Of a DNA stretch of 47,758 bases, positions 1 to 47,758 are shown in pieces. Positions within the stretch are counted from its first letter, which is position 1, and the number at the start of each line of letters is the position of its first letter. A program made the translations under genes and the position numbers. Origin of the DNA: Acidobacteriota bacterium. GTDB lineage: Bacteria; Acidobacteriota; Terriglobia; Bryobacterales; Bryobacteraceae. The stretch spans positions 1 through 47,758 of the forward strand of contig VFZX01000015.1 of the NCBI GenBank assembly GCA_016871015.1, in the 5' to 3' direction. The notes under the pieces are model-generated. The model did no database searches and was not told the DNA's origin. It was given only the letters and a program-made list of their open reading frames with translations.

Positions 1-466
1 CCAGCGCGACCACCACCCGCACACGCCCGAGCAGCCTCAGCTCTTCCTCAAGGTACGGGCGGCAGGTTCGCAACTCGTCAGGCGTTGGCTTGTTGTCCGG
101 CGGGGCACAGTGGGCGGACGCGGTGATGTAGCAGTCCCGCAGGGTGAGACCGTCCGCGGCATGCGCACTCGTGGGCTGCGAGGCGAACCCGGTGTCGAAC
201 AGCGCCTGATACAGGAAGTCGCCGGAGCGGTCGCCGGTGAACATGCGCCCCGAGCGATTGGCTCCATGCGCTCCTGGCGCCAGGCCCACGATCAACAGCC
301 GCGCCCACGGATCGCCGAACGACGGAACCGGACGGCCCCAGTAGTTCCAGTCGCGATAAGCACGGCGCTTCACCCGTGCGACGTCCTGGCAGTGCTGGCG
401 CAACCGGGGACACAGCTCGCATTCGGAAATCCGGCGCTGCAATTCGGTGATCGGCTGCATTACCAT
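1..466 (-). CDS. Uracil-DNA glycosylase, type 5 (UdgB-like), C-terminus cut by window edge
   Basis: DNA repair enzyme that removes uracil, and in this family also some deaminated purines, from DNA. Translating the minus strand gives an N-terminal Cys motif ([11 protein letters not shown]), of the kind that binds an iron-sulfur cluster in the family, and then the active-site signature [19 protein letters not shown], which is typical of family 5. Two in-frame ATGs lie close together, at 466 and 460, and either could be the start. The reading frame is still open at base 1, so the C-terminal half is missing. The start is only about 7-13 bases from the start of the divergent aminotransferase, so the two promoters must overlap each other's coding ends. 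The family call is firm; the exact start is not. Confidence 0.87.
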
Positions 467-473
467 TGAGTCT

Positions 474-1778
474 ATGAAACGGCGCGACTTTGTGGCATCC
501 GCCGCGGCGGCTCCTCTGGCAGCCAGCGCGGCTAACGGAAAACTGGCGGTTATGGGCGGAACTCCGGTCCGGAAGGCGTCGTTCCCGTCCTGGCCGGTGA
601 TCGGCGCTGTGGAAGAAGAAAAGCTCCTCGCAGTGCTTCGCGGCAAAAAATGGAACCGTCTCAACGGAAACGCGGTCGCAACGTTCGAGACGGACTACGC
701 GCGGATGATGGGAGCCAGGCACGTGCTTGCTACCGCGAATGGCACGAGCGCGCTGTACACTTCGCTGAACGCGCTGGGGGTGGGCCCGGGCGACGAGGTC
801 CTGGTGCCGCCGTACACGTTTGTCGCGACGGTGAACGTCGTGCTGCTCAATTACGCGCTGCCCGAGTTCGTCGACACCGACATCGAGTCGTTCCAGATGG
901 ACGCCAGCAAAGTCGCGGGCCGCATCACCAGCCGGACGGCGGCGATCATGCCGGTCCACATGGCCGGGTGCGCGGCGAACATGGACGTCATCCTGCAAGC
1001 CGCCAATGCGCGCAAGATTCCGGTGCTTGAGGACGCCTGCCAGGGCCACCTCGGCGAATGGCGCGGCAAGAAGTTCGGCACGATCGGCGCGGCGGGATGC
1101 TATAGCTTCCAGGCGTCCAAGAACCTCAACTCGGGCGAGGGCGGCGCGGTTGTGACCAACGACACCGCGCTTTATGAGCGTGCGCACTCGTTCCACAACA
1201 ACGGACGCGCGTTCCGGACGCAGGGTGACGGGTTCTCCTATCATTCGGGCGGCGCGAATCTCCGGCTGACCGAGTTCCAGGGCGCCTTGCTGACCGCTCA
1301 GATGACGCGTCTGCAAGCGCAGTCCGATCTGCGCGACGCGAACGCCAAGTACTTGACGTCGCTACTTGAGAAGATCCCGGGGATCCATCCGGTGAGGAAC
1401 TACGAGGGCTGCACGCGCAGCGCCTGGCACCTGTACATGCTACGCTACGACGCGCAAGGATTCGCCGGCGCCTCGCGATCCAAGTTCCTCAAGGCGCTGT
1501 CGGCTGAGGGAATCGGCGGATCTTCTGGCTACTCTCCCTTGAACAAGGAGCCGTTCCTCACCAATACGTTCAAATCGAAGGGTTACCGGAAGCTGTACCC
1601 GGAAAAAGTGTTGCGCGAGTGGGTGGAACGTAACGCCTGCCCGCAAAACGACAAGCTGTGCGAGCAAGGCGTCTGGTTCTCGCAGAGCACGCTGCTCGGA
1701 ACGCGGTCCGACATGGAGCAGATCGCCGAAGCGATCGCGAAGGTGCAGCGCCAGGCGGGAGATCTTCACAAGATCTGA
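474..1778 (+). CDS. DegT/DnrJ/EryC1/StrS-family PLP aminotransferase with Tat-like signal
   Basis: Fold-type I PLP enzyme of the sugar aminotransferase family (434 aa). The predicted PLP lysine is K216 in [14 protein letters not shown]. The motifs [16 protein letters not shown] and [10 protein letters not shown] are also typical. I chose the ATG at 474 because it yields [19 protein letters not shown], a twin-arginine-like leader; a GTG at 447 is in frame but adds nothing recognisable. An exported PLP enzyme is unusual, although this family often carries such leaders in Acidobacteriota and Planctomycetes. The kinase start follows its stop codon after a single base, so the two are probably co-transcribed. 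The substrate is not known; members act on nucleotide-linked keto sugars, and some related proteins have lost catalysis. Confidence 0.88.
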
Positions 1779-1779
1779 T

Positions 1780-4266
1780 GTGACACCCGCGCGTTGGGAG
1801 CGAATCAGCGTCATCTTTGAGACGGCGGCCGACCTCACCGCTGGCTCCCGCCGTGCGTATCTCGACGGGGAATGCCGTGACGACCCGGATCTCCGCGCGG
1901 AAGTGGAGCGGATGCTCAATCATGCCAGTCCCGACACCGGACTGGCGCGGTCGGTGCGAGCCGCGGTGGAACGGATCGATCCGATGGCCGCGGTCGCGTC
2001 CCACGGCACGTTCGGGCCGTGGCGGGTGGTCGAGACCGTGGGTTCGGGTGGCATGGGCACGGTGTACAAAGTCGTGCGGGCCGACGGAACGTTTGACAAG
2101 TTGGCGGCCCTCAAACTGTTGCACTTGAATTCGGCTGAGACGCAGCAGCGGTTCCGCATGGAGCGCCAGATTCTGGCGCGGCTGGAGCATCCCAACATCG
2201 GGCGTCTGCTCGACGGCGGCGAGACCGAGTCCGGACATCCGTTCTTGGTGATGGAGTTCGTCGAGGGCGTGCCGCTTCCGGACTACGCCGAGTCGAGGAA
2301 CTTGGGGAAGACGGAGCGCTTGCGTCTGTTCCTACGTATCTGCGACGCGGTACAGTACCTGCACCAAAACCTGGTGATCCACCGGGACCTGAAACCAGGG
2401 GACATCCTGGTCACACCGGACGGCACGCCGAAACTGCTGGATTTCGGGATCGCCAAATTGCTCGACGGCGGCGTGATGCGGACCCAGACCGGCGCGTTCG
2501 CGCTCACGCCTCAGTACGCGAGTCCGGAACAGGTCCGCGGGCTGCCGGTGACGACAGCCACCGACGTCTATTCGCTCGGGGTGATCCTCTACGAGCTGTT
2601 GTCCGGGAAGCGGCCCTACGATGTGGCGTCGCTCGCGCTGGTAGAACTGGACCGGGTCATCTGCGAGTCCGAGCCTGCCAAGCCCAACCTTGGCGGCGAC
2701 CTCGACAACGTGCTGATGATGGCGCTTCGGAAGGAGGCGGCACGGCGCTACGCTTCGGTGGAGCAGTTCTCCCGCGACATCCGCCACATCCTTGCGGACG
2801 AGCCAGTGTCCGCCCGGCCTGACACGGTCCTGTACAGGACCAACAAGTTCGTTTGGCGCAACCGGCTCGCACTGGCGGCAGCGGCAGTGGTTGTTGCCTC
2901 GCTCAGCGCCGGAATCGTGGTATCGCGGCGGGAAGCTGCGTTGGCGAAGCGCCGGTTCGAACAGTCGCGCCAGTATGCCAACGCGATTCTGAACGACTTC
3001 TATCCGCGGATCCAGTCGCTGGTTGGCGCGACCGCGGCGAGGCAGGCACTGGTCGAGGCCACCAACCGGCACTTGCTGGAGCTGGCGAAGGATTCCGCCG
3101 GGGATCCTGAACTCGAGTTTGATCTCGCGAACGGCTTCCGGCTGCTGGGATCGACTTATGCCGGCGGAGACGTGGCGGGCACGGGGGACTTGCAACAAGC
3201 GAAACAGAACCTGCATCGCGCGCTCCAACTGGCGGCGTCGGCGGAGAAGGGTGGAGTGCCAAGGCGCAGAGTCCTTGCCGTGACCGGCTTTGCCCACATC
3301 GACCTGGGAGACGCATACGCCAAGACCGGAGAAGACGGGCTGGCCCGGAAGCATCTGCGCCAGGCGATCGTTGAAGGGAGTGAGTTGAACGACACCGCCA
3401 CGGTGACGTCGGCGCGCAACCGGGAAGGCGATCTGCTGTTGAAAGACGGACAGCTCCCGGAGGCGCTCAGCCTGTTCCGCCAGTCCGAGGCAGCCGCGCC
3501 GGCCCGAGTGCGAAGTGTAACCACCTGGCACCGGATCGTTCATGTCCTGCGCGACCAGGGCAACCACTCCGGAGCGCTCGATCTGGCGCGCCAGTGTGTC
3601 GCCGAGGGCCAGGCTCATCTGGCACGAAGGCCCGACTCCTTCCAGCGTCTGCACGCTCTCGTGGTGAGCCAGGCGCAGTACACCACTCTGCTGGCGGAGA
3701 CTCCGGCTCCCCGGGCCGCGATCCCGGCGGCGCGGGAGCTGGCGGTGTTGCTCAACCGGCTGGCAGAAGGCGAGCGGCATGGACCGATGTGGCCGGACGT
3801 GACGGGCTTTTTCGGGGAGTGGTTCTATCTTCATTTCCAGCGGCTGCCCCGGACCGAGCTGGAGCAGTTTGCGAGCCTGTTCGATCGCGCGTCTCAGTCG
3901 TTGGGCGGGCAACACCCAAACGCGTATCAGGCCCTCCACACCCGTCTTGATGGAGGCCATGCGCGAGTCCTGGCGGCGCTCGGCCGTGGCAGCGAGGCGG
4001 CTCCCTTACTGCGGCGCGCGGTGGACACAGCCCGGACTCTGGCTCAGGGGCCCGGATCTCACCTGGACGACCGCATCTGGCTGGCGATGCTGCTTTCCAA
4101 CGGCGAAGGAATCAAGATTCTGGAGACGGAGGCTTCGCGACGGCCCGGATTCGTGCGGCTTCGTTCGCTGGCCGCTGCCCTTACGCCAGTGCCTGGCGGG
4201 CCAGTTCCATCGGCGCTGGGACGGGATCCTGCGGTCCCTTCAGGTAGTACACGCACGCCGCGGTGA
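1780..4266 (+). CDS. Membrane Ser/Thr protein kinase (PknB-like) with C-terminal helical repeats
   Basis: Transmembrane eukaryotic-type kinase, 828 aa, starting at GTG one base after the aminotransferase stop. Residues 1-70 match the short N-terminal region often seen on acidobacterial kinases. The kinase domain spans about 82-345: glycine loop GSGGMGTVYK (88-97), ATP lysine K112, HRD base D203, and DFG at 221-223. The catalytic loop reads HRDLKPGDILV, so the metal-binding Asn expected five residues after the HRD Asp is Asp208. One membrane segment lies at about 362-384. The rest is alpha-helical and TPR-like and should be outside the membrane. The last 86 bases are antisense to the next gene, so the final 29 residues are low in recognisable structure. 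The call is firm; whether Asp208 permits full activity is open. Confidence 0.92.
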   Translation: MTPARWERISVIFETAADLTAGSRRAYLDGECRDDPDLRAEVERMLNHASPDTGLARSVRAAVERIDPMAAVASHGTFGPWRVVETVGSGGMGTVYKVVRADGTFDKLAALKLLHLNSAETQQRFRMERQILARLEHPNIGRLLDGGETESGHPFLVMEFVEGVPLPDYAESRNLGKTERLRLFLRICDAVQYLHQNLVIHRDLKPGDILVTPDGTPKLLDFGIAKLLDGGVMRTQTGAFALTPQYASPEQVRGLPVTTATDVYSLGVILYELLSGKRPYDVASLALVELDRVICESEPAKPNLGGDLDNVLMMALRKEAARRYASVEQFSRDIRHILADEPVSARPDTVLYRTNKFVWRNRLALAAAAVVVASLSAGIVVSRREAALAKRRFEQSRQYANAILNDFYPRIQSLVGATAARQALVEATNRHLLELAKDSAGDPELEFDLANGFRLLGSTYAGGDVAGTGDLQQAKQNLHRALQLAASAEKGGVPRRRVLAVTGFAHIDLGDAYAKTGEDGLARKHLRQAIVEGSELNDTATVTSARNREGDLLLKDGQLPEALSLFRQSEAAAPARVRSVTTWHRIVHVLRDQGNHSGALDLARQCVAEGQAHLARRPDSFQRLHALVVSQAQYTTLLAETPAPRAAIPAARELAVLLNRLAEGERHGPMWPDVTGFFGEWFYLHFQRLPRTELEQFASLFDRASQSLGGQHPNAYQALHTRLDGGHARVLAALGRGSEAAPLLRRAVDTARTLAQGPGSHLDDRIWLAMLLSNGEGIKILETEASRRPGFVRLRSLAAALTPVPGGPVPSALGRDPAVPSGSTRTPR

Positions 4267-5611
4267 GATGTGGCTGCCATCGTGGACTCACCAGGCGGAT
4301 GTCCTCAATGAGCGCGGCCAGGTACTTGTAGTAGTGCACTTCGTCCACCTTGGCGATGGACTGCCGCATGGCCGCGTTCAGGAAGGCAGTGCGGGCGTCG
4401 CCGTCCTGCGCCATCCGCATCGCGCAGGATGCTGCCTGGTCGAGATCGCCTGGCACACCGGCTAGCGTTTGCGCGGTGTCCGGCATCTTGCCCTCGATTG
4501 GACTCAGAGCGGTGATCGCGCGGTTCCGCAGTCCGTCCTTGCCCGCCGCCATCCACTCCCGGAACTGAGCGATCCAACCCGCTGCCTGGAGGAGCAGCAG
4601 ATACCGTGTCCGCGCGGACATCGAGGCGAACCAGGCGTGGTGGAGCGCATTGATGGCCGACACTGCGTGAATGCCGCCGATCACGGTGCTCCTCCCGGCA
4701 CGCATGCGCAGCTCGGCGGCGCTCAGGTGGATCGCATCCCACACCGATCCAGCCGTGGCCTGGCCTTTGACCAGGCGGGTGGCGAGATCCGCGCAGGCAT
4801 CGGCGTGCGGGGCGTCGCGCAGGACTTCGAGGATCGAACGCGCCGCGGAGTCATCGCCCTCGCGGTCCGCCCAAGTGTCTGGGAGCTTGGCGAACGTTTC
4901 CGCGACGCGCCGGCGGTTGGCGAAGTAGCATTGGTCTTCGAGCGCGAACCCGTTCATCGTCGACTTGGTTCCGAAGTCGAGCATCCCCAGTACAAGCGAC
5001 CGCAGCACCGGTTCGGCGTGCTCCCAGCCGATCGTCTGAAGAGTCCGGTGGGCGTTGGCGGCGAAGATCGCCTTGTGGCCGATGTTGCGGTAGTCGCGCG
5101 CTCCGTACTGCCAAAGCAGCTCGAACGCCTCGCCTGGAGAACGGTAACGCGCCACCGCCGCCGCGGCTCGCTCGGCCCGGTCCATGTCCCATGCCTCCAT
5201 GGCGGCTTCGAGGTCTCCGCTCGATCCGGCCGCGATCCCGCCCATCTGGTAGTCGCCCACGGCCGCCTTGCGGTCTCGCTCCTGGGCCGTCTTGAAACTG
5301 TCGAGCGCATAGAAAAGCGGAAGGCGCCGGACATCGGCGGGGGCCTCCAGTGTCAACGTGTGCGCCGCATGGATCACGAACACGCAATGCAACGCGAATC
5401 CCGGCGGGCGCGGGTTCACGTTCCGGATTCCGGCGAGGAACAGCGCCGCCATGAACTCGCGGTAGGAGATTCCGCTTCGCAGCGCCTCAGCCGCCATGGA
5501 AGCGCATTTCTCGCGCGGGGTGGACTCGATCTTGGCGATCAGCGGCTGCAGTCCCGCGCGGGCGCGCGACACGAGCAGGGGGGTGAGCAGGAGTTCGCGG
5601 CGCGTCAGCAT
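4181..5611 (-). CDS. Secreted protein of unknown function, partner of a TonB-dependent receptor
   Basis: A 476-aa protein that I cannot assign to a family. It begins MLTRRELLLTPLLVSRARA, a Tat-like or Sec signal with a cleavage-like Ala-x-Ala end. The body is mostly alpha-helical and contains His-rich patches (ALHCVFVIHAAHTL, GGIHAVSAINALHHAW, EVHYYKYLAAL) that could bind a metal or cofactor; that is a guess. Its start is two bases after the stop of the receptor gene, so it is co-transcribed with it and plausibly handles what the receptor imports. Its 3-prime end overlaps the kinase gene tail-to-tail by 86 bases. Codon use resembles the neighbours. Confidence 0.8.
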   Translation of the reverse strand: MLTRRELLLTPLLVSRARAGLQPLIAKIESTPREKCASMAAEALRSGISYREFMAALFLAGIRNVNPRPPGFALHCVFVIHAAHTLTLEAPADVRRLPLFYALDSFKTAQERDRKAAVGDYQMGGIAAGSSGDLEAAMEAWDMDRAERAAAAVARYRSPGEAFELLWQYGARDYRNIGHKAIFAANAHRTLQTIGWEHAEPVLRSLVLGMLDFGTKSTMNGFALEDQCYFANRRRVAETFAKLPDTWADREGDDSAARSILEVLRDAPHADACADLATRLVKGQATAGSVWDAIHLSAAELRMRAGRSTVIGGIHAVSAINALHHAWFASMSARTRYLLLLQAAGWIAQFREWMAAGKDGLRNRAITALSPIEGKMPDTAQTLAGVPGDLDQAASCAMRMAQDGDARTAFLNAAMRQSIAKVDEVHYYKYLAALIEDIRLVSPRWQPHLTAACVYYLKGPQDPVPAPMELARQALA

Positions 5612-5613
5612 GG

Positions 5614-8600
5614 TCAGAACTGGAAGCGGAGGCCGAACTGCATCTCGCGGCCAAGTCCGGCGCTGGTGACACGCCCGAAGTTGCCTGAGCTGATCTCGAG
5701 GTTCGGCGGATTGAACGGCGGCGTGTTGGTGAAGTTGTAGTTTTCCCAGCGGAGCTCGATCGACTTGGTCTCGGTGACCGGGAAGGTCTTAAACACCGAG
5801 AAGTCGAGATTGGCGAGTCCTGGCGCCCAGAGAATGTTGCGCCCGCTGGTTCCGTAGTGTCCGCGCGCGACCGCAAACGCGGAGGTGTCGAACCAACGGT
5901 CGAGAGTGCGTTGGGAGGAGTTCAACCGGCCGTCCCGCAGCCGGTCCGGACGGTGGTTGCAACGCGGACAGCCATCGTCGATCGGCTTCAGCGCTTGCGC
6001 TGGATGCATGGGCATCCCGGTCTCGAGCACCAGCGTCCCGTTCATCTGCCAGCCACCGAAGATCTGCCCGCGCAGGTCGCGCTTGCCGCGGTAGAACGGG
6101 AGTTCATAGAGGAACGCGGTAGTGGAGCGGTGCCGCTGGTCAGATTCAGCGAGTCCCTTTTCCAGACGCCACTGATACGGATTGTTGTGCCGTTGGGCTC
6201 CGCAGCAGGCAAACGAATCGAACAACGTCTTGGAGAACGTGTAGGTCTGCAGGAACGTCACGCCGCGCGCCATGCGCTTCTCCGCCTTCATCAACAGGCC
6301 GTGATAGTTGCCCGCCGCGTCGAGCGAGATGTTCTCGATCGGACCCCAGTCGGGATAAATGCGCCGTGTTGTTCCCGGCACGAACGGATTCACCGTGCGC
6401 GGAGAATCAAAGTGCGCCGACTTCGAGCCCACGTAGCCGATCTCAAACAGCACGGACTTGGGCAGCATCCGCTGGATGTTCAGATTCCACTGCTGGACAT
6501 CGCCCACGCCGCGCGCTGTGTCGGCCGAGTTGATCTCAGCATTGATGGCGAGCGCGCTTGCCTGGTCGGCGTTGCGCATCCGGATTCGGACGTTGCCCGC
6601 CGCGTTGAGTTCGTTGATGTTGAGGTTGTTGGGAGGGTTCGCCGCCAGCGCCGGCACGAACATGTTCATCATGTTCACGTTGTAGAAGATCCCGTATCCC
6701 GCGCGGACCACGGTGTTGTTGCCGCCAAACGGACGCCACGCGAATCCGATGCGGGGCGCGAACAGTGTCTTGCTCGGGTCATTCAGCGGACCCGCTTTTC
6801 CCACCGCCGGATACAGCGCGAGCCGCGTGAAATCGAAGTTGCGCGATTGGCCGCCCTTGTCGGTGATCGCCGAGTTGTACTCATAGCGCACGCCCACGAT
6901 CATGGTCAGCTTCGAGGTGATCTTGAAGTCGTCAGTGATGAAGTTGTGCCACCGCCAGAATCGAGTCTTCGGATACGTGCCGGGATCGACCCCGGGCGGC
7001 AGGTTGTCCGTGAAACCCAGCCGTACTTGTTGCGGGGCGTCGAGCAGGTAGTCTGCCCAGGCCATCCGTCCGCGCTCGGTGGCCGTCACTCCCGGCGCGG
7101 CGCCCGCGTGAATGCCGCTGAAGTTGAACGCGCCCCGGACGAAGGAGATCGTGCGGCGGTCGAGGCGAAGCAGCGTGTACTCCGTACCCATCTTGACCGT
7201 GTGCTTGCCGCGGGTCCAGGTGATTTGCTCGGTGGCCTGGCGCGACTCGTCCCAGATGGTGTTGATGTCCGTAGTGCCCAATCCTGAAACTCCGGTGATG
7301 GCGATGCTGGGCAATCCGGTGTCGCTCGGGTTGTTCGTCTGGCCCGGGATTCCCAGGTCGCGCAGGATGTTGAAGTTCGTGCCGCTCACGTCGTCGACCG
7401 TCTTGAAGATGTCGCGGTTGTAGGAGACTTTGAACACGTTGAGCAGGGACGGCGTGAACACGTGGGTGTAGTTCATCGTCACATTCTGTTGCCGCCGCGG
7501 ACGGCGCTGGACGAAGAATGGATGGGGGTTGATGGGGAAAACCGGCAGGTTGACGGTCTGGATGCCGTAGCGTCCAAACAGCCGGTCGCGATCGCTGAAG
7601 TTGTGGTCGATGCGGACGAAGTACTGGTCGTCGTTGTCGGCGTTGCGGCCGGTCCCGGAGAAGTTGTTCAGGCCGGTGAATCCGGTGGCGTTGAAGTTCG
7701 GTTCGGGCAAGAAGGCGTTCAGCTTCTGCGCGATCGGCGAGATGCGGCTCGCGGGAATCTGATTGGTGGGGAATGGAGCGCGGGCGTCGAAGTCCCAAAT
7801 CGGAATCAGCGAGCCGTCGGGGCGGCGGAAGTAGGCCTCGGTCAGATCACCGCGCCGCATCGCCTGCGACGGGTAGACGGCGAATCCTTGAGAACTGCGC
7901 CGCTCGCGGAAGAGTTCGCCGTTGGCTGTGAAGAACGTACGGTTGCGCAGAATCGGGCCGCTCAGCACGCCGCCGAACGTGTTGCGCCGCAGGGGAGTCT
8001 TCTTGTTGGCCGGATTCTCGAAGAAGTTCCGTGCGTCAAGCTTTTCGTTGCGCAGGAACTCGAATGCCGTGCCGTGGAACTGGTTGGTGCCGGGCCGGAT
8101 GGTGGCCACGATCTGCGCGCCGGACTGCGTGCCGTACTCCGCCGAGTACCAGCCCGCCTCGACGCGGAACTCCTCAATCGCCTCGACCGAGGGCCGCATC
8201 CGGACCGATCCGTGAATGGCGGTCTTCAGCGAGGCGCCGTCGAGCAGGATCTGGTTGTTGTGGACCTTCTGTCCCATCGCCGCGATTCCGAATCCGGGGC
8301 CGAATCCGGAAGTGGTGACGCTCGACGCCGGACCACGCGACATGCCGGGAGTCAACAGCGCCAGCCGGAACAGGTTCCGGTTGCCAGGCAGCGGAAGCTC
8401 GCGGATCTTGGCGGCGTCGATCACCGTGCTCAATGTCGCGTCGTCGGTCTGGATCGCAACGCCAGAGGCTTCAACGCTGATCTGCTGCGTCACTTCTCCG
8501 ACTTGCAGCTTCAGGTCGACGCGCGCACGTTGGTCGACTTCAATCGTGATTCCGCGGACCGTCATTTTGCGGAATCCGGCGGCTTCAGCGCTCACCTCGT

Positions 8601-8811
8601 AACGGCCCACCTCCAGCGCGGGCACCTCGTAGTTGCCGTCCACGGTGGACTGCGTGGTCCATGTCCGCTGAGTACCCGTGTTCAACACGGTCAATTTGGC
8701 TGTGGGCACAACGGCGCCCGATTCGTCGGTGACCGTACCGAGAATGCTCGAACGTCCTTGTCCGAACAGCACGCCGCAAGCAGTTAAGGAAAGAAAAATC
8801 CTGAAACGCAT
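5614..8811 (-). CDS. TonB-dependent receptor, Oar-like, with CarboxypepD_reg domain
   Basis: Outer-membrane receptor of 1065 aa. A signal peptide (MRFRIFLSLTACGVLFGQG) is followed by a carboxypeptidase-regulatory beta-sandwich (about 23-105; GTVTDESGAVVPTAKLTV), a plug domain (about 115-235; SGAQIVATIRPGTNQFHG) and a long beta-barrel ending in the aromatic residues of FGLRFQF, as usual for barrel proteins. The long barrel is typical of the Oar-type receptors expanded in Acidobacteriota. I found no clear TonB box. A strong Shine-Dalgarno (GGGAGGTG on the minus strand) supports the ATG at 8811. The unknown secreted protein follows after two bases. The ligand is unknown; these receptors are thought to import glycans, peptides or siderophores. 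Confidence 0.93.
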   Translation of the reverse strand: MRFRIFLSLTACGVLFGQGRSSILGTVTDESGAVVPTAKLTVLNTGTQRTWTTQSTVDGNYEVPALEVGRYEVSAEAAGFRKMTVRGITIEVDQRARVDLKLQVGEVTQQISVEASGVAIQTDDATLSTVIDAAKIRELPLPGNRNLFRLALLTPGMSRGPASSVTTSGFGPGFGIAAMGQKVHNNQILLDGASLKTAIHGSVRMRPSVEAIEEFRVEAGWYSAEYGTQSGAQIVATIRPGTNQFHGTAFEFLRNEKLDARNFFENPANKKTPLRRNTFGGVLSGPILRNRTFFTANGELFRERRSSQGFAVYPSQAMRRGDLTEAYFRRPDGSLIPIWDFDARAPFPTNQIPASRISPIAQKLNAFLPEPNFNATGFTGLNNFSGTGRNADNDDQYFVRIDHNFSDRDRLFGRYGIQTVNLPVFPINPHPFFVQRRPRRQQNVTMNYTHVFTPSLLNVFKVSYNRDIFKTVDDVSGTNFNILRDLGIPGQTNNPSDTGLPSIAITGVSGLGTTDINTIWDESRQATEQITWTRGKHTVKMGTEYTLLRLDRRTISFVRGAFNFSGIHAGAAPGVTATERGRMAWADYLLDAPQQVRLGFTDNLPPGVDPGTYPKTRFWRWHNFITDDFKITSKLTMIVGVRYEYNSAITDKGGQSRNFDFTRLALYPAVGKAGPLNDPSKTLFAPRIGFAWRPFGGNNTVVRAGYGIFYNVNMMNMFVPALAANPPNNLNINELNAAGNVRIRMRNADQASALAINAEINSADTARGVGDVQQWNLNIQRMLPKSVLFEIGYVGSKSAHFDSPRTVNPFVPGTTRRIYPDWGPIENISLDAAGNYHGLLMKAEKRMARGVTFLQTYTFSKTLFDSFACCGAQRHNNPYQWRLEKGLAESDQRHRSTTAFLYELPFYRGKRDLRGQIFGGWQMNGTLVLETGMPMHPAQALKPIDDGCPRCNHRPDRLRDGRLNSSQRTLDRWFDTSAFAVARGHYGTSGRNILWAPGLANLDFSVFKTFPVTETKSIELRWENYNFTNTPPFNPPNLEISSGNFGRVTSAGLGREMQFGLRFQF

Positions 8812-8816
8812 CCATT

Positions 8817-8824
8817 CACCTCCC
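8817..8824 (-). promoter_or_regulatory. Strong Shine-Dalgarno of the 5614-8811 receptor
   Basis: The minus strand reads GGGAGGTG, five bases before the ATG at 8811. It fixes that start over an out-of-frame ATG at 8815. It contrasts with the divergent receptor at 8932, which has no such site. Confidence 0.7.
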
Positions 8825-8893
8825 GGTGGTAGAGATGAGCTAGATATATCACTGCCCGGGGCTCAATGCAACGTGCCAGGGAGGATTGCCGAT

Positions 8894-8922
8894 TTGACTC
8901 CGGTGCACCGGAGACATAGAAT
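8894..8922 (+). promoter_or_regulatory. Sigma-70-type promoter of the 8932 receptor, implying a leaderless mRNA
   Basis: A TTGACT box (8894-8899) and a TAGAAT box (8917-8922) are separated by exactly 17 bases. Transcription would start around 8929, two or three bases before the ATG at 8932, so the transcript would be leaderless or nearly so. No Shine-Dalgarno is visible. The boxes are read directly; the start site is inferred from normal promoter geometry. Confidence 0.6.
8898..8913. promoter_or_regulatory. 16-base perfect palindrome inside the promoter spacer (candidate operator)
   Basis: CTCCGGTGCACCGGAG equals its own reverse complement. It fills the spacer between the -35 and -10 boxes of the downstream receptor, where a bound dimer would block or remodel RNA polymerase. 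No regulator gene lies next to it, so the protein that binds is unknown. Confidence 0.55.
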
Positions 8923-8931
8923 CGTCCCATC

Positions 8932-11900
8932 ATGCCGTGGAAAAGAAGCCTCGCGCACCCGATCGCGCTCTTCATCACATTCGCCTCCCACGCCTTCCCG
9001 CAAGGCTCGGCCCTGGGAACCATCAGTGGACGGGTCACCGATCAAACCGAATCGGCGATTCCGGAAGCCACGGTTATCGCCACCAACACCGGCACGCGCT
9101 CCCGCTACACCGCGTCGACCACCTCCGACGGATTCTACCGGATCCCGTTTGTTCAGCCCGGAATGTACACGGTCGAAATCTCGCGCACCGGATTCCAAAC
9201 GTCGGTGCAGCCCAAGGTCCAGGTGACCGCCGCCTCGTCCATCACCGTGAACATGCGTCTCACCGTCGGCACGATCGGCCAGAGCATCTCCGTCACCGAG
9301 CGAGTGGGACTGGTGGAAGTCGAGAACGCGGACCGCGGCGGTGAAATTGACCGCATCCGCACCACATACACGCCGACCACCGCGCGGGTTGTGTTGAGCA
9401 TTGTGCCGTCGATTCCCGGCGTCACCACGTCGACCAATGACCGCGGCATGACGCCGTCCGGCAACTCTGGCGCTTCCGCCTTCATGATCAACGGTGGCGT
9501 CGACCGGACCAGCGAAATGCTGCTCGACGGCGTGCCCAACCGCACCAGCGCCGGCGGCTACGCCTACGGGATCATTCCGACGCAGGAATCGGTGTCCGAG
9601 GTGAAGGTGATCACCAACGCCTTCAGCGCCGAGTATGGATCCACCACCGGCGGCGTGATCAACATCGTCACCAGGAGCGGCGGCAACGACTACCACGGCG
9701 AGGGATTCACCTATATCCGCAACACGGCGCTGAACGCCAACCATTTCGAACGGAATCTCGCGGGACTCGGCCGCACGCGCCTGGTCTACAACACCTTCGG
9801 CGGAATCGTCACCGGCAGGATCCGGCGCGACAGGCTGTTCGGAGTGCTCAAGTACCACACGAACCGGACCAACCAGCTCAAGTCCTACACGGGCCGCGTG
9901 CCGACGCAGAAGGAGCGCAACGGCGATTTCACCGAAACGTTCTGGCTGAATCGCGGAACGCCGCAGCAGATCGTGATCCATGACCCGTGGACAACGCAGC
10001 TTGGCGCCAATGGCCGGTTCACGCGCCAACCGGTGCCGGGGAACGTCATCCCGGCGAGCCGCATCAATCCAGTGGCGCGGAACCTGTGGAAGTACATTCC
10101 GCTGCCCAACGTGAACACCAACACCGTAATCAAGGCGGTGAACTATATTCCGTCGAGCCAGGCCTCGGCGCCCCGCAACTACATCGAGTGGATGCCCAAG
10201 GTCGATTGGAACGTCAGTGAGAAGACCAAGATCATGGGCCGCTATATCACAACGACGTTCGACCAGACCGACCAGCGGTTCTACGAGTCGCCCGCCGATG
10301 TCAATCTGTCGCTGTTCGTGCGGCGGAACTGGAACGCCGCCCTCGACGTCACGCACGCGCTGTCGGCCACCAGCGTCCTGAACCTGCGGGCGGGTCTCGA
10401 GCGCTATGTCCAGGGCGGAGTCGAGCCCAACCGCCTCGGCGCGTTCCCCCAGGAGCTGGGCTTCAGCCCCACGTTCGTGGGACAGGCCGAGCCCGCGTTT
10501 CCATCGTTCACGTTCGGCGGTTCGAACCTCGGCGGCGACCGCTTCACCGGCGCCGGACAGCCGGCCGCTACCGTGGTTCCCGACCAGGTGAACAACTTCG
10601 ATGTCAATTGGCTCAAGCATGCGGGCCGCCATACGTTGAAGGTCGGCGGGCAGCATCGCGTTGAGCGGATCTACAGCCCCGCGGGCGGATACGACGCTGG
10701 CCTGTTCTCGTTTGGTCCCAGCGACACCAACGGTCCGGATCCGCAGGTGCAAGTGGCGGGCGCGGGTGATGAGGTCGCGTCGTTTCTGTTCGGCGTCGGA
10801 TCAGGCCGGATCGAGCGTAACAGCGCTCCCGCGCGGCAGATTCCCTACTACTCCACGTTCGTCCAGGACGACATCAAGGTCACCTCGCGGTTGACGGTCA
10901 ATCTGGGCTTGCGCTGGGATTTTACGGACGGACTCACCGACCGCTTCAACGCGATGACTGGACCGTTCGACCGGAACGCGGCGAGCCCCCTCGCTGCCCG
11001 TGTCCGTAGTGCAGCCGGGGTTCAGGCGTGCGCCGCCTGCGCGAACCTGGTGGGCGGGCTCACGTTCCCGGGCGTCGGCGGCGTTTCCCGGAGTGCATAC
11101 AGCCTGCGGAGGAACGATTTCGGACCGCGTATCGCCGCGGCCTACGCGCTTGGCACAAAGACTGCGATCCGTTCCGGCTACGGTTACTTCTATGGTCCGG
11201 TCTACTACGATCCCGGCCAGATCGGGTTCAGCCAGGCGACCCCATGGGTGGCCTACGACGCGAACCAGATCCCGCTCAACACGCTGGCGAATCCGTTTCC
11301 GACCGGTGTGATTCCGCCGGTGGGAGCCTCGCTTGGTCTGGCCACCAACATCGGAGCCGCCGTGTCGTTCGCCGAGCCACTTAACGCATCGCCGCGTGCG
11401 CGCCAGTTCAGCTTTGAGATCCAGCGCGAAGTTCCGTGGAGCATGCGCGTGAGCGCGGCTTACGTCAACAACATCGTGTCGCGGCTGCCGGTGAGCCGGA
11501 ATCTGAACTCGCTCACGGCGCAGCAGTACCTGCTGGGTCCGGCGGCGTTGAACGCGCGCGTTCCGAATCCGTTCTCCGGATTGGCGCCGGGATTCGCGCT
11601 GAACCAGGCCACAATCGCGGCGTCGAGCCTGATGGTGCCGTATCCGCAGTTCACCAGCGTGGTCCAGCAGAACGCGCCGGCGGGCCGGTCGCGCTACGAC
11701 GCGCTGCAACTCTACGCGGTGAAGCGGTTCAGCCACGGGATCAGCTTCAGCACGGCGTTCACCTGGTCGAAGAAGTTGGAGGCAACGCGTTACCAGTGGC
11801 CCACCGATGCGGCGCTCGAGAAGACCTACAGCACGTTCGACATCCCCTGGGTGTTCTCGCCGAACTTCGTGTTCGAGCTGCCGTTCGGACGGGGACACTG

Positions 11901-12381
11901 GCTGCTGCCGAATCTATCACGGTGGGCTGACGCCGTGATCGGCGGCTGGCAGGCGAACGCCATCATCCGGATCCAGGGCGGCAAGCCGATCGACTTGACC
12001 GAGAACGCGCTGCCCACAGGCGCGGATCCGAAGGGTGTTCCGGGCGGGCAGAGCGTCAACCAGTGGATCAACCCGGCCGCGTTCCGCGTGGTGACGGAGC
12101 CATTCTTTATCCGGCGCTGGTCCACACGGTATTCCAACGTCCGCGCGCCGGGAATCCGGCGGTTTGACTTGAGCGCCACCAAGCGGTTCCATGTCAGCGA
12201 GCGGATGAAGTTCGAGTTCCAGGCAATCGCGACGAACGCGTTCAACACGCCCGAGTTCTGGGATTCCCCGGCGGGCGGCCAGGTGAATCCGGCGTCGGCG
12301 AGCTTCGGCCGGATCTCGGGGTTCCGCGGGATTTCGAACGCGCCGCGCGAGCTGCAGCTCGGCGGACGGTTTGTATTTTGA
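8932..12381 (+). CDS. TonB-dependent receptor, Oar-like, with CarboxypepD_reg domain
   Basis: Outer-membrane receptor of 1149 aa. The signal peptide is MPWKRSLAHPIALFITFASH and on to about residue 26. It is followed by a carboxypeptidase-regulatory domain (GTISGRVTDQTESAIPEATV, from about 29), a plug domain (ITNAFSAEYGSTTGGVINIV, about 225-245) and a long beta-barrel ending LQLGGRFVF with a terminal Phe. It diverges from the receptor at 8811, with 120 bases between them. The upstream promoter puts the mRNA start almost on the ATG. No TonB box was recognised. The substrate is unknown. A small open frame overlaps its stop codon by four bases. Confidence 0.93.
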   Translation: MPWKRSLAHPIALFITFASHAFPQGSALGTISGRVTDQTESAIPEATVIATNTGTRSRYTASTTSDGFYRIPFVQPGMYTVEISRTGFQTSVQPKVQVTAASSITVNMRLTVGTIGQSISVTERVGLVEVENADRGGEIDRIRTTYTPTTARVVLSIVPSIPGVTTSTNDRGMTPSGNSGASAFMINGGVDRTSEMLLDGVPNRTSAGGYAYGIIPTQESVSEVKVITNAFSAEYGSTTGGVINIVTRSGGNDYHGEGFTYIRNTALNANHFERNLAGLGRTRLVYNTFGGIVTGRIRRDRLFGVLKYHTNRTNQLKSYTGRVPTQKERNGDFTETFWLNRGTPQQIVIHDPWTTQLGANGRFTRQPVPGNVIPASRINPVARNLWKYIPLPNVNTNTVIKAVNYIPSSQASAPRNYIEWMPKVDWNVSEKTKIMGRYITTTFDQTDQRFYESPADVNLSLFVRRNWNAALDVTHALSATSVLNLRAGLERYVQGGVEPNRLGAFPQELGFSPTFVGQAEPAFPSFTFGGSNLGGDRFTGAGQPAATVVPDQVNNFDVNWLKHAGRHTLKVGGQHRVERIYSPAGGYDAGLFSFGPSDTNGPDPQVQVAGAGDEVASFLFGVGSGRIERNSAPARQIPYYSTFVQDDIKVTSRLTVNLGLRWDFTDGLTDRFNAMTGPFDRNAASPLAARVRSAAGVQACAACANLVGGLTFPGVGGVSRSAYSLRRNDFGPRIAAAYALGTKTAIRSGYGYFYGPVYYDPGQIGFSQATPWVAYDANQIPLNTLANPFPTGVIPPVGASLGLATNIGAAVSFAEPLNASPRARQFSFEIQREVPWSMRVSAAYVNNIVSRLPVSRNLNSLTAQQYLLGPAALNARVPNPFSGLAPGFALNQATIAASSLMVPYPQFTSVVQQNAPAGRSRYDALQLYAVKRFSHGISFSTAFTWSKKLEATRYQWPTDAALEKTYSTFDIPWVFSPNFVFELPFGRGHWLLPNLSRWADAVIGGWQANAIIRIQGGKPIDLTENALPTGADPKGVPGGQSVNQWINPAAFRVVTEPFFIRRWSTRYSNVRAPGIRRFDLSATKRFHVSERMKFEFQAIATNAFNTPEFWDSPAGGQVNPASASFGRISGFRGISNAPRELQLGGRFVF

Positions 12382-12668
12382 GAGTGGTTGAACTGCTGAC
12401 GGTCGTCGACCGGGTCCGGATCCATCTTCAGCAGGGCGAGAGTCCGTACCGGTGGCATCCACGGTCCGAAGTTCGCATCCTGACGGTGAGGGGCACCGAG
12501 CTCAAACACGGATTCCACTACAACATCACCACGATCCTTCGTCTCCGGCAGTTCCTGGAGTCTGAGGCAGCAGCACGCGAGGCAATCGACCAGTTGTTCG
12601 GGACCCGGATGGGCGGACGCGAATTGACGATTCGTCCGTTCCGTTCGAAATCCTTCACACTGAAGTGA
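12378..12668 (+). CDS. Possible small protein, 96 aa, function unknown
   Basis: An open frame from a TTG that overlaps the receptor stop (TTGA), with a GTG at 12384 as an alternative start. Codon third positions are G/C-rich, as in real genes here, and the composition is protein-like (FHYNITTILRLRQFL, REAIDQLFG), but I recognise no family, signal peptide or Shine-Dalgarno. It fills most of the otherwise empty 394 bases between the receptor and the end of gspD, where I see no clear terminator. It may be a real downstream gene translated by coupling or a chance frame. Confidence 0.35.
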   Translation: MRVVELLTVVDRVRIHLQQGESPYRWHPRSEVRILTVRGTELKHGFHYNITTILRLRQFLESEAAAREAIDQLFGTRMGGRELTIRPFRSKSFTLK

Positions 12669-12775
12669 TGCCCAACCGACTCCGTCCTCGTCCGCTCGGT
12701 GAGGCCCGTGCTGGTGATGCCGGTGACGCTTGGCGGTGTCGACGTGGGAGTCGGGATTTGGGGACTGCACCGGCC

Positions 12776-14968
12776 CTATTCCTGAACGTACTTGCTCAAC
12801 CGCTTCAACCGGCCCTTCAACTCGTCGCTTGCCTCAGTGAGCTGATTGGTGTCGTAAATGACCCGGGGCGTCATGAAGATGATCATCTCGGTCCGCTCTT
12901 TCGAGTACGACCGTGACCCGAACGCCGACCCGATCACCGGCAGCTTGTGCAGCACCGGGATGCCCGCCGAAGACGACGCGTTCGTCTCGTTGATGATGCC
13001 GCCGATGGCCACGGTATCGCCGTCCTGCATCGTCACCTGAGTGTTGACCGACCGCCGGGAAAACGACGGCGACTGGATCTGTCCGGCCTGAGGCGCCTGT
13101 GGTGCGCTGACCTCCTGGTTGATGATCAGCGTGACCACTCCGCTCGGATTCACGCGCGCCGTGATGGACATCGACACTCCCGTCTGGCGGCTCTGCACCG
13201 AGTTCGCGAACAGCGAATTTCCGCCGCTCTGAACCGGCGACACCGCCTGCGCGGTCAGCGTCGGCACCTCGACACCGACGTTGATGCTGGCGGCGATCGA
13301 ATCAGTGGCGATGACGCTGGGCGCGGAAATCACCCGCGCGCGGGTGGCATTTTCGGCGAGCGAGAGGAAGCCCAGCAACTCACGGCTGGCGCCCACGAGC
13401 CATCCCACCGACATCTGGGTTGCCCCGCCCGCGGTCGAGGCCAGGAACTGGCGGTCGCCCCTCGGTGTCTTCTGCTGTTGAAGGAACGCTGAGACGCCGC
13501 TCGCGAACGCGCCCGTCAGTGACACTTCGTAGATCTTGGCTTCGATGAGCACTTGCCGCGGCGGGATGTCCACCTCGCGCAGCAGCTTAAGAATCTGCTG
13601 GTACTCCTGCGGCGTCCCCTGAATGAACAACGTGTTGTCGATCGGGTTGGGAATGATGTGCGGGATCCGCGGGAATCCGCCCGGACCCAGGCCCTGGTTC
13701 CCCAGGTAGGATCCCGTCTGATCCGTTCCGGTTCCACCCGCGGCACCGCCAGTAGCGGAGCCTGGCCGGCGCTGCCCTGTGGTGGGCACGCCTGTTCCCA
13801 TTCCAGCGCCGAACCCGATCGCCCCGGGGAAGTATCCCGCCTGCCCGGCGCCCGGGAATCCGTAGCCGTACTGAGGCATGTAGTTCTGCAGCGCACCAGG
13901 GCCTCCCATCGGATAGCCGAAGCCACCACCCCCTCCTCCGCCGCCCATACCGGGAAATCCGAACCCGCCGCCCATGCCACCCATTCCAAAGCCGCCCATG
14001 CCGAACCCGCCCATGCCCATCATCCCCATCATGCCCATCCCGCCGAATCCGGGAAACATCATGCCAGCGTACAGACTCATGATGACGCCTGCGAGAATAT
14101 CCGCCCGGCTGTACTTGACGCGGTAGACGAAATTGTCAATCGCGCCCGCGGTAGCCTTCACCTCGGTATCCAGCTTCTTCAGCCACTTTTCGACTTCCTC
14201 GAACGCCCCGGGATTCGGCGCGATCGCGACGATCGTGTTGATCCGGTCGATCGGCAGGAAACGCACCAGCGTCTTGTCGGTGAGCGACACGGATTTGAGC
14301 ACTTCTTCGAGCTCGGCCGCGATGTCGGTGGGACTCCCGTTCTTCACCTCGAACAGCCGCACCCGCTGGCGCGCCAGGTTGTCGTTGTCGAACAGGTTGA
14401 TGATCTCCATCGTGCGCCGGATGTTGCGGCGGCTGTCGAGCAGGAACAGCAGGTTCGCGGGCGGATAGGCGATGGTCTTGGCGCCCTCACCGATGAACGG
14501 CTCGATCAGCTTGCTGACCTCGGCGACGCTCGCGTACTTGAGAAACAGCATGTACAGAACCGCCTGGTCATCCTCGGCGATCCTGTCGCCGGACTGAAGC
14601 GGCATCGGGAGCCGCGACGCACTGCCGATCGGCACGATCCGGTAGATGTCGCCGGTTTCCACCATCACCGCGCCGTTGATGCGAAGCACGGTGTCGAGCA
14701 GCGACCGCGCGTCAATCTGGCGCGTCTCGCCATACGTGTTCACCGTGACGCTGCCCTTCACCGCGGGATCCAGGATGTAGTTGATCTTGAGGACCCGGCA
14801 CAACTGGTCGATCACGTCGGTGAGCGAGGCGTTGTTGAGCGCCAGCGAACCTGTGGAGATCGTTGGCGCCGGGGAGGCGGTCTCCTTGGGAGGCTGAGCC
14901 TGCTGCTGCGCCCGCAGAGGCGCCCACAGCATCACGAAGGCCAGGAATCCGGCAATGGGTGTACGCAT
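12776..14968 (-). CDS. gspD: Type II secretion outer-membrane secretin GspD with enlarged Gly/Met-rich loop
   Basis: The secretin forms the outer-membrane pore of the type II secretion system. It is 730 aa when started at the ATG at 14968 (MRTPIAGFLAFVMLWAPLRA signal peptide), one base after the preceding stop; an upstream in-frame ATG at 15004 would lie inside the previous gene. N0 (about 36-110, ALNNASLTDVIDQLCRVLK) is followed by N1-N3, and the secretin core runs from about 460 (ISAPSVIATD, VGVEVPTL, PVIGSAFGSRS). Residues about 303-434 form a low-complexity loop with runs such as GMGMMGMMGMGGFGMGG and eight consecutive glycines. The loop sits exactly in the variable loop of N3, between VYRVKYSRADILAGVIMSLY and IIPNPIDNTLFIQG. 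It is the last gene of the operon. No pilotin-binding S-domain was recognised. Confidence 0.94.
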   Translation of the reverse strand: MRTPIAGFLAFVMLWAPLRAQQQAQPPKETASPAPTISTGSLALNNASLTDVIDQLCRVLKINYILDPAVKGSVTVNTYGETRQIDARSLLDTVLRINGAVMVETGDIYRIVPIGSASRLPMPLQSGDRIAEDDQAVLYMLFLKYASVAEVSKLIEPFIGEGAKTIAYPPANLLFLLDSRRNIRRTMEIINLFDNDNLARQRVRLFEVKNGSPTDIAAELEEVLKSVSLTDKTLVRFLPIDRINTIVAIAPNPGAFEEVEKWLKKLDTEVKATAGAIDNFVYRVKYSRADILAGVIMSLYAGMMFPGFGGMGMMGMMGMGGFGMGGFGMGGMGGGFGFPGMGGGGGGGGFGYPMGGPGALQNYMPQYGYGFPGAGQAGYFPGAIGFGAGMGTGVPTTGQRRPGSATGGAAGGTGTDQTGSYLGNQGLGPGGFPRIPHIIPNPIDNTLFIQGTPQEYQQILKLLREVDIPPRQVLIEAKIYEVSLTGAFASGVSAFLQQQKTPRGDRQFLASTAGGATQMSVGWLVGASRELLGFLSLAENATRARVISAPSVIATDSIAASINVGVEVPTLTAQAVSPVQSGGNSLFANSVQSRQTGVSMSITARVNPSGVVTLIINQEVSAPQAPQAGQIQSPSFSRRSVNTQVTMQDGDTVAIGGIINETNASSSAGIPVLHKLPVIGSAFGSRSYSKERTEMIIFMTPRVIYDTNQLTEASDELKGRLKRLSKYVQE
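13666..14059 (-). repeat. Low-complexity Gly/Met/Phe-rich coding tract inside gspD
   Basis: About 130 codons dominated by Gly, Met, Phe and Pro, made of imperfect short units such as GMGGF repeated in tandem; the purest part is about 13912-14053. The flanks are normal secretin sequence. The tract keeps the reading frame, so it belongs to the protein. Confidence 0.75.
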
Positions 14969-14969
14969 T

Positions 14970-15356
14970 CTATTTCCCTGCTGACGCGCGCTTCCAGGCT
15001 TCAAGCTCGGCGCCTTTCAATTCGGTCTTCTTGCGGGTCCAGCGGCTGACGCCGAACGGAGTCTTCCGCTCGAACTTCACCATTTCGCCGCCATCGGTGG
15101 CCTTCAGGTACGCCGCTGCCTGCTGATCGGACTTCGCCGTTTCGCTTTCTTCGGGCTGGAACTTGGCGAGTCCGAACGGAGTCCGGCGGTAGTGCCACAC
15201 CTTGCCGGAGGCGTCCTTGTGGCGCCAGAGTCCGGGCTGGACTTCCACAGCGTCCTTGGGTACGTGCAGACCCTTGCTCCCGGTAGCGTTGGCTTTGGTT
15301 TGGCCGGCCGCCAGCACAAGCGAGGCGGCGAGAATGATGACGAGACGTGCAAACAT
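14970..15356 (-). CDS. Small secreted protein with an internal repeat, between gspC and gspD
   Basis: A 128-aa protein not recognised as any standard Gsp component. It has a signal peptide (MFARLVIILAASLVLAAGQ) and two related segments: GKVWHYRRTPFGLAKFQPEE at about residues 51-70 and EMVKFERKTPFGVSRWTRKK at about 91-110. They share the core R/K-TPFG-hydrophobic-small-basic-aromatic. Its start lies 8 bases after gspC and its stop one base before gspD, so it is produced together with them. A periplasmic assembly or pilotin-like role near the secretin is possible from position alone. It has no lipobox Cys, so it is not a classic GspS lipoprotein. Confidence 0.78.
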   Translation of the reverse strand: MFARLVIILAASLVLAAGQTKANATGSKGLHVPKDAVEVQPGLWRHKDASGKVWHYRRTPFGLAKFQPEESETAKSDQQAAAYLKATDGGEMVKFERKTPFGVSRWTRKKTELKGAELEAWKRASAGK

Positions 15357-15364
15357 GAAAACTC

Positions 15365-16129
15365 CTAGCGAACGGGCTCCCAGAAACAGGAGGCTCCGAA
15401 CATCGACTGCTTCACCACCTTGCGGAATCCGTTGATCACCGCTCCTGCGGGGGTCCCGTCATTCGGCGTGCAGGCGTGATTGACGCCGCCGGTGTTCACC
15501 CACGGGTTCCCCTCGCTCTTCGCCTTCTGGGCCTCGGCCACTTTTGCCTCATCGGTCACCTCATTCGTGCCCACTGGCGGAGCTTGATCTGGCCGGAGCG
15601 GCGGTTGGCCTGGATTCCCGGCGGATGCGGGCGCCTGCGGGGGCGGAGCCTTAACCTTCAGTTCAGCAACCGTCTTGGGGATGAGCTTGCCGTTCCACTC
15701 AAGCTCGAGGTCGGTGCGCGTGGCCTTCACCAGCTTGTACTCGCCGATCTTGTCGCCCTGCTTATAGCCCTTTTGCGGCTGGCCCGGCTGCTCCGACATG
15801 AAGATGGTGGCGCCGAATCCGAGGTCCATCACGCCGTAGACCACCGGTAGCGGGGGCTCGGGGACGGGCTTGGGCACCTCGATCACCACGGTCGGATTGC
15901 GGTCCTGCGAGAACACCATCCTTGTGGCAACGTCGAGGTACTGCGCGGCCTGGACGGGCTCGGCAGGCGTGTCCGCGGGAACCACCGGGGCGGGGGCCTG
16001 CGGGACGGCGCGCGCCAGGACCTCGGCTTCGTACCTCTTCCCCGCGATCCATTTTTCGCGGATTTGGTATCCGGCCGCGGCCAGCAGCGCGGTCAATACG
16101 AGATTCAACAAGACCAGTTTCCGTTTCAA
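15365..16129 (-). CDS. gspC: Type II secretion inner-membrane protein GspC-like
   Basis: A 254-aa bitopic protein: short cytoplasmic N-terminus, membrane helix at about 6-24 (LNLVLTALLAAAGYQI), Pro-rich linker, and a homology-region domain at about 95-150 (YGVMDLGFGATIFM, GYKQGDKIGEYKLV). In this family that domain contacts the secretin N0 domain. The C-terminus lacks a clear PDZ domain. Instead there is a Pro/Gln linker and a tail with two cysteines (NHACTPNDG, FGASCFWEPVR) that could form a disulfide in the periplasm. It overlaps gspM by four bases. The HR pattern and the neighbours make GspC the best name; PilP-like is the alternative. Confidence 0.75.
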   Translation of the reverse strand: MKRKLVLLNLVLTALLAAAGYQIREKWIAGKRYEAEVLARAVPQAPAPVVPADTPAEPVQAAQYLDVATRMVFSQDRNPTVVIEVPKPVPEPPLPVVYGVMDLGFGATIFMSEQPGQPQKGYKQGDKIGEYKLVKATRTDLELEWNGKLIPKTVAELKVKAPPPQAPASAGNPGQPPLRPDQAPPVGTNEVTDEAKVAEAQKAKSEGNPWVNTGGVNHACTPNDGTPAGAVINGFRKVVKQSMFGASCFWEPVR

Positions 16130-16707
16130 AACGCCATCGGTCCTTTCCGCTCGGGCACGAGCTTCTTCGGCATGATGCCGGTTACGGTTAAGCGCACGGC
16201 GACGATCTTTTTCTTGGCGTCGCCAGCGCGGGCTTGCAATTCGTGCGTCGCGATCAGGTCTGGCTGCGCCGCCAGATCCGCCAACAGGTTCACCAACTGC
16301 TCGATCTGGCAGGCGAACGACACCGCGACCGCGGCCGATCCGTAGTCCTTGCCAAGAGGCTGGATCACGCCGAGATCCCGTTGCGCAACGTCGATCTGCT
16401 GGTTGCGCGCCAGCCGCGTGACCGTCTGCATGAGCTGGGCCTGCGCCTGCGCGGCGGTGTCGGCGAGGATCATCCCCTTCTCGCGCGCCGCCAGTTGCGC
16501 CTGAACCTGCTCAGCCAGCTTCCGCTTGGCGGGGATGGTGGCGATCACCTGGCGCAGCTTCTGCAGCCGCAACTCGGCGGCTTCCGGTGAATCGATCTCC
16601 GCTGAGACCACTTCGGTGGCCGTGCCAACCGGCCAGAAATAGATTGCAGCGGCCAGGGTCAGCGCGACACCGAGAATCGCCAGCGCGCGGCGGTCACGGT
16701 CACTCAT
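16126..16707 (-). CDS. gspM: Type II secretion GspM/PilO-like protein
   Basis: A 193-aa bitopic protein with a membrane helix at about 8-27 (LAILGVALTLAAAIYFWPVG), a helical coiled-coil-prone stretch (about 45-85) and a small C-terminal alpha/beta domain (about 105-185). This is the layout of GspM and PilO, which pair with GspL or PilN to link the assembly ATPase to the periplasm. Sequence conservation in the family is low, so the call relies on layout and on its place between gspL and gspC. It overlaps both neighbours by four bases (ATGA type). Confidence 0.75.
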   Translation of the reverse strand: MSDRDRRALAILGVALTLAAAIYFWPVGTATEVVSAEIDSPEAAELRLQKLRQVIATIPAKRKLAEQVQAQLAAREKGMILADTAAQAQAQLMQTVTRLARNQQIDVAQRDLGVIQPLGKDYGSAAVAVSFACQIEQLVNLLADLAAQPDLIATHELQARAGDAKKKIVAVRLTVTGIMPKKLVPERKGPMAF

Positions 16708-18083
16708 CGCTGTTCTCCTGCTTCGACGCCCACGCCTTGACCCTCACGCGAGGTCCGGATGGTGAAGACTTCGATGTTGCCCTGCCCGATACGGGACAGC
16801 GCCTGGGCAAAAGCCGAATTCGAAAACCGTGCCGACTCGTCAAACACCTTGAGGAACGGCGTCACGTTCTCGCCCTCGCCGTGCAGGACGGCCTCGGTCC
16901 TCGACAACGTCAGCGCCCGCAGCCAGGCAGGCGGCGCGATGATCGTGGTGATGTCCTTCAGCGCGTCCATGTCGGACTGGCTCCGCTGGCGGTACCGGTC
17001 CAGCAGCGCCATCTTCTCGCGCGCCGACTGTACCGCCTGGTCGAGCGTTCCCGTCTCGGCGGCCTGCTTTTCAAGCAACCGGATCTCCTGTTGCAGACGC
17101 CGGGTGAGCTGGCGCTTCTGATACCCATCCAGATTCACCAGGACGAAACCGGCCAGGGCGAGCAATGCCGTGAGGATCAAAGTGGGGACATAGACGGCGC
17201 GCGACGTCTGGGTCCTGCGCTCGACCGGCAGCAGATTCGCTGCCAGTGCCAGCCGCGGAACCGCACCCGATATGGCGGCGGCCAGCGGCAGCGCGCCTTC
17301 GCGGCGTGGATAGCTCTCCGGTGCGCGGAAGGGCGGCAGCAATTCGTCGAAGGCTGCGACCGGCGGCTCGGATTCAGCGCGAAGCTCGGCCGTGGCAACG
17401 CGGATCACGCGGTCCGCCGGAAGTTCGAACAGGCCGGAAAACACCGGCCGGGCTGGGCTGTGACCGTATGCCTCCACCGCACCCTCGCCGTGGTTCAGCG
17501 CGAGCACGGTGTCTGGCGGCGAAACCAGGATCCTGGAGGCGGAATACAGCACGGCCGCGGAGAAGGAAAATCCGGCCATGGTGATGCCCGCTTCGGAAAA
17601 CAGGTTCGCGTATTGGTCCACTACCTCACGGCGCGCGATGCCAACCATCACGGCGTGAGAATCGCCCAGCCTTGCGTAAGAGAAAACCGCCGCGTCCTCT
17701 TCGTGCGGATGGAGCGCGTCTACCTGGTATCCCACGGCGGATTCCAAATCCTTGTCGGCCACGCCCGGCAGCATCAGGTGGCGCACGATCACTTCCTGCC
17801 GCGGCAGCAGCACCCACACCGGAACGTTGCGCGCGCCCGACCGCGCCGTAAACGCGGCGAATTCGTTGCCCCACTCGGTGGCCGCGCGCTGGGCGAATCC
17901 GGTGATCCGGTGGAAGCCCGTTGCGGTAACACCACCGGGCCGGACCCGCGCCACCGCCACCAGCAGATCCGCACCCGACACCTCGATACCGACCCCGGTT
18001 CCGAACGCGAGCCACTTGCGGGATCCTGACGCCGGCCGCGCCTGGTAGGCCTGCTGCTCAGGCGCCGCCGTCTCTACCGCCAC
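16704..18083 (-). CDS. gspL: Type II secretion GspL-like protein (PilM-like plus PilN-like)
   Basis: A 459-aa inner-membrane assembly protein. The first ~285 residues resemble the actin-like fold of PilM/GspL (VGIEVSGADLLVAVARV, YQVDALHPHEEDAAVFSYA). A single membrane helix follows at about 297-317 (PTLILTALLALAGFVLVNL), then a coiled coil (about 318-365) and a periplasmic ferredoxin-like domain resembling PilN (WLRALTLSRTEAVLHGEG). In the family the cytoplasmic part binds the N-terminus of the GspE ATPase and the periplasmic part binds GspM. It overlaps gspK by 10 bases and gspM by four. Confidence 0.85.
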   Translation of the reverse strand: MAVETAAPEQQAYQARPASGSRKWLAFGTGVGIEVSGADLLVAVARVRPGGVTATGFHRITGFAQRAATEWGNEFAAFTARSGARNVPVWVLLPRQEVIVRHLMLPGVADKDLESAVGYQVDALHPHEEDAAVFSYARLGDSHAVMVGIARREVVDQYANLFSEAGITMAGFSFSAAVLYSASRILVSPPDTVLALNHGEGAVEAYGHSPARPVFSGLFELPADRVIRVATAELRAESEPPVAAFDELLPPFRAPESYPRREGALPLAAAISGAVPRLALAANLLPVERRTQTSRAVYVPTLILTALLALAGFVLVNLDGYQKRQLTRRLQQEIRLLEKQAAETGTLDQAVQSAREKMALLDRYRQRSQSDMDALKDITTIIAPPAWLRALTLSRTEAVLHGEGENVTPFLKVFDESARFSNSAFAQALSRIGQGNIEVFTIRTSREGQGVGVEAGEQR

Positions 18084-19054
18084 TGGCTCACCTCGGAGGT
18101 GGCCGTCTCGTCCCAGCGGAGGATGTAGTAGGGCCGCGGACTTCCTTGGGGCGCGAACTTCACCGTCGCCGCGATGGTCTTGCTCAAGTCGCTGAACCGG
18201 CCATCCGGCAGGCGAAGCCGGGCGGTGGCGCGTAGCGTGTAGATGCTGTTGCCGCCGCCGCGCCGGAGCTTGGACGCTCCGATTCCCGCGATGGCGCGCA
18301 CCTGGTTGAGCTGTGCCTCATTAACGACCGGTTGGATCCGGCGCATCCCGGCGATCTGGCGGGCCGCCTCGGGCGCGACTCCGGCGGCCACCATCAGCGC
18401 GGGCTCCACCGTGTTGACATCGAATTGGTCGACCGATCCCCACGGCGACACGCAGTCCTTGAACGCGCCCAGCCGGACCAGGCGGCCTGCCGCGTCGCGT
18501 ACGTAGTTTCCGTGGAAAAGGTCCGGCGTCATTCCCTTGACGTAGAGAAGCTCCTCTACATCCTGTACAGACGCGTGCCGGGGCCGGAAAGTCGGACCCA
18601 GGCCGAGATAATACGCGTCCAGGGGACCGGCTCCGGGGCTCCTCCAATGCACAATTGCGACGGCGATCTCTTCGGCCCGCAGCGGGTCCGCGCCGAGCGC
18701 CAAGGCGAGCGCCATCAGAGCCTGAGGCTGCGCGCGGTTGATGTCGAGCCTTGCGGTTTCCGGGATCACTTCGACAATGGCGCGCCCGGCGGGAAAATCG
18801 AAGTCCATGCGCGGGACATCGAGCGACAGTTGCGGCCCCCCGCGGCTGCCGAAGCGGCACCAGAGAAGGGCGCGCTCGATCCCGCCGGCGGCCAGGTAGT
18901 GGGTCCGCATGGACTCGGAAAGCGTCGAGGCCCGCTCGATTTCGCCGCGGACGGTGGTCGCGACGGAGAAAGCGATGGCAGCCAGCGCGGCGGATAGCCA
19001 CAGGACGGCGAGCAGCGCTCCCCCGCGGCTATTCGTAGACCGTTTCCTGCTCAT
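18074..19054 (-). CDS. gspK: Type II secretion minor pseudopilin GspK
   Basis: The largest minor pseudopilin (326 aa), which forms the tip of the pseudopilus with GspI and GspJ. It has a short basic leader (MSRKRSTNSRGG) and a hydrophobic helix (ALLAVLWLSAALAAIAFSVA). The residue at +5 after the predicted cleavage is not Glu, as is usual for GspK and unlike other pseudopilins. The middle carries the helical insertion with an LDINRAQPQALMAL motif and a second DVNTVEPALMVAAG segment. The start overlaps the end of gspJ by 26 bases. Confidence 0.9.
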   Translation of the reverse strand: MSRKRSTNSRGGALLAVLWLSAALAAIAFSVATTVRGEIERASTLSESMRTHYLAAGGIERALLWCRFGSRGGPQLSLDVPRMDFDFPAGRAIVEVIPETARLDINRAQPQALMALALALGADPLRAEEIAVAIVHWRSPGAGPLDAYYLGLGPTFRPRHASVQDVEELLYVKGMTPDLFHGNYVRDAAGRLVRLGAFKDCVSPWGSVDQFDVNTVEPALMVAAGVAPEAARQIAGMRRIQPVVNEAQLNQVRAIAGIGASKLRRGGGNSIYTLRATARLRLPDGRFSDLSKTIAATVKFAPQGSPRPYYILRWDETATSEVSQWR

Positions 19055-19790
19055 CGATATCCTTGTAGACGACGCGGGTGCTCCGAAAGACGTGAACCGG
19101 AATCACGTGGGTCGCCATCTGGAGGCGCGAGGAATCCGGTTCCAGAGGCGTCATTTCGACGCGTATTGCCGCGGGAGGCAACAGTCCCTGAAACTGGCGC
19201 GCCCAAAACCGCGTGCCCTTGCCGGGATCGACGATCTGATACTGAAACTCGCATCGTGCCAGCTTGTCGGCCAGCACAAAGGATCGTGGCGAGGGCTGCA
19301 CCGGCGGATACCGCCCCACCGGGAAACCCGTCGCCGGGTCGGTTCCCGTACCCACGCAGAGCGGATCCACTGATGGCGGACCCGTGTAAGGCAGTTCGTT
19401 CACCACCAGCCGCACGCCGATCCCCCGTTCGCCGGGAATCACCAGGTACTCGAGCACCTGTGGATACCCACGCGCCGCCTCCTGAATCGAGTAGCGCGAC
19501 ACGAACCGCATCTGTCCGGGCTCTCCGTGGAAGAACTGCATCGTTCCGTTTCCCGCGTCGTCCCTTGGACCGTTGCACAGCGTCTTGACCACCATCAAGT
19601 TGGACGCCTGCTGCTCCAGGATACGCTGCGCGCCCAGTACGCGCCGGTTGGCCATCAGGCGGATGTTGGTCTTTTCGAGCGTCAATAGCCCGACACGCAT
19701 CGCAAACAGGATCCCGACCGAGAGCAGGCTCACCAGCGTCACCGCGATCAGCAGCTCGATCAGCGTGACGCCCCTGCGGCGGCGCTTCAT
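19029..19790 (-). CDS. gspJ: Type II secretion minor pseudopilin GspJ
   Basis: A 253-aa minor pseudopilin. I chose the ATG at 19790, which gives the leader MKRRRRG followed by VTLIELLIAVTLVSLLSVG; the frame extends further upstream but only into gspI. Glu5 is present and the +1 residue is Val rather than the usual Phe. The size and position, between gspI and gspK with four-base and 26-base overlaps, fit GspJ. Confidence 0.9.
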   Translation of the reverse strand: MKRRRRGVTLIELLIAVTLVSLLSVGILFAMRVGLLTLEKTNIRLMANRRVLGAQRILEQQASNLMVVKTLCNGPRDDAGNGTMQFFHGEPGQMRFVSRYSIQEAARGYPQVLEYLVIPGERGIGVRLVVNELPYTGPPSVDPLCVGTGTDPATGFPVGRYPPVQPSPRSFVLADKLARCEFQYQIVDPGKGTRFWARQFQGLLPPAAIRVEMTPLEPDSSRLQMATHVIPVHVFRSTRVVYKDIDEQETVYE

Positions 19791-20194
19791 GGCAGCGCTC
19801 CCAGCACCTGTCGGTAGCCTTCGACGGTCATTGTCCGGCGGCCGGATCCGCGCGTCCACCAGATCTCAACGAGCAGCCGCTCGATGCCCACCTTGGCGGG
19901 CGGTTGTCCCGGAACCGTCTCGAACAGCTCGACGCGGGCGCGCCAGCCAGAGGGCATGCCAGCTTCGGATAGTTCGAAGCGGCCTTCGATCACCTGGCCG
20001 TGGGGGATGGGAGTTGTCAGCAGCGCGTCCATGGTCCGGCGCGCGAGAACGGCGGCGCGGTCGGAGTCCACCAGGCGCCCGGCATTGCGCACCGACGCCG
20101 ACAGCGCGGCAAGGATCGTCCCCACGGCGATCGCCATGATCGTGGTGGCGACGAGCACCTCAAGCAGCGTGAATCCGCCGCGGGCGCGTTTCAT
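19787..20194 (-). CDS. gspI: Type II secretion minor pseudopilin GspI
   Basis: A 135-aa minor pseudopilin with the leader MKRARGG and the prepilin motif FTLLEVLVATTIMAIAVG. It has the standard Phe at +1 and Glu at +5. GspI nucleates the pseudopilus tip with GspJ and GspK. It overlaps both gspH and gspJ by four bases, which indicates translational coupling. Confidence 0.9.
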   Translation of the reverse strand: MKRARGGFTLLEVLVATTIMAIAVGTILAALSASVRNAGRLVDSDRAAVLARRTMDALLTTPIPHGQVIEGRFELSEAGMPSGWRARVELFETVPGQPPAKVGIERLLVEIWWTRGSGRRTMTVEGYRQVLGALP

Positions 20195-20676
20195 TGGGGC
20201 TTCTCGATCAGCGGCGCGCCGGACACCGGATCCACACGGACGAGCCTGCGGTCGCCACGCGCGTTGCCCAGCAGGATTGCGATTCGTGGGGGAGATCCGC
20301 CTGGAAACACCAGGAAGCGCCGTCCGCCGCCGGCCTCCGGGCCCGGAGGCTGCACGTCCAGGATCCGCACGTTTTGGGGAATCTCCACGGTCCTCTGGAA
20401 TCCCGGCTCGAACGAATCGGCCACCACCCGCTGCGGCTGGCCCGTTACGACGATCACTTCAACGCCGTGCTGACGCCGCTCGGCCCGGTTGAGCGCGCCG
20501 TTGAGCAGCACCGCGATCTCGTCCGCGGTTCCACCGATGCGCAGCGACTCGATCCCCGAGGCGATCGCGGGATAGCTGATGCCTACCAGCAGCGACAGGA
20601 TCGTCACCACCAGCAGCATTTCAATCAGCGTGACGCCGCGGCGCGGTTTAATTCCTCCACGACACGATGTCGGCAT
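20191..20676 (-). CDS. gspH: Type II secretion pseudopilin GspH
   Basis: A 161-aa pseudopilin with a 14-residue basic leader (MPTSCRGGIKPRRG) and the motif VTLIEMLLVVTILSLLVG, with Val at +1 and Glu at +5. A C-terminal beta domain follows (about 75-155). The start overlaps the end of gspG by 29 bases; no later start gives a complete leader. In the family GspH connects the tip complex to the GspG shaft. Confidence 0.88.
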   Translation of the reverse strand: MPTSCRGGIKPRRGVTLIEMLLVVTILSLLVGISYPAIASGIESLRIGGTADEIAVLLNGALNRAERRQHGVEVIVVTGQPQRVVADSFEPGFQRTVEIPQNVRILDVQPPGPEAGGGRRFLVFPGGSPPRIAILLGNARGDRRLVRVDPVSGAPLIEKPQ

Positions 20677-21085
20677 TGATTCCTTCGCCGCCCGGCTGTC
20701 CGTCAGCGCCCAGGCTCACGATGTCGGGTTCATCGCCGTGTTCGCCGGGGAACTTATACAAGTAGGGGCGTCCCCAGGGATCCATCGGGATCTCCTTCGG
20801 AAGGTACGGGCCTTGCCACTGGTTGAGACCTTGGGGCCGCTGGCGGAGCGCCTGGAGTCCCTGCTCGGAGGAGGGGAACAATCCGGTGTCGAGCTTGTAG
20901 GCTCCGAGCGCGGTCGCAAAGGCGTCCAACTGCGTCCTGCAGGCCACCATGCGGGCCTGGTCGCCCCGGTTCAACAGGCGCGGTCCCACCACCGCCGCGA
21001 ACAGCGCGATGATGGTCACCACCACCAGCATTTCGATCAATGTCACGCCGGCCTGATTCCGGCGCCGTCTGCGTAGGTTCTTCAT
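20648..21085 (-). CDS. gspG: Type II secretion major pseudopilin GspG
   Basis: The shaft subunit of the pseudopilus, 145 aa. The basic leader MKNLRRRRRNQAG precedes VTLIEMLVVVTIIALFAAVV (Glu5 present, Val at +1). The C-terminal part holds the strongly conserved GspG signature: DPWGRPYLYKFPG, then GEHGDEPDIVSLGADGQPGG, which forms the calcium-binding loop in studied members, ending ADIVSW. It overlaps gspF by four bases. Confidence 0.95.
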   Translation of the reverse strand: MKNLRRRRRNQAGVTLIEMLVVVTIIALFAAVVGPRLLNRGDQARMVACRTQLDAFATALGAYKLDTGLFPSSEQGLQALRQRPQGLNQWQGPYLPKEIPMDPWGRPYLYKFPGEHGDEPDIVSLGADGQPGGEGINADIVSWRN

Positions 21086-22296
21086 CCTGCCACCTCATTG
21101 ATGCTGGTGATCGCCACCAGCATGCTCAAGATCAACGCGCCGACGATCACGCCCATCACGAGAATGATGATCGGTTCAAACAGCGACGTGAAGCGCTTGA
21201 TTGCATCACGCGTCTCCGTCTCATAGATGTCCGCCATGCGCGAGAACATCGCGTCCAGCTTTCCAGTCTCTTCGCCCACGCTGAGCAGGTGCGCCGCCAG
21301 CGGAGGGAACTCGCCCGCGCGCCGCAACGGCTCCGCGATCCCCTCGCCGCGCTTGACGCCCTGCGCCACGATGTCGAGCGAGTTGGCGATCCGGCGGTTG
21401 TTGAGGATCGCGCGCGTGATTCCGATCGATTGCACCAGCGGCACAGAGTTCGCCACCAGGGTCGCCATCGCCCGCGCGAACCGCGCCGTTTCGGCTTTCC
21501 GCAACGCCAGCCCGAGCACCGGAATCCTGAGCCGGAACGCGTCCCACCACATCCGTCCGGAGGGCGTTCCAATGTAGGCGTTCAGCCCGCCCACGCCGGC
21601 GACGGCTCCCGCAAGTCCCACCCATCCCCAGGTCCGGAGGAACGCGCTCACTTCCAGCATGATCTTGGTGGGCAGCGGCATCTTGAGCTGTCCGCTCTCG
21701 AAGACGCTCGCAAACCGCGGCACGACGAAATACATGAGCACCAGGATCGATCCCAGGCCGACGATCGACAAGAGGGCAGGGTACACCATCGATCCGATGA
21801 TGTAGTTCCGCAGGTCGTCGCGCGTCCGTTCGAATTCGGCCAGCCGCTCGAACACCTGCGCTAGCGAGCCCGACGCTTCACCCGCGCGGACCATGTTCAC
21901 GTACAACTCGGAGAAGTAGGCCGGATGCGCCGCCAGCGAGTCTCCCAGCGAGCGCCCGCCTTTGAGCACGCGCAGCATATCCTGGATGACGAGCTTGAAT
22001 TCGGACCGTTCGGTGAGTTCAGTGGCGATCTGCAACGCACGGTCCAACGGGATTCCGCTGTTGAGCAGCGTCGAGATCTCCTGGGTGAAGAACAGCACGC
22101 TTTTGCGCTTGTGTCCGCCGCCGAACTGGGGCATCTTCCACTGGAACGACTTCTGCTGCTCCAGTCCGACGTAGACCGGATTCAGCCCCTGCCGCCGCAA
22201 CTCCGCCGCCGCACCGCGTTGACTCTCCGCCGACAAGGTCCCGGTGCGGAGCTTGCCATCGGAGGCTACGGCGCGGAAGTGGAACGGGACCGGCAT
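21082..22296 (-). CDS. gspF: Type II secretion inner-membrane platform protein GspF
   Basis: Polytopic inner-membrane protein of 404 aa that couples the GspE ATPase to pseudopilin assembly. It has the N-terminal family segment (about 1-65), two repeated GspF cytoplasmic domains (about 65-190 and 270-390), and hydrophobic segments at about 168-192 (VYPALLSIVGLGSILVLMYF), 215-240 and 372-396 (IIILVMGVIVGALILSMLVA). The start shares one base with the gspE stop (TGATG), which is typical of coupled translation. Confidence 0.94.
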   Translation of the reverse strand: MPVPFHFRAVASDGKLRTGTLSAESQRGAAAELRRQGLNPVYVGLEQQKSFQWKMPQFGGGHKRKSVLFFTQEISTLLNSGIPLDRALQIATELTERSEFKLVIQDMLRVLKGGRSLGDSLAAHPAYFSELYVNMVRAGEASGSLAQVFERLAEFERTRDDLRNYIIGSMVYPALLSIVGLGSILVLMYFVVPRFASVFESGQLKMPLPTKIMLEVSAFLRTWGWVGLAGAVAGVGGLNAYIGTPSGRMWWDAFRLRIPVLGLALRKAETARFARAMATLVANSVPLVQSIGITRAILNNRRIANSLDIVAQGVKRGEGIAEPLRRAGEFPPLAAHLLSVGEETGKLDAMFSRMADIYETETRDAIKRFTSLFEPIIILVMGVIVGALILSMLVAITSINEVAG

Positions 22297-23933
22297 CAGA
22301 ACTCCTGCGTTACCCGCATGACTTCGCTCGCGGTGGTCACTCCGCTGGCCACCTTCTTCCAGCCGTCCTCGCGCAGCGTCGTCATGCCATTGCGTTTGGC
22401 GGCACCGGTGAGCAGGCTTGCGTCCTCGTTGCGCATGATCCGCTGACGAATGTCGTCGTTCAACTGCATCATCTCAAAGATGCCCACCCGGCCGAAGTAT
22501 CCGGTGCCGAAGCAGTGGTCGCAGCCCGCGCCCCGCCAGGCCGGAACCTGCTCGCCCGCGGGATTCAGCTTGACGCCGTCCGCGATCCGGCAGTGGCCGC
22601 AGATCACGCGTACCAGCCGTTGCGCGAGCACGGCGACCAGCGATGATGTGAGCAGGTAGTTCTCAACGCCCATGTCGGTGAGGCGCGTTATCGCCGACGG
22701 CGCGTCGTTGGTATGCAGGGTGGAAAACACCAGGTGGCCGGTGAGCGCCGCGCGGATTGCAATGTCGGCGGTCTCACGGTCGCGGATTTCGCCGACCATG
22801 ATGACATCCGGGTCCTGGCGCACGATATGGCGGAGCCCGGCGGCGAACGTGAGTCCGATCTGGGGATTGACGTGGATCTGGTTGATCCCGTCCATCTGGT
22901 ACTCCACCGGATCCTCGATCGTGATGATCTTTCTGTCGGTCAGGTTGATCCGCTTGAGCGCCGAGTACAGCGTGGTCGATTTGCCGGATCCGGTGGGTCC
23001 CGTGACCAGGAAGATACCGTGGGGGAGCTGGGCGAAATGTTCCATCAGGTCCAGCATCTCGCCGGTGAAGCCGAGCTTGCGGAGGTCGTAGAACTGCTCC
23101 CCGGCGGACCGGTCGAGGATGCGCATCACGACGCTCTCGCCGTACAGCGTGGGCAAGGTCGAAACGCGGAGGTCCACCTCGCGGCCGAGAGTGCGGATCT
23201 TGATGCGTCCGTCCTGGGGAAGCCTCCGTTCGGCGATGTTCAGCTTCGCCATCAACTTGAGGCGTGAGATTACCGCCGCCTTCAGCTCGCGGGGCGGGGC
23301 GTCTTGCAACTGGAGCACGCCGTCGATCCGGAACCGGATGCGGAACTCGCGCTCGAACGGCTCGATGTGGATGTCGCTCGCGCGCTTCTCAACCGCCGTG
23401 GCGATCATCGCGTTCACGAGGCGGATGACCGGCGCCTCGGACGCCATGTCGCGCAGGTGTTCGAGATCCTCATTGGACTCGGTGCCGTCGTCGAACGTGG
23501 CCGCCGACTTGTCCGCTTCGCCGAAATAGCGGTTGATCTGCTCGAGGATCTCGGACTCGGGCGCAAGCACCGGCAGCACCCTCAGTCCAGTGACCGAGCG
23601 GACCGCGCCGGTTGTCTCGTAGTCGAGCGGATCGGCCATCGCCAGGATCAGCGAGGAGTCGTCGAATCCTGCGGGAACACACCGGGACTGGCGCAAGAAC
23701 CGGGCCGACAACTTCCCGGTCTCAGGCGACGACGGCGGCGGACCTTCGAGGGCAACCAGCCGCACGCCGAGCTGTTCCGACAACGTGACCAGCACATCGC
23801 GTTGGGAGACGAAGCCCAGGTCGACGAGGATTTTGCCGATCTTGTCGCCGCGCTCCTTCTGGATCTGCAGCGCCTGGTCCACCTCTTCGGCGGTCACCAG
23901 CCCACGGCTGGCGAGCATCTCTCCCAGGCGCAT
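22296..23933 (-). CDS. gspE: Type II secretion assembly ATPase GspE
   Basis: Cytoplasmic hexameric ATPase of 545 aa that drives pseudopilus assembly. The N-terminal MshEN-type domain (about 1-150; MLASRGLVTAEEVDQAL) would bind GspL. The catalytic half has Walker A GPTGSGKSTT at about 311-320, an Asp box, Walker B DPDVIMVGEIRD and the His box HLVFSTLHTNDA. The C-terminal metal module has paired cysteines, ICGHC and GCDHC, about 23 residues apart, as in GspE. It starts three bases after the unknown gene at 23937. Confidence 0.95.
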   Translation of the reverse strand: MRLGEMLASRGLVTAEEVDQALQIQKERGDKIGKILVDLGFVSQRDVLVTLSEQLGVRLVALEGPPPSSPETGKLSARFLRQSRCVPAGFDDSSLILAMADPLDYETTGAVRSVTGLRVLPVLAPESEILEQINRYFGEADKSAATFDDGTESNEDLEHLRDMASEAPVIRLVNAMIATAVEKRASDIHIEPFEREFRIRFRIDGVLQLQDAPPRELKAAVISRLKLMAKLNIAERRLPQDGRIKIRTLGREVDLRVSTLPTLYGESVVMRILDRSAGEQFYDLRKLGFTGEMLDLMEHFAQLPHGIFLVTGPTGSGKSTTLYSALKRINLTDRKIITIEDPVEYQMDGINQIHVNPQIGLTFAAGLRHIVRQDPDVIMVGEIRDRETADIAIRAALTGHLVFSTLHTNDAPSAITRLTDMGVENYLLTSSLVAVLAQRLVRVICGHCRIADGVKLNPAGEQVPAWRGAGCDHCFGTGYFGRVGIFEMMQLNDDIRQRIMRNEDASLLTGAAKRNGMTTLREDGWKKVASGVTTASEVMRVTQEF

Positions 23934-23936
23934 GCG

Positions 23937-24470
23937 CTAGAACACCTGCTCGCGGATGGCCGCCTGGAGCGCCTCGGCCTTGATGCGGCCCGCTTCGAAA
24001 TCCGTGAGAGTCTTGCGCTGCGTCTGCATCACGATCTGGGACGGCAGGCCGGTGGTGTCCTCCCACGACTGGTAGAACAGGTTGACGCCCACCACCACCT
24101 GCTCTTCCAGGGGCATCGACTTGAGATTGGTCGCCGAGCTTACCATCATGTCGCGCATCAGGCGGCGCAACAGGGGCAGGTGCGCCAGTTTCCTCTGCCG
24201 CAGGCGCTCTTTGGCCTCCTTGGTGTGGGTGGGCGCGAACGGAGTCGGCGCGGGAGAAACCACCAGACCCACTTCGGAGGACAGCACGACGCCGAATTTT
24301 TCGAGGTAAATAGCGCGGGTGTTCCCCAGCAGATCGAAGGGATCCTCGACCGCGGCCTGATTGATCCGGCGGTCAAAACTTTGCTCGAGAATCCGCAGGT
24401 CGGCCCGCTGGATCCGGGCGGGAGCGGCAAATAGGACCGCCGTGGTGAGGACAGTGGCCGCGAGCCTCAT
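23937..24470 (-). CDS. Secreted protein of unknown function between anti-sigma factor and gspE
   Basis: A 177-aa protein starting at the ATG at 24470, which overlaps the anti-sigma stop in ATGA form; a longer frame to 24530 would run inside the anti-sigma gene. It has a signal peptide (MRLAATVLTTAVLFAAPARI) and is otherwise alpha-helical and highly charged (THTKEAKERLRQRKLAHLPL, FEAGRIKAEALQAAIREQVF). I recognise no family. Its place suggests it works with the sigma/anti-sigma pair, perhaps as a periplasmic sensor, or with secretion; both are inferred from position only. Confidence 0.8.
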   Translation of the reverse strand: MRLAATVLTTAVLFAAPARIQRADLRILEQSFDRRINQAAVEDPFDLLGNTRAIYLEKFGVVLSSEVGLVVSPAPTPFAPTHTKEAKERLRQRKLAHLPLLRRLMRDMMVSSATNLKSMPLEEQVVVGVNLFYQSWEDTTGLPSQIVMQTQRKTLTDFEAGRIKAEALQAAIREQVF

Positions 24471-24955
24471 TGCCGCACCTCGTAGTTGGCGGCGGTGACG
24501 CGATAGACGTTGATCCGCTTGGTGAGCCACTCGATGTTCGAGTGGAGTGCCTCAACCTCTTCGCGGTGTTCCGCGCGGATCTCAACCACGGCCTTGGCCA
24601 CCGCGGCGTTCACCTTTTCGTCGATGGCGCCCGAACCAGCCGGAGTCCGCGCGAGCAGCCCGTGTCCCAAAATGGCGACGGACAGCATCGCCGCCGAGGC
24701 GAATCCCAGCCGCGGTCCGTTGTTCCACAGACCCGCCCACCAGCTTGTGCCTCGGGGCTGTTCCGTGGCGAACACGATCCGCCTTGGCATCTCCTCATCC
24801 CGCGCGCCGAACAGGGCAGCCTGTGTGATCCGCAACCGGTCGAGTTCTTCGCCGCAAACGGCGCACTCACGGATGTGGTGTTCGGCCAACACCTTGTCGG
24901 CCGGTGCGATTTCGTTGAGGAAATATCCTTTGACGTCAATTTCAGAGCAGTTCAT
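24467..24955 (-). CDS. Anti-sigma factor with zinc-finger domain
   Basis: Membrane-anchored partner of the upstream ECF sigma factor, 162 aa. The N-terminal ZAS zinc motif is HIREC-x2-C (H27, C31, C34), with C3 as a likely further ligand. A membrane helix lies at about 83-105 (LGFASAAMLSVAILGHGLLA). The outer part (about 112-155) is a charged helix that may form a coiled coil (AVAKAVVEIRAEHREEVEAL). Its start directly follows the sigma stop, the standard arrangement for a cognate pair. In the family this domain holds the sigma factor inactive until a signal releases it. Confidence 0.88.
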   Translation of the reverse strand: MNCSEIDVKGYFLNEIAPADKVLAEHHIRECAVCGEELDRLRITQAALFGARDEEMPRRIVFATEQPRGTSWWAGLWNNGPRLGFASAAMLSVAILGHGLLARTPAGSGAIDEKVNAAVAKAVVEIRAEHREEVEALHSNIEWLTKRINVYRVTAANYEVRQ

Positions 24956-25501
24956 CTATACACCCCGCAATCGAACCGGAGCCAGAGCATCCTTCAAGGC
25001 GTCGAGCGCGGTATAAACCCGAGACTTGACTGTGGACGCCGGGCAGTTGAGGATCTCAGCGATCTCCTCAAACTTGAAGCCCTCGTACACCTTGAGAACG
25101 ACTGCTTCCCGCTGGTCCGGAGTCAACCGGTTGAGGGCCGACTGGACGGCCAGCGAGGTCTCCATGGGGAGCAGGCGGCGGCCTTGCGCATCGGGCGCCC
25201 GGTCCTGAAGCTCCTCGGTGTCCGGCCGGTTGCGGCGGAGCTGCGAGTAGGCCTCATTGTGGGCGATCCGGTAGAGCCAGGGCGCGAACCGGGACGGGTC
25301 GTCCAGCTTCTCCAGGTTCTGGTAGGCCTTGAAGAAGGTGTCCTGGGTGAGATCGAGCGCGTCTTCGCGATCGCCCATCAGCCGCAGGATGTAGTTGAAG
25401 ACCCGCTTCTCCCAGCGCGACACGAGCAGGTTGTAGGCTTCCACGTTGCCGCGGCGGGCCTTCAGGACCAGTTCCCGGTCGTCTGCTTCACGGAAGAGCA
25501 A
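24956..25501 (-). CDS. ECF-family RNA polymerase sigma factor (RpoE-like)
   Basis: Alternative sigma factor of 181 aa. Region sigma-2 (about 12-90) holds the DALDLTQDTFFKAYQNLEKL and APWLYRIAHNEAYSQLRR signatures. Region sigma-4 (about 115-172) has ALNRLTPDQREAVVLKVYEG and the helix-turn-helix FEEIAEILNCPASTVKSRVY. The start is a TTG at 25501, the only sensible one in frame. It heads a run of genes with almost no gaps, down through the whole type II secretion operon. No clear ECF-type autoregulated promoter was found upstream. Confidence 0.92.
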   Translation of the reverse strand: MLFREADDRELVLKARRGNVEAYNLLVSRWEKRVFNYILRLMGDREDALDLTQDTFFKAYQNLEKLDDPSRFAPWLYRIAHNEAYSQLRRNRPDTEELQDRAPDAQGRRLLPMETSLAVQSALNRLTPDQREAVVLKVYEGFKFEEIAEILNCPASTVKSRVYTALDALKDALAPVRLRGV

Positions 25502-25594
25502 GTGTCTGTGTCCGTTTCAATCGTTAAGACGCGGGGGATCGGGAAAAAGACGGACGCGCCTTGATTCAGTTTAGCCGCCGCGCCGGAATCGTGA

Positions 25595-25636
25595 CCGGGA
25601 TGCATTCCGGGATCCCAGTCCTAGCCGGGCTACAAT
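25595..25636 (+). promoter_or_regulatory. Candidate operator and -10 box of the transhydrogenase operon
   Basis: In the gap between the sigma factor and sthA, CCGGGATGCATTCCGG (25595-25610) is a palindrome except for one symmetric pair. GGGATCCC (25609-25616) adjoins it. A TACAAT box lies at 25631-25636, nine bases before the ATG at 25646, so the leader would be only a few bases. No good -35 box is seen at the right spacing, so an activator may be needed. Confidence 0.4.
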
Positions 25637-25645
25637 GAAGGGGTA

Positions 25646-27061
25646 ATGGCCAATTTCGACTATGATCTCGTAGTCATCGGGTCGGGCCCAGCTGGCCAGC
25701 GGGCCGCCATCCAAGCTGCCAAGCTTGATAAGAAAGTCGCCGTCGTAGAGAAGAAATCTGTCGTCGGTGGCGTCTGTATTAACACCGGAACTATCCCCAG
25801 CAAGACGCTGCGGGAAGCGGTTCTGTACCTGTCCGGATACCGGGAGCGCTCCGTCTACGGCGCCTCCTACACCGTGAAGCAGAACATCACCATGGCGGAT
25901 CTTCTGTTTCGTACCGATTACGTGATCCGCCACGAGATCGATGTCACGCGGCATCAACTGACGCGCAACGGCGTTGAGCTGATTTCCGCCACCGCATCGT
26001 TTATGGACTCCACAACGCTGCGGCTCGACTCCCCGGACGGCCACAGCCATCAACTGGTTTCCGCCGCGAAAATCATCGTCGCCACCGGAACCACCGCTAC
26101 CTACGACGCCCATCTTCCCTTCGACGGGAAGACCGTCTTCACCAGCGATGACATCCTGGGCCTGGACCGGCTGCCGAAATCCCTCGCCGTCATTGGCGCG
26201 GGAGTGATCGGCTGCGAGTACGCGAGCATGTTCGCGGCGCTCGGCGTGCGGGTCTCGCTCGTCGACAAACGCAACGAACTGCTCGGATTCGTCGACGACG
26301 AACTGGCCGATACGCTCGCCTACCACTTGCGGGAAAACCGCGTCACGTTGCGGTTGGGCGAAGAAGTCAAAAGCATCGAAACGTTTATCGACGACGGCAT
26401 GAACCGGGTCCGCATCCACCTCGTGAGCGGAAAGCAGATCGTCGCCGACAAAGCGCTCTATTCGATTGGCCGGACCGGCAACACCGGTTCACTCGGGCTC
26501 GAAAAGGCGGGCCTATGCGCCGACGGCCGCGGCCGGCTCAAAGTGAACAACTTCTACCAAACCTGCGTCCCGGACATCTACGCCGTGGGCGACGTCATCG
26601 GATTCCCCAGTCTCGCCTCCACGTCGATGGAGCAGGGCCGTCTTGCCGTGTGCCACGCTTTCCAGGTGGAGACACGCAGCGTGCCCGAGCTGTTTCCCTA
26701 CGGGATCTACACCATTCCCGAGATCTCGATGGTCGGCAAGAACGAGGAGGATCTGACCGCCGCCGGCGTCCCCTACGAAATCGGCAAAGCACGGTACAAG
26801 GAGACCGCGCGCGGCCAGATCATCGGCGACAATACGGGTCTGTTGAAATTGATCTTTCACATGGAAACCCGTGAGCTGCTCGGCGTCCACGTCATCGGCG
26901 AGGGCGCCAGCGAACTCGTCCACATCGGACAGGCCGTGATCGCCTTTGGCGGGAAGATCGACTACTTCATCCACACCGTGTTCAACTACCCAACCCTCGC
27001 CGAGCTGTACAAGACAGCAGCCTTCGACGGCATCAACCGGCTGGGGGTGGTGGTCCGATGA
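25646..27061 (+). CDS. sthA: Soluble pyridine nucleotide transhydrogenase (Si-specific)
   Basis: FAD enzyme of 471 aa that exchanges hydride between NADPH and NAD+. FAD-binding motif VIGSGPAGQRAA (10-21) and NAD-binding motif VIGAGVIGCEYASMF are present. The redox region reads GGVCINTGTIPSKTLRE: Cys44 is present but the second Cys of the disulfide reductases is Thr49, the pattern of SthA. The C-terminus has FNYPTLAELYKTAA, without the catalytic His of lipoamide dehydrogenase, which also fits SthA. A Shine-Dalgarno-like AGGGG is very close to the ATG. It is the first gene of a four-gene operon and overlaps the next by four bases. Confidence 0.9.
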   Translation: MANFDYDLVVIGSGPAGQRAAIQAAKLDKKVAVVEKKSVVGGVCINTGTIPSKTLREAVLYLSGYRERSVYGASYTVKQNITMADLLFRTDYVIRHEIDVTRHQLTRNGVELISATASFMDSTTLRLDSPDGHSHQLVSAAKIIVATGTTATYDAHLPFDGKTVFTSDDILGLDRLPKSLAVIGAGVIGCEYASMFAALGVRVSLVDKRNELLGFVDDELADTLAYHLRENRVTLRLGEEVKSIETFIDDGMNRVRIHLVSGKQIVADKALYSIGRTGNTGSLGLEKAGLCADGRGRLKVNNFYQTCVPDIYAVGDVIGFPSLASTSMEQGRLAVCHAFQVETRSVPELFPYGIYTIPEISMVGKNEEDLTAAGVPYEIGKARYKETARGQIIGDNTGLLKLIFHMETRELLGVHVIGEGASELVHIGQAVIAFGGKIDYFIHTVFNYPTLAELYKTAAFDGINRLGVVVR

Positions 27062-27669
27062 GATCCGCGCTGCTGATCCTGTGCGCTGGAGTCCTGCTCG
27101 CCCAGGACTCCGGCGGGTTCAAGAAGCTGTGGAATGGGAAGAACCTGGACGATTTCATTGTCGACACCCCGGGTCTGTGGAGCGTTAACAACGGCGAGAT
27201 CGTGGGAGTCTCGCCCGGACTCAAGTACAACGATTTCCTGCGCACCAAAAAGCACTACCGGAACTTCATTCTCAAGGTGAAGTTCCGGATGACGGATCCA
27301 ACCGGCAAGGCCAATTCCGGCATTCAATTCCGCTCAAAGCCGATGCCCGGCTCGCACGAAGTGATCGGCTACCAGGCCGACATCGGCCAGCAATACTGGG
27401 GGTGCCTGTACGACGAGTCGAGGCGTAGGAAGGTGCTCGTCCAGGCATCGGCGGATAGCCTTGCCGGACTGCGGAAAGACGGCTGGAACGAGTATGTGAT
27501 CACCGCCCGGGGGGATCACATTACGCTCGAGCTGAACGGACGGAAGACGGTGGACTACACCGAAACCGACCCAACCGTCGAAGATACGGGATTCATCGCG
27601 CTACAGTTGCACGGCGGTCCGCCGCTCGAAATGCAATTCCGCGATCTTCTCATCAAGGAGTTGAGGTGA
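27058..27669 (+). CDS. Secreted DUF1080 (3-keto-disaccharide hydrolase family) protein
   Basis: A 203-aa exported protein with a signal peptide (MRSALLILCAGVLLAQ) and one jelly-roll DUF1080 domain: LWNGKNLDDFIVD, LKVKFRMTDPTGKANSGIQF, GWNEYVITARGDHITLELNG and TGFIALQLHGGPPLEMQFRD are the family landmarks. Members hydrolyse 3-keto-glycosides outside the cytoplasm, but activity here is inferred. The ATGA overlap with sthA and GTGA overlap with the protease place it in the operon. A Gfo/Idh/MocA oxidoreductase two genes on is a natural functional companion. Confidence 0.88.
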   Translation: MRSALLILCAGVLLAQDSGGFKKLWNGKNLDDFIVDTPGLWSVNNGEIVGVSPGLKYNDFLRTKKHYRNFILKVKFRMTDPTGKANSGIQFRSKPMPGSHEVIGYQADIGQQYWGCLYDESRRRKVLVQASADSLAGLRKDGWNEYVITARGDHITLELNGRKTVDYTETDPTVEDTGFIALQLHGGPPLEMQFRDLLIKELR

Positions 27670-30600
27670 GACTCACTTGGGCCACTTGGTTCGCCGCCGG
27701 ACTGCTGGGAGCCGGCGAGGCTAAGCACCTGTTCAATGCCCGCGGTGCGATGACCGGAGCCAATCCCGGTCCAGTCAACGCGATCGCGCTGGACTTCACC
27801 CGGCAGGCTGCGTCCAGCGAGTTCCAGCTTGGCCCGCAGGACTTCGCTGGGGTGTTTCTTGACGAGCAGTTCAAGACTGAACACAACGGCGTCACCCACT
27901 TCCGGTACCGGCAGCGGTTCGAAGGCATCGACGTCTATAACGCCGCCTGGACCGTCAACATCGACCGTGACGGCCGCGTGCTCAATGCCGGTGGACTCTT
28001 GTTTCCGCGCCCGGAGACGGGGTTCGCCAGTCCGCTCGGGGCGTCGAAGTCCGCCGCCAAGACCGCCCGCCTGACCGTGGATCCCGGCGGCCGCGCGAGT
28101 TCCTCCGAAGAGGGCCGCCCCGTTTGGTTTGGCCTGCGCGGACGGCTGCGGGCCGCCTGGCTATTCTATGTCACCGAGGAAAACGGACTCGACCTGCACG
28201 CCTCGCTCATTGACGCGGCCAACGGGAAGGCGCTGTTCAACGAGAGCCTGACACTGCGGCAGGCGCGGGGCCTGGTCTTCGAACGCGAGTCGCCGCAGCC
28301 GAATCCGAAACCCGGAGTGGTGACCATTGCTCCACCCCCGTTTGTGGACCGGACGGTGCAGCCGTTCACCGGCGATCCGGGGTCCTCGCCACGCGGCTGG
28401 ATCAGCGGCGTCACAACCTCCGGCAATAACGCCCATGTCAGCGCAAACCCCCTGGGAACGCTGTTCGACCGCACGCTGACGGTAGCCACTGCTCAAGACC
28501 TGAACTTCAGCTTCCCCTTGGAACACGGTCCAGGATCGGCCAGTCTGCTGGGCTATCAGGACGCCTCTATGGCGAACCTGTTCTACTGGGTGAACCGTTC
28601 CCACGACCTGTTCTATCAGCTCGGCTTCAACGAGGCGGCGGCCAACTTCCAGCAGGACAATTTCGGGCGCGGCGGAATCGGCGGCGACGCGATCCTGGCC
28701 TACAGTTTCTTTGGCGCGGGCGGGCTGGGCGGAGCGCCCCTGAGCAATGCGGCCTACATTCAGAGAGGGACCGCGGACGGGTCCCCGGCCATGCTCGCGT
28801 TCTTTCTCAGCTATGGCGCGGACCGCGGATTCACGGACAATTCGTTCGACGCCATCACGGTGATCCATGAATACACGCATGGCGTGAGCCACCGCCTGGT
28901 GAAACAGTTGACAGGATTCCACGGCCGCGCGATGGGCGAGGCCTTGAGCGACTTCTACTCACTCGAGTTCACTCTTCCCGACAGCGCCCCGCCGGATGGG
29001 GTCTACCCGTACAGCGAGTATCCCGAACAAGCCTGGGGCCTCGGGATCCGCTCGCGTCCCTACACAACCAACATGGACGTGAATCCGCTGACGTTCCGCG
29101 AGTTCGGCAAAGTGTTCCAATTCCCCGAGGTTCACGCCGACGGCGAGATCTTTGTCGAAGCGCTTTGGGAGGTGCGGGCCAACCTGATCCGGCAGCATGG
29201 TGAGCGGGAAGGGCGGCGGCGCGTCCGCCAGGTGGTACTCGACGGGATGAAGCTGTCCCCACCAAACCCGACATTCATCGACATGCGCGATGCGATCCTG
29301 CTGGCCGACCGCGCGTCGTTCACCGGCGCCAGCCAGCAGCAGATTTGGCAGGGATTCGCCAAGCGCGGACTCGGGGTTCTCGCCTACGCGTCGAGCCCCA
29401 GCACCGCCTACGTGGTGCCATCCTTCGAGCTGCCGTCCAATACCGGACAGCTCCGGTTCCACGATGCGCTCTTCTCCCAGGGCGAAGCCGTCCGCGTGAT
29501 CCTGCACGACGGCAACCTGGCCGGCCAAACGGCAGCTATCTCACTCACCTCGAGTTCAGGTGACATCGAAGAGATGCGGCTCCAGCGATTCGGGCTGATC
29601 TACATCGGCGCGATTGGAACGTCCGCGAGCCCGGTGAGCCCCGGAAGTGGTGTCCTCAACCTCGGCACTGGCGACGCCATCACTGCCTATTACACCGACG
29701 TCGACACGGCCCCCGGCTCCACCCAGGTTGAGGTGACAGCCAACACGATTCCGCCGATCTCGCTTCTTCTGGGCAATCCCTCATTCCAATTTACCGGTGA
29801 GCAGAATCTCAATTTCCGCGCGCCGTTCCTGGCACGCCGGCTGTACACGCTGCCCTTCGCGTCTCCGTTCTACGGGGAAAAGCACGGCCAGGTCTGGATC
29901 TACGCCAACGGCCTGCTCGCCTTCAACCAACCCGTGCTCACCCCATGCACCGATATCACCTCACTCGGCGCTTACAAGGGAATCGCGCCACTGTGGCACG
30001 AGATGAACACGTTCGGAACCGCTCAGCCGAACGAGGGAGTCTTTGTCAGCCGCCCGTCGCCCGACGCGATCACGTTCCGGTGGGCTGGCGGGACCGATGT
30101 GTTCGCGGGATTCAATCCCGAGCCGGTCAACTTCGCCGTCACCCTGTGGGAAGACGGCCGGATCCGTTATCAATACGGCGCGGGCAACAGGAACCTCGGC
30201 ATCGGGCAACTGAACTCCTCGTGCGGCTCGGTGTCGACACCGACGGTGGGCATCTCCAGCGGCCACGACATCTACTCGCTGTACTTCTCCACCCACTCAG
30301 GACTCTCGAACCTCGAGAACGCCCGCACCATCAACATCGACCCTCCTTACGGCGGCGGGACCATCCCGTCCGGCGTGATCGACGCTCCTGCCGCCGGCGC
30401 GGAATCGCAGGACGTGCTAACCGTCAGCGGCGCCGTGTTTGACGCGTTTTCGCAGATCACGCGGGTCGAGGTGTTCATCGACGGCGTACACCGGGCTCGC
30501 GCCACTCTGGCTGCCGGCGGACCGCATCCCGAGTGTGTCCAGCGCAGGCTCCCCGTCTGCAACCAATTCCGGGCCATCCTCAACACCGCTCGATCCGGTC

Positions 30601-31421
30601 TGCCGGAAGGTGAGCACGAACTGCGGATCCGCGTGACCAACACACGCGGTGGCTTCAGCGATTTCCCTGCTGAACCGTTGAGGTTCCACACCAGTCCGGG
30701 GACAAGCCGGACCGCCGCCGGGGGCATTGACGCTCCGATCCGCGGCGCCACCGTATCTGGGACTTTCCTGGTGCGCGGGTGGACCTTTGTGCCGAACCTC
30801 CAGGTCTCCTGGGTGGACGTGATCATTGATGGAGCCGCTTACACACGTGCTCCGTACGGGTTCCCCCGAACCGACGTCTGCAACGAGATCGACCCTCGCC
30901 CAACGGCCTGTCCCGGAATCGGATTCGAAGCACGGGTGGACTCGCTCACCGGACCGGTCCCATTGGTCAATGGGGAGCACAAGCTGCAGTTCCGCGTGCT
31001 CGACTCGGGCGGACGGTTCGTGACCCTGCCCGCCGAGCCGGTAACATTCACGGTCAACAACGTTGAAAACCAGGATCCCATCGGAGTTCTGGTGTCGCAC
31101 AAGAACAACGACAAGCTGAGCGGCAAGGTGACGCTCTCGGGCCACGCCTGGGATCCGGACGGAACGGTCCGGCAGATCGTCCTGGTTGTGAATGAGAGCG
31201 TTCGTGGCAACGCCCGGTATGGACTCCCCAGGCCGGAAGAGTGCGCCGAGCTGCCGGATATCGCGGCCTGCCCGGCCATCGGGTTCGAAATCGAGCTCGA
31301 TACCACCGTGCTGCCGAACGGATTGACGTCGCTGTACCTGCTCGCGGTCGACGACAAGGGAGCCGTCACGCAGTTCCCGCGCCCGGCAAACGCCGGAATC
31401 AACCTGTACGTGGAGAATTAG
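27666..31421 (+). CDS. Secreted M36 (fungalysin-type) metallopeptidase with three C-terminal Ig-like repeats
   Basis: A large extracellular zinc protease, 1251 aa, starting at GTG (overlaps the previous stop). An FTP-type propeptide (about 40-110; GVTHFRYRQRFEGIDVYNA) precedes the catalytic domain (about 250-590) with zinc motif HEYTHG (H401, E402, H405) and third ligand E425 in GEALSDFYSLE. Residues about 690-890 look like a nidogen-type beta module (LPFASPFYGEKHGQVWIYAN, GIAPLWHEMNTF). Three tandem Ig-like modules follow from about 900, each with a two-Cys insertion (C-x7-C, C-x9-C, C-x8-C). It is a likely client of the type II secretion system, by inference. Confidence 0.92.
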   Translation: MRLTWATWFAAGLLGAGEAKHLFNARGAMTGANPGPVNAIALDFTRQAASSEFQLGPQDFAGVFLDEQFKTEHNGVTHFRYRQRFEGIDVYNAAWTVNIDRDGRVLNAGGLLFPRPETGFASPLGASKSAAKTARLTVDPGGRASSSEEGRPVWFGLRGRLRAAWLFYVTEENGLDLHASLIDAANGKALFNESLTLRQARGLVFERESPQPNPKPGVVTIAPPPFVDRTVQPFTGDPGSSPRGWISGVTTSGNNAHVSANPLGTLFDRTLTVATAQDLNFSFPLEHGPGSASLLGYQDASMANLFYWVNRSHDLFYQLGFNEAAANFQQDNFGRGGIGGDAILAYSFFGAGGLGGAPLSNAAYIQRGTADGSPAMLAFFLSYGADRGFTDNSFDAITVIHEYTHGVSHRLVKQLTGFHGRAMGEALSDFYSLEFTLPDSAPPDGVYPYSEYPEQAWGLGIRSRPYTTNMDVNPLTFREFGKVFQFPEVHADGEIFVEALWEVRANLIRQHGEREGRRRVRQVVLDGMKLSPPNPTFIDMRDAILLADRASFTGASQQQIWQGFAKRGLGVLAYASSPSTAYVVPSFELPSNTGQLRFHDALFSQGEAVRVILHDGNLAGQTAAISLTSSSGDIEEMRLQRFGLIYIGAIGTSASPVSPGSGVLNLGTGDAITAYYTDVDTAPGSTQVEVTANTIPPISLLLGNPSFQFTGEQNLNFRAPFLARRLYTLPFASPFYGEKHGQVWIYANGLLAFNQPVLTPCTDITSLGAYKGIAPLWHEMNTFGTAQPNEGVFVSRPSPDAITFRWAGGTDVFAGFNPEPVNFAVTLWEDGRIRYQYGAGNRNLGIGQLNSSCGSVSTPTVGISSGHDIYSLYFSTHSGLSNLENARTINIDPPYGGGTIPSGVIDAPAAGAESQDVLTVSGAVFDAFSQITRVEVFIDGVHRARATLAAGGPHPECVQRRLPVCNQFRAILNTARSGLPEGEHELRIRVTNTRGGFSDFPAEPLRFHTSPGTSRTAAGGIDAPIRGATVSGTFLVRGWTFVPNLQVSWVDVIIDGAAYTRAPYGFPRTDVCNEIDPRPTACPGIGFEARVDSLTGPVPLVNGEHKLQFRVLDSGGRFVTLPAEPVTFTVNNVENQDPIGVLVSHKNNDKLSGKVTLSGHAWDPDGTVRQIVLVVNESVRGNARYGLPRPEECAELPDIAACPAIGFEIELDTTVLPNGLTSLYLLAVDDKGAVTQFPRPANAGINLYVEN

Positions 31422-31424
31422 AGG

Positions 31425-32705
31425 ATGACCTCTACCCGCCGGGCCTTCCTTCATACCGCCGCCGCCACTGCCGCGGCTCCCCAGACCACCTCACCCAACA
31501 ACAAGATCCAGTTAGGCGTGATCGGATGTGGCGCGCGCTCGCAGGAAGTGATGCGCGACCTCATGGCCACCGGGTCCGCCCAGATCGTCGCCTGCTCCGA
31601 TGCCTACCAGGGCCGGATGGAGCGCACCCAGGAACGCGTCGGCCAACATGTGCGCCGTGCCGCCGACTACAAGGAAATCCTCGCCGCGCGGGACATCGAC
31701 GCGGTCTGCGTGGTCACACCGGACCACTGGCACCGGCAGATGATCCTCGACGCGCTGGCGGCCGGCAAGGACGTCTACTGCGAAAAACCGATGACCTACC
31801 GCTCCGGCGAAGGAGGCGAGATCATTCGCGCGGCTGCCTCTTCGGGCCGGATGCTGCAGATTGGCAGCCAGGTGGTCAGTTCGGCGGCGCAAATCGAGGC
31901 CCGCGGCATGGTCCAGGCCGGCAAGATCGGCAAGGTCACGATGGTCCGCGCCTCCTACAACCGGAACTCGGCCTCGGGCGCCTGGATCTACCCGATTCCT
32001 CCCGACGCCTCGCCCAAGACGGTCAACTGGGACATGTTTCTTGGTCCGGCGCCGAAGCGCCCGTTCAGTCTGGAACGATTCTTCCGGTGGCGTTGCTATT
32101 CCGACTACTCCGGGGGGATCGCGACGGACCTTTTCGTCCACCTGTGCACGGGGATCCATTACGTGCTCGGCGCCAAGGCCCCGGCGCGCGTGGTGGCGCT
32201 CGGACAACTGGTCCGGTGGAAGGAAAGCCGCGATGTCCCCGACACACTCAACGCCCTGCTTGAGTATCCCGAGGGCTTCGCTGTGAACCTGAGCTGTTCA
32301 TTCAACAACCAGACCACCGCCGAGTCCACTTTCCAATTCATGGGAACAGAGGGCACCCTCGAGCTCGCGGGCGGACTGAACCTGTATCCCGAGCGCTCCT
32401 GGGAGGACAACCGCTGGATCGTTGAAAGCTGGCCCACGCGTCTGGAAAAGGAGTACTGGAAGGATCCGAAGAACCTCCAGCACCCGCCCAAGCGCGTGGC
32501 CGTCAAGCCGATCCCTACAAAGGGCGAGAACTCAGGTGTCGCGCACGTTCGCGCCTGGCTTGAGTCCATCCGGACCCGCAAGCCCCACTGGGAGGACGCC
32601 GCCGTTGGCCATCGTGCCGCGGCCTGCGCCCATATGATCAACCTCGCGGCCAAGGAACACCGCGCGGTCGAGTGGGACTTCGCCAAAGACGACATCAAAG
32701 CTTGA
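31425..32705 (+). CDS. Tat-exported Gfo/Idh/MocA-family oxidoreductase
   Basis: NAD(P)-dependent sugar oxidoreductase family protein of 426 aa. It begins MTSTRRAFLHTAAATAAA, a twin-arginine signal. The Rossmann domain has LGVIGCGARSQEVMRDL (about 29-45) and the catalytic EKPMTY motif near residue 119. The C-terminal alpha/beta domain (about 150-350) has the family's open beta-sheet. It follows the protease after three bases. Exported members usually carry a tightly bound cofactor and act on glycosides; together with the DUF1080 protein this suggests oxidation and cleavage of sugars through 3-keto intermediates. The substrate is not known. Confidence 0.9.
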   Translation: MTSTRRAFLHTAAATAAAPQTTSPNNKIQLGVIGCGARSQEVMRDLMATGSAQIVACSDAYQGRMERTQERVGQHVRRAADYKEILAARDIDAVCVVTPDHWHRQMILDALAAGKDVYCEKPMTYRSGEGGEIIRAAASSGRMLQIGSQVVSSAAQIEARGMVQAGKIGKVTMVRASYNRNSASGAWIYPIPPDASPKTVNWDMFLGPAPKRPFSLERFFRWRCYSDYSGGIATDLFVHLCTGIHYVLGAKAPARVVALGQLVRWKESRDVPDTLNALLEYPEGFAVNLSCSFNNQTTAESTFQFMGTEGTLELAGGLNLYPERSWEDNRWIVESWPTRLEKEYWKDPKNLQHPPKRVAVKPIPTKGENSGVAHVRAWLESIRTRKPHWEDAAVGHRAAACAHMINLAAKEHRAVEWDFAKDDIKA

Positions 32706-32720
32706 GGCTTGTCTGACCGG

Positions 32721-32749
32721 TTGCACCGCCATCGCGCGCCGTGTAATTA
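32721..32749 (+). promoter_or_regulatory. Promoter of the argFHR operon
   Basis: TTGCAC (32721-32726) and TAATTA (32744-32749) are separated by 17 bases. The predicted transcription start, near 32757, abuts the ARG box. It lies just after the oxidoreductase gene in a short AT-rich patch that stands out in GC-rich surroundings. Confidence 0.55.
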
Positions 32750-32773
32750 TTCAAAGTACTGAATAAAAATTCA
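32749..32773. promoter_or_regulatory. ARG box (ArgR operator) upstream of argF
   Basis: TGAATAAAAATTCA at 32760-32773 matches the core of the ARG box consensus TGAATWWWWATTCA at every defined position. A second ATTCA half-site lies at 32749-32753, 20 bases upstream of the equivalent half, with a poor left half (CGTGT), so only one box is strong. The site covers the predicted transcription start of argF. ArgR, the third gene of this operon, is the expected ligand. Confidence 0.75.
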
Positions 32774-32779
32774 GCCGCC

Positions 32780-33757
32780 TTGGCCGCACCCCGCAAATTC
32801 CCGATCCCCGCAGCCCCGCCCGTGCCCGTTCTGGCCGCCGCCGGAGACTTGCGGCGTGACCAGGACCTGACCGCGCGCGAACTGCGGCTGCTCCTCGATC
32901 TGACACACGATCTGGCCGGGCATCCGGAGCGGTACCGCGATTCCCTCCGGGGCAGCTACCTCGCGCTGCTGTTCGAGAAGCCCTCGCTCCGCACCCGGTT
33001 GACTTTTGAACTCGCCATCGCGCAACTTGGCGGCGGATCCGTCTACACCACCGGACCCATTGGAGAGCGCGAACCGGTCAAGGACGTGGCCCGGAACCTG
33101 GAGCGCTGGGTCCAGGGTATCGTCGCCCGGACGTTCACCCAACAGACAGTCGACGACCTTGCACACTGGTCGAGCGTCCCGGTCATCAACGCATTGAGCG
33201 ACCTCTACCATCCTTGCCAGGCGTTCGCCGACATCGCAGTCCTGGAGCGCCACTTCCACCGGCTGGAGGGATTGAAGCTTGCCTTCATCGGCGACGGCAA
33301 CAACGTGGCGCACTCGCTCATGATCAGCGCGGCGCGGCTGGGTGTCCACTTCGCAATCGCGAATCCGCCGGGGTACGATCCGCGGCCCGAGATCGTCGCA
33401 GAGGCACGCAAGCTCGCGGCGCACGGGGCCAAGATCGCGCTGACCCACGATGCCGAAGAGGCGGTCCGCAGTGCCGACGCCGTCTACACGGACGTCTGGG
33501 CAAGCATGGGCCAGGAGCACGAAGCGTTCCAGCGCAATGTCCACTTCGAGTCCTACCGGGTGGACGAGGCGCTCATGAAAAAGGCGGCGCGCAACGCCGT
33601 GTTCATGCACTGCCTGCCCGCCAAGCGCGGGCAGGAGACCACCGACGCGGTGATGGAGTCCCGCCATTCGGTGGTGTTCGACCAGGCCGAGTACCGCCTC
33701 CATGCGCAGAAAGCGCTGCTGTTGATGCTTCTGCCCGCGAGCGGGGCGAATTCCTAA
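32780..33757 (+). CDS. argF: Ornithine carbamoyltransferase
   Basis: Makes citrulline from ornithine and carbamoyl phosphate in arginine synthesis. The 325-aa protein has the carbamoyl phosphate motif PSLRTR (68-73), HPCQ (144-147), the ornithine-side loop DVWASMGQE and the catalytic HCLPAKRG (277-284). The TTG at 32780 is the first possible start but has no Shine-Dalgarno. A GTG at 32822 or a TTG near 32863 would give an N-terminus closer to the family norm, so the start is uncertain. An N-acetyl or N-succinyl ornithine enzyme is a less likely alternative. argH follows after 14 bases. Confidence 0.88.
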   Translation: MAAPRKFPIPAAPPVPVLAAAGDLRRDQDLTARELRLLLDLTHDLAGHPERYRDSLRGSYLALLFEKPSLRTRLTFELAIAQLGGGSVYTTGPIGEREPVKDVARNLERWVQGIVARTFTQQTVDDLAHWSSVPVINALSDLYHPCQAFADIAVLERHFHRLEGLKLAFIGDGNNVAHSLMISAARLGVHFAIANPPGYDPRPEIVAEARKLAAHGAKIALTHDAEEAVRSADAVYTDVWASMGQEHEAFQRNVHFESYRVDEALMKKAARNAVFMHCLPAKRGQETTDAVMESRHSVVFDQAEYRLHAQKALLLMLLPASGANS

Positions 33758-33762
33758 GGAGT
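33757..33762 (+). promoter_or_regulatory. Ribosome binding site of argH
   Basis: AAGGAG nine bases before the GTG at 33772; its first base is the last base of the argF TAA. It supports the GTG as the argH start, with no ATG nearby. Confidence 0.7.
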
Positions 33763-33771
33763 TGAGACAAC

Positions 33772-35154
33772 GTGAAGCTTTGGGGTGGACGGTTTGAAAC
33801 CGGTCCTTCTGAGGTGTTCGAGCGGTTCTCCGGATCGCTGCACTTCGACAAGCGGCTAATCGAGGCCGATATCCGCGGATCGCAGGCATTCGCGCGCGCA
33901 CTCGAGCGTGTTGGGATTCTGACCGCGGACGACCGGGCGGCACTCGAGTCCGCGTTCGAGGAGATCCTGCGGGAATCCGCCGCGCCGGACTTCTTCACCG
34001 GCGCCACGGACGAGGACGTGCATACGCTCGTGATCCGCAAGCTTGGCGAGAAGGCGCCCGCCCAGGCCGCCAAGATCCATACGGGCCGCAGCCGGAACGA
34101 GCAGGTGTCGCTCGACACACGCTTGTGGCTGCGCGGAGAGACTGAGCGGATCCAGGCGCTGCTCGTGTTGCTGCTGGGCGAGTTGCTCGCACTGGCGCAA
34201 AAGTACCCGGCGGCAATCATCCCCGGATTCACGCATCTTCGCCGCGCGCAGGCGGTCCTGTGGCCGCACTACCTGCTGGCCTATTTCGAGATGTTCTCGC
34301 GCGACTGGGAGCGGTTCGAACAGGCCCGTGTACGGATCAACGTCCTGCCGCTTGGCTCGGGTGCGCTCGCCGGATCTGGATTTCCGTTTGACCGCGAGGC
34401 GATTGCCGCGGACCTGGGGTTTGCCGCCATCACCCGCAACAGCATGGACGTCAGCGCCGACCGCGACTTCGTGCTCGACTTCCTCTACGCCGCCAGCGTC
34501 ACCATGATCCACCTGAGCCGCCTGGCCGAGGACTGGATCCTCTACTCGAGCGACGAGTTCGGGTGGATCGAGCTCGCCGACGGCGTCACCAGCGGATCAT
34601 CTCTGATGCCGCAGAAGAAGAACCCCGACTCGCTCGAGCTGATTCGCGGCAAGTGCGGCCGCGTCACCGGCAGCCTGAATTCGCTCCTCATGACGATGAA
34701 AGGACTTCCGCTCACCTACAACCGCGACATGCAGGAAGACAAGGAGCCGCTGTTCGACGCGGTGGACCAGACCGCGATGTCCATCGAGATGGCGGCCGTG
34801 GTGGCAGGCTCAGTGACCCTGCGGCCTGAGGTGCCCGCATCGGCCGCCGATGAGAGCTGGGTGGTGGCGACCGATCTCGCCGAAGCGCTCGCCCGTGCCG
34901 GCGTCCCGTTCCATTCCGGACACAAGCTGGTAGGCAGGTTCGTGCTCGAAAGCGTGCGTGCGGGCAAAAAGCCGTCCGATTGGACCGCGGAGCAGCTCAC
35001 CGCCTTCGCGCCCGAGTTCACCGCGGACATGGCGGCGCTGCTGAATCCGGCGGAAGGGATGAAGTCGCGGGAGGTGGCGGGCGGCACCGGTCCGGGCGCG
35101 GTGGCGGCGGCGCTCGTGGCGGCGCAACAGCGGCTGGTGGAATTACGGCGATGA
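33772..35154 (+). CDS. argH: Argininosuccinate lyase
   Basis: Last enzyme of arginine synthesis; splits argininosuccinate into arginine and fumarate. The 460-aa protein begins MKLWGGRFETGPSEVFERFS, the classic ArgH N-terminus. It has HTGRSRNEQVSLDTRLW, TRNSMDVSADRDFVLDFLY and the fumarase/lyase signature GSSLMPQKKNPDSLEL, whose Ser is the catalytic residue. It overlaps argR by four bases. argG is not in this window. Confidence 0.96.
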   Translation: MKLWGGRFETGPSEVFERFSGSLHFDKRLIEADIRGSQAFARALERVGILTADDRAALESAFEEILRESAAPDFFTGATDEDVHTLVIRKLGEKAPAQAAKIHTGRSRNEQVSLDTRLWLRGETERIQALLVLLLGELLALAQKYPAAIIPGFTHLRRAQAVLWPHYLLAYFEMFSRDWERFEQARVRINVLPLGSGALAGSGFPFDREAIAADLGFAAITRNSMDVSADRDFVLDFLYAASVTMIHLSRLAEDWILYSSDEFGWIELADGVTSGSSLMPQKKNPDSLELIRGKCGRVTGSLNSLLMTMKGLPLTYNRDMQEDKEPLFDAVDQTAMSIEMAAVVAGSVTLRPEVPASAADESWVVATDLAEALARAGVPFHSGHKLVGRFVLESVRAGKKPSDWTAEQLTAFAPEFTADMAALLNPAEGMKSREVAGGTGPGAVAAALVAAQQRLVELRR

Positions 35155-35582
35155 ACAAATCCCTGCGCCAGGCCGAGATCCTGAACATCATCCGCCGCGG
35201 GGCTGTCTTCACTCAGGAAGAGCTCGCCGAGGAGTTGCGGAAGCAGGGGATCGAGGCAACGCAGGTGACGCTGTCGCGCGACCTGAAGGAGCTGGGAGTC
35301 GCCAAGACGAACGAAGGATACCGGTTGATGGCGGCGCACGCGCCGCGCGATCCGGGTCTCGACATCCTGGTGCAGGAGTTTGTCGTTGACGTCAAGCAGG
35401 CGCAGAATCTGGTGGTGATCCGCGCGTTGCCAGGCAGCGCCAACTCGGTGGCCGCGGGACTCGACCGGGAGGCTTGGCCGGAAGTGGTCGGCACGATCGC
35501 GGGCGACGACACGGTGCTGGTGATCAGCCCGGACAATGAGACCGCGGAGCGGCTGATTGTCCGGCTGAGGGTGTATCAGTAA
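35151..35582 (+). CDS. argR: Arginine repressor ArgR
   Basis: Hexameric arginine-responsive regulator, 143 aa. The ATG at 35151 overlaps the argH stop; a longer open frame into argH is not real. The winged helix (about 1-65) carries FTQEELAEELRKQGI and the recognition helix ATQVTLSRDLKELGV. The C-terminal oligomerisation and arginine-binding domain has NLVVIRALPGSANSVA and GTIAGDDTVLV with the Asp pair that binds arginine. As the last gene of argFHR with an ARG box in front, it should repress itself and the operon. The end lies 15 bases from the convergent permease gene, so there is no room for a normal terminator. Confidence 0.95.
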   Translation: MNKSLRQAEILNIIRRGAVFTQEELAEELRKQGIEATQVTLSRDLKELGVAKTNEGYRLMAAHAPRDPGLDILVQEFVVDVKQAQNLVVIRALPGSANSVAAGLDREAWPEVVGTIAGDDTVLVISPDNETAERLIVRLRVYQ

Positions 35583-35597
35583 TCAATAGATCCGGCC

Positions 35598-36749
35598 CTA
35601 ATCCAGCCGCTTCCGGAACCTCCGCGCGCTAAACCACAGGATCGACACCCCGAACACGGCCAGCGCCGCCAACTGCGGCCACAGCGTCTCCACTCCGCTG
35701 CCCTTGATCATCACTCCGCGGCAGATCTCCAGAAAATACCGCAGGGGATTCAACAACGTGAAATACTGCACCACCTCTGGCATGCTGCGGACCGGAAACG
35801 CGAATCCGCTCAACATCGACATCGGAAAGAAGAAAAAGAACGTCGCCATGATCGCCTGCTGCTGCGTCGCCGACACGGTCGAGATGAACAACCCCAGTCC
35901 CAGCGTCGACAGCAAAAACAGAACCGCGCCCGCCCCGAGCACCCACGCATCGCCCACGAACGGAACCCGGAACACCAGCCGCGCGAGCACCACAATCAGC
36001 ACCAGGTCGAGCATGCTCACCAGCGCGAACGGCAGCGTCTTGCCGATCATCAACTCCACCGGACGGATGGGCGTCACCATCAACTGCTCCATCGTCCCAA
36101 TCTCCTTCTCCCGCACAATCGCCATCGACGTCAACATCAACGTCACGATCGCCAGGATGTTCACCAGCACCCCAGGGATGAAGTAGTTCCGGCTTCTCAA
36201 CTCCGGATTGAACCACACCCGCTGCTCCAGCCCGATTCCCGGACTCCGCAGCTCCACCAGCGCGCCGCCACGCGCCATCTTCTTCTGGTTCAGCACAGCC
36301 TCGAAGCGCGACCCGGAATATCCGCGCACGATCTCCGCCGCGTAGCCCGACAGAATGCTCGCCGTATTCGAATTTGATCCATCAATCAACACCTGGATCC
36401 GCGCCTGCCGCCCGCGCGCCAGATCCGCCGCGAACCCCGGCAGCACGGCCACCACCGAGTGCACTTCGTCGCGATCCATCAACCGTTGCGCCGCCTCAAG
36501 ACTCTCCGGCGCCGCCGTCACCGTGAACCGCCCCGACGCCTCAAACGCCGCCCGCAGCTCGCGGCTCGCCGGAGTCCGGTCGCCGTCCACCCACGCCATC
36601 CGCGACTGTTCGATATCGAGGTTCACCACGAACCCGAACACCAGGAACTGTACGATTGGGGGCACGATCATCAGCACGCGCAAGCGGGGGTCCCGGAACG
36701 CTTGCCGGAACTCCTTGCGCACCATCCCGGCGATCCGTCCCCGGCTCAC
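35598..36749 (-). CDS. ABC-2 type exporter permease
   Basis: A 383-aa integral membrane subunit of the ABC2_membrane_3 type. One N-terminal helix (LRVLMIVPPIVQFLVFGFVV) is followed by a large outer domain (about 50-175) and five C-terminal helices, with the motif EKEIGTMEQLMVTPIRPVEL between the first two, typical of YhhJ/YbhS/YbhR permeases. Its start overlaps the end of the second permease by four bases. The two permeases probably form a heterodimer. The substrate is unknown; relatives export drugs or cations. Confidence 0.9.
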   Translation of the reverse strand: MSRGRIAGMVRKEFRQAFRDPRLRVLMIVPPIVQFLVFGFVVNLDIEQSRMAWVDGDRTPASRELRAAFEASGRFTVTAAPESLEAAQRLMDRDEVHSVVAVLPGFAADLARGRQARIQVLIDGSNSNTASILSGYAAEIVRGYSGSRFEAVLNQKKMARGGALVELRSPGIGLEQRVWFNPELRSRNYFIPGVLVNILAIVTLMLTSMAIVREKEIGTMEQLMVTPIRPVELMIGKTLPFALVSMLDLVLIVVLARLVFRVPFVGDAWVLGAGAVLFLLSTLGLGLFISTVSATQQQAIMATFFFFFPMSMLSGFAFPVRSMPEVVQYFTLLNPLRYFLEICRGVMIKGSGVETLWPQLAALAVFGVSILWFSARRFRKRLD

Positions 36750-37873
36750 GCGATCTTCTCCCGCAGCTTCCGCGTCACCAACGCGAACACCACCAGCGCG
36801 TACACCGCCAGCAGGCCCAATTCAACGGCCAGGACTTCGAGTCCCACGCCCTTGAGGAACACGCCCTTGAGCAGCGAGACGAAGTAACGTGCCGGAACGG
36901 CCGCGCTCACGGCGCGCGGCAATAGTGGCATGCTGTCCACCGCGTACACGAATCCCGACAGCAGGAACGCCGGCAGGAACGAGCTGAGCAGCCCGAGCTG
37001 ATAAGCCTGCAACTGGTTTCGCGTAATCGCGCTCAGCAGCAGACCCCAGCACAGCGCGCCGAACAGGAACACTCCGCCGCTCAGGAACAACAGCCACGTG
37101 CTGCCCCGCATCGGGACCCCGAAGATCACCACGCCCGCCAGGACCGCCGTGACCATGTCCACCGCGCCCAGCAGGAAATACGCGGACAGCTTCCCCAACA
37201 CCAGCTCGGCCGGGCGCACCGGAGTCGACAGCAGCTCCTCCATTGTCCCGTTCTCCCACTCCCGCGCGATCGCCAGCGACGTCAGCAGCGCGGCGATGAT
37301 CATCAGGATCACCGCGATCAGCCCCGGCACGATGTAGTTCTTCGACTTCAGCTCGCTGTTGTAAGCCACCCGGATCTGCGCGTCGACCGGCGGCGGGACC
37401 TCGCCCGCGCCGCTGCGCAGCCGCCATTCCGTCTGCACCCGGCCGCTATGGGCGAGGATCAATCCGCGCGCGTAGGACAGCGCGATCGAGGCCGTGTTCG
37501 AATCCGTCCCATCCAGGATCAACTGCACCGGCGCCCGCTCTCCCGCCACCAGCTTGGCGCCGAATCCGCGCGGAATCACCAATGCCGCCAGCGCCGCGCC
37601 GCGTTCGAGATCCGATTCGGCCTGCGCGTAGCCATCGACGTGGCGCACGATCGTGAAGTACCGCGACCCGCGGAAGCCGTCCCACAGCGCGCGGCTCTCC
37701 GCCGTCCCGTCCTGGTCATAAATCACCGCCGGAATCTGGTCCACGTCGAGCGACAGGGCGTAGCCGAACATCACCAGCATCACCATCGGCAGCGCTAGCG
37801 CCATGATCAGGCTGCGTGGATCGCGCGCGATATGGAGCAGCTCCTTACGCGCGATGGCCCGTGTCCGCCGCAT
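36746..37873 (-). CDS. ABC-2 type exporter permease
   Basis: A 375-aa permease with the same plan as its downstream neighbour: N-terminal helix (LIMALALPMVMLVMFGYALS), outer domain (about 45-170), then helices including VPGLIAVILMIIAALLTSLA and the EWENGTMEELLSTPVRPAEL loop. The two are homologous, so the pair arose by duplication. The start overlaps the second ATPase by 29 bases. Confidence 0.9.
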   Translation of the reverse strand: MRRTRAIARKELLHIARDPRSLIMALALPMVMLVMFGYALSLDVDQIPAVIYDQDGTAESRALWDGFRGSRYFTIVRHVDGYAQAESDLERGAALAALVIPRGFGAKLVAGERAPVQLILDGTDSNTASIALSYARGLILAHSGRVQTEWRLRSGAGEVPPPVDAQIRVAYNSELKSKNYIVPGLIAVILMIIAALLTSLAIAREWENGTMEELLSTPVRPAELVLGKLSAYFLLGAVDMVTAVLAGVVIFGVPMRGSTWLLFLSGGVFLFGALCWGLLLSAITRNQLQAYQLGLLSSFLPAFLLSGFVYAVDSMPLLPRAVSAAVPARYFVSLLKGVFLKGVGLEVLAVELGLLAVYALVVFALVTRKLREKIA

Positions 37874-38609
37874 TCTCCCTCTCGATCAGCCGGACGAACA
37901 CGTCTTCCATGGTCGCCGCGTCATCTTTCAGTTCGGCCTTCAGTTCCGCCGGAGCGCCCAGCGCGATCACCCGTCCGCGATACATTAGCGCCGCGCGATG
38001 GCAATACTCGGCCTCGTCCATGTGGTGCGTCGTCACGAACACCGTCTGGCCCGCGTCCGACAAGTCATGGATCAGGTCCCAGAAGGCGCGCCGCGCCACC
38101 GGATCCACGCCTGACGTCGGTTCATCCAGGAAGATCACCGGCGGCTCGTGCAGAATCGCGCATCCGAGCGCCAGGCGCTGCTTCCATCCCCCCGCGAGCA
38201 GACCCGTCATCACGCCCCTGTGCCCTTCGAGGCCCGCCATCCGCAGTGCGTATGCTTTGCGATCCTCACGCCGCTCCGGCGCAACACCATACACGCCACT
38301 GAAGAACTCGATGTTCTCCTCCACCGTCAAATCGTTGTACAGGGAAAATCTCTGCGACATGTATCCGATGTGCGCCTTCACCAGCTCCGGCTGCGACCCC
38401 GCGTCAAACCCCTGGACCACAGCCCGGCCCGACGTAGGCGCGAGCAGCCCGCACAGGATCCGGATCGTGGTCGACTTCCCCGCGCCGTTCGGACCCAGGA
38501 ACCCGAAGATCTCCCCGCGCGCCACCTCGAGCGACACATGATCCACGGCCACGAATGAGCCGAACCGCTTCACCAGGTTCTCGATCACTACCGCCGGCTC
38601 AGCCCGCAT
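37845..38609 (-). CDS. ABC exporter ATP-binding subunit (second)
   Basis: A 254-aa nucleotide-binding subunit. I chose the ATG at 38609 (MRAEPAVVIENLVKRFGSF); the frame upstream lies in the preceding gene. It has Walker A GPNGAGKSTT, and Walker B ending in VIFLDEPTSGVD. The signature region reads LAGGWKQRLALG, where the usual LSGG Ser is replaced by Ala. The H-loop is VTTHHMDEAEYC. It overlaps the first ATPase by 11 bases. The two separate ATPases correspond to the two halves of fused YbhF-type proteins. Confidence 0.9.
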   Translation of the reverse strand: MRAEPAVVIENLVKRFGSFVAVDHVSLEVARGEIFGFLGPNGAGKSTTIRILCGLLAPTSGRAVVQGFDAGSQPELVKAHIGYMSQRFSLYNDLTVEENIEFFSGVYGVAPERREDRKAYALRMAGLEGHRGVMTGLLAGGWKQRLALGCAILHEPPVIFLDEPTSGVDPVARRAFWDLIHDLSDAGQTVFVTTHHMDEAEYCHRAALMYRGRVIALGAPAELKAELKDDAATMEDVFVRLIERENAADTGHRA

Positions 38610-39522
38610 GGACAGCCGCCTCACCACGGATCGTCGCAATGAACACGTCTTCAAGCGAAGGCAGAATCCGCCGCGCCTGCGCATCGGAGATTCCCCGCCC
38701 GGCCAGATACGCCCGCACCGCCTCTTCATCCGGACCACCAGGCCGCACGAACACGTGCAGCGCGCTGCCGGTGAGATCCGCGCTCGCGATCCCATCCATC
38801 CCGCGCAGCAGCGCTCGCGCAGCCCGCGGATCGCCGCACCGGACCTCGATGCACGCCTCCGGCAACGCCTGCTTCAGTCCGGCTGGCGTGTCCACGCGGA
38901 TGAGCCGTCCGCCATGCATCAGTCCCACGCGCCCGCACCGCTCCGCCTCATCCAGGTAGGCGGTCGTCAGGAACACCGTCAATCCACCGTCGACCAGCCT
39001 CCGCAGGATCACCCAGAAGTCCCGCCGCGACACCGGATCCACTCCGTTGGTCGGCTCATCCAGGAACAGGATCTCCGGCTTGTGCAGCAACGTGCACATC
39101 AGCGCAAGCTTTTGCTTCATCCCGCCGGAGAGCTGCGCAGCGTACCGGTCGCGGAACGGCGCCATGCGCGTCATCTCAAGCAACTGCTCCGTTAACGCCG
39201 CTTCGCCCTCCACGCCGAACAGATCCGCGTAGAACCGCATGTTCTCAGCGACCGTCAAGTCGCCATACAGCCCGAACCGCTGCGCCATATAGCCGATCCG
39301 GTCTTTCACCTGGTCCACTTCGCGCGTGACGTCGAAACCCGCCACCCGCGCCTCGCCTGAGGTCGGCGCCACCAGCGTGCAGAGCATGCGCATCACCGTG
39401 GTCTTGCCCGCGCCATCCGGACCCACCAGTCCGAACACTTCGCCCCGCTCCACCCGCAGCGTCAATCCATCCACCGCCGTCACCGCGCCGAACTTCTTCG
39501 TCAGTCCGCGGACTTCAATCAC
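38599..39522 (-). CDS. ABC exporter ATP-binding subunit (first)
   Basis: A 307-aa nucleotide-binding subunit. Walker A reads GPDGAGKTTV, the signature LSGGMKQKLAL, and Walker B ILFLDEPTNGVD. The H-loop position reads LTTAYLDEAERC, with Tyr where a His is normal, so this subunit may be the weaker hydrolysis site of a heterodimeric pair. The extra ~80 residues at the C-terminus form a small regulatory domain. It overlaps the membrane-fusion gene by four bases. Confidence 0.9.
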   Translation of the reverse strand: MIEVRGLTKKFGAVTAVDGLTLRVERGEVFGLVGPDGAGKTTVMRMLCTLVAPTSGEARVAGFDVTREVDQVKDRIGYMAQRFGLYGDLTVAENMRFYADLFGVEGEAALTEQLLEMTRMAPFRDRYAAQLSGGMKQKLALMCTLLHKPEILFLDEPTNGVDPVSRRDFWVILRRLVDGGLTVFLTTAYLDEAERCGRVGLMHGGRLIRVDTPAGLKQALPEACIEVRCGDPRAARALLRGMDGIASADLTGSALHVFVRPGGPDEEAVRAYLAGRGISDAQARRILPSLEDVFIATIRGEAAVHAG

Positions 39523-40694
39523 GGCACGATCTCGACGTCCACCGGCATGTTCGCCTTCAGCTCCTGGTCCGGATTCTTCGCCTCAATCTTGATCCGGTAG
39601 ACAAGCTTCACCCGCTCGTCCTGCGTCTGGATCTGCTTCGGCGTGAACTCGGCTTCCTGCGAGATGAATGTCACCACGCCCGGATACACCTTGCCGGGAA
39701 ACGAATCCGTGGTGAGCCGCGCCTTCGATCCCAGCTTCACCCGGCCCAGGTCCCGCTCGCCGATATACGCGCGGACCCAAGGATCCTCCACCGCGCCCAC
39801 CGTCGCCACCACCGCACCGGCGGCCAGCACCTCTCCGGCCTCGGCGGACTTCACCAGCACCACGCCATCGATCGGCGCCGTCAAAACCGTGTCCTCAATC
39901 TGCGTCTCGATGATCGCGATCCCCGCCCGGGCGCGCTTGATGTCGGCTTCGCGCACCGCGATCTCCTGTTCGCGACGCTTCAGGTCGATCCGTTCGGCTT
40001 CGGTGAGCTTCACCGCCGCGCGTGAGCGATCCACCGCCGCCCGGGCCTGGTCCAACTGCTCCTTGCGGGTCCCCTCGGTCACCAACTGGAGCCTCTCCCG
40101 CGCCGCTTTCAACCCCGCGCCGGTGCTGTCGAGCCGCGTCCGTGCCTGGTCGTGCTGCGCCCGCGAGATGTCGTGGTTGCCGAACAGCGTTTGGGCACGC
40201 TCCCAGTCCCGCCGTGCCTGCTCGTGAATCGCGGTGGCATCCTCCACCTGCGCGCGCGCCGCCTGGATCTCCTGGGGCCGCGCGCCCGCGGCCAGCTCCT
40301 TCAGCCGGGCATCCGCTTGGTCGAGATCAGCCTTGCGCAGCGCCAGTCCACTGTCGATACTCGCGCGCTGGAATTCGATCGCCGTGCGCATCTGCGCCAA
40401 CTGCGCCAGCGCCGCCTGCAGACCCGCCTCTTCGCGATCCTTCTGCCGCAGCACCGCACCCGCGTCGAGCCGCGCCACCACGGCGCCCTTGGCGACCCGC
40501 GATCCGTCCTTGATGTCGAGCGACACCAGCCGGCCTGGCACCTTGAACGAGAGGTCCACTTGCGTCAACTCGATGTTGCCCGACAGCCGGATCACGCCCG
40601 GCTCTCCCTGTCCGGCGCGCCCATACCGCCACAACGCCACTCCCGCGGCCACGGCCACAAGTACGGCGACAACGGCGAACGGGCGCTTGCTCAC
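39519..40694 (-). CDS. HlyD/EmrA-type membrane-fusion (periplasmic adaptor) protein
   Basis: A 391-aa adaptor that bridges the ABC exporter to the cell exterior. An N-terminal anchor (VVAVLVAVAAGVALW), a split lipoyl domain (VPGRLVSLDIKDGSRVAKGA and later TAPIDGVVLVKSAEAGEVLA), a long coiled-coil hairpin (about 95-245, rich in AARERL/DQAR repeats) and a beta-barrel end follow in order. It is the first gene of the five-gene exporter operon. The gene order matches the YbhG-F-S-R type of system, although no outer-membrane TolC-like gene is present here. Confidence 0.9.
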   Translation of the reverse strand: MSKRPFAVVAVLVAVAAGVALWRYGRAGQGEPGVIRLSGNIELTQVDLSFKVPGRLVSLDIKDGSRVAKGAVVARLDAGAVLRQKDREEAGLQAALAQLAQMRTAIEFQRASIDSGLALRKADLDQADARLKELAAGARPQEIQAARAQVEDATAIHEQARRDWERAQTLFGNHDISRAQHDQARTRLDSTGAGLKAARERLQLVTEGTRKEQLDQARAAVDRSRAAVKLTEAERIDLKRREQEIAVREADIKRARAGIAIIETQIEDTVLTAPIDGVVLVKSAEAGEVLAAGAVVATVGAVEDPWVRAYIGERDLGRVKLGSKARLTTDSFPGKVYPGVVTFISQEAEFTPKQIQTQDERVKLVYRIKIEAKNPDQELKANMPVDVEIVP

Positions 40695-40715
40695 TCGCCT
40701 TCTATTTCATCACGC

Positions 40716-43700
40716 CTACCAGGCCAGCTTCAGCGAGAACTGCCACGACCGCGGCGGCTCTTGCGCCGTCACGCGTCCGAACGCCGTGTTGTAGGGATCC
40801 GTCGTGGGCCCGCGCAGCACGACTTCGTTCCGTGCATTGAACACCTCGGCGCGGAACTGCATGTTGATCCGTTCGGTGATCTGGAAATACTTGATCGCCG
40901 ACAGATCCAGCCGCCTCTGCGAATCCAGCCGGATGTTGCTGTACCGCAGCGGAGCCGTCCGTAGATTCTGCTCCAGCCGCCGGGACTGCTGCGTGTCAAA
41001 CACTGAGGTGTTGAACCACCGGTCCGTGTTGCGCTGGCTCGACGGCAGCGCAATCTCGCTCGACGGACCCACGAACAGCGCCTGCCCGAACCCGATCGGC
41101 GCGCCGCTCTGGAACTGCCACACGCCGTTCAACTGCCATCCGCCCGCGAAGAAGTGCAGCGCGCGATGCCACGAACCACCCCACTTGCGTCCCTTGCCGA
41201 ACGGAAGCTCCCACATGCCGCTGCCCGTCACGCGGTGCAGCCGGTCGATTCCGCTCAGCGACTCGTACGGATTCGGATCCGCCGCGTTCTGGAACTCGGC
41301 CGCCTCCATCGCCTTCGACCACGTCCACGAGGCTTGCAGCGTGTAGCCTTGCGAGAACCGCTTCTCAAGACGGGACTGCAGCGAATGGTACCACGAGTAT
41401 CCAATCGGATCCTCGAACGACACGCCGCCAAACTGCGGATAGGCTTGCAGCAGCCCCGCCCGCGACGTCGTCTGTCCATAGATCGGATTGGTCCCGAAGA
41501 ACGGACTCGGCACCGCGGCCGTCAGGAAATTGATCGTCGCCTGATCACGCGTGGGTGATGTGCTCAGGTATTGCCGCGGCGTGAAGTTGAGCGGGCGCGA
41601 CACTGGAATCCGCGTCGCCCGGTTTCCGACATACGATGACTCGGTGAGCATCCCGCCCGGCAACAGGTGCTGGAAGCCGAACGACCAGCGCTGCGAGTAT
41701 GGCTGGCTCCGTTGCGGCGCGAAGAACGCCACGCCTTGTCCGAGATTGGTGGACAAGCCGCCCCCGGCGCCCAGCGGGGCCAACAGTCCGTTCGGAAACG
41801 GATTGTCCAGCCGCGCGATGAACGTCAGTCCGTTGTCGAGCGACGGCTGGATCGGCGTCGACTGGCTGAAGCCCGCCAGGTTCGAGTTCGTCTTGTTGAC
41901 GCCGATCGATCCGAAAAAGATCCCGTAGCCCGCGCGCAGCACGGTGTTCTGCTTCACCTGGTAGGCCAGCCCGACGCGCGGCATCCAGGTGAGGAACTGC
42001 CCCTTCCAGTATTGACGCTCATTGCCGCCAACGCCCGCGAACGTGAGCCCGCCCTGCACCCGGAACTGGCTTACCGGCAGCTCCGGGATGGGCGCACGCG
42101 CATAGTTGGCCTGCGCCGCTGCCTGAATCGGACTGGCGGCGCCAAAGTCGAACCGCGTCGCCGAACGGTTGAACCGCTCCGTGACCGGCGACTCGTGCTC
42201 GACGCGCAGGCCCAGGTTGACCGTCAGCTTGCGCGATGCCTTCCAGTCGTCCTGGACGTAGAGCGCGGTGTAGAGGTCCTGCTCGGCGTAGCTGCCGCTG
42301 CGGGTCATGTTGCCGCCGGGGATCCCCAGCAGCAGCGACGCCATCTCGGCGCCCACTTGCGGCGGGGGCGAGTTGTCGAGCGGCCCGCGTGTCCACAGGC
42401 TGTTGAAGCTCAGCACCGGCGAAGTATCCGCCGGAAAGCGGTTTCGGAACTCGCGGTAGGCGCGGAACTCCGGGCCGAACCGGATGTTGTGATCGCCCCG
42501 CAGCCACGTGAAGTTGCCGACCACCGAGTGCGTGAGCGACGCCGTCAGTCCATCGCCCGACTCCCACGGACTCAAAGCGGTGAGCGATCCGGTCGACGTG
42601 TTCGGAACCGTGGCCAGCCGCCGCTCCACCAGATTCGTCAGGCCCGGTGAGAAGCCCAGCGAGGCGAGGTCGAAACCCTGGCTCGCGCGCCGCTCGGCGA
42701 ACTCCTGCTGCGTGAGCCCGTAGCGGAAGTTGAACAGGAAGCTGGGACTGAACACGTACACTTCATCAAGCGCGAGGCCGCGGTTGATGCGGTTGAGAAT
42801 CACACCGTTCAATTCGTTGTTGAACGTGCGGTTCTTGTCCTCTTCCCACCAGTCGCGGTGGAAGCGCACGAACATGCGGTTCTTGTCGCTGAAGGCGTGG
42901 TCGACGCGCCCGATCGTGGTCCAGTAGTCCTCGAGCGCCTTGCCCGAAAGGAAGTAGTTGACGCGGCCGTCATTGGTGCCCGGAGCGTTTGGCTGGGGAT
43001 ACAGGTTCAGGATGCCGCGCCCCACGGTGTTGATCCGGTTCGCCGGGATCCGGTTGCCGGGGAAGGGCTGGCGGCTGAAGCGTCCGTTCGGCGCGGCCTG
43101 GATGGTCGCCGGATCGTAGAGCTGATAGCTCGAGTTGATGGCGAGCAGATCGGAGAAATCGCCGCTGCGCCACGGCGCGCGCGGAACCGTGGCGGTGGAG
43201 GCGCCGACGTTCGGGTCGCCGAACTTGTTTGCCTCCCAGGTGAAATGCCAGAAGGTCTTGTTCTTGCCGTTATAGACCTTGGGAATGTAGACCGGAGCCC
43301 CGCCCGACAGCCCGTAGCGGTTGTCCTGATAGATGGGCAGTTTCTGGCCGGACCGGTTCTGGAACACGGTGGGAGCGTCGAGCTTGGAGTGCCGCAGCCA
43401 CCACCAGGCAGCCCCGTGGAACTCGTTCGTGCCGCCCTTGGTGCTCACGTTGACGAGCGCGCCTTGGGTATGTCCCACCGAGGCGTCGAACGGCGAGGTC
43501 TGCACGCGGAATTCGGAGAGCGACGCGGCGGGCGGCGCGAAGGCCACGCGCGGCGCGGTCCCGTCGGAATAGGTGTTCGACACGCCGTCGATGGTGAATT
43601 CGTTGTTGTTGTTGCCCGAGCCGTCGGTGGAGAACTGCGAGGGCGCGGCATTGAACGGAGCCTTGCGAAGCCGCATGTCGGTCCCGTTCACGGTGCCCGG

Positions 43701-44162
43701 CGCGAGATGGACCAGATCGAGCGCGTTGCCCGCAAACAGCGGCAGCTCGTTGATGCGGCGTTGGTCGACTACTTGTCCGAGCGAGGCTTCCGTGGTCGAC
43801 AGTAGCGGCGTCTCCGCCGTGACCTGGACGGATTCGCTCACGTTGCCCACGCTCAGCTCGATGTCCAGCCCGACGACATCGTTAATGCGCACCTGCACGC
43901 CTTCGCGGACAAACTTCTTGAATCCGGTGGTTTCGACGGTCACCACGTAGCGGCCCGGGACGAGGTAGGGGATCGAGTAGTTGCCAGCCTGGTTGGTCCG
44001 GCTGGATCCACCAACGCCGGTGGATTGATTGGCGGCGCGGACTTCGGCGTTGGGGACGACGGCACCTGTGGAGTCCAGGACGCGGCCGGTGATGCTGCCG
44101 CGGGCGTCTTGGGCGAGGAGGGGGACGGTGAGCAGGGGGATGAGGAGAAGCAAGCGAGACAT
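40716..44162 (-). CDS. TonB-dependent receptor, Oar-like, with CarboxypepD_reg domain
   Basis: Outer-membrane receptor of 1148 aa: signal peptide (MSRLLLLIPLLTVPLLAQ), carboxypeptidase-regulatory domain (GSITGRVLDSTGAVVPNAEV, about 23-100), plug (VGHTQGALVNVSTKGGTNEF near 230) and a long barrel ending SWQFSLKLAW. The ends and spacing are like those of the other two receptors, and all three are only distantly related in the barrel. It ends 21 bases from the exporter operon start and might be read through into it. The promoter places the mRNA start almost on its ATG. The ligand is unknown. Confidence 0.93.
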   Translation of the reverse strand: MSRLLLLIPLLTVPLLAQDARGSITGRVLDSTGAVVPNAEVRAANQSTGVGGSSRTNQAGNYSIPYLVPGRYVVTVETTGFKKFVREGVQVRINDVVGLDIELSVGNVSESVQVTAETPLLSTTEASLGQVVDQRRINELPLFAGNALDLVHLAPGTVNGTDMRLRKAPFNAAPSQFSTDGSGNNNNEFTIDGVSNTYSDGTAPRVAFAPPAASLSEFRVQTSPFDASVGHTQGALVNVSTKGGTNEFHGAAWWWLRHSKLDAPTVFQNRSGQKLPIYQDNRYGLSGGAPVYIPKVYNGKNKTFWHFTWEANKFGDPNVGASTATVPRAPWRSGDFSDLLAINSSYQLYDPATIQAAPNGRFSRQPFPGNRIPANRINTVGRGILNLYPQPNAPGTNDGRVNYFLSGKALEDYWTTIGRVDHAFSDKNRMFVRFHRDWWEEDKNRTFNNELNGVILNRINRGLALDEVYVFSPSFLFNFRYGLTQQEFAERRASQGFDLASLGFSPGLTNLVERRLATVPNTSTGSLTALSPWESGDGLTASLTHSVVGNFTWLRGDHNIRFGPEFRAYREFRNRFPADTSPVLSFNSLWTRGPLDNSPPPQVGAEMASLLLGIPGGNMTRSGSYAEQDLYTALYVQDDWKASRKLTVNLGLRVEHESPVTERFNRSATRFDFGAASPIQAAAQANYARAPIPELPVSQFRVQGGLTFAGVGGNERQYWKGQFLTWMPRVGLAYQVKQNTVLRAGYGIFFGSIGVNKTNSNLAGFSQSTPIQPSLDNGLTFIARLDNPFPNGLLAPLGAGGGLSTNLGQGVAFFAPQRSQPYSQRWSFGFQHLLPGGMLTESSYVGNRATRIPVSRPLNFTPRQYLSTSPTRDQATINFLTAAVPSPFFGTNPIYGQTTSRAGLLQAYPQFGGVSFEDPIGYSWYHSLQSRLEKRFSQGYTLQASWTWSKAMEAAEFQNAADPNPYESLSGIDRLHRVTGSGMWELPFGKGRKWGGSWHRALHFFAGGWQLNGVWQFQSGAPIGFGQALFVGPSSEIALPSSQRNTDRWFNTSVFDTQQSRRLEQNLRTAPLRYSNIRLDSQRRLDLSAIKYFQITERINMQFRAEVFNARNEVVLRGPTTDPYNTAFGRVTAQEPPRSWQFSLKLAW

Positions 44163-44168
44163 AGTGAC

Positions 44169-44197
44169 ATTCTACCGTCCGTCCGGTTGGATCTCAC
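44169..44197 (-). promoter_or_regulatory. Promoter of the 40716-44162 receptor, implying a leaderless mRNA
   Basis: On the minus strand GTGAGA (44197-44192) and TAGAAT (44174-44169) are 17 bases apart. Only six bases lie between TAGAAT and the ATG at 44162, so transcription should start at the ATG itself. There is no Shine-Dalgarno. The -35 matches four of six consensus positions. Confidence 0.45.
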
Positions 44198-44602
44198 GCT
44201 CGTTACCAGGTCGAGGAGCGCCCCTATGAGGTTGCACTGTTCCGGGCGGAGCCGATCGTGGAGACTTGATGTTTGCTCACAACTGCTCCTCCCGGCGATC
44301 TCACGGAACGAACACCCGCTTCGCTCTTCCCGCGGCGCCGTTGTTGATCGCGGCACTGCGATCGTACACGGAGACGCCTGAGTGCGGCAGGTGCGGAACA
44401 TGCGTTCAGCCGGATGCCCCCGGTGCGCCTTGGACCAGTCTCCGGGCTGCTCGTGATCCGCTCGGATCAATTGGAGATCTCGGCTGCACCGAGCGCCTCT
44501 CGCGAATTGACCGCCGGGAGCAACCATGTCAACAATCTCGCGCGTTTGGACGCACGATTTCCTGCTGTGTTCAATTTGTGGACGCGGCGAATCGCGGGGC
44601 CA
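44198..44602. other. Gene-free stretch with several dyads
   Basis: No convincing gene lies here; the short open frames have poor composition and no ribosome sites. Dyads seen directly: GATCGC/GCGATC around a six-base loop (44346-44363), TGATCCG/CGGATCA around CT (44454-44469), GAGATCTC (44474-44481), and CTCGG/CCGAG around CTGCA (44479-44493). It may hold regulatory sites or a structured RNA, or be a decayed gene. Confidence 0.4.
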
Positions 44603-44630
44603 TTAGCAATCCGCTGAAACCTTCTAGAAT
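44603..44630 (+). promoter_or_regulatory. Promoter of the nuclease-NTPase gene
   Basis: TTAGCA (44603-44608) and TAGAAT (44625-44630) are 16 bases apart. Transcription would start near 44637, giving a leader of about 29 bases before the TTG at 44666. The same TAGAAT hexamer serves two receptors in this window. Confidence 0.45.
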
Positions 44631-44650
44631 GAAGGCATCTTGAAGGCATC
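44630..44650. repeat. Tandem 10-base direct repeat at the transcription start
   Basis: TGAAGGCATC occurs at 44630-44639 and again at 44641-44650, a period of 11 bases or about one helical turn. The first copy overlaps the last base of the -10 box and the predicted start point, a place where a repressor could act. Chance duplication cannot be excluded. Confidence 0.5.
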
Positions 44651-44665
44651 ACTATTCTCAACACT

Positions 44666-47600
44666 TTGAACTTCGTTGCTAGCATCAATCCCAAGAGTCT
44701 TGGCCTTCTGGCACCAGATACGGCCGTGGATCTGTTTCGGGAGTTGTTATGGGCCGAGGCGAGCCGCGCCGGTATCGGCCCCGCACTGATCTCGGTTCCG
44801 AGCGCCATCACAGTCTCGGATGGTGGCGTCGATGCCGAGATAGCGAGCGTTTCCCCCGAGAAGGCGGGTGGCCTGCTCTCCTCTGGGGCAACCAGATACC
44901 AGATCAAGACGGGCGCGTTTTCGGCGGGAAATCAGTCCGAGATGAAGGATCTGTTCCTCAAGGAGAATCGCCGCGAATTCAAAGATAGAATACGCTCGTG
45001 CTTCGCAAATAACGGCACATTCGTCGTGGTGCTATTTGGTTCGGATACGCCCAACAGGACCGACGATGAGGCAGCCCGCGCTTGCCAGAAGTTCGTCGGA
45101 GAGATTCAGCCCGCATTCCGGGACTGCCCGATACGGGTCATCTCCCAGAATCAACTTGCCGGCTTTCTGAACCAGCACCCGCCCCTCGCCGGCAAGGCAG
45201 GACTGCGGACATTCCCGAAGTTGAGGCGGCATTCGCAATGGCCGCGGGAACTTGAATCGTTGCCTTCATTGCAGATCGGCAAGTCACAGGAGGGGTTCAT
45301 TGACCAGGTGAGGTCCGAGCTTCGCAATCCGCTGGCGAGGCATCTGTGCGTTTGGGGCGAGCCTGGGGTCGGAAAGACGCGCCTGCTCTGGGAAGCAACG
45401 GCGGTTGGGGACCTCTCATCCGCGGTCGCATACTTCGCATCGCCTAAAGCCCTAGATCAGAGCGGGATCGTCGATGAACTGTTGAACGACGACTCGAAGT
45501 CAGCGATCGTCGTCGTTGACGACTGCGATTCCCGCGACCGAGAGACGATCTGGCGGCACCTGAAGGGGCTTGGAACCAGGGTGCGCCTCATAACCGTCCA
45601 GCATGATCCGTGCGAGAGCTCCGGTACGACAGTAGCCCTGCAAACGCCCGAACTGGCCCACGCGCAGATTTCGGAAATCATCCATCAGCATGGCGTCGAG
45701 AAGAACGTCGCGGATCGTTTCGCCGAATACTGCGGGGGCTCCCCCCGCGTAGCCGATGTGGTCGGCTGGAATCTCCAGAACAGCCCCGACGACCTAACGC
45801 GGCCCTTGGATACCGGGAACGTTTGGAACCGCTTCATTGAGTGGCACGACTCGCCATCGAGTGATGCGGTCGTTCACCGGAAGCTTGTGCTGCAGTACCT
45901 CGCTCTCTTCAAGAAGTTCGGCTACGGGGAACCTTACCAGCACGAGGCGAAGGGCATTGCAGGGCACGTGGCGGCGGCGAACCCGGCGATCACCTGGGAG
46001 CGTTTCCAGGAGATCATCCTAGGGCTGCGGAGGCGCCGGATCCTTCAGGGCGAAACCACCCTCTACATCACGCCAAAGCTCCTTCACATAAAGCTCTGGT
46101 CAGACTGGTGGGAACTACACGGCCCGAGTCGCAACGTCGAGCATTTCCTCGGATCGATTCCCGACACGCTGCACGTGTGGTTCTACGACATGTTCGTGTA
46201 CGCCCACGGCTCCCGGACCATCAGCAAGACCGTACGGGCCATCCTGGACACCCAAGGCTCATTTTTCCGAGAAGGGCTTATCAAGACGGGAGTCGGTGCC
46301 AATTTTTTTTTGAGCTTGACGGAAGCCGACACCGAGGCGGCGCTCGACTTCCTCGAGGTGACGATCGGAAAAGAGAGCAGTGATGAACTTCGGGCCTTCA
46401 GGGATGGACGGCAAAGGATTGTCTGGGCGCTCGAGAAGATCGCGGTAGAGCGGGCGCTCTTCCAGCGCGCCGCGCGAGTGCTCCTGCGACTGGCCGAAAC
46501 CGAAAACGACCCCTCAATCGCGAACAACGCCACGGGAACCTTCGCGGCCCTGTTTTCGCTCGGGCCGGGCAAGACGGCACCCACGCAGGCACCGCCTGCC
46601 GAGCGCATGCCAGTGCTAGAGGAGGCTATTACCTCAACGGACCCCGAGACGCGCGCCGTCGCGTTGCGAGCCTGCGACGCCGCGTTGAAATCGCATTCAT
46701 TCGACCGCATCTGTGGTGCGGAGCGGCGCGGACTCAAGGGCCTTGAACTCTGGTTCCCGAAGACCTACAGAGAGTGGTTTGACGCGTATCGTGCGGTATG
46801 GCGGCTTCTGAGCTCAGAATTGGAGCGTCTTCCGGAGGATCAGCGCGCGGAAGCCGTGCGTGTTCTTCTCACGCGAGCCTTCGACCTGGTGCAGACGGAG
46901 AATTTGGCCGACCTCGTCACGTCGACCGTACGGAAGGTCATTGAGATACCCGGCGTTCCGCGGAAGGCTGTGCTAGAAACGGCCCTAGATGTCTTGGATC
47001 GGCTGACGTCCCTACCCGAACCGATGAGGTCGCGGTGGGAGGACATCCGGTTGACAGCGGCTGGCGGCGATTCACTCCGAGGACGGCTGAGGTCGCAGCT
47101 TGTGCTCCCGGCATGGCGATTTGCGCGGGACTCCGGATTGACTACCGACGCGTGGCGCTCACTTGCCGAGGAGTCGATAGCGAGTCCGAATGAGTTCCTC
47201 GAAGAGCTTACCTGGCTGACAAGCAACGAACCCGAAAGCGCCGGGCCATTCGGCTACGAGGTGGGTCGGCTTGATCGCGGATTCAACTTTGAGACACCGA
47301 TCATTGCAGCGGTCGCAGCAGCAGGAGGCGAGGCAGCCAACACGACGCTTTTAGGAGGTTATCTGCGGGCCGTGCACGAGTCAGATCCTTCGCACTGGCT
47401 CTCGACGGTTAAGGCGTTGAGCGAGCGTCCAGAGGCGGTGCGCTTTTTCCCCAGCGTAATCGTGCAATCCGGCCTCACTGACGAGTCCGCTGAGATTCTG
47501 GCCGGCCTCATCCAAAGAGATGTTATGCCTGGACACTATCTCCAGGGGTTCATCTTCAGAGGCGAAATCAGAAAACTGTCCCCCAACAAATTCGCTTCAT

Positions 47601-47758
47601 GGATTTCGCTGGTGCTCTCCCAGAATAACCAACAGGCAGCCGTCGCAGCCCTCCAACTGCTACACCATTACGTGAGACCAGATCGGCTCGCCGAGGTGCC
47701 GCCAGATCTGATCGAGGCGGTGCTCCTAAGCGATGCACTCTTCGAGGAGGAACGCAAG
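44666..47758 (+). CDS. Large predicted nuclease/STAND-like NTPase, putative defence protein, C-terminus cut by window edge
   Basis: An uninterrupted frame of 1031 codons, still open at the window end. The upstream in-frame stop is at 44630-44632 and the only usual start after it is the TTG at 44666 (MNFVASINPKSLGLL). Residues 1-180 look like a PD-(D/E)xK nuclease: VSDGGVDAEI (D52, D56), then YQIKTG (Q79, K81), with TFVVVLFG as a later strand. A P-loop NTPase follows: Walker A GEPGVGKT (231-238) and Walker B AIVVVDDCDS (D285, D286). The rest, from about 400, is mostly helical, without a recognised repeat family, and may sense a target. Nuclease-STAND fusions occur among Avs-type antiphage proteins, where target binding triggers DNA cleavage; function here is inferred. 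Codons ATA, CTA, TTA and AGA are more frequent than in neighbouring genes, suggesting acquisition. Confidence 0.75.
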   Translation, partial: MNFVASINPKSLGLLAPDTAVDLFRELLWAEASRAGIGPALISVPSAITVSDGGVDAEIASVSPEKAGGLLSSGATRYQIKTGAFSAGNQSEMKDLFLKENRREFKDRIRSCFANNGTFVVVLFGSDTPNRTDDEAARACQKFVGEIQPAFRDCPIRVISQNQLAGFLNQHPPLAGKAGLRTFPKLRRHSQWPRELESLPSLQIGKSQEGFIDQVRSELRNPLARHLCVWGEPGVGKTRLLWEATAVGDLSSAVAYFASPKALDQSGIVDELLNDDSKSAIVVVDDCDSRDRETIWRHLKGLGTRVRLITVQHDPCESSGTTVALQTPELAHAQISEIIHQHGVEKNVADRFAEYCGGSPRVADVVGWNLQNSPDDLTRPLDTGNVWNRFIEWHDSPSSDAVVHRKLVLQYLALFKKFGYGEPYQHEAKGIAGHVAAANPAITWERFQEIILGLRRRRILQGETTLYITPKLLHIKLWSDWWELHGPSRNVEHFLGSIPDTLHVWFYDMFVYAHGSRTISKTVRAILDTQGSFFREGLIKTGVGANFFLSLTEADTEAALDFLEVTIGKESSDELRAFRDGRQRIVWALEKIAVERALFQRAARVLLRLAETENDPSIANNATGTFAALFSLGPGKTAPTQAPPAERMPVLEEAITSTDPETRAVALRACDAALKSHSFDRICGAERRGLKGLELWFPKTYREWFDAYRAVWRLLSSELERLPEDQRAEAVRVLLTRAFDLVQTENLADLVTSTVRKVIEIPGVPRKAVLETALDVLDRLTSLPEPMRSRWEDIRLTAAGGDSLRGRLRSQLVLPAWRFARDSGLTTDAWRSLAEESIASPNEFLEELTWLTSNEPESAGPFGYEVGRLDRGFNFETPIIAAVAAAGGEAANTTLLGGYLRAVHESDPSHWLSTVKALSERPEAVRFFPSVIVQSGLTDESAEILAGLIQRDVMPGHYLQGFIFRGEIRKLSPNKFASWISLVLSQNNQQAAVAALQLLHHYVRPDRLAEVPPDLIEAVLLSDALFEEERK
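46303..46311 (+). repeat. T9 homopolymer inside the nuclease-NTPase frame
   Basis: Nine T residues encode AAT TTT TTT TTG (N-F-F-L) in frame. Loss of one T creates TGA at once; gain of one T leads to a stop about 26 codons on, at 46381-46383. It is striking in GC-rich DNA and could be a slippage site or a sequencing risk. Confidence 0.7.

Follow-up and report, generated by a model that had tools for sequence, protein, structure and literature searches.

What does the long reading frame at the 3′ end of this Acidobacteriota contig encode, and does its product belong to antiphage defence? The window, that is, the whole stretch of 47,758 nucleotides analysed here, is the entire contig C15 of the source genome (G000; 8.66 Mb in 720 contigs). 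An open reading frame of 1031 codons with a TTG start occupies positions 44666..47758 on the plus strand, and no stop is reached up to the 3′ end of the window. An earlier sequence-only reading had described a single frame of more than 1031 codons and had proposed a candidate new antiphage protein with the order nuclease, STAND NTPase and C-terminal sensor.

The frame was borne out, and the gene, whose completion that reading had called for, was completed across a contig overlap. The last 126 bases of the window (47633..47758, plus strand) are identical to positions 4507..4382 on the minus strand of contig C522 (4509 bases); past the overlap two bases remain, one of them mismatched. On C522 the frame runs for 268 codons, of which the overlap contains 42, and closes with a stop that ends at base 3701 (minus strand). 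Joining C15 and C522 keeps the frame for 226 more codons and gives a protein of 1257 aa, with the 5′ 1031 codons in the window and the remaining 226 on the minus strand of C522. Taken by itself, the part on C522 fits the family profile at its C-terminal end (E 2.1e-32 with the six-protein profile, 2.4e-48 with the 21-protein profile). Residues 4-1254 of the joined protein align with a 1264-aa Helarchaeota protein at 36% identity, and W1148, in the C522-encoded part, is tryptophan in 36/36 sequences. The profile match, the end-to-end alignment and the conservation of W1148 support the join. The frame at 44666..47758 belongs to a genuine gene that the contig end interrupts. A chimera or a pseudogene was considered and is countered by the C522 link and the end-to-end homology.

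The motifs were analysed in an alignment of 37 relatives, from which a fragment (L052), a gene in two ORFs (L057) and the weaker loci L030-L033 were omitted; two rows (L042, L049) have no nuclease part, leaving 35 sequences for the nuclease columns, and the ATPase part of L049 aligns poorly. A PD-(D/E)xK-like core had been proposed at D52/D56 and Q79-x-K81. These residue numbers are correct, and D52, G54 and D56 of the DGGVD motif (44819..44833, plus strand), together with Q79 and K81 of the QxK motif (44900..44908, plus strand), are identical in 35/35 sequences covering them. A glutamate follows QxK in 34/35 sequences; the window copy alone has L96 at this place, with D95 adjoining, and this may be an alignment slip or a real change.

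For the P-loop NTPase, the earlier assignment of K237 and D285/D286 held for K237 and D285. G231, G234, G236 and K237 of the Walker A motif region (GEPGVGKT, 45356..45379, plus strand) and D285 of Walker B (VVVDD, 45509..45523, plus strand) are kept in 36/37 sequences, while D286 is present in the window protein but its column falls below the 85% cut-off of the conservation listing. The alignment also shows a GSPR motif (residues 358-361; 45737..45748, plus strand) with G358 kept in 35/37 sequences, at the place of the GxP motif of STAND proteins. Identity of the window protein to eight near relatives is 30% over residues 1-190, 36% over 191-400, 43% over 401-700 and 21-27% from 701 on. Residues 701-1257 are therefore the least conserved part, which fits what a sensor would show.

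Structure prediction supported an N-terminal PD-(D/E)xK-like nuclease domain at residues ~1-190 (44666..45235, plus strand). The AlphaFold model of residues 1-205, built with 19 sequences (pLDDT 76.4, pTM 0.73), has a helix, strands beside DGGxD and at QxK, two helices and a strand. Foldseek found no significant match with this model, the best being Mus81-Eme1 (E 0.12). VIA-align over the Foldseek candidates placed Avs4 residues 2-175 first (Z 7.7, rmsd 3.6, 141 aligned) with MspJI alongside (Z 7.7, rmsd 4.3, 143 aligned), all Z values for this model being below 8, a level that the tool's note calls common. The top 19 rows, which include Avs4, MspJI, Can2, FokI, BspD6I, VC1899 and EcoT38I, are PD-(D/E)xK nucleases; AspBHI is also near the model. 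A Z below 8 is insufficient alone, but together with the invariant motif these rows support the nuclease fold well.

The second model, of residues 190-1031 (20 sequences; pLDDT 84.0, pTM 0.65), suggested a STAND-type NTPase domain at residues ~205-400 (45278..45865, plus strand; also marked by the Walker motifs). The top nine VIA-align rows are NRC4, NRC2, NRC3, Apaf-1, a plant NLR resistosome, Sr35 and Dark chains (Z 14.0-12.4; rmsd 3.1-9.9), led by the NRC4 resistosome (Z 14.0, rmsd 9.5, 272 aligned), with Apaf-1 at Z 12.9 (rmsd 7.0, 288 aligned); several of these STAND rows have an rmsd above 9, and Z 14 is, by the tool's note, a typical best value for mostly helical models. Below them come Cdc6 (Z 12.3) and then other ORC, RFC and NLR chains; the ORC/Cdc6 and RFC ATPases lie within ~2-3 Z of the top. 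Foldseek with the same model matched SAMD9, ORC, plant NLRs and Avs3 (rank 11, E 1.1e-4), and a maltose-system regulator complex stands at rank 18. Weak Pfam signals in the family agree in kind, with AAA_16 in 8/21 members and NB-ARC in 1/21.

Beyond the ATPase every listed element of the model is helical. We assign a helical-repeat C-terminal region, the candidate sensor, to 46163..47758 (plus strand), continuing on C522, from the model and the low conservation from residue 701. A PP2A entry is a tentative match for the helical repeats (Z 11.1, rmsd 8.7, 425 aligned). The models agree with both folds named in the sequence-only reading, and motifs, models and helical repeats together support an Avs-like predicted order of nuclease, STAND NTPase and candidate sensor.

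Sequence searches related the protein to PD-λ-4. The PADLOC PD-Lambda-4_A model matches residues 23-684 (E 4e-25, 85.6 bits), and at E <= 10 the PADLOC scan of the window protein gave PD-Lambda-4_A models only and no Avs, in a library that we assume contains Avs models. Searches of Pfam, NCBIfam and PDB sequences with the window protein gave nothing above cut-off, and at E <= 10 neither the window protein nor the family profile found an Avs chain in PDB, the profile giving three chance-level rows only. An NCBIfam Hda match (E 1.4e-06; 28.1 bits, far under the model's cut-off of 194.8) was read as generic AAA+ similarity. In hhalign, the 21-protein family aligned with five PD-Lambda-4_A proteins at probability 100 (E 5.3e-70, 1205 columns). 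One of these five, from E. coli, matches the PD-Lambda-4_A model along its whole length of 1283 positions with 2524 bits, and in E. coli EC71 the 2524-bit A gene directly precedes PD-Lambda-4_B. With an Enterobacter relative as query, the gene type was matched in 175/5426 E. coli genomes, in none of them with a query coverage beyond 80%. A tree of 37 proteins, rooted at the midpoint and containing five long end branches and 13 rows of odd letter make-up, separates 26 rows with the window protein from 11 rows with the E. coli type (support 100/100). The protein had been offered as a candidate new one; what stands of this is that it matches no named Avs subtype by sequence (PADLOC scan and PDB chains, E <= 10), and it does have kin, as a distant full-length relative of PD-Lambda-4_A.

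PD-Lambda-4_B (PDLC03992) was matched in 0/34 genomes or records, the own genome included, the plasmid alone being searched for ten plasmids. Four of the 34 (G202 and three plasmids) carry closer relatives of A, likewise with no B match, and so B-lessness alone does not set the window branch apart. A control E. coli genome matches PD-Lambda-4_B and PD-Lambda-4_A matches 0/14 controls, indicating that B-like genes also exist apart from A. These profile searches make the window protein distant kin of PD-λ-4 A and not part of a two-gene PD-λ-4 system, and its branch, as placed by the tree, is sister to the PD-λ-4 A branch with no B partner. A two-gene system cut by the contig end was rejected, B being unmatched in the whole genome.

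Two observations were made on the PD-λ-4 side. In E. coli EC71 (L064:12898-13810), two overlapping ORFs each match a part of the B model (positions 1-245 and 245-303), and the gene may be frameshifted or naturally split. In G202 (L022:3536-7771), the PD-Lambda-4_A gene adjoins one for a 1411-aa protein whose N-terminus resembles LmuA/DUF4297 (E 4.9e-8).

PD-λ-4 came from phage selection with the E. coli pangenome (Vassallo et al. 2022, PMC9519451), the term 'lambda-4' being absent from that paper's main text. In a review passage PD-λ-4 is placed solely under 'P-loop NTPase' (PMC10952713). No description of a nuclease-STAND architecture for PD-λ-4 was found in the accessible open-licence literature, which misses most subscription papers.

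The family is patchy. A protein search matched 5/297 genomes of the phylum (own included) and the PADLOC model 6/297; the six-protein profile matched 10/396 phylum genomes and the 21-protein profile 10/399 genomes of the class, both counts including the source genome. Among named genomes, 21 loci were detected at 24-36% identity, in groups that include Geobacteraceae, Desulfobulbaceae, Nitrospirae, Gamma- and Betaproteobacteria, Chitinophaga and a Helarchaeota MAG. The family is thus found in Bacteria and Archaea, and the nearest relative is the Helarchaeota MAG protein (36%), in agreement with the tree. Matches also lie on twenty plasmid records, with a query coverage of at least 80% in 7, haloarchaeal and cyanobacterial plasmids included. 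Phage records gave no relative, and neither did viral contigs when searched with short peptide patterns. A Rubrivivax MAG (L048) and Xenophilus (L046) have 4233 bases in common at 96%, comprising the gene plus <300 bases on each side, with no further shared stretch at E <= 1e-20. A gene that alone is common to two genera fits a mobile, self-sufficient lone gene. In Haloarcula marina (L057:9941-13718) the annotation divides the family gene into two overlapping ORFs, with the break after Walker B, which may reflect a frameshift or a natural two-chain form.

The neighbours in the own genome (8 window ORFs and 2 C522 ORFs scanned) are ordinary. Upstream in the window are genes for an outer-membrane beta-barrel protein, HlyD and an ABC transporter, among others, and downstream on C522 are DUF1592-type and DUF1552 genes. 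The downstream search for defence genes that had been proposed had 3.7 kb visible on the 3′ side and met ordinary genes there, so the defence context rests on relatives only.

Defence genes were found beside some relatives, and many other neighbours are unmatched. At L041 the order is HsdM, a CBASS set (SAVED-HNH effector, cyclase, E2), HsdS, the relative, a 244-aa ORF and HsdR; at L035 it is an HsdR part, DUF4238, HsdM, HsdS and the relative. The start of the relative overlaps the hsdS stop in both (ATGA in L035; a single shared base, TAATG, in L041), and L043, a near-copy of L041, has identical spacing by coordinates. Other relatives lie near SspC (L060) or an Argonaute-associated REase (L058), or adjoin a PD-Lambda-2_B-like gene (L037). 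Thirty neighbour proteins were scanned singly with PADLOC; being hand-picked and with no control set, they are examples and not rates, and 14/30 had no PADLOC match (2/10, 7/10 and 5/10 by batch). In all, 164 neighbour ORFs were called at 20 loci as simple longest ORFs, some surely spurious, and 80 of them (10 loci) were scanned by tally, covering the best 25 of 389 and the best 25 of 107 families.

Two further features of these loci were observed. A PDC-S11 candidate-defence gene (E 1.3e-153) lies at L035:9330-10409, 18 bases after the family gene. L041 and L043, which come from MAGs of different assigned phyla, are 98.8% identical over 10.4 kb but do not align across the CBASS effector region and portions of hsdS. 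This looks like swapping of effector and specificity domains about an otherwise unchanged core, or may stem from misbinning.

Taken together, the PADLOC match, the hhalign result, the invariant residues, the models, the patchy and plasmid-borne spread and the defence neighbours of relatives suggest, with a probability of about 0.8, that the gene encodes a one-gene antiphage protein of Avs/NLR layout, with an Mrr-like PD-(D/E)xK nuclease, a STAND ATPase switch and a long helical-repeat sensor. The antiphage role suggested at the outset is likewise supported as likely by PD-Lambda-4_A homology and the defence context of relatives. By comparison with Avs1-Avs4, the likeliest order of events would start with binding of a conserved phage protein by the C-terminal repeats; the ATPase module would then change its nucleotide state and oligomerise, and the clustered nuclease domains would cut DNA, which would stop phage growth and probably kill the infected cell.

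The same nuclease could instead belong to an NTP-dependent restriction enzyme whose repeats read foreign or modified DNA directly, with no phage protein sensed. The nearness of the nuclease model to MspJI, FokI and AspBHI and the relatives inside type I restriction loci, overlapping hsdS, agree with such an enzyme, and motifs and fold by themselves cannot separate sensing from restriction. We consider it improbable, because the first matches of the ATPase model are NLR-type STAND domains, a Pfam search of 21 members (E <= 0.01) gave no domain known to read DNA, and the overall order equals that of Avs. The hsdS overlaps at loci with HsdM and HsdR would also be expected of a guard of type I restriction-modification that fires once the restriction complex is inhibited or lost. 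Such a guard is very unlikely here: the source genome has no N6_Mtase (PF02384) match, whereas 13/14 control genomes have one; N6_Mtase and Methylase_S each account for 2/80 neighbour proteins at 10 loci; and two genera have loci with just this gene in common.

The ordinary neighbours in the own genome and the Foldseek match to the maltose-system regulator complex would suit a non-defence, MalT-like STAND regulator retaining a nuclease-like domain. We give this little credence, as the nuclease residues are the same in 35/35 sequences, relatives occur on plasmids and in defence loci, and the protein is homologous to one from a phage-selected system (PMC9519451).

On this evidence PD-λ-4 A and the sister branch have a predicted nuclease-STAND-sensor layout, from which a mode of action and the residues worth mutating can be predicted for each. 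The Avs-like pattern-recognition proteins also gain a branch seemingly complete in one gene, mobile, and present on haloarchaeal plasmids and in a Helarchaeota MAG. A broader proposal, tentative and in our view rather unlikely as a whole, is that this is an Avs-like lineage of its own in Bacteria and Archaea (including the Helarchaeota MAG), carried as a single mobile gene, that PD-λ-4 is thereby an NLR-type nuclease system, and that in some hosts type I restriction operons have incorporated the gene as a backup that fires when restriction is blocked.

The window protein is predicted to have the same domain order as Avs1-Avs4, whose nucleases are described as cutting phage and host genomes once terminase or portal is recognised (PMC12931631; PMC12724215). 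An N-terminal nuclease effector and a central STAND NTPase are indicated by motif and predicted fold, with ORC/RFC rows close behind for the latter, and the C-terminal repeat sensor of Avs proteins may have a counterpart in the predicted helical repeats. Avs4 tops VIA-align for the nuclease model and Avs3 was found by Foldseek with residues 190-1031, but the protein has no sequence match at E <= 10 to PDB Avs chains or to PADLOC models other than PD-Lambda-4_A, and it is shorter than Avs4 (1257 aa versus 1534 residues of the matched chain). With the eukaryotic STAND/NLR proteins (NRC resistosomes, Apaf-1, Dark) the ATPase shares a predicted fold (Z 14.0-12.4) and a GSPR at the GxP position, whereas the window protein has a nuclease where they have a signalling domain, and helical repeats of uncertain type where they have LRR or WD40. 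Compared with the two-gene PD-λ-4 system, A homology is found and an adjacent B is not. The window protein is only ~12-21% identical to PD-λ-4 A by region and lies on the opposite side of the 100/100 branch, but it is homologous over its full length, similar in size (1257 versus 1283 aa), and carries DGGxD, QxK and Walker A/B at the same positions.
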